DNA of 64,000 nucleotides from a virus. Both the position numbers and the translations under genes were made by a program. Below are positions 1 through 64,000 of the stretch, one piece after another. How positions within the stretch are numbered: the first letter of the stretch is position 1; every line of letters begins with the position of its first letter. The notes beneath the pieces were generated by a model. The model had not been told where the DNA came from. It made no database searches and was given only the letters and a program-made list of their open reading frames with translations. The stretch is taken from IMG/VR virus record IMGVR_UViG_3300025141_000055, positions 18,134 to 82,133 of that record; one strand, given 5' to 3'.

Positions 1-17
1 ATTGTTCCCTAAACCTC

Positions 18-239
18 ATGAAAGACAATGTGAACCACCCTTCTCATTACACCTTTGGGGAAGTTGAGTGTATTGATGCTTTAAAGGCCTCTCTAGGATC
101 TGAGGGGTTTAAAGGCTACTGTCGAGGCGCCTGTATTAAGTATTTATGGCGTGTAGACCATAAAAACGGCGTGGAGGATCTTAAAAAGTGCGCTTGGTAC
201 CTACAAAAGCTCATCGAAATATCTGAGGAAGGAGGTTAG
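18..239 (+). CDS. DUF3310 small phage protein
   Basis: A 73-residue protein with the layout of the DUF3310 family of phages: N-terminal NHPSHYTFGEVECIDAL, a central CIKYLWR segment and the C-terminal pattern GVEDLKKCAWYLQKL. The family is often annotated as nucleotide-kinase-like, but no reaction is established and no P-loop is visible here, so I make no enzymatic claim. It lies 23 bases before the next rightward gene and may continue an operon from left of the window. The ATG at 18 is used because the conserved region starts at once after it. Confidence 0.8.
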   Translation: MKDNVNHPSHYTFGEVECIDALKASLGSEGFKGYCRGACIKYLWRVDHKNGVEDLKKCAWYLQKLIEISEEGG

Positions 240-262
240 ACTGGCAGAGAGCTTCTTTAACT

Positions 263-556
263 ATGGATATTAGAGCCTTCGGGTCGGTTTACGGGCAAAC
301 GGCGGTACTTCCTTATGCCAGCGGTGTTTCTGTGACCTTTGATGGGAATCATATTCCCTCCCCTAGTGGTTTTGCGGCCTGTAGAGGGCTGTTCGTAGAG
401 AAGAGGTCGACGGGGGAAGGTTATTTAACCGTTCAGTTCTCAGATGGGCAGTCTCAATGGATAACTTTGAATGAATTAACGGGCAATACGGTTCTTCCTT
501 TTTCTATTAACGCTATTGCAAGCGGCACCTTAGAGAGTTGTGTAGTTCTTTTCTAA
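263..556 (+). CDS. Hypothetical beta-rich protein of the head operon
   Basis: A 97-residue protein of unknown function. It is rich in Gly, Ser, Thr and Val and alternates short hydrophobic stretches (YLTVQFSDG, WITLNELTG, VLPFSINAIASGT), which suggests a small beta-sandwich. The style matches virion accessory proteins, and its position upstream of the portal agrees, but there is no recognised family. Its stop is directly followed by the ATG of the next gene, so the two are probably co-translated. Confidence 0.6.
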   Translation: MDIRAFGSVYGQTAVLPYASGVSVTFDGNHIPSPSGFAACRGLFVEKRSTGEGYLTVQFSDGQSQWITLNELTGNTVLPFSINAIASGTLESCVVLF

Positions 557-874
557 ATGAACCCCTTCGAATTTGACGCAGCTAGGTTTTCTCACCGTTA
601 TCGGGCTCAAATGGGAGCGGCTAACAATCAAGCCCGTGCTGATCAAAGTGCTGACTCAGCTTTCTCAGAATTAATGAGTGACGATCAGCGTTCAATGATT
701 GGGGCCCCTTTACCCCAGGCAGCAGCGGCGCCTGGTGACCAATATGATGGTTTTAATGAAGAGGTAGGAGCCATACAGGCTATAAACGCCGAAAATATTG
801 CTACTCGCGCCAAGCGTCGTGCTCAAAAGTACTTAAGAAATGGGGATTCGGTTACTATGATGCCAGTTGCTTAG
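557..874 (+). CDS. Hypothetical protein, head operon
   Basis: A 105-residue protein starting at the base after the preceding stop. It has an Asn/Ala/Gln-rich N-terminal half, a proline/alanine linker (GAPLPQAAAAPGD) and a basic C-terminus (AKRRAQKYLRNG). No family was recognised. The lack of spacing on its left and a ten-base gap on its right make it part of a tight operon leading to the portal. Low-complexity linkers of this kind are common in phage capsid-associated proteins, which is the only hint of role. Confidence 0.6.
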   Translation: MNPFEFDAARFSHRYRAQMGAANNQARADQSADSAFSELMSDDQRSMIGAPLPQAAAAPGDQYDGFNEEVGAIQAINAENIATRAKRRAQKYLRNGDSVTMMPVA

Positions 875-883
875 TCTTTCTCC

Positions 884-1696
884 GTGCTGATCGATACTTT
901 TCCGTATTTCAACGAAAAAGAACTGTTGGAACTACGTATTCGCACTTTAGAGGACCATGTAGATGGTTTTCTCATAACTGATGCTAATTACACCCACAGG
1001 GGAGAGCCCAAACCCTTTACATGCGTCGAAACCCTTAAAGAACTAGGGATTAGTGACGAAAATGTGCAAGTTCTGCATGTTGAGTTACCTAGTTATAAGG
1101 ATGCTCCGGATCCTTGGGTTCGTGAGAGGGGGCAACGGGACGCCATCGGGGTCGGCCTTCATATGTTGCAAGATGACACGGTCTTTATCTGTTCCGACTG
1201 TGATGAGATAGCTAATCCCGATAAATTTCCGGAACTCTTAGAGGCTGTGGAACGTGAAAAAGAAAAAATTGTTCGTTTGTCGATGTCCATGCACTATGGT
1301 CGCGGCGATCGTCAATTAATTTCTGATAAAGGAGAACTTTTTGATTGGCGTTGCGGAGTAGTTAGTACCGTTGGTCAATTAAAGGATCAAGGGACGCTCT
1401 CTGCGATGAGGGCCAGTCAAGACAATTATTATTTTGGAGAAAGAGATGCGGGCTGGCACTTGAGTTGGATGGGGGATGCGGATAAACGCAAGACAAAGTT
1501 GCGCTCGATTGCCGAGTACTACATCTGGGATAAGCCTGAGGTACAAAAGTTATGTGAGGATTTTGTTCCCGAGGAAGGTAAAACCGACATGTTGGGACGT
1601 GAGGATCATCTGCTTACTTCGTACCCTGTCGAAGATTTACCAGAAGGAGCGGTTAAACTGGAGAGAGTAAGAAGGTATCTGTTCTCTGATGGCTAG
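884..1696 (+). CDS. Glycosyltransferase family 17-like protein
   Basis: A 270-residue protein resembling the GT17 (beta-1,4-N-acetylglucosaminyltransferase-like) family found in many marine phages. The N-terminus IDTFPYFNEKELLELRI, the segment FLITDANYTHRGEPKP and the later SDCDEI acidic motif (metal/nucleotide-sugar binding type) match the family layout. It probably transfers a sugar to a virion or host-surface component; the substrate cannot be read from sequence. The start is a GTG at 884, giving the family's usual N-terminus. The gene sits between small head-operon genes and the portal, and its stop lies inside the next small gene (8-base overlap). Confidence 0.8.
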   Translation: MLIDTFPYFNEKELLELRIRTLEDHVDGFLITDANYTHRGEPKPFTCVETLKELGISDENVQVLHVELPSYKDAPDPWVRERGQRDAIGVGLHMLQDDTVFICSDCDEIANPDKFPELLEAVEREKEKIVRLSMSMHYGRGDRQLISDKGELFDWRCGVVSTVGQLKDQGTLSAMRASQDNYYFGERDAGWHLSWMGDADKRKTKLRSIAEYYIWDKPEVQKLCEDFVPEEGKTDMLGREDHLLTSYPVEDLPEGAVKLERVRRYLFSDG

Positions 1697-1844
1697 TAAA
1701 ATGCCAGCTGAGGTTTTGGCGAACTTTCAAAAAGATCGTGACAACACCAAAGCTCCGAGTGGCGACGAATTAACTGGTAGAGCCAAGTCCGCCACTCGCA
1801 AACGTGCCTTGGCTAAGGCGCGTAAGGTAAAGCAGGCAAAATAG
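1689..1844 (+). CDS. Small basic protein (51 aa)
   Basis: A short reading frame that starts inside the stop region of the glycosyltransferase gene (ATGGCTAG overlap) and encodes 51 residues. The C-terminal half is dense in Lys and Arg (RAKSATRKRALAKARKVKQ), so it could bind nucleic acid or act as an acid-neutralising virion peptide; no family was recognised. The overlap implies translational coupling, and the frame fills the otherwise empty gap before the portal gene. Confidence 0.55.
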   Translation: MASKMPAEVLANFQKDRDNTKAPSGDELTGRAKSATRKRALAKARKVKQAK

Positions 1845-1873
1845 TCTCTTAGGAACATCCTCACTCAACGAAT

Positions 1874-4114
1874 ATGTCATCGGCCTCCGAAACACGATCT
1901 CAGTTTACCGAAATTCTGGAGGCCGCCCGCACTCAGGATCGGAGCAACCAATCCTCCACGATGGTGGTGTTGAGTCACCTTCAGCAGATGACTCTTTTGA
2001 TGATCAAGAAAGGGTTAACTTTTTATTGTGATCAGGATACTTATAGAAGCCGCACTTCTTTCCTAAATGATGTTATTGCCCTCAATAAACTAGATATTCG
2101 CTTTCCCGCGATAATTAGAAATTATCTTATTGATGGGTGCGGGCTTTTTTATTTTCGGCCTGACCCGAAGCTTAAGTATCAAATTTACTTCTTTACCAAA
2201 AACCAATATAGGGTTTATCACGATGTTAATGGCAATGTTGAAGAAGTTGTCATTCTTTATAGCTATAAAGTCAAACAAGGAGGGTTGGGCCTCCCAAGTA
2301 ATAGCTTTGGACAGAATAAACGCTATGTTCGCTTAACAATTACGGCTGACGAGATTAGTGAGATAGAGACTGATACGGAATTAAGCTTTGATCTTGAACC
2401 AGGCGCAGGTATTATGCCCGGGAGTAGAAAACCTAATAGCTTAGGGTTTATTCCGGCGGTCGAGGTTCTCAATAAGCCTAATGCGAGTGGGACAGAGGGC
2501 GAAGGTGAGTTTGATCCGTTTATGGAACAAATTGTTCTTCATAATCAACTAACGAAGAATATTGCTAAAAATATTGAATTCTTTGGTAACCCTACCCTTA
2601 TTAGTTCCCGTCCTCGGAGTGATTTAGTCGAAGCTAATGATACACAGAGTACTTTCCGCCCAACGATTAGTAGTCAGAGTGGATTCTCCGGGTTAGATCA
2701 ACCATCTACACGAGTTGCCGAGCCTTTTGGGGCCGGCATGGGTAGTGGCTTGAGGGTACCTCGCATAATTGCCAATGTGGAGCCTTCTGACCGAGTTGGT
2801 TATATGACTCCCGATCCCGTAAACGGGGATATGAATAGGTATACCTTATTGCTACGGGAAGAAATCCGAACCGCGTTAGGCGGCGTGGATGAGATATCTA
2901 TCTCTGCGGGTGCGACCGCCACGGAAATTAAAGGCTTAATGGGTAGAGCCCAAGCCACGGCTCTTCGAAAGAATAAAAGTTTTCTTTCTTATGGGTTTAA
3001 TCGACTTTTAGAGATGATGCTTTATCACCAAGAGGTGATTTTCCGCGACTCTTTTATTATGGCTACCGATATGAAGGAGCCTAAACCACCGGAAGAGCAA
3101 ACCGAAGAGTCCATAGAGAAATACCAGCGTGCGGTCTTTAAGTTTGAGGCCAAGTTAGACGCAGGTATGAAGACGGCCTTAGCGGAGAATAAAGTCCCCC
3201 GGGGGGTTGTGGGGCTCCCTGAGGATGGTGATCGGGAAGTTGAGTACCGTTATCAAGGGGATGTTTATGAGGACACAGCCTATGACATCAATCAAAAATC
3301 TATTGTGGTGAGGAACTTACAAGAACTTGGGGTAGATAGTATTGAAGCCCTTAAGTTTCTTTTCCCAGAGAAGACAGACTCTGAACGAGCAGAGATGTTG
3401 AAAGGATTTCCATTTCGTATGGTGCAGCAAACACAGTCTGCAATGCAACAATTCCTGGTATTATTAACTCAGATGTTGCAGTCTCCGCATCCTCTTGCGC
3501 CTAATCAACCCCTTGCGGCTGATCCTAGACTAAACATCACTCCGCTCCTATATAGGACATTCGATCACTTAGCGGAAGAATTAACTTACTCAGGTAGCTA
3601 TGAGCCAGCAGATCCAAGTTTCGACCCAGAGCCAGGACTCCCAGGCGGCACCGGCGCCGGTAGCTTCGGATCCACAGGTCTCAACAACCGCCTATCCCCA
3701 GTGGGTGGCACAAGCAGCTACCCCGGTGGTAGCTTCGGCACCTACGCAGCCCTTGCCACCCCAGGTGACTCCGGCTACGGCCCCTTCTATCAGCGCCCCG
3801 TCCAGCCTGTCAACGTCGCCATCGACCCCGTCCAATCCATGGGAGTCGGCGATGGGCTCCTTAGAGAGGATAATCGGGCAGGTGAACTCGCAGTCCCTCA
3901 GCCAGGGTCTACAGTCGCCCTCGACAGGGCCGGTCCAACCCGTTACAACACAGCCCAGTCAGCCTTCACAGGTCCAGCCTTGGGCTTACCAGGTGCCCCA
4001 GGTAGCCCCGACATTAACTACCAACGTCTTACCGACCCAGACTGGCTCTCAAACTTCTACGGCGACCCAACCGAAGGAAAGCGGTCTAACAAACGTAAGC
4101 AGAGACGTAGTTAA
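1874..4114 (+). CDS. Portal protein
   Basis: A 746-residue protein with the features of large phage portal proteins: an N-terminal helical region (SHLQQMTLLMIKKGLTFYCD), a middle domain with FYFRPDPKLKYQIYFFTKNQ, and the typical late segment with LREEIRTALGGVDEIS, TATEIKGLMGRAQAT and LLEMMLYHQEVIF. It would form the dodecameric vertex for DNA packaging. From about residue 576 on, the protein becomes a Gly/Pro/Ser-rich low-complexity tail that shares its DNA with the next gene in another frame, so the tail may be expendable. The stop at 4112-4114 follows a basic end (KRSNKRKQRRS). Confidence 0.85.
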   Translation: MSSASETRSQFTEILEAARTQDRSNQSSTMVVLSHLQQMTLLMIKKGLTFYCDQDTYRSRTSFLNDVIALNKLDIRFPAIIRNYLIDGCGLFYFRPDPKLKYQIYFFTKNQYRVYHDVNGNVEEVVILYSYKVKQGGLGLPSNSFGQNKRYVRLTITADEISEIETDTELSFDLEPGAGIMPGSRKPNSLGFIPAVEVLNKPNASGTEGEGEFDPFMEQIVLHNQLTKNIAKNIEFFGNPTLISSRPRSDLVEANDTQSTFRPTISSQSGFSGLDQPSTRVAEPFGAGMGSGLRVPRIIANVEPSDRVGYMTPDPVNGDMNRYTLLLREEIRTALGGVDEISISAGATATEIKGLMGRAQATALRKNKSFLSYGFNRLLEMMLYHQEVIFRDSFIMATDMKEPKPPEEQTEESIEKYQRAVFKFEAKLDAGMKTALAENKVPRGVVGLPEDGDREVEYRYQGDVYEDTAYDINQKSIVVRNLQELGVDSIEALKFLFPEKTDSERAEMLKGFPFRMVQQTQSAMQQFLVLLTQMLQSPHPLAPNQPLAADPRLNITPLLYRTFDHLAEELTYSGSYEPADPSFDPEPGLPGGTGAGSFGSTGLNNRLSPVGGTSSYPGGSFGTYAALATPGDSGYGPFYQRPVQPVNVAIDPVQSMGVGDGLLREDNRAGELAVPQPGSTVALDRAGPTRYNTAQSAFTGPALGLPGAPGSPDINYQRLTDPDWLSNFYGDPTEGKRSNKRKQRRS

Positions 4115-4562
4115 TCATTTTGGTATAGAAGCTCCCGGTATTCTTAATCAGTATTCATGTGCTCTCGAGGACATGTTGATTGAGAACGCTGGCAAGTTGG
4201 ATCAGTTATCGCAGCGTTCTTCTGCAATGGAGACAATCCTAACTAATCCTGATCACCTCGCTAACTACACTGATAAGTTCTTTACTGACATTGTCCCAGT
4301 GGATATTGATGGTACCGCCGGTGTAGCTCATGAAGCTGCCCAAGCTCCTCTTCCTCAACAGCCTGCTCAGGAATATCAGCCTACGTATGATATGCCTGCT
4401 GTACCTGCTGCTGGGGGTGGACAGATTGCTAACAACCCCGCCCATACTTGGGAACATTTCGGGAACGTCATGGATAGGTCCCCCCAGAATGCATGGAAGT
4501 ATTTGAGTCAAATGAGCCCAGAGGCCATGCGTAGCAAGCTTCTCTTTATGGATGGAGCTTGA
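3600..4562 (+). CDS. Pro/Gln/Ser-rich protein overlapping the portal end; scaffold or virion protein candidate
   Basis: A 320-residue frame starting 515 bases before the portal stop, in a different reading phase. The first 170 residues are low-complexity (Gln, Pro, Ser, Thr, Ala) and the rest looks like an ordinary folded domain (HFGIEAPGILNQYSCALEDM, AWKYLSQMSPEAMRSKLLFM). The part that is not overlapped carries T-ending codons like its neighbours, so the gene is very likely real. Between portal and capsid genes, phages commonly encode a scaffold or protease; the acidic, Gln/Pro-rich character would suit a scaffold, but this is inference from position. Confidence 0.7.
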   Translation: MSQQIQVSTQSQDSQAAPAPVASDPQVSTTAYPQWVAQAATPVVASAPTQPLPPQVTPATAPSISAPSSLSTSPSTPSNPWESAMGSLERIIGQVNSQSLSQGLQSPSTGPVQPVTTQPSQPSQVQPWAYQVPQVAPTLTTNVLPTQTGSQTSTATQPKESGLTNVSRDVVNHFGIEAPGILNQYSCALEDMLIENAGKLDQLSQRSSAMETILTNPDHLANYTDKFFTDIVPVDIDGTAGVAHEAAQAPLPQQPAQEYQPTYDMPAVPAAGGGQIANNPAHTWEHFGNVMDRSPQNAWKYLSQMSPEAMRSKLLFMDGA

Positions 4563-4582
4563 TAAGAATTTAAAACCTCCTT

Positions 4583-4613
4583 ACCCTCCTCTCTAAAGGG
4601 GAGGGTTTTTTTT
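4583..4613 (+). terminator. Rho-independent terminator after the portal unit
   Basis: ACCCTCC and GGAGGGT form a perfect 7-bp stem around a 10-base loop, followed directly by a run of eight T. It lies 20 bases after the stop of the preceding gene and closes the first head transcription unit. Confidence 0.85.
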
Positions 4614-4642
4614 GCTAGGCTATAAATGGTTACTTAGTGATT

Positions 4643-4819
4643 ATGAAAGCTCTCGGCACTCTTAGACGTAAACCAGCTATTGAGAAGGATACTTCTTCGA
4701 GTAGCTCCAGCTCTGACAATAGTTCGTCTTCGTCTTCGTCTTCGTCTCCCTCCTCTTCTTCTTCCTCTTCATCAGCCTCCTCTTCATCATCTGGTTCGAG
4801 TAGTGATGTTAATCTCTAG
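4643..4819 (+). CDS. Serine-homopolymer protein (58 aa)
   Basis: After a short basic start (MKALGTLRRKPAIEKD) the protein is almost entirely serine with a few Pro, Ala, Gly and Asn, ending in DVNL. All six serine codons are used in mixed order, so the tract is not a simple triplet slippage product. An in-frame GTG at 4637 could add two residues. The gene sits between a terminator and a small membrane protein gene. Function unknown; serine tracts usually act as flexible linkers or as modification targets. Confidence 0.5.
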   Translation: MKALGTLRRKPAIEKDTSSSSSSSDNSSSSSSSSSPSSSSSSSSASSSSSGSSSDVNL

Positions 4820-4825
4820 TAATTT

Positions 4826-4969
4826 ATGGTGATATCCCCTCATCAAATCAAGTCCTCTTGGTATTACATCTTCTGGGGGCTGATGTCTTTAGCAGTGGTG
4901 GGCGGACAGTTATATGTGGGCTTAGGTTATCGAATGATGGCTAAAGCTCTTTTATCAATTTCTTTGTAG
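4826..4969 (+). CDS. Small membrane protein (47 aa)
   Basis: A 47-residue frame six bases after the serine-rich gene. One clear transmembrane segment (WYYIFWGLMSLAVVGGQLYV) is followed by a short tail MMAKALLSISL. Codon use matches its neighbours. No family was recognised. Its last 15 bases overlap the end of a convergent small gene on the other strand, which also has a membrane segment; the pair could be lysis- or envelope-related, but that is only a guess from topology. Confidence 0.6.
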   Translation: MVISPHQIKSSWYYIFWGLMSLAVVGGQLYVGLGYRMMAKALLSISL

Positions 4970-5188
4970 GCTTACTTGATCGAGTTTATTCTCGATTCTA
5001 ATCATGTGAGCTTCCATCCGATCGAGAGCAGCCGTTAGTTCACCACGTGGTACATATTTTTCCGCCACTCTTACTTCTATGCGATCAATTCGCGAATCCA
5101 TATCAGATATACGGGTGTTAGCGCGGCTAAACATAGCTGCTAGTGCTGTTAAGGACGCAAGAGAAACAGCAACCGTCGCTTCAACCAT
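4955..5188 (-). CDS. Membrane-anchored coiled-coil protein (77 aa)
   Basis: A leftward gene within the rightward head region. Residues 1-20 (MVEATVAVSLASLTALAAMF) form a membrane segment and residues 25-75 a charged helical region with coiled-coil spacing (RISDMDSRIDRIEVRVAEKY, RMEAHMIRIENKLDQ). Small phage proteins with this arrangement include holin partners and spanin-like anchors; neither is proven. It converges on the small membrane protein gene at 4826 with a 15-base overlap. Confidence 0.65.
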   Translation of the reverse strand: MVEATVAVSLASLTALAAMFSRANTRISDMDSRIDRIEVRVAEKYVPRGELTAALDRMEAHMIRIENKLDQVSLQRN

Positions 5189-5262
5189 TAGAAAACACTC
5201 TCCCTCTTTTTAATTTTAGTCTAGAAAGAAGGTGGGTAAAATAGAGAAAAAAGAGGAAAGCT

Positions 5263-6093
5263 ATGGCGGGACCTTCGATAGCTCAAACTAATTGGAGGTA
5301 CGACGAAAGCGTCTACCACAAGATTCAATCCGGACCTCAACGGACTGGAAGCAATCTTGATCTGACCGATACCTATATTGTGATTTCGAGTGGCTACACG
5401 CCACCTTCCGGGATATGGCCCCAACAATCTTTTTATGGGGTAAATGATCTGGGAGCTGACTTCGGTAAATATCCCATCGTTACGAACATTAGTGGCTTTC
5501 TGGATAAGGATTGGCGTTTTGTTCCTCCCCCCACCTCAGGGTACTGGACAAATTATGAGGGCTCTGATATTCGGGGCTCGGGTTTACTCAGTGCTTACGA
5601 AGGGTTTAGGTACAGCTCTAATGTCCACACTGCTAACGCGAATGTACAAGGAGCCCTCGGACCTCAGCCAGGTCTAAAAGAGATTGGGGCTTATACCTGG
5701 TTTGGTTCTAATGTTCCCGATAATCAGAACTACTCCCCTTTCAATACACCCGAGGGCAATACCAGTGCTTCCGACGGGGGAGGTATTACAGGAGGGCCTG
5801 GAACTTACGAGAGGGTTAAGACCCCTATGCTTACTAATCCCACGCAGGATGCGTCAGGGGATAGAGCAGCGTGGCGATACAACTATCCCGTTTATTGCAA
5901 AACATATGCTGAAGCATCGCGATCCACTAAACCCGGACAGATGGCAACAGTCACACGTGATAGTTATCGGGGTAGATCTACGCGTTATGTAATGAATTAC
6001 GGTTCTATGTATGGCAAGTTAGGGGAAGGTATAAGGAACATAGTGCGCTCCTATAGCACTACAGTTAATAGTTCAAACCAAAAAGGGGTGTAA
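5263..6093 (+). CDS. Probable virion protein (276 aa), unknown
   Basis: A 276-residue protein directly upstream of the major capsid gene, with the start ATG preceded by a purine-rich AAGAGGAAAG. It is rich in Gly, Ser, Tyr and Asn, with no membrane segment. Segments such as YRGRSTRYVMNYGSMYGKLG near the C-terminus and repeated aromatic-glycine stretches suggest a beta-rich structural protein. No family was recognised; the role is inferred from its place between the portal and capsid genes. Confidence 0.6.
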   Translation: MAGPSIAQTNWRYDESVYHKIQSGPQRTGSNLDLTDTYIVISSGYTPPSGIWPQQSFYGVNDLGADFGKYPIVTNISGFLDKDWRFVPPPTSGYWTNYEGSDIRGSGLLSAYEGFRYSSNVHTANANVQGALGPQPGLKEIGAYTWFGSNVPDNQNYSPFNTPEGNTSASDGGGITGGPGTYERVKTPMLTNPTQDASGDRAAWRYNYPVYCKTYAEASRSTKPGQMATVTRDSYRGRSTRYVMNYGSMYGKLGEGIRNIVRSYSTTVNSSNQKGV

Positions 6094-6175
6094 CCGCTAT
6101 TAACGCGACACCACACAGTTAATATACCTAGACAAAGCCTAGAATTGTCCCTGTAGTTTCTTTGGAATCTTATCT

Positions 6176-7291
6176 GTGTTCATAGATAATGATTTTCCCA
6201 AGATTCTTGGTGCCGAGTTGTATCGTCCGCACCCGGCGTATATCGTCGAAATGGCAGCTGAGCCTGTAGTCGTTCACGACTTTGCGAAGCAACCAGGACA
6301 GACAGTACAACTTGATCGTTATCGTTTCTTCGGTAACCCTGGCTCCAAAGAATCTCGTGAGCGAACTGCTGAGCAGACCATCGGTACTGCAAACAGTCGC
6401 AATATAGTCAAGGACAAAGTGCTCGTGACACTTCGCGAGTATACTGGTCCTGCGGATCCTAGTGATCCCACCCAGCCCAGTACATTTAAAATTGCTCGGG
6501 AGACCTTAATCACCGCGCAGCGTTTGCTGCTCGACACAGGTAACTTAAATACCTTCCATCAGTCAATAGGTAGTTTGACCCTACTTGATGACTATCGTAG
6601 ATGGCGTGACCGGGTGTTCATTAATGAGCTTCTCAAGGCAGTATCTAAGGGTCAATCCTCAGATAGCCAAGGAGGTTATTACTTCCCTGGTGGACTAGCC
6701 ACAGGTGCTCTCACCTATACCAACGCTGAACAGGCCAAATTCGACGTTAAGGACGATCTCCTTAGCGTGGTCAAGAGTCTCAGGAAGCGTAACACACCAA
6801 CTTTCCAAGACGGTTTTTATCGCTGCGTTTGCGATCCAACTTTCTTGATGCATTTGCGTCAGAACAGCGACTTCCGCGAGGTTGCTCGTTATCCTGGCAA
6901 TGGGCAGATCAATCCACTCATGTCTGGTATGCAGCCTAACGCTGCTATCTACATGGGCCAGGGCTTCGGACAGGCTACTTTTGTAGCAGGCGAGCCCATC
7001 ATGCCGACAGGCTTTGTGTTTGAAGGAGTCCGCTTCTTCGAAAGCACAAACATGCCTTCTCAGACTCAAGCTGCAACTATCGCTGGTTCCGCCACCGATT
7101 ACAATGCAGCTATCGGTATGTTCTTTGGTCCCCAAAGTTGTGGAGTAGGCATCGGAGGCAACAATGCCCAGGTGCTACTTAACAACAATGACGACTTCAG
7201 CCGCTTCATCATGATGATTTGGAGCCTCTATGCAGGTTTCGAACTTCTGAACGCTGACTTCGCCACAATTGCCTACTCATTCGACGCTTGA
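6176..7291 (+). CDS. Major capsid protein
   Basis: A 371-residue protein with the layout of N4 gp56-like major capsid proteins: an early GQTVQLDRYRFFG strand region, the long helix with LITAQRLLLDTGNLNTFHQS and DDYRRWRDRVFINELLKAVS, a segment CVCDPTFLMHLRQNSDFR, and a late beta region with FVFEGVRFFESTNMP. It would build the icosahedral shell (HK97-type fold is known for the family). The start is a GTG at 6176, giving MFIDNDFPKILGAELYRP, and is preceded by an 82-base gap. No long basic or scaffold-like N-terminal delta domain is visible. Confidence 0.85.
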   Translation: MFIDNDFPKILGAELYRPHPAYIVEMAAEPVVVHDFAKQPGQTVQLDRYRFFGNPGSKESRERTAEQTIGTANSRNIVKDKVLVTLREYTGPADPSDPTQPSTFKIARETLITAQRLLLDTGNLNTFHQSIGSLTLLDDYRRWRDRVFINELLKAVSKGQSSDSQGGYYFPGGLATGALTYTNAEQAKFDVKDDLLSVVKSLRKRNTPTFQDGFYRCVCDPTFLMHLRQNSDFREVARYPGNGQINPLMSGMQPNAAIYMGQGFGQATFVAGEPIMPTGFVFEGVRFFESTNMPSQTQAATIAGSATDYNAAIGMFFGPQSCGVGIGGNNAQVLLNNNDDFSRFIMMIWSLYAGFELLNADFATIAYSFDA

Positions 7292-7305
7292 GGAGGTAAC
7301 TAATT

Positions 7306-8181
7306 ATGGCAATTAATTCTAATCAGTTGCAGGTTGCCAAGATCTATCCTGGTAACTATGCCAACGTTCTGCGTTACTGGCACACTACGCAAACCATTCA
7401 ATACAAAAACGCGAATGGTGTAGAGACAAGCATGACCAACCAGCCAGTTGGTGGTCCTGTAGGTGTTGTATTCCGTCCTGGTTGGATTGCTCAACAGGCA
7501 ATCGGCTACGTAGACATGAGCTATCAAGCTCTAGGGTCTACAAACCAGTTGAGCTACTACACCACTCCTTATGGTTCTGGTCAGAATGATGACCAACAGC
7601 CATTCCTTAATGCATCAGTAATTATTCCTTCTCCTGATTTCCATAAGGATGTCAGAGCAGATATTACTGACGCTATTACGGTTCCTGCTAATGCACTTGT
7701 TTACCGTGCTTCCCTCCGTCTGAGCGGTGGTGACTTGGTAAGTAGTGGTGTTGCAGGTGCAGATACTACTCCTGAGTTGACTCTTGTTCCTGCTATGGGT
7801 GAAGGTCTTTTTGACTCTTCCACCGTGGTTTCAGGTCAGTTCGGTGTATCTCTAACTGGTGCTACTAGCCGTATTCCTAACGGAACTGTTAACAGCACAA
7901 ATATCTGGGATTCAAGCAGCTTGTCTGCTTTGAGTGCTGCTACTCAGTGGAAACTGTTTACCACCGTCGATCTCGGCGGTGCCTCAGCTTCCGGTTTGGC
8001 TCAAGGCTCAGGTGTTTATGACCCTCGTGCTGGAGTCAACAAGCTATCTGGTGATGACAAAGCCCTCGCAATTTGTGAGGTTTGCTGGCTTATTGCCGAT
8101 GCGCCTCCTGAGCGTCAGGATGTTGCTCTTCAGCCTGATGGCATTGTGGAGTCTCAGACCTATACCTCAACTACTCCTTGA
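7306..8181 (+). CDS. Structural protein following the capsid gene (291 aa)
   Basis: Starts 14 bases after the capsid stop behind the strongest ribosome binding site of the head region (GAGGAGGTAACTAATT-ATG), so it is probably made at high level. The protein is rich in Gly, Ser, Thr, Ala and Val with regular short beta-like stretches (VVFRPGWIAQQAIGYVDM, LVYRASLRLSGGDLVSSG), typical of capsid decoration or head-fibre proteins. No family was recognised; the call rests on position, predicted expression and composition. A terminator follows. Confidence 0.65.
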   Translation: MAINSNQLQVAKIYPGNYANVLRYWHTTQTIQYKNANGVETSMTNQPVGGPVGVVFRPGWIAQQAIGYVDMSYQALGSTNQLSYYTTPYGSGQNDDQQPFLNASVIIPSPDFHKDVRADITDAITVPANALVYRASLRLSGGDLVSSGVAGADTTPELTLVPAMGEGLFDSSTVVSGQFGVSLTGATSRIPNGTVNSTNIWDSSSLSALSAATQWKLFTTVDLGGASASGLAQGSGVYDPRAGVNKLSGDDKALAICEVCWLIADAPPERQDVALQPDGIVESQTYTSTTP

Positions 8182-8204
8182 TAATCATCGAGTAAAAGTT
8201 AAAG

Positions 8205-8228
8205 CCCTCTCTTCGGAGAGGGTTTTTT
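8205..8228 (+). terminator. Rho-independent terminator with UUCG loop
   Basis: CCCTCTC and GAGAGGG form a perfect 7-bp stem closed by TTCG and followed by six T. It lies 23 bases after the stop of the gene at 7306-8181 and ends the capsid transcription unit. Confidence 0.92.
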
Positions 8229-8349
8229 CATGGCCTGGTGCACTGTTACATTCCTTTATAATGCCTTTGTGGGTTTCCCACTTTTTATACCCCAAACCGA
8301 GACCACGGGGGAAAGTCTCTCATCTTACAAGTACAACCGCTCTAAGATA

Positions 8350-8424
8350 ATGGAGTTCTTCCTTATTCTCGCTGCTCTCAGTGGTGCTGCATATGGTGCA
8401 TATCGGATGACTCCTAAAAATTGA
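8350..8424 (+). CDS. Small hydrophobic peptide (24 aa)
   Basis: An ATG at 8350 opens a 24-residue frame, MEFFLILAALSGAAYGAYRM followed by a short polar end. It is one membrane-spanning segment. An in-frame ATG at 8230, directly after the preceding terminator, would add 40 residues, but that part looks random and includes the likely promoter zone, so the short form is preferred. A hairpin terminator follows at once, so it would be a one-gene unit between two terminators. Confidence 0.4.
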   Translation: MEFFLILAALSGAAYGAYRMTPKN

Positions 8425-8428
8425 ATAA

Positions 8429-8461
8429 TAAAAGGGACCCTTTACTCAGGAGGGTCCTTTT
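8429..8461 (+). terminator. Hairpin terminator, possibly bidirectional
   Basis: The inverted repeat GGACCCT / AGGGTCC, flanked by AAAA on the left and TTTT on the right, forms a stem of at least 7 bp with a 9-base loop. The T run serves the rightward strand; the A run on the other side could also allow leftward termination. Confidence 0.75.
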
Positions 8462-8495
8462 CCTTTAAACTACTGTTTATATACTGTCTTTTCAC

Positions 8496-8966
8496 ATGAC
8501 CACTACCACAATGGAAACCACCTCTTATTGCTATAAACCCAGTGGGGTAAAGGTAGAAGTAATCTCTATCCATGACGATGGGGACTACTTTATGGTGAGG
8601 TCCAGCACCAGTGGGAAGGTCTTCTTTGCTCATAAAGATCAGGTAGGTCCCATAGTCGAGGAACAGGTGGAACCCGTAAATAAGGTGAGCACCCGCAGGA
8701 ACCGCCGTCACGTTAAACAAGAGCCTAAGGCTCAAAAGGTAATTAAACCCATCCCCCCTGTGGATAACCGCATTAACTTAAATACCCTTACAGAACAGGG
8801 CTTAACACAATGCTTACCAGGCGTGGGTAGTAAAACTGCTAAAGAGATTATTGAGTTACGTCAGAATCTCCCTGGGGAAAAATTCACCAAGCTCGAACAA
8901 TTAGAGGCTATTAAGAGGGTTGATTGGGTAGAAGTTTTTGCTACAGGCTCAGTGTACGTAGAATAG
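8496..8966 (+). CDS. Helix-hairpin-helix DNA-binding protein
   Basis: A 156-residue protein with two parts. Residues 10-50 form a small beta-rich module. Residues 93-145 match ComEA-type helix-hairpin-helix DNA-binding domains: INLNTLTEQGLTQCLPGVGS holds the hairpin Pro-Gly-Val-Gly, followed by KTAKEIIELRQ. A basic linker (TRRNRRHVKQ) lies between. It probably binds DNA without sequence preference, perhaps at the packaging vertex or on the packaged DNA, given its place among head genes. The catalytic role, if any, is not visible. Confidence 0.75.
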   Translation: MTTTTMETTSYCYKPSGVKVEVISIHDDGDYFMVRSSTSGKVFFAHKDQVGPIVEEQVEPVNKVSTRRNRRHVKQEPKAQKVIKPIPPVDNRINLNTLTEQGLTQCLPGVGSKTAKEIIELRQNLPGEKFTKLEQLEAIKRVDWVEVFATGSVYVE

Positions 8967-8990
8967 AAGAATAAAAGGGTTTTTTAGCTT

Positions 8991-9611
8991 GTGGCCCAAC
9001 TAACGGAAAGTGAACTTCAGCAGATCCAATCGTATCTAGCTCAACAGGGTGTCGTTTTTAATGCCACTCAGACTGACGCTACAAAGCGAGAGATTGTTTA
9101 TGCGGCAGTTAATCAGTTAACTCGAAACCCTGCTCAGGTTTTTGGGTACGCCCTAGATGATTATAATTTCAGCCGGGTGGCGTATCATCTAGGGTATAAC
9201 ATTGCTACAGTCCCAGCCGGGGATTATGCTCGTTTACTCGAAGCTTGTAATAGTGTTCCGAGCGAATTTTATTATGACAAAATTGTTCAACAGATTGAAA
9301 GATGTGAGGATGCTGAGCGTCTCACAGAATTAGCCACAGGGCGCGCCACGAGTAGGCAAGAGACGATTTTAGGTGATGTTTCACGATCTATTAATATTCA
9401 GGACAAGCGGGAGACTGCGAGGATATGGCGTGAGAACTACATGTATGAATGTGATCGTCTAGCGCATATGCTCTATGTAGCGAACTATAGAGATCCAGTA
9501 GTATCACGTTATAGATTTGAAAGGTCTGGAGGAGAGTTTATACAGGCCATACCAGGCCCTCCAGACGTGTCTCGTGCCGATCGTCTCTACTTTTGGGCTA
9601 ATTGGAGATAG
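8991..9611 (+). CDS. Hypothetical head or neck protein (206 aa)
   Basis: GTG start at 8991, 24 bases after the HhH gene. The 206-residue product is largely helical and polar (TESELQQIQSYLAQQGVVF, IVYAAVNQLTRNPAQVFGYA, RIWRENYMYECDRLAHMLYV). No domain was recognised. Its length, helical content and position after capsid genes are what one expects of a head-completion or connector protein, but this is inference only. Confidence 0.6.
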   Translation: MAQLTESELQQIQSYLAQQGVVFNATQTDATKREIVYAAVNQLTRNPAQVFGYALDDYNFSRVAYHLGYNIATVPAGDYARLLEACNSVPSEFYYDKIVQQIERCEDAERLTELATGRATSRQETILGDVSRSINIQDKRETARIWRENYMYECDRLAHMLYVANYRDPVVSRYRFERSGGEFIQAIPGPPDVSRADRLYFWANWR

Positions 9612-9641
9612 ACTAGGTTTATTAGTTAACCCTAAAGTCTA

Positions 9642-11450
9642 GTGAGTATCTTATCCAAAATTCTTAGAGAAGCGGGGGGACATTTGACTAGCCCACAGGC
9701 TCGTCAAGCTTTCGTTGATGCGCTGAGCCGTTTAGATAGTAAGGCAGCACGGGAGGCACTTAATGAGATGCGTAACCTTCCTAAACTTCTTCCAGGTGTT
9801 GAGGATGCTGCGCGAGTATTCCAACCTAAGATAGGGCTCCGTTTCCCTCCGGGAGCTAGATCTATTGTCGAAACAACGACGAAGAAAGGAACTACCGTAG
9901 CGCCTGGAAGAGGAATTGGTGGCCGCTTATATAGTCCTAAGCCTCACGCTACTCCTCTAAATGAAGCACTCGTTAAGGGGACGGAGAGTATTGCGGATGC
10001 ATCTCCTGAGACCCTCTATAAGGTTCTCGAAAGCCAAGTCGCCAGTAGTGGACTCCGCGGCACTATTCATCCACAGATCCTCCAGAGGATGGCGACGGAA
10101 GGATTGGGACCAGAATTCCTTCCTCAAGTGGCTCAGCTTGTACGTAGGGGTCAGTTCCCCTCCCCGGTTGCGATAAAAGGAAGCTTGAGCAAGCTTGTGA
10201 GGCAAGCGCCTGCTCCTAAACCTCAATGGACTATTAAAGTTAGCGAGCTGAGTCCAGAGCTACGGGCTTTAAGTGTTAATGATCCCGGTACTTTTAAATC
10301 TCTTTCGGAGATCGCTCAACGAGCAGGGACTCATTACAAGGTAAATCCTCAAACTATTTTAGAAAGAATTTCTCGCCCCGGAGGGACAGAATTTTTAAGG
10401 AGACTCGACGATGGTGCACGCGAAGCCATGGGAGCTATTACTCGTACTCCGGGCGGAAAAATTGTACGTACTCCAGCTGGGGCGCGTTTTGAGCCCGTCA
10501 GTGTCCGCGTGGTGAATGGCCAGCGTCAACTAGCTGGTGGTGAGGTACCTATAGGGTTACTTGCACGTGATGCAGCAGTGGGTAATCGGGTAGCTGATCT
10601 CCAGCAGATTTTACGTAACCGAGGGGTCCAACTCGGGTTAGGAGGATTAGTCGTTGGTGGTGGTACCGCAGCTTATTTGAGTAATCAAAGCCCACCCCCT
10701 ACGGAAGGTTCTGCTCAACTTCCAGATGCCACCCCTGGAGTTATTTTCCGCGAGGATAACGGGGATGTATTAGGCGATGTAACACCACCTCCTCCGGTAC
10801 CTAATCCTCCGGGTCCTGGAAACATCGATCCAACACCCCCTCAGGGTTTAGGTTCTGACGAGAGAGATAGTGATCGTCGTGCAGCTTTAGGGCAAGCCGA
10901 TCCGGCTGCGGCTGCTATTGACCGCGCTCTTGAGCCTCTGGACCCAAGTAAGTACGGAAGTATTGCGGATTACTATGCCGCTCGGAAGGCCTATGTGGAT
11001 CAACAGGATATCCGTCGTGCTCTGATGAGATCCACGATTCACGGAGTTGAGTCACCCCAAATTGCGGCCAATCTAGCCGCCTGGGCACAGGCACACCCGG
11101 GATTAGCTTATGAACTTCAGCAGCGTCAGTTAGTTAACCCTAATGCTAGTCAACAAGGGGTCGGCTCTATTACCAATACAACTCAAATGTCCACAATGGG
11201 TGGCAATGTTCCTCAAAGTGCAGTAGCTACGGCTAATGCAGTTGAGAATCAGCTTCATACTGGAGCGACGCAGGGAGGCACTGAAATAGCCGTAGCTAAT
11301 GAAACCTTTAATTCTCCGGTTCTCCAGAATGTACGTCGAGACATCTCAGAAGCTTATCTCAATGCGGGTCGTAACCAAGCGCAAGGCAAAGGGTCTGTAG
11401 CCAAGAATTTGGCCTACCTGCAAGATAATTTTGCCCACCTACGTAGGTGA
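9642..11450 (+). CDS. Large virion protein, possible internal/ejection protein (602 aa)
   Basis: GTG start at 9642. The 602-residue protein has a basic helical N-terminal half with DALSRLDSKAAREALNEMR, one hydrophobic glycine-rich segment near residue 330 (VQLGLGGLVVGGGTAAYL), then a proline-rich linker (TPPPPVPNPPGPG) and an Ala/Gln-rich C-terminal part. A basic soluble half plus a single membrane-like segment is a pattern seen in phage internal virion proteins ejected with DNA. No enzymatic domain was recognised. Confidence 0.55.
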   Translation: MSILSKILREAGGHLTSPQARQAFVDALSRLDSKAAREALNEMRNLPKLLPGVEDAARVFQPKIGLRFPPGARSIVETTTKKGTTVAPGRGIGGRLYSPKPHATPLNEALVKGTESIADASPETLYKVLESQVASSGLRGTIHPQILQRMATEGLGPEFLPQVAQLVRRGQFPSPVAIKGSLSKLVRQAPAPKPQWTIKVSELSPELRALSVNDPGTFKSLSEIAQRAGTHYKVNPQTILERISRPGGTEFLRRLDDGAREAMGAITRTPGGKIVRTPAGARFEPVSVRVVNGQRQLAGGEVPIGLLARDAAVGNRVADLQQILRNRGVQLGLGGLVVGGGTAAYLSNQSPPPTEGSAQLPDATPGVIFREDNGDVLGDVTPPPPVPNPPGPGNIDPTPPQGLGSDERDSDRRAALGQADPAAAAIDRALEPLDPSKYGSIADYYAARKAYVDQQDIRRALMRSTIHGVESPQIAANLAAWAQAHPGLAYELQQRQLVNPNASQQGVGSITNTTQMSTMGGNVPQSAVATANAVENQLHTGATQGGTEIAVANETFNSPVLQNVRRDISEAYLNAGRNQAQGKGSVAKNLAYLQDNFAHLRR

Positions 11451-11479
11451 TTTAAACTTACTTTATTAGGCCTCTTTCC

Positions 11480-12091
11480 ATGTCCTCCGACTATCCCAAT
11501 TACGCAGGACCTGCCGGTCCAGGGTCCCTCTCCGATTATTCCGTCGTGGCAGAAGCCCCACCTTCGGTTCATGGCGAAGATCGTCCACGTCGCTCCGGGT
11601 TTGCAGGGATTATTGATGAGATAGGTCTGTTCGCGAGGAATGTTACCCCAGCTGCGGAAAGAGTGATTGATATTGTACGTATGTCGAGGGGTCAACGTCC
11701 TATTTATTCTGTATATGATAAGTACTACGGGCGTGGAGGATTAGGTCCCGGAGGGAGATATGGAGGACAGCGTTTAGGTGAGGTTATAGATGGTATAAGA
11801 AGTAGAAATCAAGAAAGATGGAATAGACAGGATAAGAGCAGAGGAACACAGCCCGCTCCTACGCCCTCTGCTGGTGAAGAAGGGACTGATTCATTATTAA
11901 AGAGTGGAGATACTTTAGTTAATAACTTACAGGCTCAGATTGATGCACTTCAGGAGGAACTCAATGCACTTAGAGAAGCCGATGCCGAGGTAGGGGTGTC
12001 AGATGTAGAATTAGGGCCGGGTGCTCGTATACCGGTTCAGCCTTGGGGAGGGGATACACTGGTAGATCCTACCCGGGCCCTCTCCCCCTAA
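11480..12091 (+). CDS. Hypothetical virion protein with C-terminal coiled coil
   Basis: A 203-residue protein. The N-terminal 120 residues are Gly/Pro/Arg-rich and look disordered (YYGRGGLGPGGRYGGQRLG). Residues about 140-175 form a clear coiled coil (LVNNLQAQIDALQEELNALR). The end is Gly/Pro-rich. No family was recognised. A short disordered protein ending in an oligomerisation helix within the structural operon would fit an internal or tail-adaptor protein. Confidence 0.55.
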   Translation: MSSDYPNYAGPAGPGSLSDYSVVAEAPPSVHGEDRPRRSGFAGIIDEIGLFARNVTPAAERVIDIVRMSRGQRPIYSVYDKYYGRGGLGPGGRYGGQRLGEVIDGIRSRNQERWNRQDKSRGTQPAPTPSAGEEGTDSLLKSGDTLVNNLQAQIDALQEELNALREADAEVGVSDVELGPGARIPVQPWGGDTLVDPTRALSP

Positions 12092-12115
12092 TTCAAGTAT
12101 TTGTCGTAAACACTA

Positions 12116-12673
12116 ATGGCCTCCACTTCGACTAATAAACAACCCTTAATGGTTGACCGTCCTTTCCTGAGAGGAGCGAGGTTCACTAGTGGGTCGACAA
12201 CGGTCACTAACCAGGGCAATCCTACTTTTAGTAACCTAGTTCAACTGGTGAGGGTGGGTGATATTCCCTCTGAAGATGGCGGACTCGTAGAAGATCTTTG
12301 GGTAGTCTCTAATGAGGGATACCCTGATACGGCAGGTATTTATTCTGCCGCCTTTGGTGTTTACCTTTATGCGCCGGACCAGGCAGCTCCATCTTCTTCA
12401 TCTTCCCTATTATTAGGAAAATTCGAGGTCGGACTATCAGGCAGTACTGAGGGTTTGATTCAACGTGTCGAATTACCCGCAACTATCGCCCCTACTCCAC
12501 GTACCGGTGATACTAACTTGGCAAGGCCAATTGAGCTTGGTAAGTCTGAAGCAATGTATTTAGAGAAAGGTTATATCCTATGTATTGGATACTATGGAAA
12601 TGGGCCAGCCGCTGTTTCAGGTGGTCTTAGTGCTTCCGGGTTGTCTATATTTGCCCAAGGTGGTTTTTATTAA
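12116..12673 (+). CDS. Hypothetical beta-rich virion protein (185 aa)
   Basis: A 185-residue protein, Gly/Ser/Thr-rich with regular short strands (FSNLVQLVRVGDIPSED, AAFGVYLYAPDQAAPSSSSS, YLEKGYILCIGYYGNGPA). No helix bundle and no membrane segment. The next gene starts four bases after its stop, so the two are likely translated together. The composition suits a tail or decoration protein; no family was recognised. Confidence 0.6.
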   Translation: MASTSTNKQPLMVDRPFLRGARFTSGSTTVTNQGNPTFSNLVQLVRVGDIPSEDGGLVEDLWVVSNEGYPDTAGIYSAAFGVYLYAPDQAAPSSSSSLLLGKFEVGLSGSTEGLIQRVELPATIAPTPRTGDTNLARPIELGKSEAMYLEKGYILCIGYYGNGPAAVSGGLSASGLSIFAQGGFY

Positions 12674-12676
12674 AAA

Positions 12677-14263
12677 GTGGGAAGCCGCATAGGTCAGAAT
12701 CACTTCGGTAGTTCTACTTTTGGTTATAAGAGTTTTGAGCGGCGCTCTTCTAAGTTTGCGTTTAAAAATCTGCACGGAGCGGACACTACGCGCCAACTAA
12801 ATAGAGCAATGCCTCCGGAAGCTAAGTTTCGTCCCCAGACGGAACTGAAGGATTTCGGTTTACTTAGTGACTATGATTATGCCTCTCTTTGGTGCAGATG
12901 GAGACGAGGGTATGAGCTTTATATGTATGCGGATCAGGCCTTTGTAGGAATGAACTATACGTTCAGATACTACATTTCCGGTACACAGAATTTGGGCCCT
13001 GCTATTCCGGGGGCGGTGTGGATGTATCCGTCTATGAAACAGGACATGGCGATGCATGTCACTACGATTAGGCCACGCGATGTTTATAACTTTCTTGACT
13101 ACGGTCTCGCTATCCAGAGTGTTACAACCTATTCTGAAGGGATCCTGGCGGTTGTTCTAAATGGAAACTTCGGGCCTCCCGTTACCTACTTTATCGGTGA
13201 AGTATTATCTGACCGCTTTAATGCGGATGGTACAGAGAAGACAAGTTACGGTAACTATACTCTTGTCAATGTTGGTACAGATGGGGTTATTGCTGATCCC
13301 TCCACTAGTGCTCATGGGGATCATAATACTTTGTTTTTAGCTAATGGAACTAATACTAGTTGGAGTGTAATCGATAGTAATACCCTCAGTGCTCCGGCGG
13401 CATCCAACCCTACCCCCGGAGATTATTTAACAACGGAGTATCGCTACAGTTGTAGTTGTCCTGATTATGTAGGACGAGAGGATTTCAATCTTTATAAGTA
13501 CAACACAAAACGAATATATCCTTACACCCTCCCTCAAGATTTGAAACCGGGCACTTACGATCCGGGGGGAACCGAAACTGGTCCGGAGAGATTACAAGAG
13601 ACTCGCGACTATCCGGGTGCAGCCCGCGACTTCGGTTTTATCTATGTCAATACTCTCTTAAAGGCTCCGGAATATAAAGATGATGGGAAGACATTTTCCG
13701 ATCCCAATATGTACTTTTATATGCCTAAGTGGTGTAAGCATCTTTATGCATCCTTTTTCGACTTAAGGAATCGCTTACCGGCTACCGCTACGGTTATTAA
13801 TCCGTGGTTAGATCAGCCCGCCGATGAGCCCATGGATGGAAGATATAGACAGTATTTCTTTAAGCAGCTTAAGAAAGAAACTGATTCACGGAAACGTGAT
13901 AAAGATCTCGCTTGGTGGGAGAAATATAGTCCTTCAATGACGGATACTCCTACGCATTTGATGTATCCGGATATGTTCCCCGCGGTCATTAAGGCCCTTA
14001 ATTTTGATACTGCTATTTCGGGAGCTGATTCTAGTCGGCCTATCGTAGCCAGTGGCTTCGTCATGACGAAAATTGGTGACTACAATCCTTTCTTACCTAT
14101 TTCCGAGCGAGATATCATTGATGGAGGGCACTATGAAGATGGTGACCTAGTTCCATTAGCTTCAGGTCTCGTTGCCCCTCTCTTTAATGGGGGGCAATAT
14201 GACGATGGGGTTACCATTCCTCCTTCTATTGAGCCTCTTTTAATTAACGGGGGTGTTTATTAA
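12677..14263 (+). CDS. Large structural protein with SWIM-like zinc motif
   Basis: GTG start at 12677. The 528-residue protein is aromatic-rich, typical of neck or tail proteins (YRQYFFKQLKKETDSRKR). Residues about 257-263 read YSCSCPD and residues about 351-357 read KWCKHLY, so together they give the CxC...CxH ligand set of SWIM-type zinc sites, here with some 90 residues between the halves, more than usual. The C-terminus carries three related pieces, DGGHYEDGD, NGGQYDDGV and NGGVY. The stop overlaps the next start by one base. The SWIM assignment is tentative; the virion role is inferred from position. Confidence 0.6.
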   Translation: MGSRIGQNHFGSSTFGYKSFERRSSKFAFKNLHGADTTRQLNRAMPPEAKFRPQTELKDFGLLSDYDYASLWCRWRRGYELYMYADQAFVGMNYTFRYYISGTQNLGPAIPGAVWMYPSMKQDMAMHVTTIRPRDVYNFLDYGLAIQSVTTYSEGILAVVLNGNFGPPVTYFIGEVLSDRFNADGTEKTSYGNYTLVNVGTDGVIADPSTSAHGDHNTLFLANGTNTSWSVIDSNTLSAPAASNPTPGDYLTTEYRYSCSCPDYVGREDFNLYKYNTKRIYPYTLPQDLKPGTYDPGGTETGPERLQETRDYPGAARDFGFIYVNTLLKAPEYKDDGKTFSDPNMYFYMPKWCKHLYASFFDLRNRLPATATVINPWLDQPADEPMDGRYRQYFFKQLKKETDSRKRDKDLAWWEKYSPSMTDTPTHLMYPDMFPAVIKALNFDTAISGADSSRPIVASGFVMTKIGDYNPFLPISERDIIDGGHYEDGDLVPLASGLVAPLFNGGQYDDGVTIPPSIEPLLINGGVY

Positions 14264-14832
14264 TGTCATCTACTCCAGTAACCCTTCTCTTCAAACGAAC
14301 GGGTAATGCCGCTGACCGCCCTAGTGGAGCGACGGTTCAAACAGGTGAGCCGGCTATTTGTTTTGGAGCAGCAGATCCTGGACTTTACTTTAAGGATTCG
14401 GCGGGATCTATCCGAAAAGTAGGAGGCTCCGCATACGCTGCTAGTGCCCCTAACTCGACCCCGGTAGGCTCACCAGGAAATTCCACCGGAGAGATCTGGG
14501 TTGATTCCTCAACTTCCGAGAAGTATTTGAAAGTGTGGAATGGGGCAGCTTGGGACAAAGTAGGAGCGGCTTTTGCAGATACATCTGCTACAGCGACGGT
14601 TCCCTTTGCCTCTGGCGCTGCTTACGCTGATTCTGCATTAGTGGCGTCCGGCGCATTTGGAGCCATTATGGCTTCCGGTGTGATCACTGCCACAGGGGTG
14701 CCTGTCGCCGATATCTATACCGGAGCACTAACAGGAACAGGGCCTTCCGGCTCCTTCCGTTATAAAGCGGATGATACGGGTAGTCCTAGTGGAATTTATG
14801 TGGCTTATGCAGGTGGGTGGGCGTTAACTTAA
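14263..14832 (+). CDS. Tail-fibre-like protein (189 aa)
   Basis: Begins LLFKRTGNAADRPSGATVQ, the N-terminal pattern of many phage tail-fibre and collar-attached proteins, with GEPAICFGAADPGLYFKD after it. A GEIWVDSSTSEKYLKVWNG unit (G-x-W-D-type strand repeat) occurs once here and three times, diverged, in the fibre at 20598. The C-terminal 100 residues are Ala/Gly/Ser-rich. It probably forms part of the adsorption apparatus. Starts on the last base of the preceding stop. Confidence 0.65.
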   Translation: MSSTPVTLLFKRTGNAADRPSGATVQTGEPAICFGAADPGLYFKDSAGSIRKVGGSAYAASAPNSTPVGSPGNSTGEIWVDSSTSEKYLKVWNGAAWDKVGAAFADTSATATVPFASGAAYADSALVASGAFGAIMASGVITATGVPVADIYTGALTGTGPSGSFRYKADDTGSPSGIYVAYAGGWALT

Positions 14833-14845
14833 AGAGAGGAGAAGA

Positions 14846-15109
14846 CTACATGGAGGATAATACTGAGCCCAAACTACAGGCCTCTTCTTCGGCGGGAGAC
14901 TCGGATCCATTTAAGTATTTTTGAAGAGCGTCTTGGTTGACTCTATAAAGGGACTTAGCTCCATTTGGTTGGAGATTAACAAATATTCCTTTGGGCCAGC
15001 CTCCTGGTTGATTAGCTTCGGCTAGTGCAATCCGCTTACGTACAAACCCCGCAGAACAGTTGAGTAGTTCGGCAGTTTGAGCAATTGTAAGTAACCGAGA
15101 AGAATCCAT
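14846..15109 (-). CDS. Excisionase/MerR-type helix-turn-helix protein
   Basis: An 87-residue leftward gene inside the rightward virion region. Residues 6-55 match the excisionase-type winged helix (LLTIAQTAELLNCSAGFVRK, then GIFVNLQPNGAKSLYRVNQDAL), where the first helix pair binds DNA and the wing follows. It is likely a transcription regulator or directionality factor; no integrase is present in the window. Its start faces a 159-base AT-rich gap shared with the rightward gene at 15269, an arrangement that would let it control that divergent pair. Confidence 0.75.
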   Translation of the reverse strand: MDSSRLLTIAQTAELLNCSAGFVRKRIALAEANQPGGWPKGIFVNLQPNGAKSLYRVNQDALQKYLNGSESPAEEEACSLGSVLSSM

Positions 15110-15268
15110 TTGATTACAGAAGTTCAGTGTGTGAGGACGTGCAGAGGTTAGCAGGTATGATGTCTGCGCGACTGTGCCATTGTGTATTTTATATTCTCTT
15201 CATATTTAGGTCCCTCATATTAGCAAATATACATTCGCGCTAGAATAATTGGAGACTGTACTTGCTTT

Positions 15269-15520
15269 ATGGACCCTCAAGACACTTGCGTTCGTGTGGG
15301 GCTTTCCCTAGAGGATGATTTAACCCTAACGAGAGTTAAAAAGAAGGCTTATTCATTAAAGGGAGACGCGCGTGATCAATATCTTTGGAAAACCATCTTT
15401 AGATTCGTATGTCGAGAGCGCGCGTATAAATCAGTCATGCAAGAGATCGGCGTGGTCGTCGATACTAACGTTGATCTTTTTGGTGACGACGAGCGGTATA
15501 ATAACATCGACGCTGCTTAG
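15269..15520 (+). CDS. Hypothetical protein (83 aa)
   Basis: An 83-residue protein of charged, helical character (LSLEDDLTLTRVKKKAYSLK, YLWKTIFRFVCRERAYKSVM). No domain was recognised; the middle is basic, the end acidic (VDLFGDDERYNNIDAA). It is the first rightward gene after the antisense HTH gene and lies four bases before the muralytic enzyme gene, so it may be regulated together with lysis or virion enzymes. Confidence 0.6.
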   Translation: MDPQDTCVRVGLSLEDDLTLTRVKKKAYSLKGDARDQYLWKTIFRFVCRERAYKSVMQEIGVVVDTNVDLFGDDERYNNIDAA

Positions 15521-15524
15521 TCAG

Positions 15525-16163
15525 ATGCCCATCATCGGTAAGTTAGTGAGAGAGGCCCTACCGTGGGTACTCAAAGCAGCTGCTTTCGAAGGTGCGCGGC
15601 GTGTAGTTACCGGTGAGGAACCCTCTCCAGTTGTACCTCCTCAGACTGAAGGCGTTCCTAACACACCCCCCATCAAGGAGAGTTACTTACCTGCCATATC
15701 TCCCAGTGAACGGCTGTGGCTAGATACTATTTCATTTATGGAGGGGACTTGGAATTCTAAGAAGAATGCACCGGAATATCGGATGATGTTTGGAGGAGGG
15801 CTTGCACCTAATCTTGATATTCATCCCGATAATCCAATTACTAGTGGACGTCATACGAGTGCAGCAGCCGGAGCTTATCAATTTATGCCTTTTACCTGGG
15901 ATTCTGCAGCTAAAGCTTTAAAGTTACGTTCTTTCGGCCCTGTGGAGCAAGACCATGCGGCCCTTCGTCTGCTGAGGAACAGAGGGGTAGATCCGAGTGT
16001 AGACCCCATCTCTCCCGACACCCTTCATTTAATCGCCGGCGAGTGGGCGGCGTCTCCTCTACGCTCCGGCGCCAGTTATTATGCTCATTTGGGACAGCGG
16101 GCTAAAGCTCATAACGTTATCTTCGATTTTGCGAGAAGACGGCGTCAACAATTAATACCTTAA
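15525..16163 (+). CDS. Lambda R-like endolysin/transglycosylase (virion or lysis muralytic enzyme)
   Basis: A 212-residue protein whose residues 60-205 follow the lambda endolysin (R, lytic transglycosylase) layout: SFMEGTW carrying the catalytic-type Glu at 73, YRMMFGGGLAP, DIHPDNPI, then SAAAGAYQFMPFTWDSAAK, FGPVEQDHAALRLL and AGEWAASPLRSGASYY. It would cleave peptidoglycan. The N-terminal 55 residues (MPIIGKLVREALPWVLKAAA, then a Pro-rich linker) are extra and could target it to the virion or membrane. ATG 15525 is preferred over an upstream in-frame ATG at 15372 because the latter overlaps the whole of the preceding gene. Confidence 0.85.
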   Translation: MPIIGKLVREALPWVLKAAAFEGARRVVTGEEPSPVVPPQTEGVPNTPPIKESYLPAISPSERLWLDTISFMEGTWNSKKNAPEYRMMFGGGLAPNLDIHPDNPITSGRHTSAAAGAYQFMPFTWDSAAKALKLRSFGPVEQDHAALRLLRNRGVDPSVDPISPDTLHLIAGEWAASPLRSGASYYAHLGQRAKAHNVIFDFARRRRQQLIP

Positions 16164-16207
16164 GATTAGAACTAATAGTCTAAAATAAGGTATACACGAG
16201 GCGTAGA

Positions 16208-17065
16208 ATGTCCGACGTTATTTGGGGTGACATCGCCCCGGGCTCTATAGGTGGGATGGACTACAGCAATACACCCGATTGGAACGTCCCCTACGATACT
16301 GGCTCGGACCCTGGTTGGACAACTAGTCCTTTCGGCAACACTCCTTTTTCGGGGGATGTTTTTAGTGGAGACCAGTTGGGAGGCCTTATGGATAATAATC
16401 CGTGGACTTCTTCTACGGGTACTGATTCGAGTTCGGGAGGAGGTATATGGGGAGCGCTTACAGATAATGCACCTGATATTATTCGTCTAGCAGGTTCTAT
16501 TTTTAGTGGTCTTGGTGGGAATGATAATGGCGGAGGAGATCCTAGTGCCGGTTTCTGGGGTCAGGAGTATCAGCGACAAGCTACCGAAGAACTCGATAAT
16601 CGAGCCGCTGCTACCTACGATCAAATTAAGGATATTATGTCCGATATTAGAGGACTAACCGGAGTAAGTACTCCGGATGCGGTTCAAAACTATATGACTC
16701 GTTTTGATGACACTATGGATCGCTTCCATACTATAGGTCGTCAAGATGTAGAAGGGTTTAGTCCTCATATTTCGGAGGAGTATGATCGCCTAGGAAACCG
16801 TATAGATGCCGCCCGAAAGCAATATAGCCTGATGAGAGATCCAGCTTTTAAACAAGCTTATAAGGATCCTGATGCGGTTTCACCAGTTAATACTCAATCT
16901 ATTAAGAGCACTATGACTCTGGGACCCGAGTTTGCTCATCACTATGATTACACTGATGCTGCTACTCAAGCGATGATCCGTGGTAGAGAGGAAGCACTTC
17001 CAGCAGCAGCGAATTTCTATGCAAATGATGCCGCTGTGCGTGAATTAATGAATTATGGTGTCTGA
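16208..17065 (+). CDS. Hypothetical virion protein (285 aa)
   Basis: The first 115 residues are Gly/Ser/Asp-rich and low-complexity with many tryptophans (NPWTSSTGTDSSSGGGIWG); the rest is helical and charged (YDQIKDIMSDIRGLTG, EYDRLGNRIDAARKQYSLMR). One weak amphipathic segment lies at DIIRLAGSIFSGLGG. No family was recognised. It starts 44 bases after the muralytic enzyme gene, and its stop overlaps the next start (TGATGA-type junction), so it belongs to the same unit. Confidence 0.6.
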   Translation: MSDVIWGDIAPGSIGGMDYSNTPDWNVPYDTGSDPGWTTSPFGNTPFSGDVFSGDQLGGLMDNNPWTSSTGTDSSSGGGIWGALTDNAPDIIRLAGSIFSGLGGNDNGGGDPSAGFWGQEYQRQATEELDNRAAATYDQIKDIMSDIRGLTGVSTPDAVQNYMTRFDDTMDRFHTIGRQDVEGFSPHISEEYDRLGNRIDAARKQYSLMRDPAFKQAYKDPDAVSPVNTQSIKSTMTLGPEFAHHYDYTDAATQAMIRGREEALPAAANFYANDAAVRELMNYGV

Positions 17066-17370
17066 TGAGCGATTTCGAACGTTCCGGCCCAGAAAGGCGA
17101 GCTGAAAGCCACGTCAAACGTCGCCTACATCATGTAGACCGCAATCCGCACTTCTTTCGCTTCGCTGGAGAATTATTTAACACTGCGAAGAAGCACAAAC
17201 ACAGAGAGGATATCCGGGAAGAAAGAGAAAGAATGCAAAGAAAAAGACCTGTCGGAATAGGTTTTGGTGAGAATGATAATTATGGGCCAGATGACTCGTG
17301 GGACACTGCTGAGGAACTTAAATATAAACCCGTCCCAGAGTACTATACAAAGCAGAGAAGTGAGTGGTAG
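17065..17370 (+). CDS. Small highly charged protein (101 aa)
   Basis: A 101-residue protein overlapping the previous stop. It is strongly charged, with an Arg/His/Lys-rich first half (ERRAESHVKRRLHHVDRN, KHKHREDIREERERMQRKR) and an acidic Gly-rich second half. No family was recognised. It is the last rightward gene of the head module; its last 53 bases overlap the 3' end of the convergent methyltransferase-like gene. Confidence 0.6.
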   Translation: MSDFERSGPERRAESHVKRRLHHVDRNPHFFRFAGELFNTAKKHKHREDIREERERMQRKRPVGIGFGENDNYGPDDSWDTAEELKYKPVPEYYTKQRSEW

Positions 17371-17896
17371 CCTCTTGGTAATTATTAATTGAAGGCAAAT
17401 AAAAGATAAAACCGAATACTTTGGAGCTTCTTACTTTATTAAGTTCTTTATTATCTATCAATAGTTTGGGGCGCTCCTTCAGAATACAAATAGGGAAGTC
17501 AAACCCTATTCGTTGCGTAGAAAGAAGGGCCACTTCCGAAGAAGTAATAAATATAATTGCCTGATCAAACTCTTTCCGTAACCACTTTTCATAAGCTAGT
17601 TCTAACCATACACGTTGACTGGATTTTTTAAATCGAGTTGTTTTTTGAAAAAGACGCGTCTCTTTGGGTTGTTCATCCCCTGCTAGAACATCCCGGGGAG
17701 GGTATAAATAAAGATTTTTGGCTTTCCAGGTTTGTTTGAGGCCATTATCCCTCCAAGTAAAGTACTTGGTGGCCCCCACAACCTTATTAGCATGGGGACT
17801 AGAAGCCGGATCTAGGTCAATTTCCCCACCAAAAAAGGTCGTGGTGGTTCCTATTACATCAAAAGGGGAAACAAAATCTCTAGATAATAAGACCAT
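17318..17896 (-). CDS. Dam-like DNA methyltransferase homologue with altered catalytic motif
   Basis: A 192-residue protein with the layout of phage N6-adenine methyltransferases: IDLDPASS (residues 26-33), YFTWRDNGL (45-53) and the later SQRVWLELAYEKWL plus FITSSEVALL strands. The motif that normally reads D/N-P-P-Y/F is YPPR at residues 65-68 (context NLYLYPPRDVLAG), so the polar residue that contacts the target amino group and the aromatic stacker are both changed. It is either inactive, altered in chemistry, or a DNA-binding derivative. It overlaps the preceding gene of the leftward island by 17 bases. Confidence 0.7.
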   Translation of the reverse strand: MVLLSRDFVSPFDVIGTTTTFFGGEIDLDPASSPHANKVVGATKYFTWRDNGLKQTWKAKNLYLYPPRDVLAGDEQPKETRLFQKTTRFKKSSQRVWLELAYEKWLRKEFDQAIIFITSSEVALLSTQRIGFDFPICILKERPKLLIDNKELNKVRSSKVFGFIFYLPSINNYQEATTHFSALYSTLGRVYI

Positions 17897-18299
17897 TGGC
17901 GTACTCGTCTATTTTTTTATTGCATTCTTCCGCATCCAAAAGATGGATGGCAACACCCGCATCATGGATCATGGCGATAAGAGCAAGATCGGATTCATGT
18001 TCTTTTTCGATAATTTTGACGACGCGTTGGAACAACTCTTCTGCTTCTTTATTCATCACTTCTTGAGCAACCGCTATATCCGCTTCGAGGTCGGTGATCG
18101 TGAGATACCTGCTTTTATCCGGTTCTTCAGGGTTAAATACCAGGATACCCTTTCCTCTTACTCCTTTATGGTCAAAATATAGTTTCGTAATATCGGCCAG
18201 AATCATCCGCATCGTGCCAGCGGCGACCATATTATCGGTTTCACTTTTTCCAAAGAGCTGTTTAATTAATAATGTGGCATTCCTAGAAGGATCAGACAT
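17880..18299 (-). CDS. Hypothetical protein of the leftward DNA-binding island (139 aa)
   Basis: A 139-residue acidic helical protein (MSDPSRNATLLIKQLFGKSE, ITDLEADIAVAQEVMNKEAE). The ATG at 18299 is chosen because it overlaps the stop of the upstream gene by eight bases (ATGTCTGA), the junction style of this island; an ATG at 18344 would lie deep in that gene. No domain was recognised. Confidence 0.6.
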   Translation of the reverse strand: MSDPSRNATLLIKQLFGKSETDNMVAAGTMRMILADITKLYFDHKGVRGKGILVFNPEEPDKSRYLTITDLEADIAVAQEVMNKEAEELFQRVVKIIEKEHESDLALIAMIHDAGVAIHLLDAEECNKKIDEYANGLII

Positions 18300-18618
18300 G
18301 TTGAAAGTTACTCCAAGCGGAATTAATGATGGCGTGCGGGTCATAGAGGAATTTAGAGCTATTACGCTCCTCTGGATCTAGTTTACAAAAGTGCTTTCCT
18401 TCGACAAGCCCTGACTTACCTCCGGAAGCAATACCCTGGTGAATTAGACGATCTAAAGCCACAGCGGGGATGTTTAAGCGTTGACACATCGACCGCTTCG
18501 AGAGAAAAGCCGTAGTGCGGTGTTCTTTATCGCGTTGAGCCGCTAATAATTGCAGTGAGACATCGATACCAGCGAGAGAATCGCGGATAGCTTTTATTTC
18601 GCGAAGAGAGGTGTCCAT
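18292..18618 (-). CDS. Putative HTH protein (108 aa)
   Basis: A 108-residue protein: an N-terminal helix (LREIKAIRDSLAGIDVSLQL), then TTAFLSKRSMCQRLNIPAVA, which has helix-turn-helix spacing, and VEGKHFCKLDPEERNSSKFL, as in phage proteins where a short HTH is followed by a strand pair. It probably binds DNA. The ATG at 18618 is preferred to one at 18699 because the latter would overlap the upstream gene by 50 bases. No Shine-Dalgarno is seen in front of it. Confidence 0.5.
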   Translation of the reverse strand: MDTSLREIKAIRDSLAGIDVSLQLLAAQRDKEHRTTAFLSKRSMCQRLNIPAVALDRLIHQGIASGGKSGLVEGKHFCKLDPEERNSSKFLYDPHAIINSAWSNFQHV

Positions 18619-18649
18619 GTAATAAAAATAAAGGAGGGGAGAGTTTATC

Positions 18650-19075
18650 TCAGGCCAGTAAGCGAGCGGCCTGGGTGGTGAAATCGTGAGGCTCCTCAAT
18701 AAGGAGAATAATAAGCTTATTTAATTTTTCTTCGACGTCGATAGTATTTTCGCTCTTCAAAGTGAGCCAGTAGGTATAAGCACTTAGTAAATGATGGTGA
18801 GTTTGCTTCGCCTTTAGGGCTTGGAGCCTCCATTTTTCAAAGTCTAAATTGCTGTTATGGCGTGAACTACCTATTTTTAACTCTAATTCTCTTATTTTTA
18901 TCTGAGTTTCTATATCATCGAGGATAAATTGAGTGGCACTTACTTTAGCCTTGCAATCCGCCAACGAGGAGGGTGGCTCATTATCGGTATAAATCCACAA
19001 AGGGAGGTTTGGGATACGATATTTTTCCTCCCATAGAGGAGTCTTCTCCTCATTACTAGTTTCACGCAACGGCAT
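18650..19075 (-). CDS. Hypothetical coiled-coil protein (141 aa)
   Basis: A 141-residue protein with a short N-terminal region containing tryptophans (KTPLWEEKYRIPNLPLWIYT) followed by a long helical coiled-coil-like part (ILDDIETQIKIRELELKIG, FEKWRLQALKAKQTHHHLLS). The ATG at 19075 overlaps the upstream stop by 14 bases; an ATG at 19120 is possible. Function unknown. It sits between two putative DNA-binding proteins in the leftward island. Confidence 0.55.
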   Translation of the reverse strand: MPLRETSNEEKTPLWEEKYRIPNLPLWIYTDNEPPSSLADCKAKVSATQFILDDIETQIKIRELELKIGSSRHNSNLDFEKWRLQALKAKQTHHHLLSAYTYWLTLKSENTIDVEEKLNKLIILLIEEPHDFTTQAARLLA

Positions 19076-19322
19076 GGAGTTCGGTGAGTATTTCTTCGAT
19101 AAATAAGTTGAAATCGCCATTTAAACAATAAAGGGAGTGCTGTTCGAACCGGATGTTAACTACTAACCCAAGGCGAGCTAACTTGCGAAGATGCTCACGG
19201 GTCGTATTGGGAGTTTGTCCTAGAGCCGTGGTTAACTCTTTTACGTCCGTTGGTTGTAAAAATTTTAGCTCCTCTATAAGATAACCAATTTTTTCGATTT
19301 CCCGTCTACGGATCGCACGCAC
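19062..19322 (-). CDS. Winged-helix DNA-binding protein (86 aa)
   Basis: A short winged-helix protein. The segment DVKELTTALGQTPNTTREHL is a typical helix-turn-helix of ArsR/MarR type, followed by KLARLGLVVNIRFEQHSLYC, the last helix and the wing. It is a likely repressor-like regulator. No ATG occurs in the non-overlapping part; a GTG at 19322 is chosen, which overlaps the upstream gene by 49 bases. The frame stays open further upstream, but that part overlaps the HTH region of the preceding protein and looks random. Confidence 0.55.
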   Translation of the reverse strand: MRAIRRREIEKIGYLIEELKFLQPTDVKELTTALGQTPNTTREHLRKLARLGLVVNIRFEQHSLYCLNGDFNLFIEEILTELHAVA

Positions 19323-19963
19323 TGTATCGATCTGACGGAGAGATCTAAGGAAAGCTGATCGCGCAAAAGAAGTTGGGTCGTTTTGGAAGAAACTCCCTGC
19401 GCGGCTAGCTTCTGAATGTAATGACGAATGGGCTGAGAAACTTTGGCGGCAGGACTGCGACATACATATAAATGATAAGGGTTAATGCAGTGCTCATCAC
19501 AGCACTTACTGCGCACGAAATGTTTATAATTTAAGTTTTTCTTCCAAAAGGTTTCATAAACAAAACGACGAGTGCGAATACTGCGACCTTCCCGCACATC
19601 TCGGCAATATCCCAGATCATCGGGTAAATAGAGGTGCTTCTCTTCGCTAATAAGGGGTCGATTCCGTTCTAACCAGGCCCAGAGATGACCTGTTTTTCCT
19701 CGGGCATTCTCAAACTCCGATCTACACACCTCACAGGCGGGAATGAGGTTGGTAGGGAGCCTGACTTTCTTTAAATCAGTAAGAGGAATGATCAAGGGGT
19801 CAGAACGCTCACAGCTGCATCGCCATACGCAACACGAGGAGTATTCATCCACTCGCCAGTGACCTCGTACCGAGGTGGCTAAAGCCCTTTCGGTGGTGGG
19901 GTGATGAGCTTCAGTTGTATCAAGGAGTCCTAAGAGGACGACAGCACGATCAGAAAACGACAT
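19274..19963 (-). CDS. HNH-like zinc-knuckle protein with C-terminal HTH
   Basis: A 229-residue protein, first gene of the leftward island. Cysteine pairs occur at CVWRCSC and CEVC; residues about 160-172 read KCCDEHCINPYHLYV, the C-x4-C-x-N-P-x-H box of the HNH/homing-endonuclease type. The C-terminus (IRHYIQKLAAQGVSSKTTQL) has resolvase-like HTH spacing. It resembles the protein at 42565-43134 in domain order. The usual catalytic His before the first Cys is not obvious, so a DNA-binding, non-cutting role is possible. It is followed by overlapping genes and faces a 408-base non-coding gap. Confidence 0.65.
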   Translation of the reverse strand: MSFSDRAVVLLGLLDTTEAHHPTTERALATSVRGHWRVDEYSSCCVWRCSCERSDPLIIPLTDLKKVRLPTNLIPACEVCRSEFENARGKTGHLWAWLERNRPLISEEKHLYLPDDLGYCRDVREGRSIRTRRFVYETFWKKNLNYKHFVRSKCCDEHCINPYHLYVCRSPAAKVSQPIRHYIQKLAAQGVSSKTTQLLLRDQLSLDLSVRSIQCVRSVDGKSKKLVIL

Positions 19964-20371
19964 GAGGAGGTTGTCAACCTATGCGCAGTGTATCAGATGG
20001 GACACGCGAGTGAGAGGAAGAAGCACCTAATGACATAGAACGCACACAAGGGCACGAAGCTCAAAACTCCTATTTTTTCTATATCCTTCTAGTGAATATT
20101 TTCGACTCTCGTTATTCCCAATTTTAAAGCTATTTAAAAGTTTTTAAACTGACGCAAAGTGAGACCTGTTTTTAAAATGGATAACCACTAAATTTTATAA
20201 GGTCCATTTAAAGCACTCAGAGGATATTTATTTAAAAGACTCTGCCTAACGCAAATTATCTGTTATGAGGTAGTTTTAAACAAGAGTTGTAGCTTAATGA
20301 ACTTACAAAGCATCGTGGGCATTGCTTACTATAGACGAAACCTTTAAGATAGAAGTAAATAGTGTATTACC
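19964..20371. promoter_or_regulatory. Divergent intergenic region (408 bp)
   Basis: An AT-rich non-coding stretch between the leftward DNA-binding island and the rightward fibre region; promoters for both directions must lie here or nearby. I see TTTAAAA-type tracts (20120-20280) and a TATAGA box near 20330 but no pair with correct -35/-10 spacing that I would assign. GGTTGACAACC lies just upstream of the leftward start (19970-19982 on the other strand), close enough to act as an operator-like palindrome. No gene was recognised. Confidence 0.4.
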
Positions 20372-20545
20372 ATGAACAAGAACGTAGCTGAGCCATCAGA
20401 AAAAATTACTTGGAAAGCTTTGCGTCTTCGAGCTTCTAAACTGGGGATTCCGGCCTGGCAATTAGCTGAAAATTTACAAGATGAGGAGCTCTGGGAGAAT
20501 ACTGAACTCGGAGTAAAAAATCGGCTAGAGTACTCAGACAAATAG
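20372..20545 (+). CDS. Small hypothetical protein (57 aa)
   Basis: A 57-residue frame with coding-like composition: MNKNVAEPSEKITWKALRLR followed by SKLGIPAWQLAENLQDEEL. The middle has helix-loop-helix character that could be a small DNA-binding or adaptor module, but no family was recognised. It is the first rightward gene after the divergent gap and precedes the fibre gene by 52 bases. Confidence 0.5.
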   Translation: MNKNVAEPSEKITWKALRLRASKLGIPAWQLAENLQDEELWENTELGVKNRLEYSDK

Positions 20546-20597
20546 CTGTCTCAACTGAGTTAGAATCAAACTTGGGGGTGCATACTAAAATTGATAC

Positions 20598-21749
20598 ATG
20601 GCACTTGCACCTTGTCCTGTTCATGGATCCACTTATCGGGCGCTACATGAACACAGTTTCAGAGGCATCATCGATGTCATTGATGAAATCATTACGACGA
20701 TAAGTGGCGTGGGTACTGTTTCTTATGCAAAATGCCCCATCGGGTACACCCATAACTTCGAGGGGATAGTTCGTGCCCTTGAGGACTTAAACCTTACGGC
20801 GAGTGGAATCCAGACCTCTCCTATTTCCGAGGGAAGCATTCTGCCCGGTTCTGGTATTACCTTTACTCCAAGTGGAGACGCTCATATTATTGCTGTTAAC
20901 TCCCTGGGTATGGGAGGTGTTGGGGTTACTTATTCCGGCGGAATTGGGGCCCAATTCATTGTTATATCGGGGGCCGATAACATAACTAATGCGGTTATAA
21001 GTGGTGTTGTTGCAGGTCCGGGGATTACGGTTACACCTAGCGGCAGTAGCGCCATTGTCTCCACTAATATCAGTGGGCAGGGCTCTGTAGACGTTAGTTA
21101 TAACGCGGGGATAGGTCTTATCTCAGGTCAAGAAAATGCCAACGTTGTAGGTGGGTCCGGTATTAGTGTTTATGCAAGTGGTGTTTCCAAAGTTATTGAT
21201 GTAGGGGTTCTAGGTGGGGCAGATATAGGAACTAGTTATTCTGGTGCTTTCGTAACGGTGGAGAGTACCGGGGGTGGACGCGCAACTCTTTCGGGTAGTC
21301 CCGGAACTGGTTATAAAGCCGGGTCACTCTGGTTTGATACCAATGAAGGACGTCTCTTTGTTTATGCGTCTGGTAATGGGATTACTAAACCTGATTGGTA
21401 CATCACTAATGCCGAAGCTTTAGCGATTAAGAGTGAGGTTCCTCCATCTGGAACTGGCGGTAAGAACGCACCCCCACGTGACGGAAGCATTTGGTTCAAT
21501 ACCCTCATGGGTAACCTGTTTATTTATGATGCGTCCTCTAGTGGTTGGTACGAATCTGCTCCGGCCCGCACGCCTTCTTACAGCGCTATTGCTCCTACGA
21601 ATGCTGTGGATGGCTCTCTCTGGACTCGATCCACTGACGCTAATCTGACTGTTTGGAATGGTAGTAACTGGCAGGATGTAGTGGCTAGTGGCAATGATCC
21701 AGGTCAGAGCGAGGGCGAAGTTATCGGTCTGATTATGGGACTTAGCTAA
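20598..21749 (+). CDS. Tail-fibre protein with GSLWFDT repeats
   Basis: A 383-residue fibre protein. The first 70 residues are an attachment-like domain; residues 75-235 are Gly/Ser/Thr/Val-rich beta repeats (GSGITFTPSGDAHIIAV, GPGITVTPSGSSAIVST, GSGISVYASGVSKVIDV), a pattern of trimeric fibres. Then follow three strand units, AGSLWFDTNEGRLFVYA, GSIWFNTLMGNLFIYDA and GSLWTRSTDANLTVWNG. The last residues SEGEVIGLIMGLS recur, diverged, at the ends of the two repeat proteins at 22870 and 23499. It probably takes part in host recognition. Its stop overlaps the next ATG. Confidence 0.7.
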   Translation: MALAPCPVHGSTYRALHEHSFRGIIDVIDEIITTISGVGTVSYAKCPIGYTHNFEGIVRALEDLNLTASGIQTSPISEGSILPGSGITFTPSGDAHIIAVNSLGMGGVGVTYSGGIGAQFIVISGADNITNAVISGVVAGPGITVTPSGSSAIVSTNISGQGSVDVSYNAGIGLISGQENANVVGGSGISVYASGVSKVIDVGVLGGADIGTSYSGAFVTVESTGGGRATLSGSPGTGYKAGSLWFDTNEGRLFVYASGNGITKPDWYITNAEALAIKSEVPPSGTGGKNAPPRDGSIWFNTLMGNLFIYDASSSGWYESAPARTPSYSAIAPTNAVDGSLWTRSTDANLTVWNGSNWQDVVASGNDPGQSEGEVIGLIMGLS

Positions 21750-21871
21750 TGACTAAAGAGAAGGATACCAATCAGATTCTCCCAAAGCTCAAAAAAACGC
21801 GACAGGGGAACGGCCGGAATAGCAAAGCATCTCATGGAAGAAAAAAGCCCCGTGGACAAGGCCCGCGCTAA
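21749..21871 (+). CDS. Very basic small protein (40 aa)
   Basis: ATG overlaps the fibre stop (TAATGA). The 40 residues are dominated by Lys, Arg, Gly and Asn (ILPKLKKTRQGNGRNSKASH, then GRKKPRGQGPR), so the peptide is strongly cationic. No family was recognised. The overlap and coding-like base use favour a real gene, perhaps a nucleic-acid or virion-core component. Confidence 0.45.
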   Translation: MTKEKDTNQILPKLKKTRQGNGRNSKASHGRKKPRGQGPR

Positions 21872-21898
21872 AGTTAGAGAGTAGAATTAGAGATTATT

Positions 21899-22303
21899 GT
21901 GCTCCTATCGTTTGTTGCTGGAGAAAGCATAAATACTGGAGATGCGGTCACTCCTCACACTTCGGTATCGGGCTCGATTTTGAAGGCTTGGCCTAGCGGG
22001 GAAAGAACATCAGCCGTCTGTGGGGTGGCCATGGATATGGTGACCGCAGGCGCACTAACTCGAGTTGTATCTGACTCTAGTGTGGCTGTTTTTAGCAGTT
22101 TGGATATTGGAGAACCTTATTATGTGAGTCCTAGTGGGGGAACTTTAGTAAATTACGCTCAATTTAGAACAGAATTCCTTGCATATGCAGGCACTGCTCA
22201 GGTTTCTGGGATGTATTTATGCGAGGTTGGTACTGCTATTGGGTCTACTATGATGAAGATTCAACCAGCTATGCCTCGACTTGTACAGGATGACTCTGTA
22301 TAA
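21899..22303 (+). CDS. Hypothetical virion surface protein (134 aa)
   Basis: GTG start at 21899. The protein is Gly/Ser/Val-rich and beta-like (LLSFVAGESINTGDAVTPHT, EPYYVSPSGGTLVNYAQF). The phrase GESINTGDAV resembles the start of small trimeric decoration proteins, where a residue pattern G-x-x-I-x-x-G-D is common, and it shares that style with the next gene (GEVVCASGN). No firm family assignment. Confidence 0.5.
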   Translation: MLLSFVAGESINTGDAVTPHTSVSGSILKAWPSGERTSAVCGVAMDMVTAGALTRVVSDSSVAVFSSLDIGEPYYVSPSGGTLVNYAQFRTEFLAYAGTAQVSGMYLCEVGTAIGSTMMKIQPAMPRLVQDDSV

Positions 22304-22341
22304 GCGGTGTAGAATGGGAACTAAATCTACGGCTGTTATCG

Positions 22342-22857
22342 GTGGCGAATAGAGCGATATTCAACCGGAACTATTCCAGCTATCAGGCGGATGGAACAAC
22401 TGTTTATCTGGCGAATGGGCAAGGAGTAGTAACCAACCCGGCTCCTGAAGCCACGATGACGGCAGGCGCCGCCCTAATTGCTGGTGAGGTGGTGTGTGCT
22501 AGTGGTAACTTTGCTGTTCCGGCCCTGGCTTACAGTGGAGTTCAAAATTTCCAATTAAGACCAATAGGAATAGCTACGGCTGCGGCCACTAATGGATCAG
22601 ACGTTACCGTAAATTTGGATGGAGTAGCTACATTATCGGATGCGAATATTACTGCTCAAACTGCATTAAGCCCTGGGGAATATTATTTTCTTTCTAAGTA
22701 TTTAGGACAAGTAGTTAAATATGAAACCGCTTCGGGAATAATTGCCGGTTCCGGGGCATGGGCTTATGAAGCTTCTAGCCCTATAGGGCTCGCGTTATCC
22801 GCTACTGCTCTCAGTGTTCAGATCCAACCTCCTACATTTCTTTATACTGGAGGCTAA
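22342..22857 (+). CDS. Hypothetical virion surface protein (171 aa)
   Basis: GTG start at 22342. The 171-residue protein is Ala/Gly/Val-rich with short strands (GAALIAGEVVCASGNFAVPA, NFQLRPIGIATAAATNGSDV, LSPGEYYFLSKYLGQVVKYE). The last motif, S-P-G-x-x-Y-x-x-x, also occurs in the preceding gene as GEPYYVSPSG, so the two may share a fold. Likely a fibre-associated or capsid-surface protein by position. Confidence 0.5.
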   Translation: MANRAIFNRNYSSYQADGTTVYLANGQGVVTNPAPEATMTAGAALIAGEVVCASGNFAVPALAYSGVQNFQLRPIGIATAAATNGSDVTVNLDGVATLSDANITAQTALSPGEYYFLSKYLGQVVKYETASGIIAGSGAWAYEASSPIGLALSATALSVQIQPPTFLYTGG

Positions 22858-22869
22858 TAAGATTTAGTT

Positions 22870-23499
22870 ATGGCACAACGAAGACCCCTAGTTTTAGTAA
22901 GTGGATCACCCAGTGAGTTACCGCAGGGTGACTCCATTATTAGTAGTGCGGAAGGTGGCACTCTTATTGCGGGTAGTGGTGTAGTCGGGGGTGGTGATAC
23001 TCTCAACGAGATAAGGGTAGATATTGCATTAGCGGCGGCTGCAAGTGGTCTTCTATTTGCCGGCTCCAAACTCACCAATGATGGTGTAGCCCTCTCGGAC
23101 GCCACTGCTGCCTTAGCATCTGGTAATGCGGCTCTCGCTAACACCGCCGTAGCCTTAGCTTCAGGTAATGCCGGACTCGCCGATGCGGTTATCGCGTTGG
23201 CCTCGGGTGAAGCCGCCGTGGTGGATGCAGTGATAGCTCAGGCTTCTGGTAATGCAGCGGTGGTTAATGCCAATACGGGCCTTGCTTCCGGTCTGGCTTC
23301 CATAGTGGTAGCAGCAAATGCTCTTGCTTCGGGTAATGCTGGACTAGCTATAGCAGTTACAGCGTTAGCTTCCGGTAATGCAGCCTTGGTTGATGCACCG
23401 ATTGCACTGGCTTCGGGTAATGCAGCCTTAGCGGCAATAGCCGGTGCGCCTTGTTTAAGTGCAGGTGAGGCTACCGGTCTAATCATTGCTCTCTCCTAA
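22870..23499 (+). CDS. 14-residue-repeat fibre protein A
   Basis: A 209-residue protein. After a short start (MAQRRPLVLVSGSPSELPQG) and a beta-like segment, residues about 78-190 consist of eight 14-residue units built on ALASGNAALADAV: Ala-rich helices or solenoid turns separated by Ser-Gly. The end, SAGEATGLIIALS, matches the ends of the genes at 20598 and 23499. The first codon of the next gene overlaps its stop. It is probably a rigid rod or spacer of the tail-fibre network. Confidence 0.6.
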   Translation: MAQRRPLVLVSGSPSELPQGDSIISSAEGGTLIAGSGVVGGGDTLNEIRVDIALAAAASGLLFAGSKLTNDGVALSDATAALASGNAALANTAVALASGNAGLADAVIALASGEAAVVDAVIAQASGNAAVVNANTGLASGLASIVVAANALASGNAGLAIAVTALASGNAALVDAPIALASGNAALAAIAGAPCLSAGEATGLIIALS

Positions 23500-24122
23500 T
23501 GGCTAAAAGAAGGCCCCTGGTTTATAGCGGCGGTTTATTCGCTGAGATTAATGACTATGAGAGTATTCCAATAACGGGTGAGCTTACTACTGGGAGTGGT
23601 TTTGGAAATCAAGTATTAAATCTCGCTGCTTCTGGGGAGATTAACGTTAATTTGGCTGCTAGTGCTAGCGGTCTGATCTGGGTCGGTACAAAGCTGGGTC
23701 TGGATGGCACTGACCTAGTGGCCGCTGAGGAAGGATTGGCCTCAGGCCTTGCTGCGGATACGGATGCGATTCCGGCCCTTGCTTCCGGCCTTGCGGCGAG
23801 TTCGATTGCAGTTCAAGCTCTCGCGTCGGGTAATGCGGGACTTTTGGCTGCAACCAGTGGAATGCAGCAGTCCGATTTAGCTATTACTAATGCCGCGATC
23901 GCCATTGCATCGGGTGCCGCGGGTATTGCTGATTCTCCCGAAGCTCTAGCCTCTGGCAATGCAGCCGTGGTGGAGGCAAATTATGCTTTAGGGTCCGGGT
24001 TAGCTGCTGAAGCAATTTCTACAGCAGCTCTCGCATCGGGAAATGCTGCTTTAACTCTATTTGCTTCTGACGCTCCTATAAGTGAAGGAGAGCTTTTAGG
24101 ACTTATCTTTGCGCTCGGTTAA
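23499..24122 (+). CDS. 14-residue-repeat fibre protein B (paralogue)
   Basis: A 207-residue paralogue of the preceding gene: the start MAKRRPLVYSGG, a beta segment with ASASGLIWVGTKLGLDG (compare AAASGLLFAGSKLTNDG in the neighbour), about seven degenerate 14-residue repeats of the ALASGNAAL type, and the C-terminus SEGELLGLIFALG. The DNA is well diverged, so the duplication is old. It would share the role of its neighbour. Confidence 0.6.
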   Translation: MAKRRPLVYSGGLFAEINDYESIPITGELTTGSGFGNQVLNLAASGEINVNLAASASGLIWVGTKLGLDGTDLVAAEEGLASGLAADTDAIPALASGLAASSIAVQALASGNAGLLAATSGMQQSDLAITNAAIAIASGAAGIADSPEALASGNAAVVEANYALGSGLAAEAISTAALASGNAALTLFASDAPISEGELLGLIFALG

Positions 24123-24124
24123 TT

Positions 24125-24304
24125 CTATTTAATGGCTTCCCATTTGGGCGGTTTATGAGGGCATGACATACCTTTTACACGGGTTTTTGCGGCCATAAAG
24201 CACCCGCATAATTTACAGGATTTAGTTGGCCGGAAGAAGTGCTCGCATTCCTTACAAATCCTCATGCGTTCTTGGACTATCTTTTCGGGGGTGAATAGAC
24301 CCAT
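24125..24304 (-). CDS. Small cysteine-rich zinc-ribbon-like protein (59 aa)
   Basis: A leftward 59-residue frame ending three bases after the stop of the rightward fibre gene. It has Cys spaced as C-x2-C (ICKEC), then SCKLCGCF, and a final SCPHKPPKW: the arrangement of small phage zinc-ribbon proteins seen in many cyanophages. It probably binds one or two zinc ions; function unknown. Start ATG 24304 gives MGLFTPEKIVQERMRICKEC. It is the only leftward gene within the fibre region. Confidence 0.65.
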   Translation of the reverse strand: MGLFTPEKIVQERMRICKECEHFFRPTKSCKLCGCFMAAKTRVKGMSCPHKPPKWEAIK

Positions 24305-24444
24305 GAGAGAAGGCTTTTACTCAAATCCTACTATTTTTAGTTCTTCCTGGGTTTGCCTTTTGAGGTTTCTCCCGGATTGTTCAATTTCTTTGATAGACTT
24401 GGTATGTTGGATTGAGTTAGACTCTTACAAGAGCGCGGGAGCTT

Positions 24445-24765
24445 ATGGCAACTTTTTATCACGCTTCCCAGGCGTCTTTAGGAGTCGGTGACACAACGGT
24501 GGTGACGTCGACGTCTAATAGCACCATTGTGTTGAGTATTTTGGTAGCTAATAGAGATGGGTCCTTTGCTGCTGATATCACGACCTCTCACAATGATGCT
24601 AGTGATGTAATTCAGAATTATTTGGCCTTCACAATACCTGTTCCGGCAGACGCAAACGTTGAGCTTCTTTCTAGTAAATATATTCTCCCAAGTGGAGAAA
24701 AGCTTGTAGCTAAAGCAAGCTCTTCCGCTGATTTGGATATCGCAGTCAGTTATGTAGAGGTGTGA
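24445..24765 (+). CDS. Hypothetical virion protein (106 aa)
   Basis: A 106-residue beta-rich protein (TTVVTSTSNSTIVLSILVAN, FTIPVPADANVELLSSKYIL, SSADLDIAVSYVEV) without membrane segment. The alternating pattern is that of an immunoglobulin-like or tail-sheath-associated small fold; no family was recognised. The next gene starts two bases after its stop, and the pair precede the tail-collar genes, so it is likely part of the tail tip or fibre base. Confidence 0.55.
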   Translation: MATFYHASQASLGVGDTTVVTSTSNSTIVLSILVANRDGSFAADITTSHNDASDVIQNYLAFTIPVPADANVELLSSKYILPSGEKLVAKASSSADLDIAVSYVEV

Positions 24766-24766
24766 T

Positions 24767-25390
24767 ATGGCAAATTACACTCAAGCTCTTTTTAGCTTAA
24801 GTGGTGTCGAACCACAGTATCTTCCTGCTCGAATGCGCTTACATAATAAGGAAACGCGCTATTCCCATTCCATTACTCTGGCAGAGTTATCTTCCCTAGG
24901 ATATAGCGGCCCTTTCAATAAGCCTAGTGTTAGTGATGCTCAGTACCTTACCTGGTCGACGGGAACGTCCTCATGGGTGGTAAATAGCAAGACTCCTCAA
25001 CAAAGGTTAGAGGATGCGGATCGGGAGATACGTGCCTCCATTGACGATACTCTTTCTCATGCCGTGGATGTGACGGATCCGGATTTAAGTGAGACAGCTT
25101 TCAATATTTACGCAGCCTATTATGCCAAACTTCATAGTCTGTCTCTTTCTACTACTCCTTTAACAGTTGATAAGCTTCCTACCTTAGAACTCCCTCAAGT
25201 AACTTCTAAAGCTGCCGAAGATAAAGCAGCTGAAGATGAAATTGATCGGATGTTGACGGATAATACGGCGAATTGGAAACAACATTACGAGTTGGATGGG
25301 ATGAAGTTATGGGAGGATTCCCTTCATCCTGAAGTAGGAGAAAGGTTTACACTACCTTCTGACTGGGTCGCTTCAGGGACCGCGACGTGA
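24767..25390 (+). CDS. Hypothetical tail protein (207 aa)
   Basis: A 207-residue protein starting two bases after the previous stop. The first half is polar and beta-like (ITLAELSSLGYSGPFNKPSV, YLTWSTGTSSWVV); the second half is helical and charged (PQQRLEDADREIRASIDD, SKAAEDKAAEDEIDRMLTD). The mixed arrangement is that of tail assembly or fibre-attachment proteins, but no family was recognised. It lies immediately before the first tail-collar gene. Confidence 0.55.
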   Translation: MANYTQALFSLSGVEPQYLPARMRLHNKETRYSHSITLAELSSLGYSGPFNKPSVSDAQYLTWSTGTSSWVVNSKTPQQRLEDADREIRASIDDTLSHAVDVTDPDLSETAFNIYAAYYAKLHSLSLSTTPLTVDKLPTLELPQVTSKAAEDKAAEDEIDRMLTDNTANWKQHYELDGMKLWEDSLHPEVGERFTLPSDWVASGTAT

Positions 25391-25406
25391 GTCCCCCTAA
25401 AGAACT

Positions 25407-26507
25407 ATGACTAAGGGTTTCGGCGGTTTTACCGGTCAAGCTAATGTCCCTACCATTACTTATGCGAGTGGGTGTTGGACATCGGGTACCGAGATTTATT
25501 ATCAAAGAGCAACGCTGAATCAGTGGCCCACGGCTCCTGTTGAGCCTCCACAGTCCAATGTAGGTGAATTAGTCTTTGTCCTGGCGAGTGGTACTCGTGA
25601 CCAACTGATGATGTCAGATGGTTATATCTGTGCGAGTGGACAAGCGATCAGTCGCTCTACTTATTCGGGACTATTCGATACTTACGGGACTCTGTACGGA
25701 GTTGGGGATGGTGCTACTACGTTTAATGTACCTAACTATACCTTCGATAACACCGGTGATAATGGGGGTTATGGTTACTTTAGAACTACAACTAATTCGG
25801 GAGCCACCCTTGCTGAATTATCGGGAGTAGGGGTTCTTCCTCACCATACTCACACTGCATTGGGGGTATATGGTACCGCTTCCTGGGGGACTTCGTGTGG
25901 GTCAGCGGGTGGTAACAATAGAAATATGAACCCTGGCGCGTCTAACATGACTACGGGAACTACGGGAAGTGCAGGAGGAAATCAGCTAAGGCACAGACAG
26001 GTATATCCCATGCTTGCTACGAAGGAGTCTCATTATCCCATTGGGTGTTTGATTCAGTATTTGCTAGCGACAACTGAATCCAATTTTGTAGGTAATTCAA
26101 ATATCCCAGTCGATTATGTTATTCCTAGTGGGCAGCCGATTAGTAGAACGGAGAATGCCACTCTCTTTAATCAGTTTGGTACTCACTTTGGCGTGGGAGA
26201 TGGGTCTACTACCTTTAATATTCCTGATCTGAGAGGGGCTTTCACGAGAGGGACGGCAATAGCACAAACATCAGGAGCTTTACCTAGTGGTTACGTTTTA
26301 GACGATGTAGCGGAACACGAACATTATGTCTCGTTTTACAATGTCAACAACACTAATGACTGTAATGGTCCCGCTTCTTACAATGGCACGATGGCGGCTC
26401 CGGCGACCGGCGGCGCCTCTGTAGGGAGTGCAGGGGTTGATAATAGAATAGACAACATTACTGTCGTTTATCTTCTCAATGTCGATAATACTGGCGAAGC
26501 GTCTTAA
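25407..26507 (+). CDS. Two-domain tail-collar fibre protein, copy 1
   Basis: A 366-residue protein with two phage tail-collar (PF07484-type) domains. Each has the hallmark GDGxTTFNxPD phrase (VGDGATTFNVPNYTF and VGDGSTTFNIPDLRG) preceded by a GQ-I-S-R start; each ends in a His-x-His site (LPHHTHT, AEHEHY). Such domains form trimeric fibre tips; the His pairs in related T4 fibre tips bind metal. The protein is paralogous to the gene at 27085 and shares with it blocks of identical DNA (25866-25936, 26337-26380). It probably recognises the host surface. Confidence 0.8.
   Translation: MTKGFGGFTGQANVPTITYASGCWTSGTEIYYQRATLNQWPTAPVEPPQSNVGELVFVLASGTRDQLMMSDGYICASGQAISRSTYSGLFDTYGTLYGVGDGATTFNVPNYTFDNTGDNGGYGYFRTTTNSGATLAELSGVGVLPHHTHTALGVYGTASWGTSCGSAGGNNRNMNPGASNMTTGTTGSAGGNQLRHRQVYPMLATKESHYPIGCLIQYLLATTESNFVGNSNIPVDYVIPSGQPISRTENATLFNQFGTHFGVGDGSTTFNIPDLRGAFTRGTAIAQTSGALPSGYVLDDVAEHEHYVSFYNVNNTNDCNGPASYNGTMAAPATGGASVGSAGVDNRIDNITVVYLLNVDNTGEAS
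25866..25936 (+). repeat. Collar gene identity block 1, copy 1 (71 bp)
   Basis: These 71 bases recur exactly at 27526-27596 in the paralogous gene, while the flanking DNA of the two genes is clearly diverged. They encode the insert beginning VYGTASWGTSCGSAGG. Confidence 0.9.
26337..26380 (+). repeat. Collar gene identity block 2, copy 1 (44 bp)
   Basis: These 44 bases recur exactly at 27997-28040. They encode YNVNNTNDCNGPAS, a Cys-containing insert of the second collar domain; the neighbouring codons differ between the genes. Confidence 0.9.
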
Positions 26508-26521
26508 GGAGGTATGAACCC

Positions 26522-27061
26522 ATGACAATTGGAAAGATCTCACTTCAACCTGCTTTTCGCGGCCTGTCCTTTACCACAACCTTGGGGCGTATCTATGTTC
26601 TGGTTGACGGGCGTAGTTTAGGTAGAGCGGTTTACCCAACTCTTAGTTCAAATTGGGACGACACTGCTTATTGTGTTGCCAGCCAAGGGACAGCTGATAT
26701 CTTTTTGCCTGATCTTAATGGCCCTTCTCTCCGTGGTACCAGTTGGGGAAACCTTAATTGTGATATGAATGCTTACGATAGGGTGGCCCTCTCGGGTGAA
26801 GGTCCTATTACGTCAGGGGTAGGTTCTTACCAAGCCACTAACTTGGCCGCACATACTCATCCCTACGGTACGCAGCCTGGTTTTAGCCGCTCTAATGGTG
26901 GAGGGGATGGTAACTGTTGTTATCCTGTTAGTCAGGGAAGTTATGCAACTAAGGGACCCGATAATATTACGGGTCTGACCGCCTCAGGGGATGCTGTTGC
27001 AACGGCTTTTGAAGTACCCCACATGAAGTTGTTTCCTTATATTTGTGTTAATAATGGGTAG
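26522..27061 (+). CDS. Single-domain tail-collar protein, copy 1
   Basis: A 179-residue fibre protein with one diverged collar domain: FTTTLGRIYVLVDGRSLGRA, DIFLPDLNGPSLRGTSWG, then a His-x-His site (LAAHTHPYG) and a Gly/Cys-rich insert (SNGGGDGNCCYPVSQ). It follows the two-domain gene at 25407 behind AAGGAGGT; the same order is repeated at 27085-28712. DNA of the insert is almost identical to that of the copy at 28167 (26803-26829 and 26855-26942). It probably forms the tip together with its neighbour. Confidence 0.75.
   Translation: MTIGKISLQPAFRGLSFTTTLGRIYVLVDGRSLGRAVYPTLSSNWDDTAYCVASQGTADIFLPDLNGPSLRGTSWGNLNCDMNAYDRVALSGEGPITSGVGSYQATNLAAHTHPYGTQPGFSRSNGGGDGNCCYPVSQGSYATKGPDNITGLTASGDAVATAFEVPHMKLFPYICVNNG
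26855..26942 (+). repeat. Collar gene identity block 3, copy 1 (88 bp)
   Basis: These 88 bases recur with one mismatch at 28497-28584. They encode the segment beginning THPYGTQPGFSRSNGGG. A second 27-bp identity, 26803-26829 with 28445-28471, lies just upstream. Confidence 0.9.
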
Positions 27062-27084
27062 AATGAGAGCAGCGGCAACCCATC

Positions 27085-28146
27085 ATGTCTAAGCATTACG
27101 GCGGCACAGTTAATAAAGAAGCTTCTAGCTCTAGCGCTGCTCCTGGTGCCTGGATTGGTAGGAATGTAACTCGTCAAATGCGAATAAACGAGTGGCCTCT
27201 TTCATTCACGGGATTATTGATGAATGAGGAGGGGGATTATGCTTTCGCTATTTCGAGTGGTGTAAGGGATACTAATTGTGCATCCCCAGATATCGGTGGT
27301 AAGTTTTTTGAGACTACTGGAGCTGATGTTAGTCGTACCGATTATTCTGGCTTATTTTCAGTTCTAGGGACTACGTATGGTGTAGGAGATGGTTTTAATA
27401 CTTTTACTCTCCCTGACACTGTCGGTGAATATACATATACCAAGACGCTTACTGCTTCGGGGACCCCGTTAGCTTCATTATCGGGTACTGCTGTTTTACC
27501 TCACCATACTCATACAGTTACTGGTGTATATGGTACCGCTTCCTGGGGGACTTCGTGTGGGTCAGCGGGTGGTAACAATAGAAATATGAACCCTGGTACT
27601 AATGGCTCAAACGTTGGGGCACAGGGGTCACCGGATGGTAACCACGGGAAACATCGTCAAGTGTGTCCCATGATTGCCCATAGTTATGGACCTATCCCTA
27701 TTGGCTGCGTCTTTCCCTATACCTTACCCATCATTGACCAAGATTTCGCAGCGTCGAATCTTCCCGAGCATTGTGTTATAGCGAGCGGTCAGGATGTTAG
27801 TCGTACTATATATGAGGGGTTGTTTAAACACGTTGGTACCTTATATGGTTCGGGAGATGGCTCGACGACTTTTGGTCTACCTGATTTTAGAGGAATTTTT
27901 CTCAATAATACCGGGGCTCAACCTTCCGGGATCTCGGATCTACCCTCAGGTTATATCGTAGATAGTTATGCCAACCATGATCATGCGGGTAGGGTATACA
28001 ATGTCAACAACACTAATGACTGTAATGGTCCCGCTTCTTATACTGGTGCCTTAGCTGCGCCGGCAACGGGTAATTCTTCTGTCGGTACGACTACTGAGAA
28101 TAGACCGGTTAATGTATCTGTTATCTATGCTCTTAGACTAGCGTAG
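27085..28146 (+). CDS. Two-domain tail-collar fibre protein, copy 2
   Basis: A 353-residue paralogue of the gene at 25407 with the same two-domain plan: VGDGFNTFTLPDTVG and SGDGSTTFGLPDFRG, His-x-His sites LPHHTHT and YANHDHAG, and the two Cys-containing inserts. Overall identity is moderate but the inserts are identical at the DNA level. The pair of duplicated genes suggests that two related fibre tips are made or that one is a reserve for recombination. Confidence 0.8.
   Translation: MSKHYGGTVNKEASSSSAAPGAWIGRNVTRQMRINEWPLSFTGLLMNEEGDYAFAISSGVRDTNCASPDIGGKFFETTGADVSRTDYSGLFSVLGTTYGVGDGFNTFTLPDTVGEYTYTKTLTASGTPLASLSGTAVLPHHTHTVTGVYGTASWGTSCGSAGGNNRNMNPGTNGSNVGAQGSPDGNHGKHRQVCPMIAHSYGPIPIGCVFPYTLPIIDQDFAASNLPEHCVIASGQDVSRTIYEGLFKHVGTLYGSGDGSTTFGLPDFRGIFLNNTGAQPSGISDLPSGYIVDSYANHDHAGRVYNVNNTNDCNGPASYTGALAAPATGNSSVGTTTENRPVNVSVIYALRLA
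27526..27596 (+). repeat. Collar gene identity block 1, copy 2 (71 bp)
   Basis: Exact second copy of 25866-25936. Confidence 0.9.
27997..28040 (+). repeat. Collar gene identity block 2, copy 2 (44 bp)
   Basis: Exact second copy of 26337-26380. Confidence 0.9.
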
Positions 28147-28166
28147 AGTCACCCTCTTAATTATTC

Positions 28167-28712
28167 ATGGCTTATCTTGGACATATAGCGTGTAAGGCCG
28201 CACATGTAGGAGACACCTACCAAATAAGGAAGGAAACTTATCACATCTGTGACGGAAGCGCTATCTCCCGCGCTACATACGCGGGGTTAAGTGCGCTGTG
28301 GCCTACAGGAGCTTATGGAAGTACGGTGTCTGATATTCATTTACCTGACTTTAGAGAGGGGGTTTACTTTCGGGGAGCCGATCTAGGACGCGATGTAGAT
28401 GAAGATTATGCCAGTCGTACAGTTCTGTCGGGCGGCACTACCTCTCCTATTACGTCAGGGGTAGGTTCTTATCAGACGGCCAATATGGTGCAACACACTC
28501 ATCCCTACGGTACGCAGCCTGGTTTTAGTCGCTCTAATGGTGGAGGGGATGGTAACTGTTGTTATCCTGTTAGTCAGGGAAGTTTTGCATCTCCGGGACC
28601 CATTTCCATCACAAGTCCATGGCCTACCGCCTCGGGGGATGCTTCTAACAGTGCCTTTGATGTAAATCATATGAGGGTTTATGCCTATATCTGTATACTC
28701 GTAGAATATTAA
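28167..28712 (+). CDS. Single-domain tail-collar protein, copy 2
   Basis: A 181-residue paralogue of the gene at 26522: YQIRKETYHICDGSAISRAT, DIHLPDFREGVYFRG, the His-x-His site MVQHTHPYG and the Gly/Cys-rich insert SNGGGDGNCCYPVSQ. It completes the duplicated two-gene block (25407-27061 and 27085-28712). Confidence 0.75.
   Translation: MAYLGHIACKAAHVGDTYQIRKETYHICDGSAISRATYAGLSALWPTGAYGSTVSDIHLPDFREGVYFRGADLGRDVDEDYASRTVLSGGTTSPITSGVGSYQTANMVQHTHPYGTQPGFSRSNGGGDGNCCYPVSQGSFASPGPISITSPWPTASGDASNSAFDVNHMRVYAYICILVEY
28497..28584 (+). repeat. Collar gene identity block 3, copy 2 (88 bp)
   Basis: Second copy of 26855-26942, with one mismatch. Confidence 0.9.
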
Positions 28713-28788
28713 AACCTCTTCATTTGTGTTTAGAGGACCGGCAGCCCTCATCTCCCATGTACAGTGAGATGCCAAGGCTTTTTACAGC

Positions 28789-29361
28789 GTGGAGAATTTT
28801 ATTAGACGGTATCGGGTGGGTCCCGAGTACTGCGGCCAGATTATTAAATGGTTTGAGGATAATCCCCAGCTTCATGAAGCGGGAGTTGTAGGTACCGGGG
28901 GCTCCGTAGGGGAGGTAGTACCTACGGTTAAACAGTCAACGATTATTCAACTTTCTCTTGCGGAGGCTTACGAAATCTCGGAAGATTTTCGAGCTGTTCT
29001 TGACCATCTCTGGGATTGTGTTGCCACCTACACCATGGAGTTTGAGGAACTGACGGGGATGAATTTTTCGATGACCGAGAAGTTCATGATTGCCAGGTAT
29101 CTCCCTGGTGAAGGTTTTTTCTCTCATCATTGTGAAAGGACCGATGTGTGGTCTGCCAACAGGCTGCTCGTGTGGCTTGTTTACCTAACTAGTAATGGAG
29201 CTGAGGGAGGAACTCATTTCAGATACTTGGATCATACCGAGCATGCGGAAGCAGGTAAGCTATTAGTTTGGCCTCCGGATTTTACTCATAGTCATCGGGG
29301 AGTGACTGACGAGAAAACAAAATATATTCTCACGGGTTGGTACGATCTTATAAATTTCTAG
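28789..29361 (+). CDS. 2OG-Fe(II) oxygenase, HCE type
   Basis: A 190-residue protein with the phage 2-oxoglutarate/Fe(II) oxygenase pattern: the first iron ligand pair in GFFSHHCERTD (H-x-E/D), the strand LLVWLVYLTSNGAEGGTHFR and the distal His and Arg in FTHSHRGVTDEKTKYILTGW. It would hydroxylate a protein or nucleic acid substrate using O2 and 2-oxoglutarate; the substrate is unknown. GTG start at 28789. It is followed at five bases by a second, unlike oxygenase, and a third lies at 35150. Confidence 0.75.
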   Translation: MENFIRRYRVGPEYCGQIIKWFEDNPQLHEAGVVGTGGSVGEVVPTVKQSTIIQLSLAEAYEISEDFRAVLDHLWDCVATYTMEFEELTGMNFSMTEKFMIARYLPGEGFFSHHCERTDVWSANRLLVWLVYLTSNGAEGGTHFRYLDHTEHAEAGKLLVWPPDFTHSHRGVTDEKTKYILTGWYDLINF

Positions 29362-29365
29362 GAAG

Positions 29366-30010
29366 ATGGGACAGACTCCTCAGTATCAACACTCTACGGC
29401 TACATCGCCTTTAACTCATTTCATTCGTACTTTCGATAATCTTCTTCCTGAACCTTTTTGTGAGGCGGTAATAGAGGAGTATAGCGAGCCCAATGGGTTG
29501 TGGGAAGATTCCTTCATCTACCATGAATTGGAGTCAGGAGATAGTGTGAAGGATGACACGTGGAGGACATCGTCACAGCTCAATATCTCGTTAGGTAATG
29601 TTATTAATGTCAACCCAGGTCATCGCCGTCAGTTAGATATAGATCTATTTAGTTACGTAGGTCAGGCGCTTAATGCTTACATGAACATTTTTGGTGATGT
29701 AAGTGTTCGTAAAGATAATGGGTATACATTATTGAGATATGGTCCTAATGAGTTTTATAAGGAGCATTATGACTATGTCAGTCGAGAGCAAGCTAAAGGT
29801 GCAGACGCCGGAGAGGTAAGAGAGTTAACCCTTCTTATCCAGTTAAATAGCGATTTTGAGGGAGGAGGTTTAACTTTTTTCAATGACACTTTCCGCATCC
29901 CTGTTAGTACTGGATCGGCTACTATTTTCCCCTCTTCTTTTATGTTTCCTCACCAAGCTCTTCCTGTAAAAAGCGGAACCCGTTATGCGATTGTTTCGTG
30001 GTTTCACTAA
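29366..30010 (+). CDS. 2OG-Fe(II) oxygenase, prolyl-4-hydroxylase type
   Basis: A 214-residue protein with the P4H-like core: LRYGPNEFYKEHYDYV gives H-x-D, LTLLIQLNSDFEGGGLTFFN is the family's central strand, and the distal His and Arg are in SSFMFPHQALPVKSGTRYAI. It is closer to the classical prolyl hydroxylase subfamily than its neighbour. The immediate tail-fibre context suggests modification of fibre residues, as an inference. Confidence 0.8.
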   Translation: MGQTPQYQHSTATSPLTHFIRTFDNLLPEPFCEAVIEEYSEPNGLWEDSFIYHELESGDSVKDDTWRTSSQLNISLGNVINVNPGHRRQLDIDLFSYVGQALNAYMNIFGDVSVRKDNGYTLLRYGPNEFYKEHYDYVSREQAKGADAGEVRELTLLIQLNSDFEGGGLTFFNDTFRIPVSTGSATIFPSSFMFPHQALPVKSGTRYAIVSWFH

Positions 30011-30050
30011 AAGTATCAGTTAATATAAAAAAAGTTGGCCCAATTTTTGG

Positions 30051-30425
30051 ATGGTCCATCAGGAATCAGATTTAGTGTTCACTCTCCAGTGTTTGCAAAA
30101 GAGGACAGCTAGAAAAAGATTCCGACGAATAATATTAGATGAGTGGGGAGGATGTGCTTATTGTGGGAGACATAAACCCTCCAGTGTGGACCACGTTATA
30201 CCGCGCGCTAAAGGAGGAGGGACTGTTAAAAGCAACCTCGTGGCGTGTTGCGGTGAGTGTAATTTATGTAAGTCTGATCTAGACTGGGGTGAATGGTTTA
30301 GACAACAGGATTTCTGGTGTCCCGATAGGGAAGTGAAAATATTAGAGTGGCTCCACCAGGCAGAAGACGTGAAGGCCCTAGAGAAAGAACAACCCTGGGT
30401 TATTCCTCTCTTAACCGCGGCGTAG
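30051..30425 (+). CDS. HNH endonuclease
   Basis: A 124-residue HNH protein with two CxxC zinc pairs (CAYCG and CGECN) flanking SVDHVIPRAKGGGTVKSNLV, which carries the catalytic-type Asp-His and the later Asn. Length and layout are those of free-standing phage HNH enzymes, either homing nucleases or packaging-associated nucleases. The stop is directly followed on the other strand by the end of a small gene. No intron is seen around it. Confidence 0.85.
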   Translation: MVHQESDLVFTLQCLQKRTARKRFRRIILDEWGGCAYCGRHKPSSVDHVIPRAKGGGTVKSNLVACCGECNLCKSDLDWGEWFRQQDFWCPDREVKILEWLHQAEDVKALEKEQPWVIPLLTAA

Positions 30426-30581
30426 TTACTGCTTAACTTTAGTGGTGAGAATACCGGCTAGCTTCTCCACAAGTTTATAGATGCGTCCATAGACCTCGTT
30501 ATCTTTCGGGGTGGGGGTCACATTCACAATAGCCAGGGCTAGTAAGTGCAGAGCGCCTATGATCCCTATAAGGTTTTCCAT
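30426..30581 (-). CDS. Small membrane protein (51 aa)
   Basis: A leftward frame that begins at ATG 30581 and ends at the base after the HNH gene stop. MENLIGIIGALHLLALAIVN is a membrane segment, followed by VTPTPKDNEVYGRIYKLVEK and a second weakly hydrophobic end. The TPTPKD-E motif with this topology is widespread in small phage proteins of unknown function, some annotated as holin-like. Confidence 0.6.
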   Translation of the reverse strand: MENLIGIIGALHLLALAIVNVTPTPKDNEVYGRIYKLVEKLAGILTTKVKQ

Positions 30582-30632
30582 GCGATTGGGTGAAATCCGG
30601 TATGATTATAGTAGCAAAACGTCTTCTTTTTC

Positions 30633-30893
30633 ATGCCTGACATCCTAGATGATGCTGTTAAATCCATCATGCGTGAGAACCCGAAGATGGATAAGAGTTC
30701 CGCGTATGCAATTGCCGTTAGCACTTTACAGAAAGCGGGGGATCTAAAAAAGGGAACTTATGAGTCGACCGAAAAGGGTAAGAGAAGGGCGGAGATGAGT
30801 AAGGCCAGCCGGGCTAAAACCAGGGCAGAAAAATATAAAAAGGAGAGGGAAGCCGGCCGCAAATTTAAACGGAATACCTCGGGGAGGGACTAG
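30633..30893 (+). CDS. Small basic protein (86 aa)
   Basis: An 86-residue protein with a conserved-looking first half (AVKSIMRENPKMDKSSAYAI, AVSTLQKAGDLKKGTY) and a very basic helical end (KGKRRAEMSKASRAKTRAEK). I recognise the first half as a recurrent small phage family of unknown function. Its basic tail suggests nucleic-acid contact. GGGGAGGGA after its end is placed as a ribosome site for the next (broken) gene. Confidence 0.6.
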   Translation: MPDILDDAVKSIMRENPKMDKSSAYAIAVSTLQKAGDLKKGTYESTEKGKRRAEMSKASRAKTRAEKYKKEREAGRKFKRNTSGRD

Positions 30894-30895
30894 TT

Positions 30896-31033
30896 TTGGC
30901 AGATGATTAGATTCAGAAAGCAATTGAGCGCCCCGGAGCGTTCAGTAAGAAAGCGAAGGAGCGTGGGCTTACTACGGCTCAGTTTGCTGACAAGGTAGAA
31001 GCAAACCCGGAGCATTATTCGGATGGAGTTTAA
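30896..31033 (+). pseudogene. Small conserved gene interrupted by an amber codon
   Basis: From TTG 30896 the frame reads MADD-stop-IQKAIERPGAFSKKAKERGL, continuing to TAA 31031-31033. The part after the TAG at 30908-30910 matches a recurrent small phage protein (P-G-A-F/L...TTAQFADKVEANPEHY). A strong GGGGAGGGA site lies at proper distance before the TTG, so ribosomes would start there and stop after four codons. Either the gene is broken by one base change, an ATT or other codon just after the TAG is used, or the stop is read through. Other genes here use TAG as a normal stop. Confidence 0.5.
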
Positions 31034-31035
31034 TT

Positions 31036-31386
31036 ATGGATGAGTTTAATCAGGCCTTTGGCGGACAGCAGTTTGACAATGCTGGAGACGCATTTACTGC
31101 TGGGTATTTAAGAATGGCTGGCGAGACTGAGCTGCCAGGTGAATTGAATGTTCTGCGCAATCTATTAATGATGGGACGATTAGAGGATCACACTGGTGCA
31201 GTGACCGTTACTCGTGATGGTTCCTTAGAAGTTGCGCCGAGCAATAGTAACTGGGGACTGAGAGGATCCTTTGGTTATGATCCAAGCACGATGGTGTACT
31301 ATCGCACGATGATACCCGAAGGTGCCTATACACCTCCAGGTCAGTCTGTAGACAATGCACTTCTTGAATTTGAGCAGTCGTATTGA
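31036..31386 (+). CDS. Hypothetical protein (116 aa)
   Basis: A 116-residue acidic protein of mixed composition (AFTAGYLRMAGETELPGELN, DPSTMVYYRTMIPEGAYTPP). It starts three bases after the stop of the interrupted gene. No family was recognised. Its last 46 bases overlap the end of a possible leftward gene. Confidence 0.55.
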   Translation: MDEFNQAFGGQQFDNAGDAFTAGYLRMAGETELPGELNVLRNLLMMGRLEDHTGAVTVTRDGSLEVAPSNSNWGLRGSFGYDPSTMVYYRTMIPEGAYTPPGQSVDNALLEFEQSY

Positions 31387-31517
31387 TTAGTAGTGTCCTT
31401 GCAGGTAACTAATCCTTGTGGACTGTAGATGTATACGTAGTGACCAATCTGATAGTTTTGCCCGACTCCGTAGAACATCTGAAGGCAGGTGATTGTGGTG
31501 CAGAGAGTTTGCATGGG
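31341..31517 (-). CDS. Possible small protein (58 aa)
   Basis: A leftward frame whose product starts MQTLCTTITCLQMFYGVGQN and goes on with YQIGHYVYIYSPQGLVTCKD. The composition (aromatic strands, spaced cysteines) looks like a real small protein rather than noise, but there is no ribosome site and the end overlaps the rightward gene. No family could be assigned. Confidence 0.4.
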   Translation of the reverse strand, partial: PMQTLCTTITCLQMFYGVGQNYQIGHYVYIYSPQGLVTCKDTTNQYDCSNSRSALSTD

Positions 31518-31570
31518 AATAGTTTCGTAGGTAATTATCAAGGGCCGCTGTATGGGCCCCATCCTGATCT

Positions 31571-31657
31571 ATGGGAGAGACGTCGAGGACAGAGAAGCAG
31601 GCTAATTTGGCGGAGACGCTACGCAAGGTGCGTAAGTACAAGGGGAAGAAAAAGTAG
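31571..31657 (+). CDS. Very small basic peptide (28 aa)
   Basis: A 28-residue frame, MGETSRTEKQANLAETLRKV followed by RKYKGKKK. It has a helical, strongly basic end, as in other tiny basic proteins of this window. Evidence is limited to composition and position in a gap, so confidence is low. Confidence 0.3.
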   Translation: MGETSRTEKQANLAETLRKVRKYKGKKK

Positions 31658-31722
31658 AGTCTAGGAACCCTCTTATTTCAGTGGTGGCAATAACAGCCAC
31701 GAAGTAGCCTACTAAGGAAGTT

Positions 31723-31890
31723 GTGAATAATAAAGTGAATTTTCCCGCGAGGATTAAAGAGCTGTGGATGACGTGGGTCGTCCGGCCTGCATTCATTTTT
31801 GTGTTCATGTTAATTGTGGGAGTGGCCCTTAAGTGGGCTGAGATTGAAGAGTTGTGGATTCGGGTTACACGGAGTCGCTATCGCGATTAA
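31723..31890 (+). CDS. Small membrane protein (55 aa)
   Basis: GTG start behind AAGGAAG. The 55-residue product has a basic amphipathic start (VNFPARIKELWMTWVVRP), one membrane helix (AFIFVFMLIVGVALKWA) and a charged end (EELWIRVTRSRYRD). No family was recognised; the topology resembles small holin-like or inner-membrane accessory proteins. Its 3' end overlaps the leftward gene at 31865 by 26 bases. Confidence 0.55.
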   Translation: MNNKVNFPARIKELWMTWVVRPAFIFVFMLIVGVALKWAEIEELWIRVTRSRYRD

Positions 31891-32215
31891 GTACCCAAGG
31901 AGCGGTGATGCGGAGAACTTTACCATTCTGTTCCCTAGTGTATAAAGGCGCGTTAGCTTTCTTTTCTTCGATGTCCCATTCTTCATGTAGTTGAACAAAG
32001 TCTTTTTCAAGTTTTGCCATGACGATGCCTGTTCTAAATTCGGTCCAGTCAGGATGGCAGTTATCTTTAGCTCTAATTACCCATGGGTTGAGACGGATCT
32101 TGGGATAAAATCTTTCGAGAAAGATAAGGGTCTCAAAAACTAGGGCATTGAATTTGTTGTAAGGAATATCTTCCATTTCCGGTAGACTAGGAGTAACAGT
32201 TGAAGAATTACTCAT
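31865..32215 (-). CDS. Hypothetical protein (116 aa)
   Basis: A 116-residue protein (DIPYNKFNALVFETLIFLER, FYPKIRLNPWVIRAKDNCHP, LEKDFVQLHEEWDIEEKKAN), helical and charged, of unknown function. The first ATG (32215) overlaps the start codon of the divergent gene at 32214 (CATG). An in-frame ATG at 32176 is an alternative start. Confidence 0.6.
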   Translation of the reverse strand: MSNSSTVTPSLPEMEDIPYNKFNALVFETLIFLERFYPKIRLNPWVIRAKDNCHPDWTEFRTGIVMAKLEKDFVQLHEEWDIEEKKANAPLYTREQNGKVLRITAPWVLNRDSDSV

Positions 32216-32612
32216 GGCTCAGTGCACATTTAATAGAGAGTTGAATGCTGCTCCCGCTGAGACTGGCATGTGGGGACAGTTCAGGGTGGAGGACTCCTCT
32301 GATTGTACGTTTGACGGATACAACGGTTTTACAGCCGACGGCTCCTTCCCTCTAGCTGATCGTTACAATATGATACATGTCGATACCGGGACGGCCACAT
32401 ATACTCTTCAACCTGAGTCTTTCGGAGTTAGTGGAGCTCGGATTCTTGATGCTAATGGCACCCTATTAGGTGAGTTAGCAGCCCCCCAGACTAGCCGCAG
32501 AACTTCTTCAAGCGTTTCGTTCTCCGTAAGTGGAGGTAGTACTGCAACCTTATATGTCGATAAAACAGCACGCTCTCCTGCTATCTACAGGCTGGTAGCT
32601 GCGGTTGCATAA
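32214..32612 (+). CDS. Hypothetical virion-like protein (132 aa)
   Basis: A 132-residue beta-rich protein, Gly/Ser/Thr-rich, without membrane segment (MWGQFRVEDSSDCTFDGYNG, ATYTLQPESFGVSGARILDA, SSSVSFSVSGGSTATLYVDK). It looks like a small virion surface or fibre-associated protein. Its ATG overlaps the start of the divergent leftward gene, so its ribosome site must lie inside that gene. Confidence 0.6.
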   Translation: MAQCTFNRELNAAPAETGMWGQFRVEDSSDCTFDGYNGFTADGSFPLADRYNMIHVDTGTATYTLQPESFGVSGARILDANGTLLGELAAPQTSRRTSSSVSFSVSGGSTATLYVDKTARSPAIYRLVAAVA

Positions 32613-32687
32613 GGACCTGATTTAAGAGCTTACTTTTTGTTACCAAAAGTAGGGTTCCCGAGCTAAGGTGCCGTTGGAGTTTTCCTG

Positions 32688-33953
32688 GTGCTCGTGGAGG
32701 TTTCTGCTGAGGGGGTTGAACTTATAAAGCAGTTTGAGGAACTGCATTTATCAGCGCAATCGGACAGAGAAGGGGAGCTTTACATCGGATATAACCATAG
32801 AGGGGCGGACATTTGTGAAGGTCAACTTCTTCATCCTGAGGAAGCACATACGCTTTTGGTGGAGGATGCTAGATACTATGGGCGTTGTGTGACTACTTAT
32901 GTTGACCCTAAGCTTTCTCAGAATGAGTTCGACGCGTTAGTTTCTTTTTGCTTCAGTATTGGTTCTAATGCTTTTTTAGAGTCGTCCACTCTTAAACTCC
33001 TCAATCAAGGGACTAAACGCTCGATCGTAGCTAGTGAATTAATGCGGGAGGTGCCCCGTAAAAAAAGTACGGGGGAGCTTTGTTTTTTTTCTAGTCGGCG
33101 TACCGCGGAGAAAGCTCTTTTTTTACGTAAGCCGAAACATCCCTTATTAGGTCATTCGATCTACGCTAAAACCGAAACATGGCTAAAGAGGCTTCCTCTC
33201 GAGCCTGATGAGTTACAACCGGAAGAGAAGTTATTTGTTCCTAAAGGAAGTGCCCATGAATGGGCCTCCTTAACCGAGTACCCGGGTGAAAAAAATAAAG
33301 AAGTAAAGCTTGTCTCTCAACCGACGCAGGCGTGGTGGATTAATCCTAGTGACTGGAAGGTTATTAATGATAAGGATGAGGCAATGGAACATCTATCACC
33401 CCGGGGTATTTCATTAGGGGTTCCTTATTACCCCCAGAGGGAGAATGGGTCTGACTTTAGTTGTTGTTGTGCAATGTTATTAGCTGGGTTACAGCCGGAG
33501 ATGGTGGGAACACAGGAAGATTATTATGAGGAAGTTCAGCGCCGTGGGGATGAGAGGCAGGATATAACTCAGCTCGAGACTCTTAGTTCTTATGGGTTGG
33601 ATGCGGAGTTTTGTGAAACGGGGTATTGGATAACTGTAGAAGAACTAATTGAACAAGGAGCGCCGGTACCCTTGGGTATTCTTCATGAAGGTCCCTTATC
33701 GTGTCCCTCGGGATCAGGCCACTGGATATGCGCTGTAGGTCTGACTGAGGACAGAAAAAGTTTAATTTGTCATGACCCCTGGGGATATCTTTCTTTAAAG
33801 GATGGCAGCTATATCACTGAGAAAGGGGAATCAGTAATTTATTCAAAGGAGGAGCTCGCTCCCCGCTGGATGGCAGGTGGTATAGGAACGGGCTGGTTTA
33901 TTCGACCCACCAAGAAATATCTCATTGATCGGAAATTTCGATTATTATTTTGA
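32688..33953 (+). CDS. Two-domain endolysin: GH24 muramidase plus C39-like cysteine peptidase
   Basis: A 421-residue protein. Residues 8-140 follow the T4-type lysozyme (GH24) plan: IKQFEELHLSAQSDREGELY contains the catalytic-type Glu near 17 and Asp near 26, and QNEFDALVSFCFSIGSNAF matches the family's helix pair. Residues 240-400 resemble papain-like C39 peptidases: FSCCCAMLLAG (Cys near 258), SGSGHWICAVGL (His near 344) and HDPWGY (Asp near 361). It could cleave glycan and a peptide bond. GTG start at 32688. A separate lambda R-type enzyme lies at 15525. Confidence 0.75.
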   Translation: MLVEVSAEGVELIKQFEELHLSAQSDREGELYIGYNHRGADICEGQLLHPEEAHTLLVEDARYYGRCVTTYVDPKLSQNEFDALVSFCFSIGSNAFLESSTLKLLNQGTKRSIVASELMREVPRKKSTGELCFFSSRRTAEKALFLRKPKHPLLGHSIYAKTETWLKRLPLEPDELQPEEKLFVPKGSAHEWASLTEYPGEKNKEVKLVSQPTQAWWINPSDWKVINDKDEAMEHLSPRGISLGVPYYPQRENGSDFSCCCAMLLAGLQPEMVGTQEDYYEEVQRRGDERQDITQLETLSSYGLDAEFCETGYWITVEELIEQGAPVPLGILHEGPLSCPSGSGHWICAVGLTEDRKSLICHDPWGYLSLKDGSYITEKGESVIYSKEELAPRWMAGGIGTGWFIRPTKKYLIDRKFRLLF

Positions 33954-33972
33954 GCCAAGCAATGAATCTCCG

Positions 33973-34191
33973 ATGACCCAAGACACGAGCGACGCCTACC
34001 TAGAGAATTGGGATTGGCGTGATGAGCAGAAAAAAGCTGAATTTATGGAGGATTTATATCAGTTCTACGGTAAAGGAGACTCCCTTTTTACCGGCTTGTG
34101 GCTGGAGTTTAAAGAGGATTTGGCCCAACACGCTCGACGCAAGGTCACCAACGGTCTTTGTAAGATTGAGGATTTGTTTAAAGCTGAATAA
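33973..34191 (+). CDS. Hypothetical acidic protein (72 aa)
   Basis: A 72-residue helical protein (MTQDTSDAYLENWDWRDEQK, LFTGLWLEFKEDLAQHARRK). The ATG at 33973, 20 bases after the endolysin stop, is preferred to an in-frame TTG at 33925 that lies inside the endolysin gene. No family recognised. It may be expressed with the endolysin. Confidence 0.55.
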   Translation: MTQDTSDAYLENWDWRDEQKKAEFMEDLYQFYGKGDSLFTGLWLEFKEDLAQHARRKVTNGLCKIEDLFKAE

Positions 34192-34223
34192 GATCCTAAA
34201 CTTATTAAATAATAAGGACTCTT

Positions 34224-34463
34224 ATGGGCCGCGAGAGGGATTACAGAAAGGAATATGATGAGCACGGAGCCACGTCTGAGCAGAAAAAGAGACGTGCGGC
34301 CCGCAATAAAGCGCGTCGGTTTATGGAAAAGAATGGAAGGGTGAAGAAAGGAGATGGGAAAGAAGTCGACCACAAAGATCACAATCCGGAGAATAATTCC
34401 ACTAAAAATCTCCGCGTGGTAGACAAGAAGACTAATAGGGAAAAACAACCAAAACGGAGTTAA
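34224..34463 (+). CDS. HNH-like small basic protein (79 aa)
   Basis: A basic protein ending in the pattern KEVDHKDHNPENNSTKNLRV, the D-H...N-P-x-N-N...N-L core of HNH-type nucleases, without the usual zinc CxxC pairs. An arginine-rich helix (KKRRAARNKARRFMEKNGR) precedes it. It resembles small phage proteins annotated as HNH nuclease. It could nick DNA; the lack of the zinc knuckle is normal for this short subfamily. Confidence 0.65.
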   Translation: MGRERDYRKEYDEHGATSEQKKRRAARNKARRFMEKNGRVKKGDGKEVDHKDHNPENNSTKNLRVVDKKTNREKQPKRS

Positions 34464-34472
34464 ACTAGACTG

Positions 34473-34985
34473 ATGGAACCTCAACACAATTTCCTCCAGC
34501 GCCCCGGTGGATTGGGACCAATGGCTGAGCGGGTTAAACCGCTGGGAGCTATTACTCCCAGTAACCCTGCTACCTATACCAATGACCCCAGTGCTATTGG
34601 GGCTCGTTTATCAGCTCAGTTAGATGATGTTAATCGTACTGAGAGTCAGTATCTAGTTGATCGGGGGGAGTACTCCCGACCCCCAATAGGTCCTACAAAC
34701 TATCAGGAGGCTAATATTATGCCTTCGCAGGAGCAGACGGGAGTGGCTGGCTATAACCAGCAAGGAGAGATAAAGTTTCCAGAGAGAGCTGCCGATCTGA
34801 ATAAGGCTCAGTACTTAGTTGATACTGCTAATTCAATGGATTCTCAGCTACGTGAACAGATGCAGATTTTGACCTCCCTGCCTCAACAGAATTTTGTGAA
34901 TACCCAGGATCCTTCACATTATTTTGGTACGAGTTATCGGATGCCTAATTCTTTACCTCTTCAACCTCTTCCTCCTAAAAAGTAG
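34473..34985 (+). CDS. Hypothetical protein (170 aa)
   Basis: A 170-residue Gln/Pro/Asn-rich protein that looks mainly disordered (RPGGLGPMAERVKPLGAIT, SQEQTGVAGYNQQGEIKFPE) with one helical part (DSQLREQMQILTSLPQQNF). No family recognised. Its stop overlaps the GTG of the next gene by one base. Confidence 0.55.
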   Translation: MEPQHNFLQRPGGLGPMAERVKPLGAITPSNPATYTNDPSAIGARLSAQLDDVNRTESQYLVDRGEYSRPPIGPTNYQEANIMPSQEQTGVAGYNQQGEIKFPERAADLNKAQYLVDTANSMDSQLREQMQILTSLPQQNFVNTQDPSHYFGTSYRMPNSLPLQPLPPKK

Positions 34986-35128
34986 TGCAGACTAATCAAG
35001 CCGATACGGTTCGCATGGCCGGCATGAGGCTGGGAATGAAGCCTGCCCACATGCAGGAATGGGTCGGGAATCCTCGCGAAATCACAGCTCGGCTCCGGTA
35101 CCAACAGACTTACACCAACTCTCCTTGA
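34985..35128 (+). CDS. Small protein (47 aa)
   Basis: GTG at 34985 shares a base with the previous stop (TAGTG). The product (VRMAGMRLGMKPAHMQEWVG, NPREITARLRYQQ) is Met/Arg-rich and helical. No family recognised. It is the last gene of the rightward unit; a convergent oxygenase gene ends 22 bases later. Confidence 0.45.
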   Translation: MQTNQADTVRMAGMRLGMKPAHMQEWVGNPREITARLRYQQTYTNSP

Positions 35129-35149
35129 AGTTACCGCCCTGTGTCAAGC

Positions 35150-35716
35150 CTAAGGAACACTAAAAGGAGTGTAGAGGCACCACCCCGTGGCAATGTATTT
35201 ATCTCCAATATTTGGACATACTCCCCTATGGGTATGGGTCCAATAAGCGGGCCATACAGCACCGACACCTGCTTTGGCTTCTAAGATGGTGTCTTGGAGG
35301 ATGAACTCTGTCCCACACTCAGCATTGTTTAAGTAAAAAATCCACGCGAGCATTCGGTAGGGGTAGGTCGTGTTAGGCATGGGAGCATACTCCATATGTG
35401 CAGCGGAGTAGCCTTCTCCATCTTTGTAGTGCTGGAGATTGTATGTGGGAGAAATGTTGAACTGATACCCTTCTTCTAAGATGGGATATTTATCTACATA
35501 CTGATCCATTAGAGTTACCATAGCGGGTAGAAGAATAGCGTTATAAACCAGATGAAGAGGGTTGCCCAGTTCACAAGCAATATCAGTAGAGACTTTTTGG
35601 TCGCTTTTTACTTCGTTCCCTGCTACGTGTCCCGGTATCCTTAGGTCGTCGTTATTAAAGTGCTTAATAATCGTGTCACATTCTTCGGAGGTTAAAACTT
35701 TGAAGGTCTCAATCAT
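35150..35716 (-). CDS. 2OG-Fe(II) oxygenase (third copy)
   Basis: A 188-residue oxygenase of the same broad family as that at 28789: YSAAHMEYAP gives the H-x-E ligand pair, RMLAWIFYLNNAECGTEFIL is the central strand, and THTHRGVCPNIGDKYIATGW carries the distal His and Arg. It lies in the leftward replication region, not near the fibres, so its substrate may differ from those of the other two. Confidence 0.75.
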   Translation of the reverse strand: MIETFKVLTSEECDTIIKHFNNDDLRIPGHVAGNEVKSDQKVSTDIACELGNPLHLVYNAILLPAMVTLMDQYVDKYPILEEGYQFNISPTYNLQHYKDGEGYSAAHMEYAPMPNTTYPYRMLAWIFYLNNAECGTEFILQDTILEAKAGVGAVWPAYWTHTHRGVCPNIGDKYIATGWCLYTPFSVP

Positions 35717-35722
35717 GTTCTC

Positions 35723-36289
35723 TTAAGGGTTGACCTTATTCCAGGGGTCGACTCCTTTTTGAGGGTCGGAAGGAGTAAGGTTCGCTTTTTGTTGGAGTTG
35801 CAATAATCTCATTTGAGTAGCGAGAGAATCCCTTTCGGCTACAAGAGGCCCAATTTGAGCTTGAGCCCAGTTCTGTGCATTATTTGTAAGCTCATCTAAT
35901 ACCGCTGCTGTATGTGGAAATACAAAGGCGACCCCCACTCCTTGTTTGGTATGGATCTTACTGCCTCCAGTCTGTTCGGCCAGGTTGGTTAAAAATCCGT
36001 GGGCTTGTTCAGTAGTTATACCGGCAAGACATCCCAATTGAATGGGATCAATCAGGCCGCGATTGGTTTCGTAGAGAGCGGTAAATGTAGTAGTGACACG
36101 ATCATTAGCCTCTTTCTTTTTCTCACTTTTTCGTCTTGCATCTTCAACGATTGAGGCACCTCCACATATTCCTCCGGCAAAAGCTAAACCGGCTCCCGCA
36201 AACTGAGGAGAAGTAAAGGCCAGAGCGCAACTAACTCCTGCTCCACTGAGGATCGCTAGTATTATGTGAGGGTTGATTCGCTGGGTCAT
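35723..36289 (-). CDS. Membrane-anchored winged-helix/coiled-coil protein
   Basis: A 188-residue protein. Residues 8-45 hold one or two hydrophobic segments (IILAILSGAGVSCALAFT, GAGLAFAGGICGGASIV); residues 60-125 look like a small winged helix (GLIDPIQLGCLAGITTEQAH, GFLTNLAEQTGG); the end is a coiled coil (LVAERDSLATQMRLLQLQQK). No family recognised. It overlaps the primase-helicase end by 59 bases and could tether the replication complex or DNA to the membrane, an inference. Confidence 0.55.
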   Translation of the reverse strand: MTQRINPHIILAILSGAGVSCALAFTSPQFAGAGLAFAGGICGGASIVEDARRKSEKKKEANDRVTTTFTALYETNRGLIDPIQLGCLAGITTEQAHGFLTNLAEQTGGSKIHTKQGVGVAFVFPHTAAVLDELTNNAQNWAQAQIGPLVAERDSLATQMRLLQLQQKANLTPSDPQKGVDPWNKVNP

Positions 36290-39038
36290 GTTTGATAAAA
36301 GCGGTGTCCCAATCTTTCGATTGGGTGTCTTGAGCGAACTCTACAGGGGATGGTAGCCTGTCGGGTCCTTTTGCTGCTCGGTCTGAGTGTAAATCATATG
36401 CCTTCAGACGTAACCCCTGGATCGAGGGAATACCATCTTTAAGTACCGTTTTACATCCGGGAATCTTGAGAATGTTTGTGAGTGCCTCTTTAGTTCTTTC
36501 TACGAACCGATGCTTGGCCGCAGGTTTATAACCACAGGCTTTGCAAAAGTTGGCATAGCTAGGGTATAGAGCACCATAAGCATTAGCAACATATAAACCT
36601 TTTTCACTTTCATCCGTAGAAGGTTTCCTGGCTCCTTGACCCACCGGCGTGGCGGAATTGGGAGCATAGAGACAACAATCATTAAGCCATGCAACAAATT
36701 GATTGTTGAATAGGAGGGCATCAATATTGGTTCGGTTGAGGGAAGGCACATGCTTGGTCGGGTTAACCAAGATGTCTCTCATTAGATCATGATCGAGAGT
36801 TAGAGCCCACCTTACGATTCCACTCATCTCATTAGCGAATACTCCTTCAATGCGATCTTCAAAAACACTAATCAGTTCTTTACGATCACTCGGAGGCACG
36901 ACGTGATCCATCACAATGGTCAGCCGCCTTCTTTCGAGGCCGCTAGTGGAATCGTTAGAAGTGATGTGTTCATTACTAGCGATACAGACGAGACATTCTG
37001 GTTTAAAACTAATTATTTCCTTACCATATTTGCGTTCGGCTCGCAGAGTATCAGCAGCGGACGTAAGTTTTTTCAGTACGTCCATCCGTTTGTTGTAGTT
37101 GCTCTCGTCGGTTAGAAGAACTAATCGTTTACCTATGAGGTTATAAGTCTCAAATTTATTGGTTTCTATAATTTCGAGGCTGGAGGTGTGAGTGCTGTGG
37201 AATCCAGCTAGTGCAACTAATAGTTGTTGCATTGTCGATTTACCTGTACCCCCTGGTCCTACAAGGTGCAAGAACCTTTCTCCCGCGGTATGTCCCGTGA
37301 GGATGGCTCGGGCGAAGGCGCGGATGAGAATGTCTTGATTTTTACCGAGAGAACTCTTTATCCATTTGAGAAAGTTAGGGCATTCAGAGGAACTATCGAA
37401 GGGATAGGAAAGTTTGTGTCTCAAGAACAGATCTTTATGTTTGCCTTCTTGAAACTCCAGAGTATGTGCGTTTAAGACACCATTTGTAAAAGGGATAAAT
37501 CCTCTGGACTGACTCCATATACTCTTACGTCCTCCTTCGGCCGACCGCAGGAGTTTTGCTTTCAGTATTTGGTAAACACTATTAATCGTGGCCGCGTTGT
37601 ATTTAGGAAGAACCCCTGCTGTGACAAAGGAGTCAAGGGCTTTGACAATTCTTCTTTTAATGTGTTGTTCATCTTGCACATACCAGATGTCATAGTCCAA
37701 GTGGTAGTGGTAGAACTGGTCAAGATAACTGTCGTAAACAAAGTCATCACCTTGATTAGCGACAATGATGTCAGCTACGTCGTTCTCGGAGAACTGACGT
37801 TTTTGACCTTGTCCTTTCTGTAAACTAATTAATTGAGAGGGAGTTGAAGGAGTAGACATTGAAGTGAGGGGAGGTGTTGATGTTGATCTCTCTGTGTTCG
37901 CTTTTGTTGCTACTTGCAGACTGAATATAGAAGGGTCAGCTACTGAGTTAGCTGCTTCTTTTTTATGTTTATAAAATGCATCCTTCTGTTCGGAGGAGGC
38001 GTATTTTTCAAAGGTGGACCGACTGACCTTTTTTAATTTTTTCCAAATAGCTAAAGCTCCAAGATCGGAGGCTAGAGCAATGGCGGGCTGGAGATCTTCT
38101 ACTCCACGGATGGAGTTGAGGATACGAGAGAATTTGCCATCGAGGTCATGAGGGTACTCATAGATGCTATAGAATGCATGGTGTGCAATTGTCAACGGGG
38201 ATTCCTGTACAGGTATCTCATTGATACGTAACCAGTTTGCCCACCCGATCAGTTCCTTGAAGACAACCGCCATGGTCGAACTCCGGTCCTGCACTTGGCC
38301 ACCATCGAGTACTGATCGAACAGTGTTGGAGACAAGTTTCTCCAGATCCACCCCATCGGTGCGTACGAGAATCCCTGAAATCATTTCTGCAGGGTCTGAA
38401 GCCAGGGAAGAGGGTTCGACCGGGAGGTCTAGGTAGACGAGCTGAGCCTCGTTGACTTTACTAGCCGGGATAAATTTGCCAGGAGTAGCGAAGATCGCCT
38501 GTTGACTCTTAGGACCATAAAATAAGTTGGGTACAGTCGTGGCTCTGGGGTCTGAACCCGGTATCTGGCTATATATCTGCTTGGTAAACCACTGGTAGAA
38601 AGCCGGATCAATTACATGTTGTTCCAGGCCGAATACCAAGCGAAAACGAGGCCACTGAGGCGTGGTAGATGGAGAGAGGTAAGCAAGCGTGAGATATTTC
38701 TGACAAATATCGAGATTGAGGGCTTCTTCAGGGGTGAGTTCTTGTTGTTGAACTTTGTTCCCTTTTTCGTCTTTGTAAGGCGCCTGGTTGTCTATATCAA
38801 CAATAATGAGTCCTGCTTGTGTAACTCCTGTTTTATCCGCTTGTCTTCGACCCCCAAGCATGTGCCACGCACAGAGGCCGTGACAGTGCTGTAGATGATT
38901 AGAAAGCTGAGTTACATCGAGTTCTGAAGCAACCCAGTTAGAGTTAAAAGCTTGGAAGTTACCTCCTTCGGCTATTTTACCTGTCTGGGGATGGAGAAAT
39001 GATGATACTACTTCATTTATAGAGCAAACAAACTTCAT
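36231..39038 (-). CDS. AEP-type primase fused to D5/SF3-like helicase
   Basis: A 935-residue replication protein. The N-terminal 200 residues resemble archaeo-eukaryotic primase-type domains: AGLIIVDIDNQ (D-x-D near 81), LSPSTTPQWPRFRLVF and DPRATTVPNLFYG. The C-terminal half is an SF3-like helicase as in P4/D5 proteins: FLHLVGPGGTGKSTMQQLL (Walker A near 595), LVLLTDESNYNK (Walker B-type acidic pair), then CLVCIASNEHITSNDSTSG and LERRR. It would prime and unwind at the fork. CA-rich leader, no Shine-Dalgarno. Confidence 0.85.
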   Translation of the reverse strand: MKFVCSINEVVSSFLHPQTGKIAEGGNFQAFNSNWVASELDVTQLSNHLQHCHGLCAWHMLGGRRQADKTGVTQAGLIIVDIDNQAPYKDEKGNKVQQQELTPEEALNLDICQKYLTLAYLSPSTTPQWPRFRLVFGLEQHVIDPAFYQWFTKQIYSQIPGSDPRATTVPNLFYGPKSQQAIFATPGKFIPASKVNEAQLVYLDLPVEPSSLASDPAEMISGILVRTDGVDLEKLVSNTVRSVLDGGQVQDRSSTMAVVFKELIGWANWLRINEIPVQESPLTIAHHAFYSIYEYPHDLDGKFSRILNSIRGVEDLQPAIALASDLGALAIWKKLKKVSRSTFEKYASSEQKDAFYKHKKEAANSVADPSIFSLQVATKANTERSTSTPPLTSMSTPSTPSQLISLQKGQGQKRQFSENDVADIIVANQGDDFVYDSYLDQFYHYHLDYDIWYVQDEQHIKRRIVKALDSFVTAGVLPKYNAATINSVYQILKAKLLRSAEGGRKSIWSQSRGFIPFTNGVLNAHTLEFQEGKHKDLFLRHKLSYPFDSSSECPNFLKWIKSSLGKNQDILIRAFARAILTGHTAGERFLHLVGPGGTGKSTMQQLLVALAGFHSTHTSSLEIIETNKFETYNLIGKRLVLLTDESNYNKRMDVLKKLTSAADTLRAERKYGKEIISFKPECLVCIASNEHITSNDSTSGLERRRLTIVMDHVVPPSDRKELISVFEDRIEGVFANEMSGIVRWALTLDHDLMRDILVNPTKHVPSLNRTNIDALLFNNQFVAWLNDCCLYAPNSATPVGQGARKPSTDESEKGLYVANAYGALYPSYANFCKACGYKPAAKHRFVERTKEALTNILKIPGCKTVLKDGIPSIQGLRLKAYDLHSDRAAKGPDRLPSPVEFAQDTQSKDWDTAFIKHDPANQPSHNTSDPQWSRS

Positions 39039-39086
39039 GGTGTGCTGTGACGTGCATTGACTATACCGTATTCCACTAATAGGGGA

Positions 39087-39866
39087 TCAGATGTTGGGAT
39101 GGAGCTGATAGTAGTTCTTTACTACTTCAAACCACTTCTCTTCATCTTTCTCCACCGCCTCAGGTCCGAATGTAAAAACCTGAGTGTTGAAGGCTTTCAC
39201 TGCGGTAGAAACGATAATCTGGGTTTTATCAATTGTAATCCCCAAACAATTTTCCGCTGCTGCTTTGTATGCCGCAAGTTGTAAACGGGTTTTCTTCGTC
39301 TTAAAAGCCCCGGAGATAAGGGCTTTACGTATACTGTCTTCTAATTTTTGCTCTTTACGTGGGAATTTAGCTGCGTAGGGGCCGACGCTTGTTTTAAAAT
39401 CGGCCAAAATAATTTGAGCGTTTTTGTCCATATAAATAAGGTCGCAGCAGCCCGCGTACCCATACCCGGTTTCCGCATCAAAGTAATAAAGGCGCCCTAC
39501 ACCATCATCACCCACAAACTTCGACCAGCGGGGTTGGTTAAAGGGTTTTTCGGACCAAAGTATCCGTCCCCCATCAATTAAGTCATCGATGATTTCAGGC
39601 ATTCCATCCCAATAAGGTTGATAATCCTCGGGGGGAATAACCCGTAGTCCTTTGATGTAGTTCTCTACACTCCCATGGATCCATGTCCCCCTCTCGGCAG
39701 CCTTATCTGCGACGCCGGGATTGAGCTTATTCCAGTGAGCTAGTTTTTTCCTCTGCTGTTCTGTTTGGGAGGAGCTCAGAATAGAAGTTACAGAAGGGAG
39801 AGGTTTAACCACCCCAGGACATATGTAATGTCTTCTGCCATCTATGGTGACCCTGGTGGTAGACAA
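39087..39866 (-). CDS. PD-(D/E)XK exonuclease (RecB/Cas4-like)
   Basis: A 259-residue nuclease: an N-terminal SVTSILSSSQTEQQRKKLAH with an AERGTWIHGSVENYI helix, the catalytic core YAGCCDLIYMDKNAQIILAD followed by FKTS (D-x13-D-x-K), and RLQLAAYKAAAENC (the Q-x3-Y helix). This is the family of phage recombination and mitochondrial-type exonucleases. It probably trims DNA ends for recombination or recycles host DNA. A 113-bp segment of it is duplicated exactly at 49294-49406. Confidence 0.85.
   Translation of the reverse strand: MSTTRVTIDGRRHYICPGVVKPLPSVTSILSSSQTEQQRKKLAHWNKLNPGVADKAAERGTWIHGSVENYIKGLRVIPPEDYQPYWDGMPEIIDDLIDGGRILWSEKPFNQPRWSKFVGDDGVGRLYYFDAETGYGYAGCCDLIYMDKNAQIILADFKTSVGPYAAKFPRKEQKLEDSIRKALISGAFKTKKTRLQLAAYKAAAENCLGITIDKTQIIVSTAVKAFNTQVFTFGPEAVEKDEEKWFEVVKNYYQLHPNI
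39652..39764 (-). repeat. 113-bp direct repeat, copy 1 (within exonuclease)
   Basis: Identical base for base to 49294-49406, in the same orientation. It encodes about 37 residues of the exonuclease from TEQQRKKLAH to SVENYI, and is the probable donor. Confidence 0.95.
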
Positions 39867-39891
39867 AAAAGTAAGTGCAGACGGCCTGATA

Positions 39892-40212
39892 CTAGAACGA
39901 ATTTATGAAATCGTTGGGGTCATTAGGGAGTTTAGTCCCCACCTCACGGGGTTCAATAAAGAACTCAGATTTTTGATAGGCGTATTCCTTATCTCGTTGT
40001 TCAAGATCCCCCATTAGACATAAGGCGGCTGAATAAGCCTCCGTGGTTATTTCTGCGCACTCTTCAGCGGAGCGAGTAGAACCATCGGGGGCGACACATT
40101 CGGTTAAAAGTTGTTGTGCTGCTATCAGAGCAGTAATTTTTTCCAACTTAAGGTTAGTCTCCTTAAGCTGAGTACCGATTTCTTCGAGAGCATCAAAGAG
40201 GCGTTTGCTCAC
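39892..40212 (-). CDS. Hypothetical coiled-coil protein (106 aa)
   Basis: A 106-residue helical protein with coiled-coil spacing at the start (LFDALEEIGTQLKETNLKLE) and an Ala/Glu-rich middle (SAEECAEITTEAYSAALCLM). No family recognised. It overlaps the methyltransferase-like gene end by 20 bases and precedes the exonuclease gene, so it is in the same leftward operon. Confidence 0.6.
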   Translation of the reverse strand: MSKRLFDALEEIGTQLKETNLKLEKITALIAAQQLLTECVAPDGSTRSAEECAEITTEAYSAALCLMGDLEQRDKEYAYQKSEFFIEPREVGTKLPNDPNDFINSF

Positions 40213-40738
40213 TGTTTGGTATCGGCGGGTTAGGCCAGCCTACTTCGTATTCGATCATAGTACTAGTAGACGCATCTGGCTGCTTTTTAAAGACAAACCA
40301 TGCAGAAGTCACCGAGTCTTTTAATTGTTTCCCATCTCCTCTAAAAGAAGGACGAGGGCTAAGGATTTTTAGATTCGTAAGAGAAGCGCCTTTAAGGAAA
40401 CGTTCCCTACGTCGAGTGGGCTCAAGAAAAGTAAGGCGATCTAGGATGATTAACCCTTGTTTGGCCACGTCATGTCCATACTCCGTTACCCATGTTGAGA
40501 GGTCACCCATTCCTTGTGTGATGGCTATAACCCAGTCGACACCCCGATGTTGTTCCCACCACTCTGGTTCGGAGAGACTGTTTAGATCAAAATTGCAGGT
40601 TAAATCCGTTAGGCCCGCTTGGCGCACTTGCTGTGCTAACTGGCGATCAAAGTCGGTAGGGAGAAGGATGGATCCTTCGCAGATGCCACTATCCCGAATA
40701 GGATTAAAAATGAACTTAGGGACTTGATAAAAACCCAT
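40193..40738 (-). CDS. Methyltransferase-like protein lacking the NPPF catalytic motif
   Basis: A 181-residue protein whose second half matches a phage methyltransferase-like family: RLTFLEPTRRRERFLKG (101-117) and SFRGDGKQLKDSVTSAWFVF (131-150). In that family the sequence after DWV reads TNPPF-like; here it is DWVIAITQGMG (68-78), so the N-P-P-F box is gone. It is likely inactive as a methyltransferase and may have taken a binding role. It is the second such case in the window. Its ATG overlaps that of the divergent gene at 40737. Confidence 0.6.
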   Translation of the reverse strand: MGFYQVPKFIFNPIRDSGICEGSILLPTDFDRQLAQQVRQAGLTDLTCNFDLNSLSEPEWWEQHRGVDWVIAITQGMGDLSTWVTEYGHDVAKQGLIILDRLTFLEPTRRRERFLKGASLTNLKILSPRPSFRGDGKQLKDSVTSAWFVFKKQPDASTSTMIEYEVGWPNPPIPNSEQTPL

Positions 40739-41009
40739 GCCGGAGTTAAGTGAAGAATTTATAGACGTGGTCAGGGCTCATATGACGTATGAGCAAGCTT
40801 TTACTCATAGGGTTTTTACAGATTGTTTTTTCGAGCTTAGTCCAAAAGATCAAGAAGATGTGCTTGCTATTGTCTATGCTAACTATCTCATCAGAGGAAG
40901 ATTATTAGCCGGAATCTTAGAGTGGTCCGCGAAGGAAAAGGTAGTGATCCCTAATTTTGGGGATCTATTAGCTCCCGGAATGATTGGCATAAAGAAAGAG
41001 GTACCCTAG
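40737..41009 (+). CDS. Hypothetical protein (90 aa)
   Basis: A rightward single gene within the leftward replication region: MPELSEEFIDVVRAHMTYEQ, then FFELSPKDQEDVLAIVYANY and LLAGILEWSAKEKVVIPNFG. It is helical with coding-like composition, and I judge it real. No domain recognised. Its start codon overlaps the divergent start at 40738 (CATG), so no independent ribosome site or promoter space exists outside the neighbouring gene. Confidence 0.55.
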   Translation: MPELSEEFIDVVRAHMTYEQAFTHRVFTDCFFELSPKDQEDVLAIVYANYLIRGRLLAGILEWSAKEKVVIPNFGDLLAPGMIGIKKEVP

Positions 41010-41080
41010 GGCACCCCTTCCAACACCACACCACCGAAAACAGTTACACCGAGGAACTGTCCGGACTCTAGAATTATAGC

Positions 41081-41935
41081 TTAGAAGTCAAGACCGGCTG
41101 CCTTGAGGGCTTCTTTTTGTTCTTCGGTTAATTCTCTCTTACCCGCGGGTTTTTTCGGGGAAGGTGTTTCACCTCCGGTCGCTTTGGTTGCGGGGGCGGG
41201 AGCTTCACTAGAGGGGACGGCTGTGGTAGCTGACGGAAGAGCTTGAGTCATCTTTGAGGATGTTCCGTCAATCTGCTTGGGGTATGCCTCATCAAAAACT
41301 GCTTTGATTTTTGAATGGTCTTCTCCCAAAGGAAGCTCGACCAAATTAGCACCGGAGATATTAGAACGTAGTGCAGAAGATACCAATTCTCCTCCATCAC
41401 TTTCAAGCCATGCTGATATATCCGCGATGAGTTTAGTTTCCTCGTCATTACTAGGTGGACGATCCCTAAATTCCAACGCGTTATAGTTTATCTTGGCGCC
41501 GTCCGCCCCAGTCACTGGGTCGCGTTCATTAAAAGATTTTTGAACGAACTTAGTTGATGTAATGACTTCACCTACGTTTATCCTGTTGTTGTATAAGGTT
41601 TGGAAGTAGGAAATAAAGTTTTTTTGACTTGATTTACCGCTGATAATACTTGTTGAGACACAACGAGGCGGTAATAAACGATGATTAGGGGAGACCCCGA
41701 TGAAGCTAATACGTATAAATTCCTCATGGTCTCGCATACCAAGGTTCCCGTAGAACGGTACGAAACCAAGGAGGATGAATTCAATGGGTATCCCATTGTC
41801 GTTTCTGTCCGTGATAGCGGCCGCAGGATCAGTATCGGATTTCCAACGACGCGCTTGAAGGTCGATACGCAGCGTGTGCGGCGGAATTTGGCAAAGAATT
41901 TCATCCGCAGAAAATTTACCAGCAATAAAAACCAT
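41081..41935 (-). CDS. Hypothetical replication-region protein (284 aa), possible DNA-binding
   Basis: A 284-residue protein: a folded N-terminal 200 residues (FIAGKFSADEILCQIPPHTL, FISYFQTLYNNRINVGEV, ALEFRDRPPSNDEETKLIAD), then a Pro/Ala/Thr linker (AVPSSEAPAPATKATGGET) and a basic-to-hydrophobic tip ending in AAGLDF. A folded domain, flexible tail and short hydrophobic tip are the plan of single-strand-binding proteins, and it directly follows an OB-fold candidate. No sequence motif proves this. Confidence 0.5.
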   Translation of the reverse strand: MVFIAGKFSADEILCQIPPHTLRIDLQARRWKSDTDPAAAITDRNDNGIPIEFILLGFVPFYGNLGMRDHEEFIRISFIGVSPNHRLLPPRCVSTSIISGKSSQKNFISYFQTLYNNRINVGEVITSTKFVQKSFNERDPVTGADGAKINYNALEFRDRPPSNDEETKLIADISAWLESDGGELVSSALRSNISGANLVELPLGEDHSKIKAVFDEAYPKQIDGTSSKMTQALPSATTAVPSSEAPAPATKATGGETPSPKKPAGKRELTEEQKEALKAAGLDF

Positions 41936-41966
41936 GATTTAGAGTTGTTTGTGAGTTGAGTGTTAG

Positions 41967-42611
41967 TTAGAGAGAGAAGTCGAGGGAGCCAAGAGCTGCG
42001 GGAGATACCCTACCTTTTTCGGGATCAGCTGCTTTTTCTGGGGGTTTCCGAGAACCTCTTGGGAGGTATAGAACCTTATCTAAGCCATAGTTAAGGTACT
42101 TTTTATCATCTTTCTCCGAGGTACTGACGCGTCCAACCGCAATGGTAGGGGTACCTGGAGGAAGAGATGCTAGTTGACCTGACAGCTCATTCCAACCACT
42201 AAGTTTCATCCAGCTGGTGTTCTGGTCCTCATCTTGCCAAGCTAGAGACCTGTTAGTCACAGTATCTCCATCTAGATTGTTTTCGTCGGCCTTGGGGCCT
42301 AACCCTCCCGTGGCGACAAAAATATTAATGGCAAGGAGATCTGCGAAGTTCCCTTCTCCAACAACCAGCATGGGTTGCATACGAAGAACGCCATCGGGAT
42401 CAGATTTTGTGGGACCTAGTGCAAGGCATGTGTCTCCTTGTTTAAGGTTCTTCATGGTTTTGCCAACGTAGTGGTCAGCTTTTTGAATAAGACTGACCTT
42501 GGTGCTGACTTTTCTTTCGCTTGAGGGGAGAGATTCCCCGGTTAGATTGATCGAACCATCGGTTTCAAGAGGGTTGTCTGTCACCCGAAGGCCGAGAATG
42601 AAGATGTTCAT
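41967..42611 (-). CDS. Putative single-strand DNA-binding (OB-fold) protein
   Basis: A 214-residue protein. Residues about 120-185 match the SSB style: WMKLSGWNELSGQLASLPPG then TPTIAVGRVSTSEKDDKKYL and LNYGLDKVLYLPRG, equivalent to the SSB core strands with the 'V-G-R-L-S...Y-x-x-D-x-V-x-L' end. The C-terminus is linker-like and ends LGSLDFSL. It would coat single-stranded DNA at the fork. It overlaps the upstream gene by 47 bases. Confidence 0.55.
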   Translation of the reverse strand: MNIFILGLRVTDNPLETDGSINLTGESLPSSERKVSTKVSLIQKADHYVGKTMKNLKQGDTCLALGPTKSDPDGVLRMQPMLVVGEGNFADLLAINIFVATGGLGPKADENNLDGDTVTNRSLAWQDEDQNTSWMKLSGWNELSGQLASLPPGTPTIAVGRVSTSEKDDKKYLNYGLDKVLYLPRGSRKPPEKAADPEKGRVSPAALGSLDFSL

Positions 42612-43134
42612 TCCGTAGTATCCGATAAATAGTTGAGCGATGTACTTTAAGAGCTTTGGCGATTTCCTTTACAGGAGCGCCGCTGCTCGCGAAGGCTAGC
42701 GCAAGTGCAGTATCCGCACTGGTTAATTTAGCGGCTTTAAAGATTTTGTAACTATTATGAAAGGGGTTGATACAGTTCTTACGATTACAAGAGTTGTGTG
42801 CGTATACATCATCCCCTACTTGGAGATAATTCATTATTAATGGACGCACGTAGTACCTTTTACCTAATGCGTAGATTACTGGGGATGTATTTGTGAACCC
42901 TCCATTCCAGATATAACAAGCTTTTCTGGGGAAATCACTAAAGGCTAATCTTCTAAATAAATCACTTAAGGTTGTTGTTTCTCCTTTTTCGTAATTTAAA
43001 CTGAAGGTGTCTGCTTTTAATGCGTTAGATATATCTGCTGCTTGAGCCTGTGCATGAACTCCATCATTTGCAGTGAGGGAGATAGGTAAACTTATATTTT
43101 TACGTTCTACTGTGAGTATATATTCAGTAGACAT
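42565..43134 (-). CDS. HNH-like zinc-knuckle protein with C-terminal HTH
   Basis: A 189-residue protein: YAHNSCNRKNCINPFHNSY is an HNH-type knuckle (H..C-x4-C-x-N-P-x-H), followed by a resolvase-like HTH (GAPVKEIAKALKVHRSTIYR). It shares domain order with the gene at 19274. Such proteins are often free-standing homing nucleases or regulators derived from them. The His before the first Cys is present here, so cleavage is possible. Confidence 0.65.
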   Translation of the reverse strand: MSTEYILTVERKNISLPISLTANDGVHAQAQAADISNALKADTFSLNYEKGETTTLSDLFRRLAFSDFPRKACYIWNGGFTNTSPVIYALGKRYYVRPLIMNYLQVGDDVYAHNSCNRKNCINPFHNSYKIFKAAKLTSADTALALAFASSGAPVKEIAKALKVHRSTIYRILRNEHLHSRPSGDRQPS

Positions 43135-43258
43135 CGTTAGGCAAAAACTCCGCGTTCCTCATGAGTAAGTCCAACTCCTCTTCTGTTAGCTGCAGGAGAG
43201 GAGCATATTTCTTCCAAACCCTAGGCCCTCTCAGAATAAATCGGATAAGACTAATCAC
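43124..43258 (-). CDS. Small membrane-associated protein (44 aa)
   Basis: A short frame ending inside the start of the HNH-HTH gene (11-base overlap). From GTG 43258 it reads MISLIRFILRGPRVWKKYAP, then LLQLTEEELDLLMRNAEFLP. A hydrophobic start with a basic patch and an acidic amphipathic helix suggest membrane association. The frame stays open for about 19 codons upstream, so the start is uncertain and there is no ribosome site. Family not recognised. Confidence 0.45.
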   Translation of the reverse strand: MISLIRFILRGPRVWKKYAPLLQLTEEELDLLMRNAEFLPNDVY

Positions 43259-43315
43259 TGATGATGATAGGAGTGAATTCCCTAGAAGGATACTAACTCG
43301 TGGGGGAAGGAACTG

Positions 43316-44818
43316 TTAGCGAACCATATCGTAAACGCCGCCCCCACCAGGCACGTTAGGACCACGTAATTTATCAATGTTTGCATCGAGGAAGGCCTTA
43401 ATTTCTTGATTACTCTTCCCCTGGTTTCTAGCTGCCTCTAGGTCTGCGTGGCCGAAGTAGTCTGCACTTTGTCCGTGTGCGAGGCTGATGCTTCCACCGC
43501 CATTACCGCCATTACCGCCAGAGAGGTTGTCGTACAGACCACCTCCACCGGGAACATTGTGAGCACGCAGTAGTGAGGGGTTTTGGTCTAGGTAAGATTT
43601 AATTTCCTCATCAGACCATCCAGCTCCTTTTGCGGCTTGTAGATCAACGTCTCCAAAGTATGCTGCACTCTGACCTCCTCCAATTCCTATTGGGTCACGT
43701 TCATCACGATCAGGGGTAACACCATATCCGACTTGAGCGGATGAACCCAACTTGTCGTATAAACCTCCGCCTCCGGGTACGTTGGCGTCACGAAGAAGAC
43801 CGATGTTCTGATCGAGATAGGCTTTAATTTCTGTATCCGAGTAGCCTGCTCCTCTCGCCGCATCTAAATCTCTTCCGCCGAAGAAGGCGGCACTCGCGCC
43901 ATGACGAATGGATATGGGATCACGCTCTGGTGTATTCGCGTATTGACCGTGGATTGTGTCTCCTAGTTCATCAAACAAACCACCTTGACCTGGGACATTC
44001 CCTTCACGAAGAAGCTGGGGATTATCTATAAGGTATCTCTTAATCTCTGAATCCTGGAAGCCAGCTCCCCTAGCTGCCTCTAGGTCTGCGTGGCCGAAGT
44101 AGTCTCCACTTTGTCCGAGTTCTATTTCCGGACGATTACCTTGGGACCATGTACGGGATACCGAACCGATCTGCTCCGTTGGTACTCCCCCACTAATTTG
44201 CTCATATAGACCCCCGGCCATGCCCGGACGGTTTTGTTCGTGAACCAGATCCAGATTATCTCTCATCCAGTCTTGAATCTCGCCTGGCTCGTATCCCGCA
44301 TCCAATGCTTTCTTATAGTCCATGCCTCCAAAAAGACCACTCTGTCCAAATTCGGTGGCAAGATCGCCGAGGTCTCTTCTGCTGTCGAAAATATTGTTGG
44401 GATCTTCTTCGGGATCTGTGCCTACGTAGGTATCACCCGTGCCAACTCCATCCTCAGTGTTTACTCCTACTTGGTTAATGTTGGTTAAGTTAATCCCTGT
44501 GGCTGGCTCAGGGGCCAGGGTCATTGTGTTTATTTGGGTATCTCTGTTTAGTCCTCCTTTATACCCAAGAACATTTCCTCCTCTTCCTTTTGAAAGAGAT
44601 TGAAAACCAAAGGTTGGTAGATAGCCGGCCCATGCTCCGTCGGTGTTGGACACGTTGGCGAATTGCCCACCTTCGGTAGATCCACCTGTATCAGTTCCTG
44701 CGTCTGCACTTCCTTCGGGAACAGCTGCACCACTAAAGAAACCACCGAGGTCTAGCCCGAATCTGTTACCTGCTTGACGCAGAAGACTAGGGGGGACTTT
44801 ATACCTAGACGCAGTCAT
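43316..44818 (-). CDS. Five-repeat protein of unknown function (500 aa)
   Basis: A 500-residue protein. After a Gly/Thr/Asn-rich region, five units of about 51 residues occur at 158-208, 235-285, 307-357, 382-432 and 449-499. Each has the plan GQSxxYFG-xDLxAARxAG, SDxEIKxYLDxN, and NVPGGGGLYD. Three short helices and a Gly-rich turn per unit are predicted. No known repeat family was recognised. It lies at the upstream end of the leftward replication operon but may be a virion or host-interaction protein. Confidence 0.65.
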   Translation of the reverse strand: MTASRYKVPPSLLRQAGNRFGLDLGGFFSGAAVPEGSADAGTDTGGSTEGGQFANVSNTDGAWAGYLPTFGFQSLSKGRGGNVLGYKGGLNRDTQINTMTLAPEPATGINLTNINQVGVNTEDGVGTGDTYVGTDPEEDPNNIFDSRRDLGDLATEFGQSGLFGGMDYKKALDAGYEPGEIQDWMRDNLDLVHEQNRPGMAGGLYEQISGGVPTEQIGSVSRTWSQGNRPEIELGQSGDYFGHADLEAARGAGFQDSEIKRYLIDNPQLLREGNVPGQGGLFDELGDTIHGQYANTPERDPISIRHGASAAFFGGRDLDAARGAGYSDTEIKAYLDQNIGLLRDANVPGGGGLYDKLGSSAQVGYGVTPDRDERDPIGIGGGQSAAYFGDVDLQAAKGAGWSDEEIKSYLDQNPSLLRAHNVPGGGGLYDNLSGGNGGNGGGSISLAHGQSADYFGHADLEAARNQGKSNQEIKAFLDANIDKLRGPNVPGGGGVYDMVR

Positions 44819-44994
44819 GAAATCAATTCTTACCAGTCTTAACAGTATAAGCCAATTCGTTTATGGTTTTTAGTTATTAATAAGGGTGTCACTGGAAGAT
44901 CTAGGCTACCCTACCTAACAACTGGCACACTAACTGTCACACTACTTTTTACTTGGTTTAGATTTTTGTAAATCTTTCTTTACATAAAGGAACA

Positions 44995-45366
44995 ATGATT
45001 AAGCCAGCACTACTTGCCGCTGCTGCCGTGTCCATGTTCGGCTCAGCTGCAATGGCTGACGTCTACGTGAACACAGAATTTAACGGTTCAGCTGTCGGTC
45101 AAGATTGGAAGGGGAGTACTACCGAGCTTCATATTGGTTGGAAGGGAAATCCTTCTGAAAATTCTGAGGTCTTCGCTCAGGTGGGCCCTGCCTTTACTTC
45201 AACTGATGGAGCTTCAGGTAGCGTCGATACTGATGTATCCGGAAAGCTAGGTGGCACAGTGGCACTTAGTGATAAGTTCGACCTTTATGGTGAAGTTTCA
45301 TTCATCACCGATGAAACAGAGGATACAGCTTATGGGACCAAGGTCGGGGGTACTTATACCTTTTGA
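44995..45366 (+). CDS. Porin-like outer-membrane beta-barrel protein
   Basis: A 123-residue protein with a signal peptide (MIKPALLAAAAVSMFGSAAM, cleavage after Ala21) followed by amphipathic strands (TELHIGWKGN, EVFAQVGPAFT, DLYGEVSFIT) ending in the barrel-type aromatic C-terminus GGTYTF. Small porin-like proteins of this plan are common in cyanophages. It would insert into the host outer membrane or be envelope-associated. It is a one-gene unit followed by a terminator; a small hairpin GATTTTTGTAAATC lies upstream at 44966-44979. Confidence 0.75.
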   Translation: MIKPALLAAAAVSMFGSAAMADVYVNTEFNGSAVGQDWKGSTTELHIGWKGNPSENSEVFAQVGPAFTSTDGASGSVDTDVSGKLGGTVALSDKFDLYGEVSFITDETEDTAYGTKVGGTYTF

Positions 45367-45393
45367 AGTAAGCTAAATTAGTCCCCATTTAAT

Positions 45394-45433
45394 TCTCGCT
45401 AGGTTTCCTCACACACTTAGCGAGATTTTTTTT
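45394..45433 (+). terminator. Rho-independent terminator after the porin-like gene
   Basis: TCTCGCTA and TAGCGAGA form an 8-bp perfect stem around a 16-base loop, followed by eight T. Confidence 0.85.
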
Positions 45434-45444
45434 ACCTAATAATC

Positions 45445-45702
45445 ATGCGTAAACTTCTCGACACGGCGGCAGTTGTCAGTCTTCTGATATCGGGTACCCT
45501 CGCGGCTGGGAGTATCTATGGCTACCTCTACTTCTCTACTCCTGCGAATCAAGAAAAGTTACAGAAAGTACTTATTGATAAAGTGAAGGGTGCCCTTATT
45601 CCCAGCGTGGGAGGGGGTTTGAGTAAGTCGTTACCGGGAGCAGCTTGTGGCTGGGGTAGCTTGGAAGGGTTAGTATCCCCGGGTAAAGTCAAACTTTTTT
45701 GA
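45445..45702 (+). CDS. Small membrane protein (85 aa)
   Basis: An 85-residue protein starting RKLLDTAAVVSLLISGTLAA, a signal-anchor or membrane segment extended by GSIYGYLYFS, then a charged helix (NQEKLQKVLIDKVKGALIP) and a Gly-rich end. This plan (N-terminal membrane segment, conserved IYGYL, C-terminal basic loop) is recurrent in cyanophages, without known function. ATG of the next gene overlaps its stop (TGATG). Confidence 0.65.
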   Translation: MRKLLDTAAVVSLLISGTLAAGSIYGYLYFSTPANQEKLQKVLIDKVKGALIPSVGGGLSKSLPGAACGWGSLEGLVSPGKVKLF

Positions 45703-45845
45703 TGCAAAGCGCTCCAACAAACTGGTGGGTTAAATCCCTCGATAGTAAATTGTATGTAGAGAAGTGGGGGGTGTATGTCCCAGCCGATTCTCGTATACCT
45801 CCCGTCTTTGGATTAGTGAAGAGCTATTTGAAGAAGGTTTTCTAA
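45702..45845 (+). CDS. Small protein (47 aa)
   Basis: ATG overlaps the preceding stop. The 47 residues (MQSAPTNWWVKSLDSKLYVE, KWGVYVPADSRIPPVFGLVK) are aromatic and basic, possibly peripheral to a membrane. Coding-like composition and the overlap support it. No family recognised. It ends at the convergent end of the leftward polymerase operon. Confidence 0.5.
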   Translation: MQSAPTNWWVKSLDSKLYVEKWGVYVPADSRIPPVFGLVKSYLKKVF

Positions 45846-46063
45846 TCCTCCTTGCTCATCACAAAATAACGCTGGAGACCGAATCCCGGGCCCACCACGC
45901 TCTTTAATACTTTCATGGTTGACTTAGCTTTCTCATGAGATCGGAAGGCCTTAGCGTGTTCTCGAGTGCTACAGTACTCAACTAGTTTCTTTTTAGACTC
46001 GTTAATACAATCGGAAACATATCGGTCTCCCTTAGTTATTACCCATATCTCTTGTAATTTCAA
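45842..46063 (-). CDS. Hypothetical protein (73 aa)
   Basis: A 73-residue lysine-rich protein (LQEIWVITKGDRYVSDCINE, HAKAFRSHEKAKSTMKVLKS), last of the leftward polymerase operon. No family recognised. It overlaps the end of the rightward small gene by four bases. Confidence 0.55.
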   Translation of the reverse strand: MKLQEIWVITKGDRYVSDCINESKKKLVEYCSTREHAKAFRSHEKAKSTMKVLKSVVGPGFGLQRYFVMSKED

Positions 46064-46109
46064 AGAAAGGCTAGATAACTAACCGGAGCAGTATAAAGCT
46101 TTTAAAGGT

Positions 46110-46370
46110 TTATGAACTTTTGCGCGTGTTCTCTAATTTCTCCAGCCTATGTTGGGCAATTTCACTAGGGCTTTTAAACCCATCCCAGATAACAGAGAAA
46201 TGATAACGACGCGCACCCCTTTTGTCACGGCGAAGGTAGATGGCGACTACCTTTCCTTTGCGGGGGCGGGCAAAGTGTGATGAGGCTCCTACCTGTGGAC
46301 GGAGAGATTCTTTGACGTATTCTCCTACGCTGAATCTAGGTTGGGGAGCAGGTCGGTTAAGAGTAGTCAT
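46110..46370 (-). CDS. Small basic SH3-like protein (86 aa)
   Basis: An 86-residue basic protein: FSVGEYVKESLRPQVGASSH, RKGKVVAIYLRRDKRGARRY and HFSVIWDGFKSPSEIAQHRL. The strand order with a 'G-x-Y/V-V ... G-K-V-V' start is that of small SH3/KOW-like barrels that bind nucleic acid. It starts 14 bases after the polymerase stop, so it is co-expressed with it. Function unknown. Confidence 0.55.
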   Translation of the reverse strand: MTTLNRPAPQPRFSVGEYVKESLRPQVGASSHFARPRKGKVVAIYLRRDKRGARRYHFSVIWDGFKSPSEIAQHRLEKLENTRKSS

Positions 46371-46383
46371 GAAGAGGGAGTGG

Positions 46384-48273
46384 TTATTTATCCGCCCAGG
46401 TTCTACCTATATGGGCGTCAGCTTTAGATGGTACGACTTTTAAGATGGACTCAGTAGCGCGACACATCGCATCTTCAAGAATTGTCTTATATTCTTCAGC
46501 CCTTTCTTCCACTACTTCAAGAACAATCTCATCGTGGACGCAGCCAATGAGGTGGGCCTCGTCATTAAGGTTGTCATTAAGGAAGGCAATAGATAGTTTT
46601 AAGATGTCTGCACCCGCCCCTTGGATCAATGTATTTGCACATGCCATCATCTGAGCATCGTCATAAGACAGTAAACGTCTCCTCCCTGCGGGGGTGCGTA
46701 CATAGCACCAGCCATCTTCTACCATTGCAGCTCGCTCTCGATGCCATTGTTTTAGACGCGGATATGCATTGTGAAAAGCAGCGTGAGCCACCTTCGCTTC
46801 GGAAAGAGATATAACTTTGCCGGACTGGGCACTATATGTACGGTACTTTCTATACCCCATCCCATAGAGGAGTGCAAAGTTAAGAGTCTTCCCTTCTTGT
46901 CTCTGGTCTTTTGTTACTTCTTCTATGGGTACTTTATAGATAAGACTCGCTGTAACTGTATGTAGGTCCTTTCCTTCCTGAAAGGCTTGGATCATCTGAG
47001 GGATGCCAATCAGTTCTGCTCCTAACCTGAGTTCGATTTGAGATAGGTCACAGATAACGAGTTGATGACCAGGACTCGGTATAAAACATTCTCGAAATTC
47101 TTTGTGCCGTGGGATTTGCTGAGCGTTTACGGCAAAGTGATTTTTGGATTGTTTGGCGTTTCCTTTCTTACTTCCTGAGGAGGTAAATCTTCCTGAGTTG
47201 GCCCCATATTGGTTATAGCCACTATGAATCCTATGAGTAACAGGGTTGATATTGGTAATAAGTTTTTGAGCGTGCTCCAATCGGGTCTCGATCTTGACCC
47301 TTTTCCGATAAAGGCTGAGGAGTGGATCCTCGGAGGCAAACTCGGATAAGGCAACTTGATTGAGCGTCTTCTTGCCTGTTCTTCCATCAATAGGTAGTTC
47401 AACGCCGAGGACTTCAAACGCTCGGATGCATTGGATTCCTGATCCCGGGTTGAATTCTTTTCTAAGTTTTTTGCCAATTGCGATTTGTCCATCTTCTCCT
47501 CGGGGTAATTTGTAGGAGGTAGGTAAAGCCGAGTCAAGATCTTTACAAAAGTCTACAGTGATTTGATCTAATTTCTCTGTAATGGACTCTCTTAGTGCTA
47601 TTAACTTATTAACATCCACCTTAAAGCCTCTGTTACACATAGATGCCACAGGGCGAATGCACTGGGATTCAAGAGAGTAGATACTCACTAGATCTTCGTC
47701 ACACATTTCCTTTAGTTGAGCCCCGGCAATCTCGGGGAGAATATCCACATCACTCGCTGCATATTTAATCTGTTCCTCTTCCAGGTCTGGGGCTGACCAG
47801 TCAGAGACTTGTTGTTCCTTGCTTAGGTCTTGTTCTAGTCGTCTTCCTACTACCGACTTGAGGTTACATGAGACATCTGCAAAGTAAGTTTTTTTAATCT
47901 TGGGGCTAATTTTTTTCTCTTTAAAGCCAGCGCGTAGGCACCGCTCGGCCAAATAGGTATCGAAGATTTTTCCTTTGTAGTCGATGCCTAGCTGTAAATT
48001 AAACTGAAGATCAAAGTTAGCGTTGTGCGCAACTAGTAACTCTCTGGATTCTATTAAAGCAATTAATGCCGAAGTATCGGGGACCTTAAAGAAGTCAATT
48101 ACATAGACAGTTCGCTCTCCTTCCTGCGTTGTACACAGTTGAAGAAGACGCGGTTTAGCTATTCGTGCATCTAACCCCGTGGTCTCGTAGTCAAAGCATA
48201 GTTTGGGGAAGGAGTAGAGCTCTTTAACAGCTTGGTCAAACTGTTGTTGGGTGGTGATGTAATTAATATTCAT
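46384..48273 (-). CDS. polA: Family A DNA polymerase with 3'-5' exonuclease
   Basis: A 629-residue polymerase. The exonuclease motifs are CFDYETTGLD (Asp28, Glu30), VAHNANFDLQF (Asp88) and YAASDVDI. The polymerase motifs are VICDLSQIELRLGAEL (motif A, near 408), RQEGKTLNFALLYGMG (motif B, near 464) and GCVHDEIVLEV (motif C, near 579). The O-helix position equivalent to E. coli Phe762 is Phe. There is no 5' nuclease domain, as is usual in phages. It is preceded by a terminator-like hairpin 5 bases upstream of its ATG, which may limit its expression. Confidence 0.95.
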   Translation of the reverse strand: MNINYITTQQQFDQAVKELYSFPKLCFDYETTGLDARIAKPRLLQLCTTQEGERTVYVIDFFKVPDTSALIALIESRELLVAHNANFDLQFNLQLGIDYKGKIFDTYLAERCLRAGFKEKKISPKIKKTYFADVSCNLKSVVGRRLEQDLSKEQQVSDWSAPDLEEEQIKYAASDVDILPEIAGAQLKEMCDEDLVSIYSLESQCIRPVASMCNRGFKVDVNKLIALRESITEKLDQITVDFCKDLDSALPTSYKLPRGEDGQIAIGKKLRKEFNPGSGIQCIRAFEVLGVELPIDGRTGKKTLNQVALSEFASEDPLLSLYRKRVKIETRLEHAQKLITNINPVTHRIHSGYNQYGANSGRFTSSGSKKGNAKQSKNHFAVNAQQIPRHKEFRECFIPSPGHQLVICDLSQIELRLGAELIGIPQMIQAFQEGKDLHTVTASLIYKVPIEEVTKDQRQEGKTLNFALLYGMGYRKYRTYSAQSGKVISLSEAKVAHAAFHNAYPRLKQWHRERAAMVEDGWCYVRTPAGRRRLLSYDDAQMMACANTLIQGAGADILKLSIAFLNDNLNDEAHLIGCVHDEIVLEVVEERAEEYKTILEDAMCRATESILKVVPSKADAHIGRTWADK

Positions 48274-48278
48274 GAGAT

Positions 48279-48308
48279 AAAAAAAGGGCGGCCCGTACCT
48301 CCGCCCTT
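48279..48308 (-). terminator. Intrinsic terminator/attenuator just before the polymerase gene
   Basis: On the leftward strand, AAGGGCGG and CCGCCCTT form an 8-bp stem around a 9-base loop, followed by seven T that end 5 bases before the polymerase ATG. It lies inside the operon between the gene at 48330-49157 and the polymerase. Confidence 0.8.
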
Positions 48309-48329
48309 ATACAACCTATGGAAGGGGGG

Positions 48330-49157
48330 TTAGCCCTTCCCCACCTTACCAAGGCGTGAAGGTCTAACTCTTCTACTCCATGCTGAACTGATAAAGTTCT
48401 TGATATCTCCCCACTGGGTTGTTACTTGGTGACCCTCCTGGGTCAGTTCAATGTCATAGACTACACGGCGGAGAAGGTTAGCATTAGTGAAGTAGTCTTC
48501 TTTGTAGGATCCATACTCCACAGTCTTACGCATATTTACTAGTCCATATTCCGCTAGGTAGGCCAACCCCTCTCGAAGTGCTGTATAAATTGGAGAGGCA
48601 TGATAACAATCGGCTCGGTCTACTTCGGGAGTTCTATTAACCGTGGTGTAATCCCCCGCCGTGGTTTGGCGAAAGCCTCGGAAAAGGGAGGAGTCAGGCG
48701 ACACTTCGCCTTTATATGCGATGTCGTTAACTATGGTGAGAGCAATACTTCTCAAGGGCTGGGGTACTTTCTCGGCTAGGACACTGAGGATCATTGCTGC
48801 GCCTAGTCCTTTATTGGTTCCGGATTGATGTATCTCGGCGATGATTTGATCAACACCATTGAATTGTTTAGACGGTTTTATATCGGCGAGGCTTCCTGTA
48901 GTCTTACGCCTCCGTCGTCTTTGGCGAGGTCTTGTGGTATCTCCTCCGTGTGTGACGAGTCGCGCTGCGAGATGAGCGAGAGTAGTACACTTTTTCTCCA
49001 CACTCAGAGAGAAGAGTTTTCTACAGTCAATTAGATCCACATCGATGTGTTCGGCCATATCAATCTCAATCTCATTGACTGGCCCTGTGATGGAGATTAG
49101 GGCTGTCACTTCAGCATCATTGAGTTTGGTCTCGCCGAGTCGGTATGTGACATGCAT
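48330..49157 (-). CDS. Hypothetical protein with Arg-rich stretch (275 aa)
   Basis: A 275-residue protein immediately upstream of the polymerase. An arginine-rich stretch (TTRPRQRRRRRKTTG, near residue 80) suggests nucleic-acid contact. The C-terminal part looks like a winged helix (LREGLAYLAEYGLVNMRKTV). No family recognised. A transcription or replication accessory role is inferred from position. Confidence 0.55.
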   Translation of the reverse strand: MHVTYRLGETKLNDAEVTALISITGPVNEIEIDMAEHIDVDLIDCRKLFSLSVEKKCTTLAHLAARLVTHGGDTTRPRQRRRRRKTTGSLADIKPSKQFNGVDQIIAEIHQSGTNKGLGAAMILSVLAEKVPQPLRSIALTIVNDIAYKGEVSPDSSLFRGFRQTTAGDYTTVNRTPEVDRADCYHASPIYTALREGLAYLAEYGLVNMRKTVEYGSYKEDYFTNANLLRRVVYDIELTQEGHQVTTQWGDIKNFISSAWSRRVRPSRLGKVGKG

Positions 49158-49286
49158 TGTCTATGGGATTAAAAATGGACTACATAACACTAAAGGGAGG
49201 CTTTGCATTGAGCTTTTATGTTTTTATATTCTTACAATTCTTTACATTTTTGTTATGCAGAGGCGGGAAGCGCTTGCATAGTGGTT

Positions 49287-49820
49287 TTAACCGTTGATGT
49301 AGTTCTCTACACTCCCATGGATCCATGTCCCCCTCTCGGCAGCCTTATCTGCGACGCCGGGATTGAGCTTATTCCAGTGAGCTAGTTTTTTCCTCTGCTG
49401 TTCTGTGAGAGCGACGGAGGCACCGGTTATCCCGTCTTGTATTTCTTCAGTGAGTTCGGCAGCCATCTGTTGAAGATCAACATGAGAAAAACATAGAGCT
49501 GCGGGGGTTTCTCTTAGGTCGGAGATTCCATACTGGGCTTCTAAAAAGGAAGAGAGGTGAATTCCATATTCCTGAACACATTCTTCAGAGCTTGCTGTTG
49601 TGATGTTGAAGAGTTGAAGAGAAGGAACAAAAAGAATGACCGATTCTCCTAGCTTAAACATGGAGTCTTTGTCGTTATCTGCCCTTATAAAGGAGTCTGG
49701 GTCATGGTAGAGCTGGGAGAGTTGGTGCAGGATCCAATCCTCTAGATCGGGGAAGGTTCTATGAGGGGCGTAGGTTTCAGCCAAGGTGGTGAGTGTCATG
49801 AAGAGCAGCTGTCTAGGCAT
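49287..49820 (-). CDS. Hypothetical protein fused to a duplicated exonuclease fragment
   Basis: A 177-residue frame. The first 135 residues have no recognised family (MTLTTLAETYAPHRTFPDLE, LGESVILFVPSLQLFNITTA). After ALTE the last 37 residues are an exact copy of part of the exonuclease at 39087 (HWNKLNPGVADKAAERGTW), then Asn-Gly-stop. So the original C-terminus was replaced by the duplicate, or the gene was cut short by it. Start ATG 49820 overlaps the upstream stop by eight bases; ATG 49799 is an alternative. Confidence 0.6.
   Translation of the reverse strand: MPRQLLFMTLTTLAETYAPHRTFPDLEDWILHQLSQLYHDPDSFIRADNDKDSMFKLGESVILFVPSLQLFNITTASSEECVQEYGIHLSSFLEAQYGISDLRETPAALCFSHVDLQQMAAELTEEIQDGITGASVALTEQQRKKLAHWNKLNPGVADKAAERGTWIHGSVENYING
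49294..49406 (-). repeat. 113-bp direct repeat, copy 2 (fused fragment)
   Basis: Exact copy of 39652-39764 in the same orientation and same reading phase. The flanks on both sides are unrelated. Confidence 0.95.
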
Positions 49821-50073
49821 TGAGGGTGAAGGCTGCAGTCCACTGTGGTTTCCCATCCAGGATTTTATTGCAGACTTCAAGACCGTGAGGACCTTTACGT
49901 TTTTGACCTAAGGGGCATGGAGGCCGATCCTTAGGGGTAAGCTTTCTATTTTTAGCTCGGGATTCATAAAAGGTTATGAGGGTCTGTAATAATTCATAAT
50001 TCTTTTGTTTGTTCTTGAGAACAGAGACCGGAGGAGATAGGGACATCGCTGGAGAAATGGGAGAGTTTGGCAT
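49813..50073 (-). CDS. Hypothetical protein (86 aa)
   Basis: An 86-residue basic protein (LKNKQKNYELLQTLITFYES, KNRKLTPKDRPPCPLGQKRK) with two cysteines that could pair. No family recognised. Its end overlaps the next start and its beginning overlaps the preceding small gene by 80 bases, so an internal ATG at 50046 may be the true start. Confidence 0.5.
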   Translation of the reverse strand: MPNSPISPAMSLSPPVSVLKNKQKNYELLQTLITFYESRAKNRKLTPKDRPPCPLGQKRKGPHGLEVCNKILDGKPQWTAAFTLNA

Positions 50074-50176
50074 ATGCTCGGTCAGCCTTACGGATGAGTT
50101 TTTGCGCTACTTCGCGCTGCGTACATAATTCTGCTTTAACCGCTAATTTAATCAACCTTTTCTTAGGATTTTTCAT
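49994..50176 (-). CDS. Small basic helical protein (60 aa)
   Basis: A 60-residue frame: MKNPKKRLIKLAVKAELCTQ, then REVAQKLIRKADRAYAKLSH, basic and helical. It starts three bases after the stop of the VWA gene. The overlap with the following gene is long, so one of the two starts is probably later than given. No family recognised. Confidence 0.45.
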   Translation of the reverse strand: MKNPKKRLIKLAVKAELCTQREVAQKLIRKADRAYAKLSHFSSDVPISSGLCSQEQTKEL

Positions 50177-50178
50177 AG

Positions 50179-51762
50179 TTAGTAACGAAGGGCACTTTGA
50201 AAGAGTGAGGCAGTCTCGGGGTCGTCTTCAATATTCACACTATGGATTGAATCACTAATTCCCATGAGGGTGTCTATAATCCCTAGTTCTTTAAGGGTTT
50301 CGACCTTTCTACCTAAGCAGAAAGAGCTCCATTGGATTCCATGCTCCTGCTTAAACTGATTGAGACGCCTTATAAAAGGGTCAGGTACCGAGGCTTGACC
50401 GTCTGTTATTAGGAGCACATCTGCCTTGTCAGTCATTCTAGCCTTCGTCAAGGCGTGGTCTACAACTGCAGCGAAAGAGGTACCCCCTCGGGTAACCCAC
50501 GCAAGAATAAAATCTAAGAGTTCTTCATTATTTTTACGTTGAGGGCTAAGAGTTATGGTCTTTTGAATTTTGGAATCGAATAGATTTATCTCAATTTCGC
50601 GTTTGGTTCTTAAGCAATCTTCCGAAATAACCAAGGCCAGAGCTTTACTCCATAATTCATTCTTTCCCATCATGGAACCGCTGATATCGATATATAAGAT
50701 AATGGGACCTTTGTCTAACTCTTTTACTTTTGCTTCATAGTCTTTTGTCAGAAGAGTTTTCTGAGAATATTTCAGAGCAAATAATGCTTGGCCTTCTTCG
50801 GAGCCTGCTAGGGCTAGTTCTATAGGGAATGCTTTGGTAGCTTCATCGGAGAACTTGGCTCCCACAATGTCGCTGTAGTTAGTCTGGGATGTACGGGCCC
50901 TAAGTCGTGTGCTCCAGGCTTGTCGTAGGGAACCCGTCTGCCTTATTAAAGAGCGCAAGGACTTGTTGTTGTGAAGTTTGGAGGCGAGTTTCTTTTTCTC
51001 TTCTAAGTTATCAAGACGAGCTCCGCTGCCCGGGTTCATTCCTGCTAAGGAACTAAGGGCTTTTTGAATATCATCGCTTTTCTTACACACTGAATCTATG
51101 AGAGAGGAGAGTTCAGGTTGGAGGTTGTGACGGTATTCATTTATTCTTTCTTCCATGTCTTTCCCTATTTGTTTTCCTTTCTTTCTTACTTCTGCAGCTT
51201 CGATAAGGTTTCCTTTCTCCTTAAGGTCTAGAAAAGTATTGCGGAGGTTGCTAAGTTCTTCGGCACCATCGAGTAAGAGTTGAATATCTAAGGAACCATC
51301 ATCAATTTGTTGAGAAATATACTCACTCAACTCGTTAAGTATATTGATCGAATTATTTCCTGCGTTGAATTGGTCCCCTACCGATAGTTCTACTAAGTGA
51401 GGCCATCCTGGGGCATTTATTATGTCTGTCATTAGGACTAACCAAAACGCATTTTCTGGTTTATATCCTTCGGGGAAGGGGAGCTCCTTCCCCTCATTGG
51501 TGAAATAGAAATAATCGTCAACCTCATTGAGAGCTACCACGGGGGTTATAGCTTTGCCGTTGTATAGATAGTCAAAAAGTTCTTTTCCAAAACGTGATAG
51601 TTGAGTGATGTGATAACGATCAATGAGGTATGTCACCATGGGGCGCGCATCCCGTACGAAGTCTTCCCACAGGAAATCGGAGAGAGGGGAAACGACGAGA
51701 GCTAGGGGTTCGTTGTGAGTTATGCGGATGAACTCACGTTCTTTTTGAGGTTGCATAATCAA
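50179..51762 (-). CDS. VWA-domain protein (CobT/ViaA-type partner of a MoxR ATPase)
   Basis: A 527-residue protein. The C-terminal part is a von Willebrand A domain: ILYIDISGSMMGKNELWSKA holds the MIDAS D-x-S-x-S near residue 357, RGGTSFAAVVDHAL the MIDAS Thr, and DVLLITDGQASVP the Asp-Gly. The N-terminal 340 residues are helical. VWA proteins encoded next to MoxR-type ATPases (CobS-CobT, RavA-ViaA, NorQ-NorD) act with them in metal insertion or protein remodelling. Start overlaps the ATPase stop by four bases (ATGA). Confidence 0.85.
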   Translation of the reverse strand: MIMQPQKEREFIRITHNEPLALVVSPLSDFLWEDFVRDARPMVTYLIDRYHITQLSRFGKELFDYLYNGKAITPVVALNEVDDYFYFTNEGKELPFPEGYKPENAFWLVLMTDIINAPGWPHLVELSVGDQFNAGNNSINILNELSEYISQQIDDGSLDIQLLLDGAEELSNLRNTFLDLKEKGNLIEAAEVRKKGKQIGKDMEERINEYRHNLQPELSSLIDSVCKKSDDIQKALSSLAGMNPGSGARLDNLEEKKKLASKLHNNKSLRSLIRQTGSLRQAWSTRLRARTSQTNYSDIVGAKFSDEATKAFPIELALAGSEEGQALFALKYSQKTLLTKDYEAKVKELDKGPIILYIDISGSMMGKNELWSKALALVISEDCLRTKREIEINLFDSKIQKTITLSPQRKNNEELLDFILAWVTRGGTSFAAVVDHALTKARMTDKADVLLITDGQASVPDPFIRRLNQFKQEHGIQWSSFCLGRKVETLKELGIIDTLMGISDSIHSVNIEDDPETASLFQSALRY

Positions 51763-52946
51763 GAGGCGAGGTCGTTAATAGATAGGGTAATCATTTGAGT
51801 AGAGCTTTCTATGGTTTGACTGAGCTTTGTGAGATCTTGACGAGCCTTAAGGGTGATGCGGAAGCATGAGTTGGTGTCTAAAAGTTCTCCTGTTTTCTCA
51901 CTGAGAACAGTTAGGTCTTGGTGCATCTTTCTAAGTTTTGAGGCTACTTGACCTAGGTCATAGATACTCTTTGAGTCGGCCGCGCGGAGGGAATGGTATT
52001 CATTTAACAATCCATTATGAGCTCGCTTAATACTGGCGATCATTTTTTCAACCGTGGGAACTACCTGGTTTAGTACTTCCTTAATGACGACAATGTCATC
52101 TAAATTTTGGTACACCATATGGATAAGAGTTCGATGTAAATGTTCGGGGTATATGGCATCATCTCCTTGGATAAGGGCCCATCCTTTCATGAACTGAAGG
52201 ATACTGACTCGACGACGGTCACTAATAAATATTCCTCTTGAGCTTAGTAAATCGATGACTTGGGTAAAAGAGTCGAGGAAATCCTCGCTGATATCAATTT
52301 CCTGTGTGCTTTCTTGGAGCTTACCCAGATCTTCAAAGGTGAGGGTGGATTCAACTCGAGGACGTTTCTTTATGTTTAGTGCCCACGCATCTAGGAGTCT
52401 TTTAGAAGTGGGTTTATGTAGAAGGGTAACTGTGGGTCTAAAGAGGAAACGATCGCAGAAAGCTTGAAGTGCTTCCTCTTGAGGGAAGGAATTAGTAGCT
52501 GCCACGATGGATTCGATAGGAGTATGAATGATCTGCTTCCCGTTGTTGAAGGTGCGTTCGTTGAGAATGGTTAAAAGAGAGTTCAGCACCGCTGAACTAC
52601 CACGAAAAAGTTCGTCTAGAAAGGTGATGTTGGAGGAAGGAATATAACCTTCAACATCTCGGACATACTCATCCTTGAGAAGTTTCGAGACGGCTACGGG
52701 GCCAAAAAGTTCTGAGGGATCAGTGGTGGGAGATAAAAGATAACTAAAGAATTTAGCTCCTTTGAATCCCTTTGCTACCTCTCTCACTAGTTCGGACTTG
52801 CCGGTTCCCGGGACCCCAAACAAAAATGCATTTTGCTTAGTGACAATGGAGGTGAGGAGGCCATCAATGATATCTTCCCTTTCCAGGAAGGTGGTGTTTA
52901 AAGACGCTCGGTACGTCTGGAGTTTGGTGAAGAGGGTGTCGTCCAT
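51759..52946 (-). CDS. MoxR/RavA/CobS-type AAA+ ATPase
   Basis: A 395-residue AAA+ protein: AFLFGVPGTGKSELVREVA (Walker A, residues 44-51), ITFLDELFRGSSAVLNSLL (Walker B, Asp111-Glu112), TILNERTFNNG (sensor-type insert of MoxR proteins) and CDRFLFRPTV with the arginine. This is the MoxR/RavA branch; cyanophage CobS belongs nearby. It would power conformational change of a substrate through the VWA protein encoded next. The end carries a coiled-coil part. Confidence 0.88.
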   Translation of the reverse strand: MDDTLFTKLQTYRASLNTTFLEREDIIDGLLTSIVTKQNAFLFGVPGTGKSELVREVAKGFKGAKFFSYLLSPTTDPSELFGPVAVSKLLKDEYVRDVEGYIPSSNITFLDELFRGSSAVLNSLLTILNERTFNNGKQIIHTPIESIVAATNSFPQEEALQAFCDRFLFRPTVTLLHKPTSKRLLDAWALNIKKRPRVESTLTFEDLGKLQESTQEIDISEDFLDSFTQVIDLLSSRGIFISDRRRVSILQFMKGWALIQGDDAIYPEHLHRTLIHMVYQNLDDIVVIKEVLNQVVPTVEKMIASIKRAHNGLLNEYHSLRAADSKSIYDLGQVASKLRKMHQDLTVLSEKTGELLDTNSCFRITLKARQDLTKLSQTIESSTQMITLSINDLAS

Positions 52947-52984
52947 AAGTTGTTGACGTTGATGAGGTGATGCGTTGATGCTTC

Positions 52985-54193
52985 TTAGAAATCGAGATCG
53001 TCGATGGTAGCTGCGTGGAGGTTTTCAATCTCTGCTTTAACCTCGTCGATACTTACGTTTCGAGCATGGAGGAGTTCTTCCCGTTGAGTAAAAAGATGGT
53101 GGAGATGTTTGGCGCGCTGTTCATAGACAACCTGCTCCGTGTTGATCTCGGAAGCTAGGCCGTCCAGTTGCTCTTGACTTGTAGCAGTTTGTATTTTGGA
53201 AATGAGGTCACGATACGTTCCGGATAGAGCTAGAGACTGTTTTAAGGTTTCTAGTCCCTCGGAAGAGTCCCGTTCCTTAACTAGGCGCTCGAGTTCCGAT
53301 CGAATCTCCCCTTTAATCACGTTGTACCGCGCGAAAGCGGTATCTTTTACTCGCGCCGAGTTCTTCTTGTCTTGGAGTTGGATTCCAACTTCACGTAATT
53401 GATCCGCCAGATTTGCTAAGGCATCAAAGCCTGGGCAATGGGAGGAAATGAGATGGAGGGTCTCAGCTGTTACCTGCCATGAACCCCGCCGTTTAGCACC
53501 ACCAGTTTGGCGTTCACCTACTTTGGAAGAGACGCGTACATCTAGGTCATCCAGAAGTTCTGCTGCTTTACCTAACGCTCGATCAGCAGCTCCTTTTCGT
53601 GCCGCTTCTAATACTTGGTTGGTGTTAGCGGCTGCTAGCTCTTGGACTTCGGTAGTGAAGTGCTGGTCCGCAGTGGAGGCTACCGACAAGAGGATGGGGT
53701 TAGGACCAATTACATTGACGTGAATGGGATCTTCAAATTCCTTTTGGGTGGGGAATAATTTTAAATAGGCTTCTTTAGCTATTTTCAAGCCCACTACATC
53801 ATCCTTAAAGAGAGGGTCTAAGAAACCACTAACGGTCGCTGACCATAGTTCGTATTCTTGGATCCATATTCCTTTAAGCTTTTGATTGTAGTGATGAGCC
53901 TTCAGCCTTATCTCACTGATAATTTTGGTGGCGTCGACGAAGTGCTCATGACATAGAAAGTGGATGTCACCATTGTGAATGGTGCACTCTTCATATAAGC
54001 GTCGTTGGAGTAATCGTAGATTCCCTAAATATTCTTTGAGCTTGCCGGAAAGGGTAGGGCGTACAGAAACGGCGTGTTGTTTCTCCAGGGTCTCGACGAC
54101 ACTCTTGGGGAGTTTGAGGTCGTCGAGTTTAATCTGGGTGCTTTGACGCAAGTTGGCACTGACCGAACAGTGAAGGAGGAAGACGTCTGTCAT
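52985..54193 (-). CDS. DUF3150-like partner of the MoxR/VWA pair (402 aa)
   Basis: A 402-residue mostly helical protein (LGNLRLLQRRLYEECTIHN, DATKIISEIRLKAHHYNQKL, LERLVKERDSSEGLETLKQS). In layout and neighbourhood it resembles DUF3150-type proteins found next to MoxR ATPase-VWA gene pairs; the assignment is tentative because no single motif decides it. It overlaps the upstream gene by four bases, forming a four-gene cluster. Confidence 0.5.
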   Translation of the reverse strand: MTDVFLLHCSVSANLRQSTQIKLDDLKLPKSVVETLEKQHAVSVRPTLSGKLKEYLGNLRLLQRRLYEECTIHNGDIHFLCHEHFVDATKIISEIRLKAHHYNQKLKGIWIQEYELWSATVSGFLDPLFKDDVVGLKIAKEAYLKLFPTQKEFEDPIHVNVIGPNPILLSVASTADQHFTTEVQELAAANTNQVLEAARKGAADRALGKAAELLDDLDVRVSSKVGERQTGGAKRRGSWQVTAETLHLISSHCPGFDALANLADQLREVGIQLQDKKNSARVKDTAFARYNVIKGEIRSELERLVKERDSSEGLETLKQSLALSGTYRDLISKIQTATSQEQLDGLASEINTEQVVYEQRAKHLHHLFTQREELLHARNVSIDEVKAEIENLHAATIDDLDF

Positions 54194-54621
54194 TTAGCTG
54201 TACTCTTGAGACGTGTATAGGCCGTGGTGATGTTGTCGGTAACTAGATCGATTTGCTCCTTAAGAACTAATTCAACAATGAGGTGCTTTCGCTTAGTTTC
54301 GGCAACTTTGAGTTCTCTCTTTAGGCGATCGATGCGGTTGTTTAGAACATCGAGGTCTTTGTGTTGAGTAGGTACACGGCGTACCCTTACAACAATCTGG
54401 GTATCGACTTCTGGAAACTTGAATAAGGAGGAGGGTCCTTGAAAGCAGCTGAAGTCTTGTCCCTGTTTGTCTGCTACGTAAAGTGCGTTATGCAAATTAC
54501 TTTTACTAGCGTCAAATGGAGTACGAAATCCTTGCGTAAGTTGGTCTAGTGCTTCGTCGTACTCATTCCATAAGGATGCAGTAGTGCGCCCTTGAGCAAT
54601 GAGGGTGTCAGGATTAGTCAT
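54190..54621 (-). CDS. Hypothetical protein of the MoxR cluster (143 aa)
   Basis: A 143-residue protein: an N-terminal folded part (WNEYDEALDQLTQGFRTPF), QIVVRVRRVPTQHKDLD, and a long basic coiled coil (LNNRIDRLKRELKVAETKRK). No family recognised. ATGA overlap with the following gene couples it to the ATPase cluster; it lies 23 bases after thioredoxin. Leader CTTTACACCACTCACCCC just before its ATG has no Shine-Dalgarno. Confidence 0.55.
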   Translation of the reverse strand: MTNPDTLIAQGRTTASLWNEYDEALDQLTQGFRTPFDASKSNLHNALYVADKQGQDFSCFQGPSSLFKFPEVDTQIVVRVRRVPTQHKDLDVLNNRIDRLKRELKVAETKRKHLIVELVLKEQIDLVTDNITTAYTRLKSTAK

Positions 54622-54644
54622 GGGGTGAGTGGTGTAAAGGGCGG

Positions 54645-55004
54645 TTAGAGGTGGGAGTTGAGCTTTTCCATGAGGACTTCATGGCTTACAGCTCCTGTGA
54701 TGGATTCAATCACTTTGCCTTCTACAAAAAGTTTGAGAGTCGGGATACTGCGAATGCCATATTGAACCGTGGTTTCAGGGTTGTCGTCAGTGTTGACTTT
54801 TACAACCTTTACTTTCCCCTCGAGCTCGTTGGCTACGTCTTCAAGAATGGGTGCAAGTAATTTGCATGGCCCACACCAGGGAGCCCAAAAATCAACAAGA
54901 ACTGGGGTGTCATGCTGGAGAACTTCTTTATCGAAGTTCTTATTTTGGGCTGTTCCGACGTTGTGGGGACCTTCAGTGAAGTCTCGCAGTTTCCGCTTCG
55001 GCAT
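54645..55004 (-). CDS. trxA: Thioredoxin
   Basis: A 119-residue thioredoxin with the redox site WAPWCGPCKLL (Cys44, Cys47), the conserved VLVDFWAPW strand before it and the cis-Pro loop IRSIPTLKLF. It reduces protein disulfides; in T7 the host homologue is the polymerase processivity factor, so the phage copy might serve the polymerase here, though no thioredoxin-binding insertion was identified in that enzyme. First gene after a strong promoter and a 5' stem-loop. Confidence 0.93.
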   Translation of the reverse strand: MPKRKLRDFTEGPHNVGTAQNKNFDKEVLQHDTPVLVDFWAPWCGPCKLLAPILEDVANELEGKVKVVKVNTDDNPETTVQYGIRSIPTLKLFVEGKVIESITGAVSHEVLMEKLNSHL

Positions 55005-55036
55005 TGATAGAAGGAGTGAAGGAGTGTGTGCACCGC

Positions 55037-55059
55037 GTAAGGCTCATGTGCCGCCTTAC
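55037..55059 (-). promoter_or_regulatory. 5'-terminal stem-loop of the thioredoxin transcript
   Basis: GTAAGGC and GCCTTAC form a perfect 7-bp stem with a 9-base loop. The stem begins at the predicted transcription start, as 5'-terminal hairpins that stabilise mRNA do. Confidence 0.6.
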
Positions 55060-55064
55060 TGAGC

Positions 55065-55093
55065 ATGATACATTCCTCAGCTCACGGTGTCAA
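55065..55093 (-). promoter_or_regulatory. Sigma-70 promoter for the thioredoxin operon
   Basis: On the leftward strand: TTGACA (55093-55088), a 17-base spacer, and TATCAT (55070-55065). The -35 is perfect and the -10 differs at one position from TATAAT with its key T-A...T kept. Start would be near 55059, 55 bases before the thioredoxin ATG. Confidence 0.85.
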
Positions 55094-55202
55094 CTCATCC
55101 TGATAAATTTATCTTTCGCAACAGTAGGATCAGAAGTGCTGAATATTGTAACTTTCTCTTTATATCCGAAGTGACCTTCATTCTGCACTCTTCTTATTCT
55201 CT

Positions 55203-55529
55203 TTATCTTTCTGCTAGCTCAACGTAGAGCTTACGACCGCTCTCCGTTATCGTCAAAAGATTCATGCTGGCCTTGTCAGGGTGGGGTTCGACACGTACTA
55301 AGTCCATCCCGCGTTTGTTCTTCTGCGTCTTGGTCCCCAACAAACAGCAGTTACGGGAAATGGAAGCTTTAGGGACATCTAAGGATTCCACCAATTCAGC
55401 TTGGGAAATCCCTCGGTCTCCCTCTTCAGCAATAGTTAGGAAGATGACCATGGTTAGGCATGAGACTTCCCTTTGATTAAAACGGGCAAAAGGTAAAAGA
55501 CGTTTGGAAAGTTTAGGTCGAAGGATCAT
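55203..55529 (-). CDS. MarR-type winged-helix regulator
   Basis: A 108-residue protein: FNQREVSCLTMVIFLTIAEE, then GISQAELVESLDVPKASISR (HTH) and MDLVRVEPHPDKASMNLLTI (wing) with TESGRKLYVEL at the end. This is the MarR family layout with a shortened N-terminal dimerisation helix. Such proteins bind 16-20 bp dyads, so it is a candidate for the dyad array at 61959-62310 and for autoregulation at the adjacent thioredoxin promoter. Confidence 0.8.
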   Translation of the reverse strand: MILRPKLSKRLLPFARFNQREVSCLTMVIFLTIAEEGDRGISQAELVESLDVPKASISRNCCLLGTKTQKNKRGMDLVRVEPHPDKASMNLLTITESGRKLYVELAER

Positions 55530-55596
55530 GGGTGGTGGCGTGGATAAATTCGGCTGTCATTTAATTAAAATTTTTAGTGTTCCCACGGACTAAGAA

Positions 55597-55959
55597 CTAT
55601 TCAGTTCCCCCGTAGGTCATTCCAAAATCATCATGGGAGCTTTCACCTATTTCTAATCGCCCATGGCGGATACGTTCTGGGGGATTGGAGGATCTCTGTT
55701 TGAGGGGGCGACTTGGTTTTCTGAGGTCTGCCAGATAGGAGCGCGCAGTGGCTGCGGTTTGCATTACTTCTCTTAAGTTGTGATCGATCTGATTTAAGGT
55801 CTCATTAGTAATCTCTTGTGTCTCATCGTCGTCCGGCCGCTGTGAGTAAAGCACATCGCGGATCGCATCGGCGACGTGGGTAGTCTTGAGGTTTGTCGAC
55901 AGATTGTTTACCTGGTCGAGTAGTTTGGCGGCAATTTCTTGGTCATTCAAGGGTGTCAT
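55597..55959 (-). CDS. Hypothetical protein (120 aa)
   Basis: A 120-residue protein with a helical first half (DQEIAAKLLDQVNNLSTNLK, NLREVMQTAATARSYLADLR) and a basic disordered end. No family recognised. ATGA-type overlap with the upstream gene at 55956 couples the two. Confidence 0.55.
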   Translation of the reverse strand: MTPLNDQEIAAKLLDQVNNLSTNLKTTHVADAIRDVLYSQRPDDDETQEITNETLNQIDHNLREVMQTAATARSYLADLRKPSRPLKQRSSNPPERIRHGRLEIGESSHDDFGMTYGGTE

Positions 55960-56237
55960 TTCTTCTTAAGTTTGGGAGGGTTTACGCCTGTTTGCACAAG
56001 CATGGTCAACAAAATGTCTGAGTCATAAAATGCCCTCAAGTGGTCATGCATTTCTTCTGATCCAGCATCTTGTAAGTCCTCAAGAATTGTTGCATAGACA
56101 CACTTACGCAGGGTGTCGGCTTTCATATCCTTGACAAGCTGTTGTGCAAAGACTTTCTTAAGGTTGCCCAGCTGTTCCTCGTCTAGTGCTGCGAGCACGC
56201 GAGGGGTGTCAGGGTGGGTGAGATCTTCTAAAGACAT
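55956..56237 (-). CDS. Hypothetical protein (93 aa)
   Basis: A 93-residue helical acidic protein (LEDLTHPDTPRVLAALDEEQ, LGNLKKVFAQQLVKDMKADT, LRKCVYATILEDLQDAGSEE). No family recognised. The leader is AACACACACCACCC right before the ATG, without Shine-Dalgarno. Confidence 0.55.
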   Translation of the reverse strand: MSLEDLTHPDTPRVLAALDEEQLGNLKKVFAQQLVKDMKADTLRKCVYATILEDLQDAGSEEMHDHLRAFYDSDILLTMLVQTGVNPPKLKKK

Positions 56238-56259
56238 GGGTGGTGTGTGTTAGAGGTGG

Positions 56260-56496
56260 TTAGTCGTAATCATCTGGAGCATTTTCATATAGCATTTCTT
56301 CAAGTTGTTTGAGGTAGCCTATTAGGTCCGAGATCTTCTTTTGTCTCGGTTCACTATGAGTTGTCTGGTCAGATATTGCTTCCCTAAATTCCTCCTGCAG
56401 CAGAGTAACTAAGCGCTCAGCACTGGCTCGAGAGCTACAAGAAAAGACCACGACTGATTCGCCGTGGTCGTTGAGGGTAGTCACATTAAAAGTCAT
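56260..56496 (-). CDS. Hypothetical protein (78 aa)
   Basis: A 78-residue protein: VTTLNDHGESVVVFSCSSRA, SAERLVTLLQEEFREAIS. The phrase 'hydrophobic strand - S-S-R-x-x-A-x-x - helix' is also seen in the protein at 58925 (FCGSFSSRVAANQWIEKIKA), so the two are probably distant paralogues of an unknown fold. Its ATG overlaps the upstream stop. Confidence 0.55.
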   Translation of the reverse strand: MTFNVTTLNDHGESVVVFSCSSRASAERLVTLLQEEFREAISDQTTHSEPRQKKISDLIGYLKQLEEMLYENAPDDYD

Positions 56497-56981
56497 AAAC
56501 CCGATAAAATAAGGAGCTTGCCCAACAAAGTATTGTAAAAGCTAAGCGCCTCACTATCGCTATATTCGTTACGGGCTTTAGAAACTAAGCTAATTAATTC
56601 ATTCCATTCCTCCTCTATTAGAGGAAGACTAAATTTTTCGGCAGCTCTCAACAAATCATTTATTTGAAATGATTCGGATGGGAGTACCTCATCATTAAGT
56701 AAAGGATGAATAGGATCAGTAGTAGGGTAGCGATCGTCAGGTAGATCATTGGCCTGTTTGAAATTGGATAGAGGGTGGTTAATTAGTTCCTGAGTTAAGG
56801 GGGTGGTGTCCTGCATAGAGGTGGAGGGATCGGGGCGGGGTGAAATTGAATAATGTGCATCTTTATAGAGAGTGAGGTTGTCCAGCATCTCTCTACAGTC
56901 GGCGAAATCAGAAGTGATTTCTTGCCAGGCCATAGGCGAGTCAGATGTGTTGTTCTCGATTATGGGGGTGTCATGGGTCAT
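56493..56981 (-). CDS. Hypothetical protein with EEW motif (162 aa)
   Basis: A 162-residue protein: a disordered acidic first 100 residues, then LRAAEKFSLPLIEEEWNELI and SDSEALSFYNTLLGKLLILS. The EEW-x-x-L helix is shared with the small proteins at 58695 and 60109. No known family. Confidence 0.5.
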   Translation of the reverse strand: MTHDTPIIENNTSDSPMAWQEITSDFADCREMLDNLTLYKDAHYSISPRPDPSTSMQDTTPLTQELINHPLSNFKQANDLPDDRYPTTDPIHPLLNDEVLPSESFQINDLLRAAEKFSLPLIEEEWNELISLVSKARNEYSDSEALSFYNTLLGKLLILSGL

Positions 56982-57006
56982 AGGGGTAGTCTCCCGTTAG
57001 ATAAGT

Positions 57007-57369
57007 TTACTCAGCAATAAGGGTGTTATCGAGAGTGAGGGATAAGTGGAGAGGAGGAAAAGTGTGAGCAAGCTGGGTGAGTAATCTCCCCCATGGCTCG
57101 GTCCAGTTCCCTGACCAGAAGCCTGCCCCGTGGTAATCACGAGTAAGCATGAAGTCATGCTGGACTTGGTTCCATATGTCCCCCTCATTATCTGGATGAA
57201 GCATTACGGCGAGAGCGTTGTCTGGGTTAAACCCAATCGTTTCCGCTTTAAATCGGAATTCTTTCCAATCCCGATCAACCCTATTAACTAGGTCAGGGTC
57301 AGGTTCGTACTCTCCGTCTAAATAGTTAGACCATAAGAGAGTCTCAAGCGCTGCTTGGGCATGAGTCAT
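57007..57369 (-). CDS. Hypothetical protein (120 aa)
   Basis: A 120-residue protein (MTHAQAALETLLWSNYLDGE, DRDWKEFRFKAETIGFNPDN, WNQVQHDFMLTRDYHGAGFW). Aromatic-rich, acidic, with an ordered look; no family recognised, though small phage proteins with 'D-F-x-L-T-R-x-G-H/Y-G-A-G-F-W' are widespread and unassigned. The ATG at 57369 directly follows four ACATCA units; an in-frame ATG at 57516 would translate the leader repeats and is rejected. Confidence 0.65.
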   Translation of the reverse strand: MTHAQAALETLLWSNYLDGEYEPDPDLVNRVDRDWKEFRFKAETIGFNPDNALAVMLHPDNEGDIWNQVQHDFMLTRDYHGAGFWSGNWTEPWGRLLTQLAHTFPPLHLSLTLDNTLIAE

Positions 57370-57454
57370 GATGTTGATGTTGATGTTGATGTGATTGAGT
57401 GCTGAGGATGAGCTCAGCAGGGAACCCCTTAAGGGCTCCGTGTTGAGTTCACAT
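57370..57454 (-). promoter_or_regulatory. Dual-hairpin CA-rich leader, family A copy 1
   Basis: Read leftward: hairpin I (57421-57439, GGAGCCC with GGGTTCC), hairpin II (57401-57418, GCTGAG/CTCAGC), a short spacer, then four ACATCA units ending at the ATG. The 62 bases 57393-57454 are identical to 58479-58540. Confidence 0.8.
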
Positions 57455-57475
57455 GTGGGGATAGGTAGCAAAAAA

Positions 57476-57513
57476 GAATACCCCTGAAAGCAGGTGCCGT
57501 CAGGGGTGATGGT
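57476..57513 (-). repeat. Family E hairpin repeat, copy 1 (38 bp)
   Basis: Identical to 58000-58037. CCCCTGA and TCAGGGG form a 7-bp stem around a 12-base loop. It lies right after the stop of the gene at 57513-57974 and upstream of leader family A; a run of T follows in this copy only. Confidence 0.85.
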
Positions 57514-57974
57514 CATAGCGGGTGGTGATTCCAGCCAAGGTCAGGAATGAAGACATACATGTATTCACAGGAGCTATTAAGCCAGTACTTCTTGGCTGAC
57601 TTGAGCGTTGCCTTAGTGATTGGCGGATCGCCGTAGTCACTACCGGTAGCATTCCAAGGACCGTCGTCACCTCGCTCCCAGTGATATAGGGGTTGAGGAC
57701 CTCGGTCACCTTCCTTGCAGAAGTAGCCCTCCGCATCACGGATGACCTCATTGTTTTCGTCCCTGAGCATGCTGTCGGCGTAAGTCTTCCAGGTATCTCG
57801 GGTGCGGAGACTCGACATTGAGCCTGGCTTGATTAGTGCCTTAACCTTTTCGAGCGAGTTGTAGTGCTCTATAAGGATTGGCACTTGATGTTTTGGATAG
57901 CCGTCCCAGTGGCAGTAGACCGCACGAATGCGGCCACATGGCAACTGGTAGCCAATAGCAGATCGTGTTCCCAT
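57513..57974 (-). CDS. Conserved phage protein of the MGTRSAIG family (153 aa)
   Basis: A 153-residue protein starting MGTRSAIGYQLPCGRIRAVY, then CHWDGYPKHQVPILIEHYNS and KVKALIKPGSMSSLRT. This start (M-G-T-R-S...Y-C-H-W-D-G-Y-P...H-Y) belongs to a widespread phage family without assigned function, often among early genes. The later half (CEYMYVFIPDLGW) is aromatic. It is preceded by leader family E copy 2 region. Confidence 0.75.
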   Translation of the reverse strand: MGTRSAIGYQLPCGRIRAVYCHWDGYPKHQVPILIEHYNSLEKVKALIKPGSMSSLRTRDTWKTYADSMLRDENNEVIRDAEGYFCKEGDRGPQPLYHWERGDDGPWNATGSDYGDPPITKATLKSAKKYWLNSSCEYMYVFIPDLGWNHHPL

Positions 57975-57999
57975 GGTTAGAACTCCAATAGTGGGTCAG

Positions 58000-58037
58000 G
58001 AATACCCCTGAAAGCAGGTGCCGTCAGGGGTGATGGT
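58000..58037 (-). repeat. Family E hairpin repeat, copy 2 (38 bp)
   Basis: Exact second copy of 57476-57513, lying between the gene at 58054-58443 and the gene starting at 57974, i.e. in the 5' leader of the latter. Confidence 0.85.
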
Positions 58038-58053
58038 TAGTAGCCTTTGAGTC

Positions 58054-58443
58054 TCATGGGTACTCTTCGGTGGGGTTGTCTTCGAGAGCTAGATCCATGA
58101 TGGAATTAGAGAGTTCCTCGATAAAATCTTGAGAACCGTGATTACAGTTGCTTAGGTGGGTATGGACATTTTCGTAGCCTCTCTTCTTTCGTTCCTCCCA
58201 ATCAAGGGATATCCAGCCCTCCGTCGCTTCGAGGGCTTCATTATTTGCGATCGTTTGCTTCTCCTCTTCGGTGTATTCCGAAGCTTCTTTTGGGACAACA
58301 ACTCCTTGATCGCAGAATTGGACTGAAATCCCGTATCCAAGGAGGATGTACGAGAGGTCTGACAGCTTGCGGTGTTCAGATTTCGCTATTCGAGATAGCA
58401 GGTCGTACTGTTTGTCTTTAAGTTGAATTGAGAGCGTTTTCAT
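58054..58443 (-). CDS. Possible ribbon-helix-helix protein (129 aa)
   Basis: A 129-residue protein. The first 40 residues (MKTLSIQLKDKQYDLLSRIA, then HRKLSDLSYILLGYGISV) have the strand-helix-helix plan of small ribbon-helix-helix DNA-binding domains; the remaining part is acidic. It may be a regulator of the early region. The start follows five ACATCA units. Confidence 0.6.
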   Translation of the reverse strand: MKTLSIQLKDKQYDLLSRIAKSEHRKLSDLSYILLGYGISVQFCDQGVVVPKEASEYTEEEKQTIANNEALEATEGWISLDWEERKKRGYENVHTHLSNCNHGSQDFIEELSNSIMDLALEDNPTEEYP

Positions 58444-58540
58444 AATGTTGATGTTGATGTTGATGTTGATGTTGATGTGATTGAGTGCTGAGGATGAGCT
58501 CAGCAGGGAACCCCTTAAGGGCTCCGTGTTGAGTTCACAT
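58444..58540 (-). promoter_or_regulatory. Dual-hairpin CA-rich leader, family A copy 2
   Basis: Same order as copy 1: hairpin I, hairpin II, then five ACATCA units plus one variant before the ATG at 58443. The 62 bases 58479-58540 are identical to copy 1; the number of hexamers differs. Its upstream end overlaps the stop of the gene at 58535. Confidence 0.8.
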
Positions 58541-58720
58541 AAACAAGTCTGGGTGTGACTTCTTTAGTTCCTCTGTAAGTTTGTCTAGTTCCTCATCTGT
58601 TCGTTCATAGATGTATTCATCCACTACTGCATATAAGAGGTCCGTATTCTCCTTACATGCGTAATAAAGAATGTTGCACATCTTGATCCGACGCTTAAGA
58701 GGTCCCTTTGTGTGAGGCAT
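58535..58720 (-). CDS. Hypothetical protein (61 aa)
   Basis: A 61-residue protein (MPHTKGPLKRRIKMCNILYY, LLYAVVDEYIYERTDEELDK), helical, basic start and acidic end. No family recognised. Its stop lies at the border of the family A repeat, and it overlaps the upstream gene by 26 bases. Confidence 0.5.
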   Translation of the reverse strand: MPHTKGPLKRRIKMCNILYYACKENTDLLYAVVDEYIYERTDEELDKLTEELKKSHPDLFM

Positions 58721-58865
58721 GGTAGTGACGTAATGTAAGATAAATTCGGCACCAAAACTCAGTATCTATCTCAGTGGTGTAGTCACCTTGAGTTAGGAGA
58801 AGTTCTAGTAATTCTTTCCATTCCTCGTTGTTTAGACGAAGTTCAGGTTTAGAAGGGGTGTCCAT
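58695..58865 (-). CDS. Small EEW-motif protein (56 aa)
   Basis: A 56-residue protein: LRLNNEEWKELLELLLTQGD, then EIDTEFWCRIYLTLRHYHAS. The EEW-x-x-L helix and the later aromatic helix resemble the C-terminal part of the protein at 56493 and the one at 60109. ATG 58865 is preferred; ATG 58880 is possible. Function unknown. Confidence 0.5.
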   Translation of the reverse strand: MDTPSKPELRLNNEEWKELLELLLTQGDYTTEIDTEFWCRIYLTLRHYHASHKGTS

Positions 58866-58924
58866 CCGATAGCCCCACAAGGCTGTGAGTCGGGAACAGA
58901 TTAGCCGAGGATTGGTTCAATTGA

Positions 58925-59155
58925 TCAGCCCTGCTCTGAGTAGTTGGTGAACTCGTAAGTAGGCCGAAAAACATCAGCAGATCTGACGACTTCAAACCAT
59001 GGGTAGGCCATGGAGAACTCGCTAGGTGTTGCCTTGAAATCTGCTTTGATCTTTTCAATCCATTGATTAGCTGCAACCCTGCTTGAAAAGCTGCCACAGA
59101 AATCAGTGGTGCCTTGGTCGTGGCAAACGACTGAGTAAGGATCAAGTTTGTTCAT
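58925..59155 (-). CDS. Hypothetical protein (76 aa)
   Basis: A 76-residue protein: YSVVCHDQGTTDFCGSFSSR, VAANQWIEKIKADFKATPSE and PWFEVVRSADVF. Two strands plus helix, similar in plan to the protein at 56260. Function unknown. Its leader carries family B copy 1. Confidence 0.55.
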   Translation of the reverse strand: MNKLDPYSVVCHDQGTTDFCGSFSSRVAANQWIEKIKADFKATPSEFSMAYPWFEVVRSADVFRPTYEFTNYSEQG

Positions 59156-59226
59156 CGGATTAAGGGGTGGTGTGTGTCCCCCGAAGGGGAATGCTCAGGG
59201 GAGCCTTGAAGCTCCCCAGCAGGCCT
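59156..59226 (-). promoter_or_regulatory. Dual-hairpin leader, family B copy 1 (UUCG loop)
   Basis: Leftward: hairpin I GGGGAGC/GCTCCCC (59197-59216), then hairpin II CCCC-TTCG-GGGG (59178-59189), then ACACACACCACCCCTTAATC and the ATG. The 56 bases 59190-59245 are repeated at 59466-59521. Confidence 0.8.
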
Positions 59227-59430
59227 TTACCTGATGAGCGGTTGAGTCAGCTCCTTGCGGGCTGTGTCGAATGCCCCTGGGAAGAGGACAAAATCAAAGG
59301 CTGTTTTGTAGTTGTGGCCTTTGTTAACCATTAGAGCGATAGTGAAGCTGATCGTTTGTTCGTTGGTGAGCTGTTGCTCTTCGGCGAAAGTGAAAGCCGC
59401 ATCTTGAAGCTCTTGTAGTGGGCGAAGCAT
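59227..59430 (-). CDS. Hypothetical protein (67 aa)
   Basis: A 67-residue helical protein (LRPLQELQDAAFTFAEEQQL, TISFTIALMVNKGHNYKTAF). No family recognised. The last five codons (QPLIR) and the stop are part of the family B repeat, which shows that the repeat unit extends into coding sequence. Confidence 0.5.
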   Translation of the reverse strand: MLRPLQELQDAAFTFAEEQQLTNEQTISFTIALMVNKGHNYKTAFDFVLFPGAFDTARKELTQPLIR

Positions 59431-59522
59431 TGGATTAGGGGGTGATGTGTAGTGCCCTTTCGGGCAATGCTCAGGGGAGCCTTGAAGCTCCCCAGCAGGC
59501 CTTTACCTGATGAGCGGTTGAC
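59431..59522 (-). promoter_or_regulatory. Dual-hairpin leader, family B copy 2 (GAAA loop)
   Basis: Leftward: hairpin I as in copy 1, then hairpin II GCCC-GAAA-GGGC (59454-59465), then ACTACACATCACCCCCTAAT and the ATG at 59430. Compared with copy 1, hairpin II has kept its place and length while loop and a stem pair changed. Confidence 0.8.
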
Positions 59523-59867
59523 TCAGCGCGACATGGAAGGTTGGGGATTGTGCCCTGCATCCGGGAATGCTGGGGTGTACTCTTGTTGGGCCTTAAGGCC
59601 TGTAGCTACTTCAAAGAAGTAGAGAGCATCTATATTTTCGCCTCCAATGTGCCACCAATGAGGACCCATTGGCGTGGCCTCTTCTTTCCAGTCGTAAACA
59701 TAGAACCCTTCAGAGGTGTGATGAGGGGTCATAAATTCAATGCTGACTTTACCGTCAGAATCATCTAAAGGTTCAGAATATGAACCCTTTCTTATGTAGC
59801 TTGGTTCACCTAACTTTTCTACCAATGTTTGGTAGGTCGTGTGAACGTAACCTTGTAGGCTGCTCAT
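59523..59867 (-). CDS. Hypothetical protein (114 aa)
   Basis: A 114-residue protein: MSSLQGYVHTTYQTLVEKLG, VSIEFMTPHHTSEGFYVYDW and HIGGENIDALYFFEVATGLK. The strands and the phrase 'W-H-I-G-G' are seen in small phage proteins of unknown function. The ATG at 59867 is used; the in-frame ATG at 59909 lies in the leader hairpin. Confidence 0.6.
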   Translation of the reverse strand: MSSLQGYVHTTYQTLVEKLGEPSYIRKGSYSEPLDDSDGKVSIEFMTPHHTSEGFYVYDWKEEATPMGPHWWHIGGENIDALYFFEVATGLKAQQEYTPAFPDAGHNPQPSMSR

Positions 59868-59949
59868 GTTGTTGATGATGTGATGTGAATAAAGAGTGGT
59901 TTGAACCACTCAGGGAGAGAACCCTAGGGAATCTCTCCGGGAGTGAGTC
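59868..59949 (-). promoter_or_regulatory. Dual-hairpin leader, family C copy 1
   Basis: Leftward: hairpin I GGAGAGA/TCTCTCC, hairpin II TGAGTGGTT/AACCACTC, then a G-free tract TTCACATCACATCATCAACA before the ATG. Related copies at 60698-60755 and 61083-61140 have GGAGGGG/CCCCTCC in hairpin I. Confidence 0.8.
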
Positions 59950-60112
59950 AGTCCTGGTGCAAAGAGGGGTTCCGTTGTGCGGCTGTTAAGGAGGGGTGGT
60001 CATACCAATCCTCTTCAACATCCTCCGGAGCAATGTCAGGGTTGACATCCTCTTGCCCCTCATTAATTAACTCTTGCATTTCCCAATAGTCCAGGTTGTA
60101 AGGAGAGCTCAT
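59948..60112 (-). CDS. Small acidic protein (54 aa)
   Basis: A 54-residue very acidic frame: MSSPYNLDYWEMQELINEGQ, EDVNPDIAPEDVEEDWYDHP. Acidic DNA-mimic or inhibitor proteins of phages look like this, but no family was recognised. Its ATG overlaps the stop of the upstream gene, and its stop lies at the start of leader family C copy 1. Confidence 0.5.
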   Translation of the reverse strand: MSSPYNLDYWEMQELINEGQEDVNPDIAPEDVEEDWYDHPSLTAAQRNPSLHQD

Positions 60113-60282
60113 TTGTTTAGACCATTAATAGAATTTTCTAGCTCGTCGACTAGCTGATGTAGATTCAGCCATTCTTCGTCGCTCATCTTCCATTGATGGC
60201 CATGCACTCTCATTTCATTTTTGAACCAGGATCCTGCAATAGTTGCGAGGGTATCGGCAGAATGAACTTTGATGTAAGTCAT
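60109..60282 (-). CDS. Small EEW-motif protein (57 aa)
   Basis: A 57-residue frame: MTYIKVHSADTLATIAGSWF, then HQWKMSDEEWLNLHQLVDEL. It carries the EEW helix shared with the proteins at 58695 and 56493. Start ATG 60282 directly follows the CA-rich end of leader family D. The end overlaps the next ATG by four bases. Confidence 0.55.
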   Translation of the reverse strand: MTYIKVHSADTLATIAGSWFKNEMRVHGHQWKMSDEEWLNLHQLVDELENSINGLNK

Positions 60283-60345
60283 GATGTTGATGTGTAGAAA
60301 ATGCTGGAAGTGAACCCAGCAGGGAGCCTCGAAAGGCTCCGGGAC
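60283..60345 (-). promoter_or_regulatory. Dual-hairpin leader, family D (UUCG loop)
   Basis: Leftward: hairpin I GGAGCCT-TTCG-AGGCTCC (60340-60323), CT, hairpin II GCTGG/CCAGC (60320-60303), then CTACACATCAACATC and ATG. It is a diverged version of family A: same order, same CTGCTG junction, two copies of the ACATCA-type hexamer. Confidence 0.8.
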
Positions 60346-60349
60346 GGGA

Positions 60350-60673
60350 TCAGTTTGTGGAGTTTTTAAAGATCGGTTTGCGTAACTCTTCTACTCCGTC
60401 CGTTACCCACTGCTTGAGGTTTTGGTAACCACAACGGCACCAGGTATAGAACGCTGGTCTTTCCCTGAGGTCGTTCTTAATACCGGGCTTTACCCAGTAT
60501 TCGTATATATCCCCAAGGGTCAACTCTTTGGAGTCCTTAAGTTGCACCTTCTCGGTCTTTAGCTGCGTGACTTGCTTCTCAAGGTCCTCAATGTATCCCT
60601 TGCGGGCCTCGAGGTGTTCAGTGAGCAGCTTGATAGTCAGGCGCCCCTGTGGATCAACTTTAGGGTCGATCAT
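60350..60673 (-). CDS. Hypothetical coiled-coil protein (107 aa)
   Basis: A 107-residue protein: a coiled coil (LLTEHLEARKGYIEDLEKQV, TQLKTEKVQLKDSKELTLGD) then an aromatic, Cys-containing end (YEYWVKPGIKNDLRERPAF, CRCGYQNLKQWVTDG). No family recognised. Confidence 0.55.
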   Translation of the reverse strand: MIDPKVDPQGRLTIKLLTEHLEARKGYIEDLEKQVTQLKTEKVQLKDSKELTLGDIYEYWVKPGIKNDLRERPAFYTWCRCGYQNLKQWVTDGVEELRKPIFKNSTN

Positions 60674-60755
60674 CTGTTTTCTCCGTGGTGTGTGAATGAG
60701 TGGTTTGAACCACTCAGGGAGGGGACCAATTACGGAACCCCTCCGGGAGTGAGTC
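60674..60755 (-). promoter_or_regulatory. Dual-hairpin leader, family C copy 2
   Basis: Leftward: hairpin I GGAGGGG/CCCCTCC, hairpin II GAGTGGTT/AACCACTC, then ATTCACACACCACGG and the ATG. The 58 bases 60698-60755 match 61083-61140 with one or two differences. Confidence 0.8.
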
Positions 60756-60756
60756 G

Positions 60757-61059
60757 TTAGTTAATACTTAGTGAGTAAGTATTTTCTAAATAGGAGTAGA
60801 CAGCGCCCCATATTTCAGTAGGTGGGTATTGCCCGGCGGTGTAGTCAAAATCATTTGCATCCACCGTTAGGCGGCCATTGCTGGACCTCCCCACCATTAG
60901 GGGTGTGTCTCCCAGAAAGCCGTAGCGACTCATAACTTTCTTACGGTCTGAATCTCTACGGGTCTTGTCCTGTTGCCATGCTTCCCGTGTCCCGTAGTCA
61001 AGGGTATTGATACGGGCTTGACGTTTTGCGTAAGCAAAGAGATCGTTTAAAGATTTCAT
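60757..61059 (-). CDS. Hypothetical protein (100 aa)
   Basis: A 100-residue protein: MKSLNDLFAYAKRQARINTL, TRRDSDRKKVMSRYGFLGDT and EIWGAVYSYLENTYSLSIN. Basic first half, aromatic end. ATG 61059 preferred; the in-frame ATG at 61098 lies inside the leader. Function unknown. Confidence 0.55.
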   Translation of the reverse strand: MKSLNDLFAYAKRQARINTLDYGTREAWQQDKTRRDSDRKKVMSRYGFLGDTPLMVGRSSNGRLTVDANDFDYTAGQYPPTEIWGAVYSYLENTYSLSIN

Positions 61060-61140
61060 CAGGTTTGGGGTGTGGTGTGAATGAGTGGTTTGAACCACTC
61101 AGGGAGGGGACCAATTAAGGAACCCCTCCGGGAGTGAGTC
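61060..61140 (-). promoter_or_regulatory. Dual-hairpin leader, family C copy 3
   Basis: Leftward: hairpin I GGAGGGG/CCCCTCC, hairpin II GAGTGGTT/AACCACTC, then ATTCACACCACACCCCAAAC and the ATG at 61059. Confidence 0.8.
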
Positions 61141-61372
61141 AGTCCTCTTTGTCTTCGTGTTTCTCGAGGGTGTATTCGAGATCAGCCAGACTGTCTAGGA
61201 CACCAACGATTGGGTGCTCTTCTTCTTCCCAGTTGTACCAAAGATCTTCGCCTGTATTCGCTCTAAACTCGCGTAAGGCTTTAATAACCTCGGCCGCGGC
61301 GTCTATGAGGAACACCGTTTGATCGACGGTCAACGTTGAAGAATCAAGCAGCTCAGGTAGTTGGGGGGTCAT
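61139..61372 (-). CDS. Hypothetical acidic protein (77 aa)
   Basis: A 77-residue protein: MTPQLPELLDSSTLTVDQTV, FLIDAAAEVIKALREFRANT and a very acidic end (YNWEEEEHPIVGVLDSLADL). It is the first gene of the leftward early unit next to the control region. No family recognised; acidic early phage proteins may act on host enzymes, which is only a possibility. Confidence 0.55.
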   Translation of the reverse strand: MTPQLPELLDSSTLTVDQTVFLIDAAAEVIKALREFRANTGEDLWYNWEEEEHPIVGVLDSLADLEYTLEKHEDKED

Positions 61373-61440
61373 GGTGAGTAACCGGTGTGGATAAGAGAGG
61401 CGTGAGCCCCTCATTCAGCCGTCATGGCTCAAGGAGAGGG
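61373..61440 (-). promoter_or_regulatory. Dual-hairpin leader of the first early gene
   Basis: Leftward: AGCC/GGCT hairpin (61417-61429), then GAGGGGC-TCAC-GCCTCTC (61395-61412), then TATCCACACCGGTTACTCACC and the ATG. It keeps the two-hairpin plan of the other leaders without sequence identity. Confidence 0.6.
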
Positions 61441-61455
61441 TCAATTTATTCCGGT

Positions 61456-61471
61456 TGATCATTAATGATCA
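61456..61471. promoter_or_regulatory. Perfect 16-bp palindrome
   Basis: TGATCATTAATGATCA is its own reverse complement. It lies 84 bases upstream of the first leftward early gene, an operator-like position. Confidence 0.6.
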
Positions 61472-61589
61472 TGACCAAATTCGCTCAGCTGGTAATAAAT
61501 ACCTAGTAGGTTGATTGTGCGGCCGGTAGGCAACAACCCGGAAGGAAAGACTTAAAAGTAAAAGCACTCATAAAGAGCACACAACGCAC

Positions 61590-61613
61590 CGAACCTAAAC
61601 CGGTTCTAGTTCG
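61590..61613. repeat. 24-bp imperfect palindrome, copy 1
   Basis: CGAACCTAA, then the AACCGGTT centre, and TAGTTCG arms; exact second copy at 61710-61733, 120 bases further. The arms CGAAC/GTTCG and centre ACCGGT are symmetrical. Confidence 0.75.
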
Positions 61614-61709
61614 TGTCCAAGTTCTGTCCATCCGGATTGATGATAGGAAGGGAATTCCCTGCCCACCTTCCCTGCGGGCCCCTGCGTACCTGCTGTGTAG
61701 ACAGATACG

Positions 61710-61733
61710 CGAACCTAAACCGGTTCTAGTTCG
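61710..61733. repeat. 24-bp imperfect palindrome, copy 2
   Basis: Exact copy of 61590-61613. Together they frame a G/C-rich stretch containing a GCGTA/TACGC inverted repeat (61684-61710). Confidence 0.75.
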
Positions 61734-61958
61734 GGCGCGCGGGTATACACATCCACATTGAGCGGGTGACCTGTGCACATTATTCAATTATCAAGTTAAG
61801 TTTCGCGGCGTCTCGTGGTCTGGTTCTTCACTTGCGACGTTGGCTCATCACCAATCTGTCTTAACAAGGTTCACAGTCCGCGTCGTTCGCTAACTGAAGT
61901 CTAGCTACTTAAGGCAGCTTGTCGGAACATTTAAGGATTAATTAAACATTCGCCGACT

Positions 61959-62310
61959 TAAGTAAAAATACTTAGGTCGCGTGACCTAATTACATCATAC
62001 TCGATTATGTCAACATAATGGCATTCCTTAACAATTTCTTAACAATCGGCCTAGTGTTTACGTTAAATTAGGTATAATTACCTAGTTAAGTATTATAACA
62101 AGTAGGTATATATACTTAGGCATTTATACTTAGTTAAGTAGTGTAACAATTAGGTATGTATACTTAGGCATTTATACTTAAGTATTAATACTTATTGATT
62201 ATTACTTTTAAAAATTAAGTATATGTACCTAGGTACAAATGATGATAGGTATAACTACTCACCCTAGGTATCGATACTCATAGGTATAAACACCTAGGTA
62301 CTTATGCCTA
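61959..62310. repeat. Array of 16-bp dyads TARGTA-N4-TACYTA (operator, origin or centromere-like)
   Basis: Half-sites separated by exactly 10 bases start at 61959, 61973, 62069, 62103, 62151, 62179, 62216, 62246, 62265, 62281 and, weaker, 62295. Examples: TAGGTATAATTACCTA and TAAGTATTAATACTTA. Further single half-sites lie at 62087, 62127, 62135, 62175 and 62396. The region is AT-rich and holds no gene. It separates the leftward early genes from the rightward genes at 62520. Confidence 0.85.
62087..62180. repeat. 48-bp tandem direct repeat inside the dyad array
   Basis: The unit starting TAAGTA at 62087 recurs at 62135, with TAACAA, TAGGTAT and ATACTTAGGCATTTATACTT at the same offset of 48 bases and only a few differences. 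Confidence 0.75.
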
Positions 62311-62506
62311 CCCACAATGTGTAATTTTCCAGCCTGCCCGCAATCCCCTTTTTTTTATATATACGCGCTGGGCGACGGCGGGGGCGAGAAGGGTCTAGGT
62401 ATCTTGGCGGTATTTTGGGGGTAAAGTTTTTGACTAGTAATATACTAACAGCTGCCCTAAAAAAAATCCAGGAGTGTAAATAAAGGTTAAAATAGACTCG
62501 ATGTCT

Positions 62507-62514
62507 TATAAATA
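62507..62514 (+). promoter_or_regulatory. TATAAATA box before the rightward g62520
   Basis: TATAAATA, the T4-type late promoter sequence, ends six bases before the ATG at 62520, which would leave almost no 5' leader. A role is uncertain. Confidence 0.3.
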
Positions 62515-62519
62515 AAGTC

Positions 62520-63032
62520 ATGTCTGCTTACGGGCCTGGTGCTGTCCAACTGGGAGCCGGAGTTCCAGGATTTAAATTTGGTGAGGTATCCGAGCCTGCT
62601 GAAGTTCCTCTTGGCCATGAGCACTGGAATATGAATAAAACAAATCCGGGTTGGTATCACGGCGACCCCTATGCGCCTTCTCCTGCTGGTGGTTTTCCTG
62701 ATCAATATCAGGGAGCACCAGCTCCAGCCGAAGCTACCGAGCATTCTCAGTTTATTGACGCAGTTAACCAGCACATCGCCCAAATGCACCTGGCGCGTGC
62801 AATTCGTGGAATTTTAGAAGAGCCTCCGGGTACTAGCCCTCAGATTGAGCATCCAAGGGGTACTAGCCCTCAGTATCCAACTCGAGAAGAACCTCTCTGG
62901 GGTCCTCCTGTCCCTGGCGCTGGTTCTTCAACTGAGTATCCAACTCGAGAAGAACCTCTCTGGGGTCCTCCTATGCCTCGAGAAGAACCTCTCTGGGGTC
63001 CTCCTATGCCTCGAGAAGAACCTCTCTGGTGA
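62520..63032 (+). CDS. Proline-rich protein with 11-residue tandem repeats (170 aa)
   Basis: A 170-residue protein. The first 105 residues are Gly/Pro/His-rich with one helical part (FIDAVNQHIAQMHLARAIRG). The C-terminus is a tandem array of REEPLWGPPMP-type units, of which the last two are identical at the DNA level (33-bp period); the frame ends in the middle of a unit (EEPLW-stop). It looks like a virion or scaffold-type disordered protein. Style matches the next gene. Confidence 0.6.
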   Translation: MSAYGPGAVQLGAGVPGFKFGEVSEPAEVPLGHEHWNMNKTNPGWYHGDPYAPSPAGGFPDQYQGAPAPAEATEHSQFIDAVNQHIAQMHLARAIRGILEEPPGTSPQIEHPRGTSPQYPTREEPLWGPPVPGAGSSTEYPTREEPLWGPPMPREEPLWGPPMPREEPLW

Positions 63033-63103
63033 GAAGATGGACCTCACAGAGATTCAATTAGTTAGGGGAATATGCCCGTCTTCCGCTAAAGAGCAATTGA
63101 TTA

Positions 63104-64000
63104 ATGTTTAGACTCGCAGGACAAAATCCAAGCGTAGAAGAGCTTGTTTATATTCCCAAGCCTGGCGGTCGCGAATGGAAACATCCTGTCCTCAAACCAG
63201 GGATGGATGGCTTTAGCGGGCCGCCAACGCTTGAACCTATTAAGCCATATAACCCTAGTGAAGACGAGTCGGAGTTCATTCCGCTGGATTTAGCCCATAG
63301 CCACGAACGTGTTCATAAGCATCGATGGAATCAATGGCCAGATCCGGGGTACAAGGATGATTCGACATTTATAGATCTTGAATATAGACCCGGATGGAGG
63401 GAACGCCATCCAAACGGTCCAAAGGAGTTGGAGAAGCTTATTCCTTACAACCCGAAAGATGACCCAGGTAGGGAAATTGATTATCTAGCTGAGTTGCGAT
63501 ACCCACTAAGTAGACCCGTTCCTATGCCTGAATATAGGCATCGGCCAGATCCTCATTTCCCTAACTCCAGGCCAGTCCCTATACCGGAATATCAGCCGCC
63601 GGTAGATGGTCGTTGGGGAGACGCTATTCCAGTACCTATGCCTGAATATCGAGTTCCAGGACATGGGGGGTATTACCCGCAGGTAAGTGATAATACTTAC
63701 TGGGCTGGCGAAAGATTAAATATCCCAAAGGAAACATTAATAGCAGCGACACCAGGCGAGATGAGGCTCATATTAGATAAAGTCACTCAGAGGTTTAAGA
63801 ACGGTCAGTTAACAGTAGAACAATTACGATCTGCGCTTGTCGAAGCAGCCTTCATAGCTAATCCGAAGGGAGAGGGGACGCACCTGAAGCAAATGATTGA
63901 CAAGGCATACGAAAATCCTCTAACCAGCTTCCTTGTATCAAATCCCGATGCTGCCCAAGCTCTTGCCAAGAAGAGCTTGCCCATGCTTCAACAGTTTGGC
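63104..64000 (+). CDS. Proline-rich virion-like protein, cut by the window end (299 aa visible)
   Basis: An open frame from ATG 63104 to the last base. It has Pro/Tyr/Arg-rich, weakly repeated parts (RPVPMPEYRHRPDP, RPVPIPEYQPPVDG, IPVPMPEYRVPGHGG) and then a helical domain (ETLIAATPGEMRLILDKVTQ, LTVEQLRSALVEAAFIANP). No family recognised. The repeats and neighbour suggest a virion or assembly protein. The stop lies beyond the window. A 24-codon frame at 63035 precedes it and may be a leader. Confidence 0.6.
   Translation, partial: MFRLAGQNPSVEELVYIPKPGGREWKHPVLKPGMDGFSGPPTLEPIKPYNPSEDESEFIPLDLAHSHERVHKHRWNQWPDPGYKDDSTFIDLEYRPGWRERHPNGPKELEKLIPYNPKDDPGREIDYLAELRYPLSRPVPMPEYRHRPDPHFPNSRPVPIPEYQPPVDGRWGDAIPVPMPEYRVPGHGGYYPQVSDNTYWAGERLNIPKETLIAATPGEMRLILDKVTQRFKNGQLTVEQLRSALVEAAFIANPKGEGTHLKQMIDKAYENPLTSFLVSNPDAAQALAKKSLPMLQQFG

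Follow-up and report, generated by a model that had tools for sequence, protein, structure and literature searches.

The window analysed here, a stretch of 64,000 nucleotides, comprises positions 18134–82133 of an 82,133-base IMG/VR virus record. The only phage isolate matched by its portal-like protein is Synechococcus phage S-EIV1 (41%), of which the record is a distant relative; in a DNA-level search with positions 54000–64000, no phage record matched. One end of the leftward gene block is occupied by a leftward region of small genes, an arrangement shared with S-EIV1; the region is organized as follows (window positions, leftward strand given as (-)).

61373..61450 (-): leader of gene 61372, belonging to no family; fold with z -3.43; second hairpin GAGGGG-CUCACG-CCUCUC at 61412-61395
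61139..61372 (-): small early gene, 77 aa
61060..61138 (-): linker B1; dual hairpin 61129-61082 (7 bp + C + 7 bp), hexaloop UUCAAA; CA-rich tract
60757..61059 (-): small early gene, 100 aa, no family match
60674..60756 (-): linker B2; dual hairpin 60744-60697; GGAG in the tract
60350..60673 (-): small early gene, 107 aa
60283..60349 (-): linker D; dual hairpin 60340-60302, hexaloop UUCACU; tract
60109..60282 (-): small early gene, 57 aa
59868..59947 (-): linker B3; dual hairpin 59938-59893; two stem-I pairs changed on both sides relative to B1
59523..59867 (-): small early gene, 114 aa, no family match
59431..59522 (-): linker C1; three hairpins, the final one GCCC-GAAA-GGGC
59227..59430 (-): small early gene, 67 aa
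59156..59251 (-): linker C2; like C1, final hairpin CCCC-UUCG-GGGG; TAA of the upstream gene inside the linker
58925..59155 (-): small early gene, 76 aa, no family match
58444..58540 (-): linker A2; dual hairpin 58525-58486, hexaloop CUCAUC; (AUCAAC)n tract
58054..58443 (-): small early gene, 129 aa, no family match
58000..58037 (-): linker E copy 1; hairpin CCCCTGA...TCAGGGG; precedes gene 57974
57513..57974 (-): gene, phrog_1987, 153 aa; missing from the related record L006
57476..57513 (-): linker E copy 2, after gene 57974-57513 and followed by TATTCTTTTTT
57370..57454 (-): linker A1; dual hairpin 57439-57400; 86 nt identical to A2
57007..57369 (-): small early gene, 120 aa, phrog_1915/20867

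Leaders of nine small early genes

A sequence-only reading had proposed that at least nine starts of this region share one plan, namely hairpin I, hairpin II, a G-poor CA-rich tract and ATG. Upstream hairpins are indeed present at all nine that it listed, but the plan is not uniform, and one single model does not fit all of them. Two hairpins are seen in the six leaders of families A, B and D, whereas family C has three, i.e. a short one, the hairpin GGGGAGC-UUCAAG-GCUCCCC, and either of the two tetraloop hairpins listed above. Most tracts are G-poor; the leader of 60673, however, carries its GGAG 7 nt before the ATG. The division into families A to D holds insofar as A (86 nt, 100%; 58540-58455 and 57454-57369), B (71 nt, 96%, plus a diverged third copy) and C (66 nt, 97%) are true repeats, and sequence comparison bears out D as a diverged A that shares the CCCTGCTG junction, but the two-hairpin leader of 61372 falls into no family. 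The starts 60112, 58720 and 58880/58862 of the same region lack the plan. A further linker, E, which is absent from the sequence-only reading, occurs in two identical 38-nt copies (58037-58000 and 57513-57476) that flank the gene at 57974-57513.

For positions -100 to -1 of the nine leaders, MFE z-scores against shuffles range from -1.65 to -5.35, with values of -2.6 or lower in seven, compared to a mean of -0.66 (sd 1.42) at 54 other starts of the window. The last 26 nt contain a median of one G in the leaders and five at the other starts (the leader of 59155 has 5 G in this stretch), an SD-like tetramer is missing from the last 20 nt of 8/9 leaders, and in silico the start region is more accessible, with an unpaired fraction of 0.67 versus 0.50. 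Deletion of the hairpins in silico did not systematically alter start-region accessibility, so that the idea of hairpins guarding an open tract is unsupported. Rfam searches returned nothing at the gathering threshold for the whole window, two sub-threshold matches in 55500-62000, neither of them at the leaders, and no match in the relatives L103, L014, L021 and L109.

Shared geometry and compensatory changes

Linkers A, B and D have a common geometry, consisting of a 7-bp stem I that starts with GGAG, a single unpaired C, and a 7-bp stem II closed by a hexaloop nUCAnn; in B3, a T-T mismatch takes the place of the outermost pair of stem II. A scan with a descriptor of this geometry was used in place of a covariance model of all nine leaders, since MAFFT put A and B out of register. 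It recovered the six A/B/D sites and one further strong site on the same strand of the window, compared to 0-1 matches in each shuffle, and the hexaloop was present in 6/6 of the A/B/D sites and in none of the shuffle matches.

When A, D, B1 and B3 are aligned by hand and their loops masked, all 52 of 52 cells are paired (100%) and 7 of the 13 pairs show double changes, which yields a covariation score of 0.846 compared to 0.308 for shuffled data (0/500). Both double changes between B1 and B3 are located in stem I, A and D differ by one in each stem, and C1 and C2 differ by one in addition to the GAAA-to-UUCG loop swap. Stem I of A and stem II of D further contain G-U pairs on the coding strand. 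Together with the other structured leaders that relatives place on the same plan (see below), these compensatory changes and G-U pairs support the earlier suggestion of a reused RNA element. Outside the window, the combination of geometry and CA tract was found in L006 only, which is also the sole other record that carries a dual-hairpin sequence. L006 alone matched an exact search with hairpin II of A, and exact IMG/VR searches for hairpin II of B and for C gave zero matches.

Gene exchange and leaders in related phages

Related loci were retrieved using two proteins of the window as queries. Record L006, which is 99.9% identical to the window across 15.7 kb, matches it on both sides of gene 57974-57513 and lacks this gene together with one E copy, with the junction inside the 38-nt repeat and one copy retained. 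An assembly collapse at the repeat could in principle produce this difference but is considered unlikely. Linker A2 spans the final codon ATG and the stop TGA of its upstream gene, and A1 carries the same ATGTGA as this gene end before A2; this, like the gene end inside C2, would be expected if recombination had joined the units. The proposal of homologous linkers that permit cassette shuffling gains one clean case, the absence from L006 of a gene exactly between the E copies, and a second line of support from relatives that place the same leader between different gene pairs. Homologues of most early-gene proteins were not found among the loci fetched, and the window's own gene shuffling is therefore untraceable past L006.

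The relatives use a leader that is unlike the dual hairpin but follows the same plan, with a GC hairpin, CCAACUCACACAAU, a CA tract and AUG (layout CCCGC-UAAC-GCGGGGCCAACUCACACAAU-CA tract-AUG). It is present in 11/18 records, its copies number about 50 overall, and at 44 junctions on 25 contigs it precedes 18 gene families. Stem and motif are nearly invariant, whereas loop and tract are variable. The third pair of the hairpin is C-G, A-U (L007) or U-A (L010), and formal covariation is weak (38/500). One and the same upstream family precedes differing downstream families in different phages. Viewed from the downstream gene, adjacency conservation in the early zone of the relatives is 0.136 at leader junctions compared to 0.283 at other junctions (0/500); viewed from the upstream gene, leader junctions are not less conserved (0.195 versus 0.241, 103/500). 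Gene exchange at the elements is hence observed, with partial enrichment over non-leader junctions, and the presence of the leader is not tied to gene family (downstream 43/136, upstream 39/103).

In S-EIV1, a further structured element of pseudoknot-like character, GTCCyrAGyATGACnTTAAAnTGCTyr, precedes several starts, with six such leaders in total. Bacterial and archaeal genomes essentially lack the leader of the relatives, and since only one match was obtained there, in an Acidobacteriaceae MAG, a host origin is unsupported.

Possible function of the linkers and comparison with described systems

Judging from sequence and predicted folds, we see an about even chance that the linkers represent intercistronic RNA gene-start modules, whose repeats also allow gain and loss of cassettes. 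Within a leftward early transcript, each linker, located directly behind the stop of a small gene, would furnish the gene that follows with a 5' boundary structured by two close-set hairpins (three in C), and the G-poor, mostly SD-less and weakly folded CA-rich tract would serve as the landing site of the ribosome. Initiation on mRNAs that are free of an SD depends on weak folding at the start, and an SD is missing from about half of the cyanobacterial genes (PMC3121790), so that such a tract would fit a cyanobacterial host. As the start signal would come with the module, translation of an unrelated gene between two modules would still be possible, and homologous recombination between the repeats may add or remove gene-plus-linker units. 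The conservation of CCAACUCACACAAU in the relatives exceeds what a generic unstructured tract needs and counts against this reading. So do the lack of a systematic accessibility change upon hairpin deletion, the restriction of the dual-hairpin sequence to a single further record, the adjacency values seen from the upstream gene, the manual nature of the A/B/D alignment and the weak covariation in the hairpin of the relatives.

In the sequence-only reading, no phage system described so far was known to follow this plan, which is too strong a statement. From our comparison, SAS/ESAS by placement, the PeSLs by their link to shuffling and the T4 gp32/gp43 operators by structure and initiation region appear to come closest. 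None of the systems compared agrees in every defining feature, and the leaders are treated here as a variant rather than a member. In Cluster K mycobacteriophages, SAS/ESAS (Start-Associated Sequences and their extended form) are short repeats that sit just 5' of the starts of numerous non-structural genes belonging to different families; SAS is the 13-bp GGGATAGGAGCCC, which could pair in part with 16S rRNA, about half of the SAS have an upstream inverted repeat, and according to the authors, the ESAS repeats generally do not support RNA pairing (PMC3203893). The leaders are likewise repeated at starts of diverse non-structural genes, but their tract is CA-rich and mostly SD-less, their stems covary, and the 13-bp GGGATAGGAGCCC is not apparent in the leader sequences inspected.

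It is also conceivable, if unlikely, that the structured part is an operator at which an RNA-binding protein from phage or host governs the translation of numerous early genes together. The nUCAnn hexaloop, or in the relatives the hairpin plus CCAACUCACACAAU, might be the target of this protein. Geometry and loop are fixed while the stem sequence varies, a strictly conserved 14-nt motif adjoins the variable hairpin loop and tract in the relatives, and one of the six pseudoknot-like leaders of S-EIV1 precedes an annotated ssDNA-binding protein gene. T4 offers a precedent with the gp43 operator, which combines the RBS with a hairpin located about 40 nt upstream, and the gp32 operator, a pseudoknot upstream of its own start (PMC3014915). 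As in the leaders, upstream RNA structure is there followed by a region that overlaps the initiation site; however, the T4 operators are described as single-gene autoregulatory sites, whereas nine copies lie here in one early region. It speaks against an operator that the structured part is wholly replaced in the relatives and that the binding protein is putative.

We find it doubtful that the hairpins serve in RNA processing or mRNA stability by cutting or capping a polycistronic early RNA between genes. The early RNase III sites of T7 are a precedent for processing elements, and the sites directly behind the stop codons of what appears to be a polycistron, as well as the stable folds, would agree with such a role. 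Stems of 4-8 bp, as found here, are short for RNase III, however, and such a role does not account for the conserved hexaloop or for the tract downstream.

Improbable from our point of view is that the linkers provide recombination homology only, as PeSL-like boundaries, with gene conversion keeping them alike and the folds being incidental. Near-identical copies do sit between unrelated genes, the E copies bound the cassette difference, and A1 bears the gene-end ATGTGA as at A2; yet compensatory changes and coding-strand G-U pairs argue against it, and A and B keep the same geometry though they are too different to recombine. Promoter-early stem-loops (PeSLs) of T4-like phages (Arbiol 2010, Comeau 2014) are reported to be repeated stem-loops between small early genes in a variable, shuffling-associated region, each combining an early promoter with a terminator stem-loop (PMC4503421). 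So described, they share gene exchange at the elements with the linkers, but the linkers lack a convincing promoter-like site, and most of them lack a T-run. A sigma-70 scan of 54000-62600 gave 4 matches compared to 10.4 in shuffles, and the sole sigma-70-like match in the linkers is a weak one (9/12) at 60696-60669 that overlaps B2, although cyanophage promoters may differ. T-rich tails are restricted to D, B3 and E copy 2, and those after hairpin II of D and B3 passed a loose terminator scan.

The T-rich stretches after hairpin II of D and B3 and the TATTCTTTTTT after E copy 2 would fit transcription control by terminators, attenuators or PUT-like antiterminators. Such control is highly improbable, as nine copies within 4 kb would be odd and CA-rich rather than U-rich sequence follows the other linkers, and although the paired adjacent stem-loops in early phage RNA recall the HK022 putRNA, a comparison by shape alone, the latter (about 70 nt, two copies, downstream of PL and PR) differs in its longer stems, triplex and copy number (PMC9378689) and lacks a conserved tract before a start codon.

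One could speculate, with little confidence, that S-EIV1-like cyanophages possess a post-transcriptional early-gene regulon, in which a trans-acting phage factor reads interchangeable structured tags followed by the SD-less tract, through the hexaloop or the tract motif. The dual hairpin, the GC hairpin with CCAACUCACACAAU and the pseudoknot would be such tags, and any cassette placed between tags would join the regulon. If the linkers are gene-start modules, a cyanophage lineage would be able to add or drop small early genes and still equip each of them with a functional start of translation, and an RNA element would be at hand with which SD-independent initiation in cyanobacteria can be tested. 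Start-associated repeats like those of mycobacteriophages would extend to cyanophage-like viruses, here with evidence for RNA pairing.

Further repeats and linkers

In the window, two sets of repeats were observed besides the leaders of the early genes (leftward small genes, many of which are preceded by hairpins and a CA-rich tract):

61590-61613 and 61710-61733: CGAACCTAAACCGGTTCTAGTTCG, a 24-nt sequence present in two identical copies upstream of these genes, possibly an operator or a promoter-associated site
62069-62305: TAGGTATA/CCTAGGTA repeats, clustered where no convincing gene is found, a possible origin or control region

In L023, which is a different contig, the repeated linkers do have a T-run:

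L023 700-3320: repeated linkers of the type hairpin-TTTTTT-CACATTCAACTGTG

Leaders in Synechococcus phage S-EIV1

Besides the pseudoknot-like element described below, S-EIV1 carries two more repeated leaders, both possibly structured (approximate positions in its record):

41480 and 40789: AAACCCTGGGC...GTCCCAGG
43791 and 43497: GATCCGTCAAAGCGGGT

The pseudoknot-like element

The pseudoknot-like element, GTCCyrAGyATGACnTTAAAnTGCTyr, sits upstream of starts in the S-EIV1 loci L103/L104 and in loci L133-L252:

L103/L104, S-EIV1 record about 43012, 39528, 38809, 33602, 30513 and 25919: pseudoknot-like element upstream of starts

Downstream of the element, L247 has CTGATGAGTCC...GGACGAAACAC, which by its letters looks like a hammerhead ribozyme core; an Rfam scan of this locus returned tRNAs only.

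The strict pattern of the element matches at least 120 IMG/VR stretches, and among the matches listed its R6-N26 pair is G-C in 73, A-U in 31, G-U in 12 and otherwise composed in 11. Rfam gave no family match for the element in the loci scanned, and its letters were not found in the papers searched. The element may represent a widespread, undescribed phage leader RNA.
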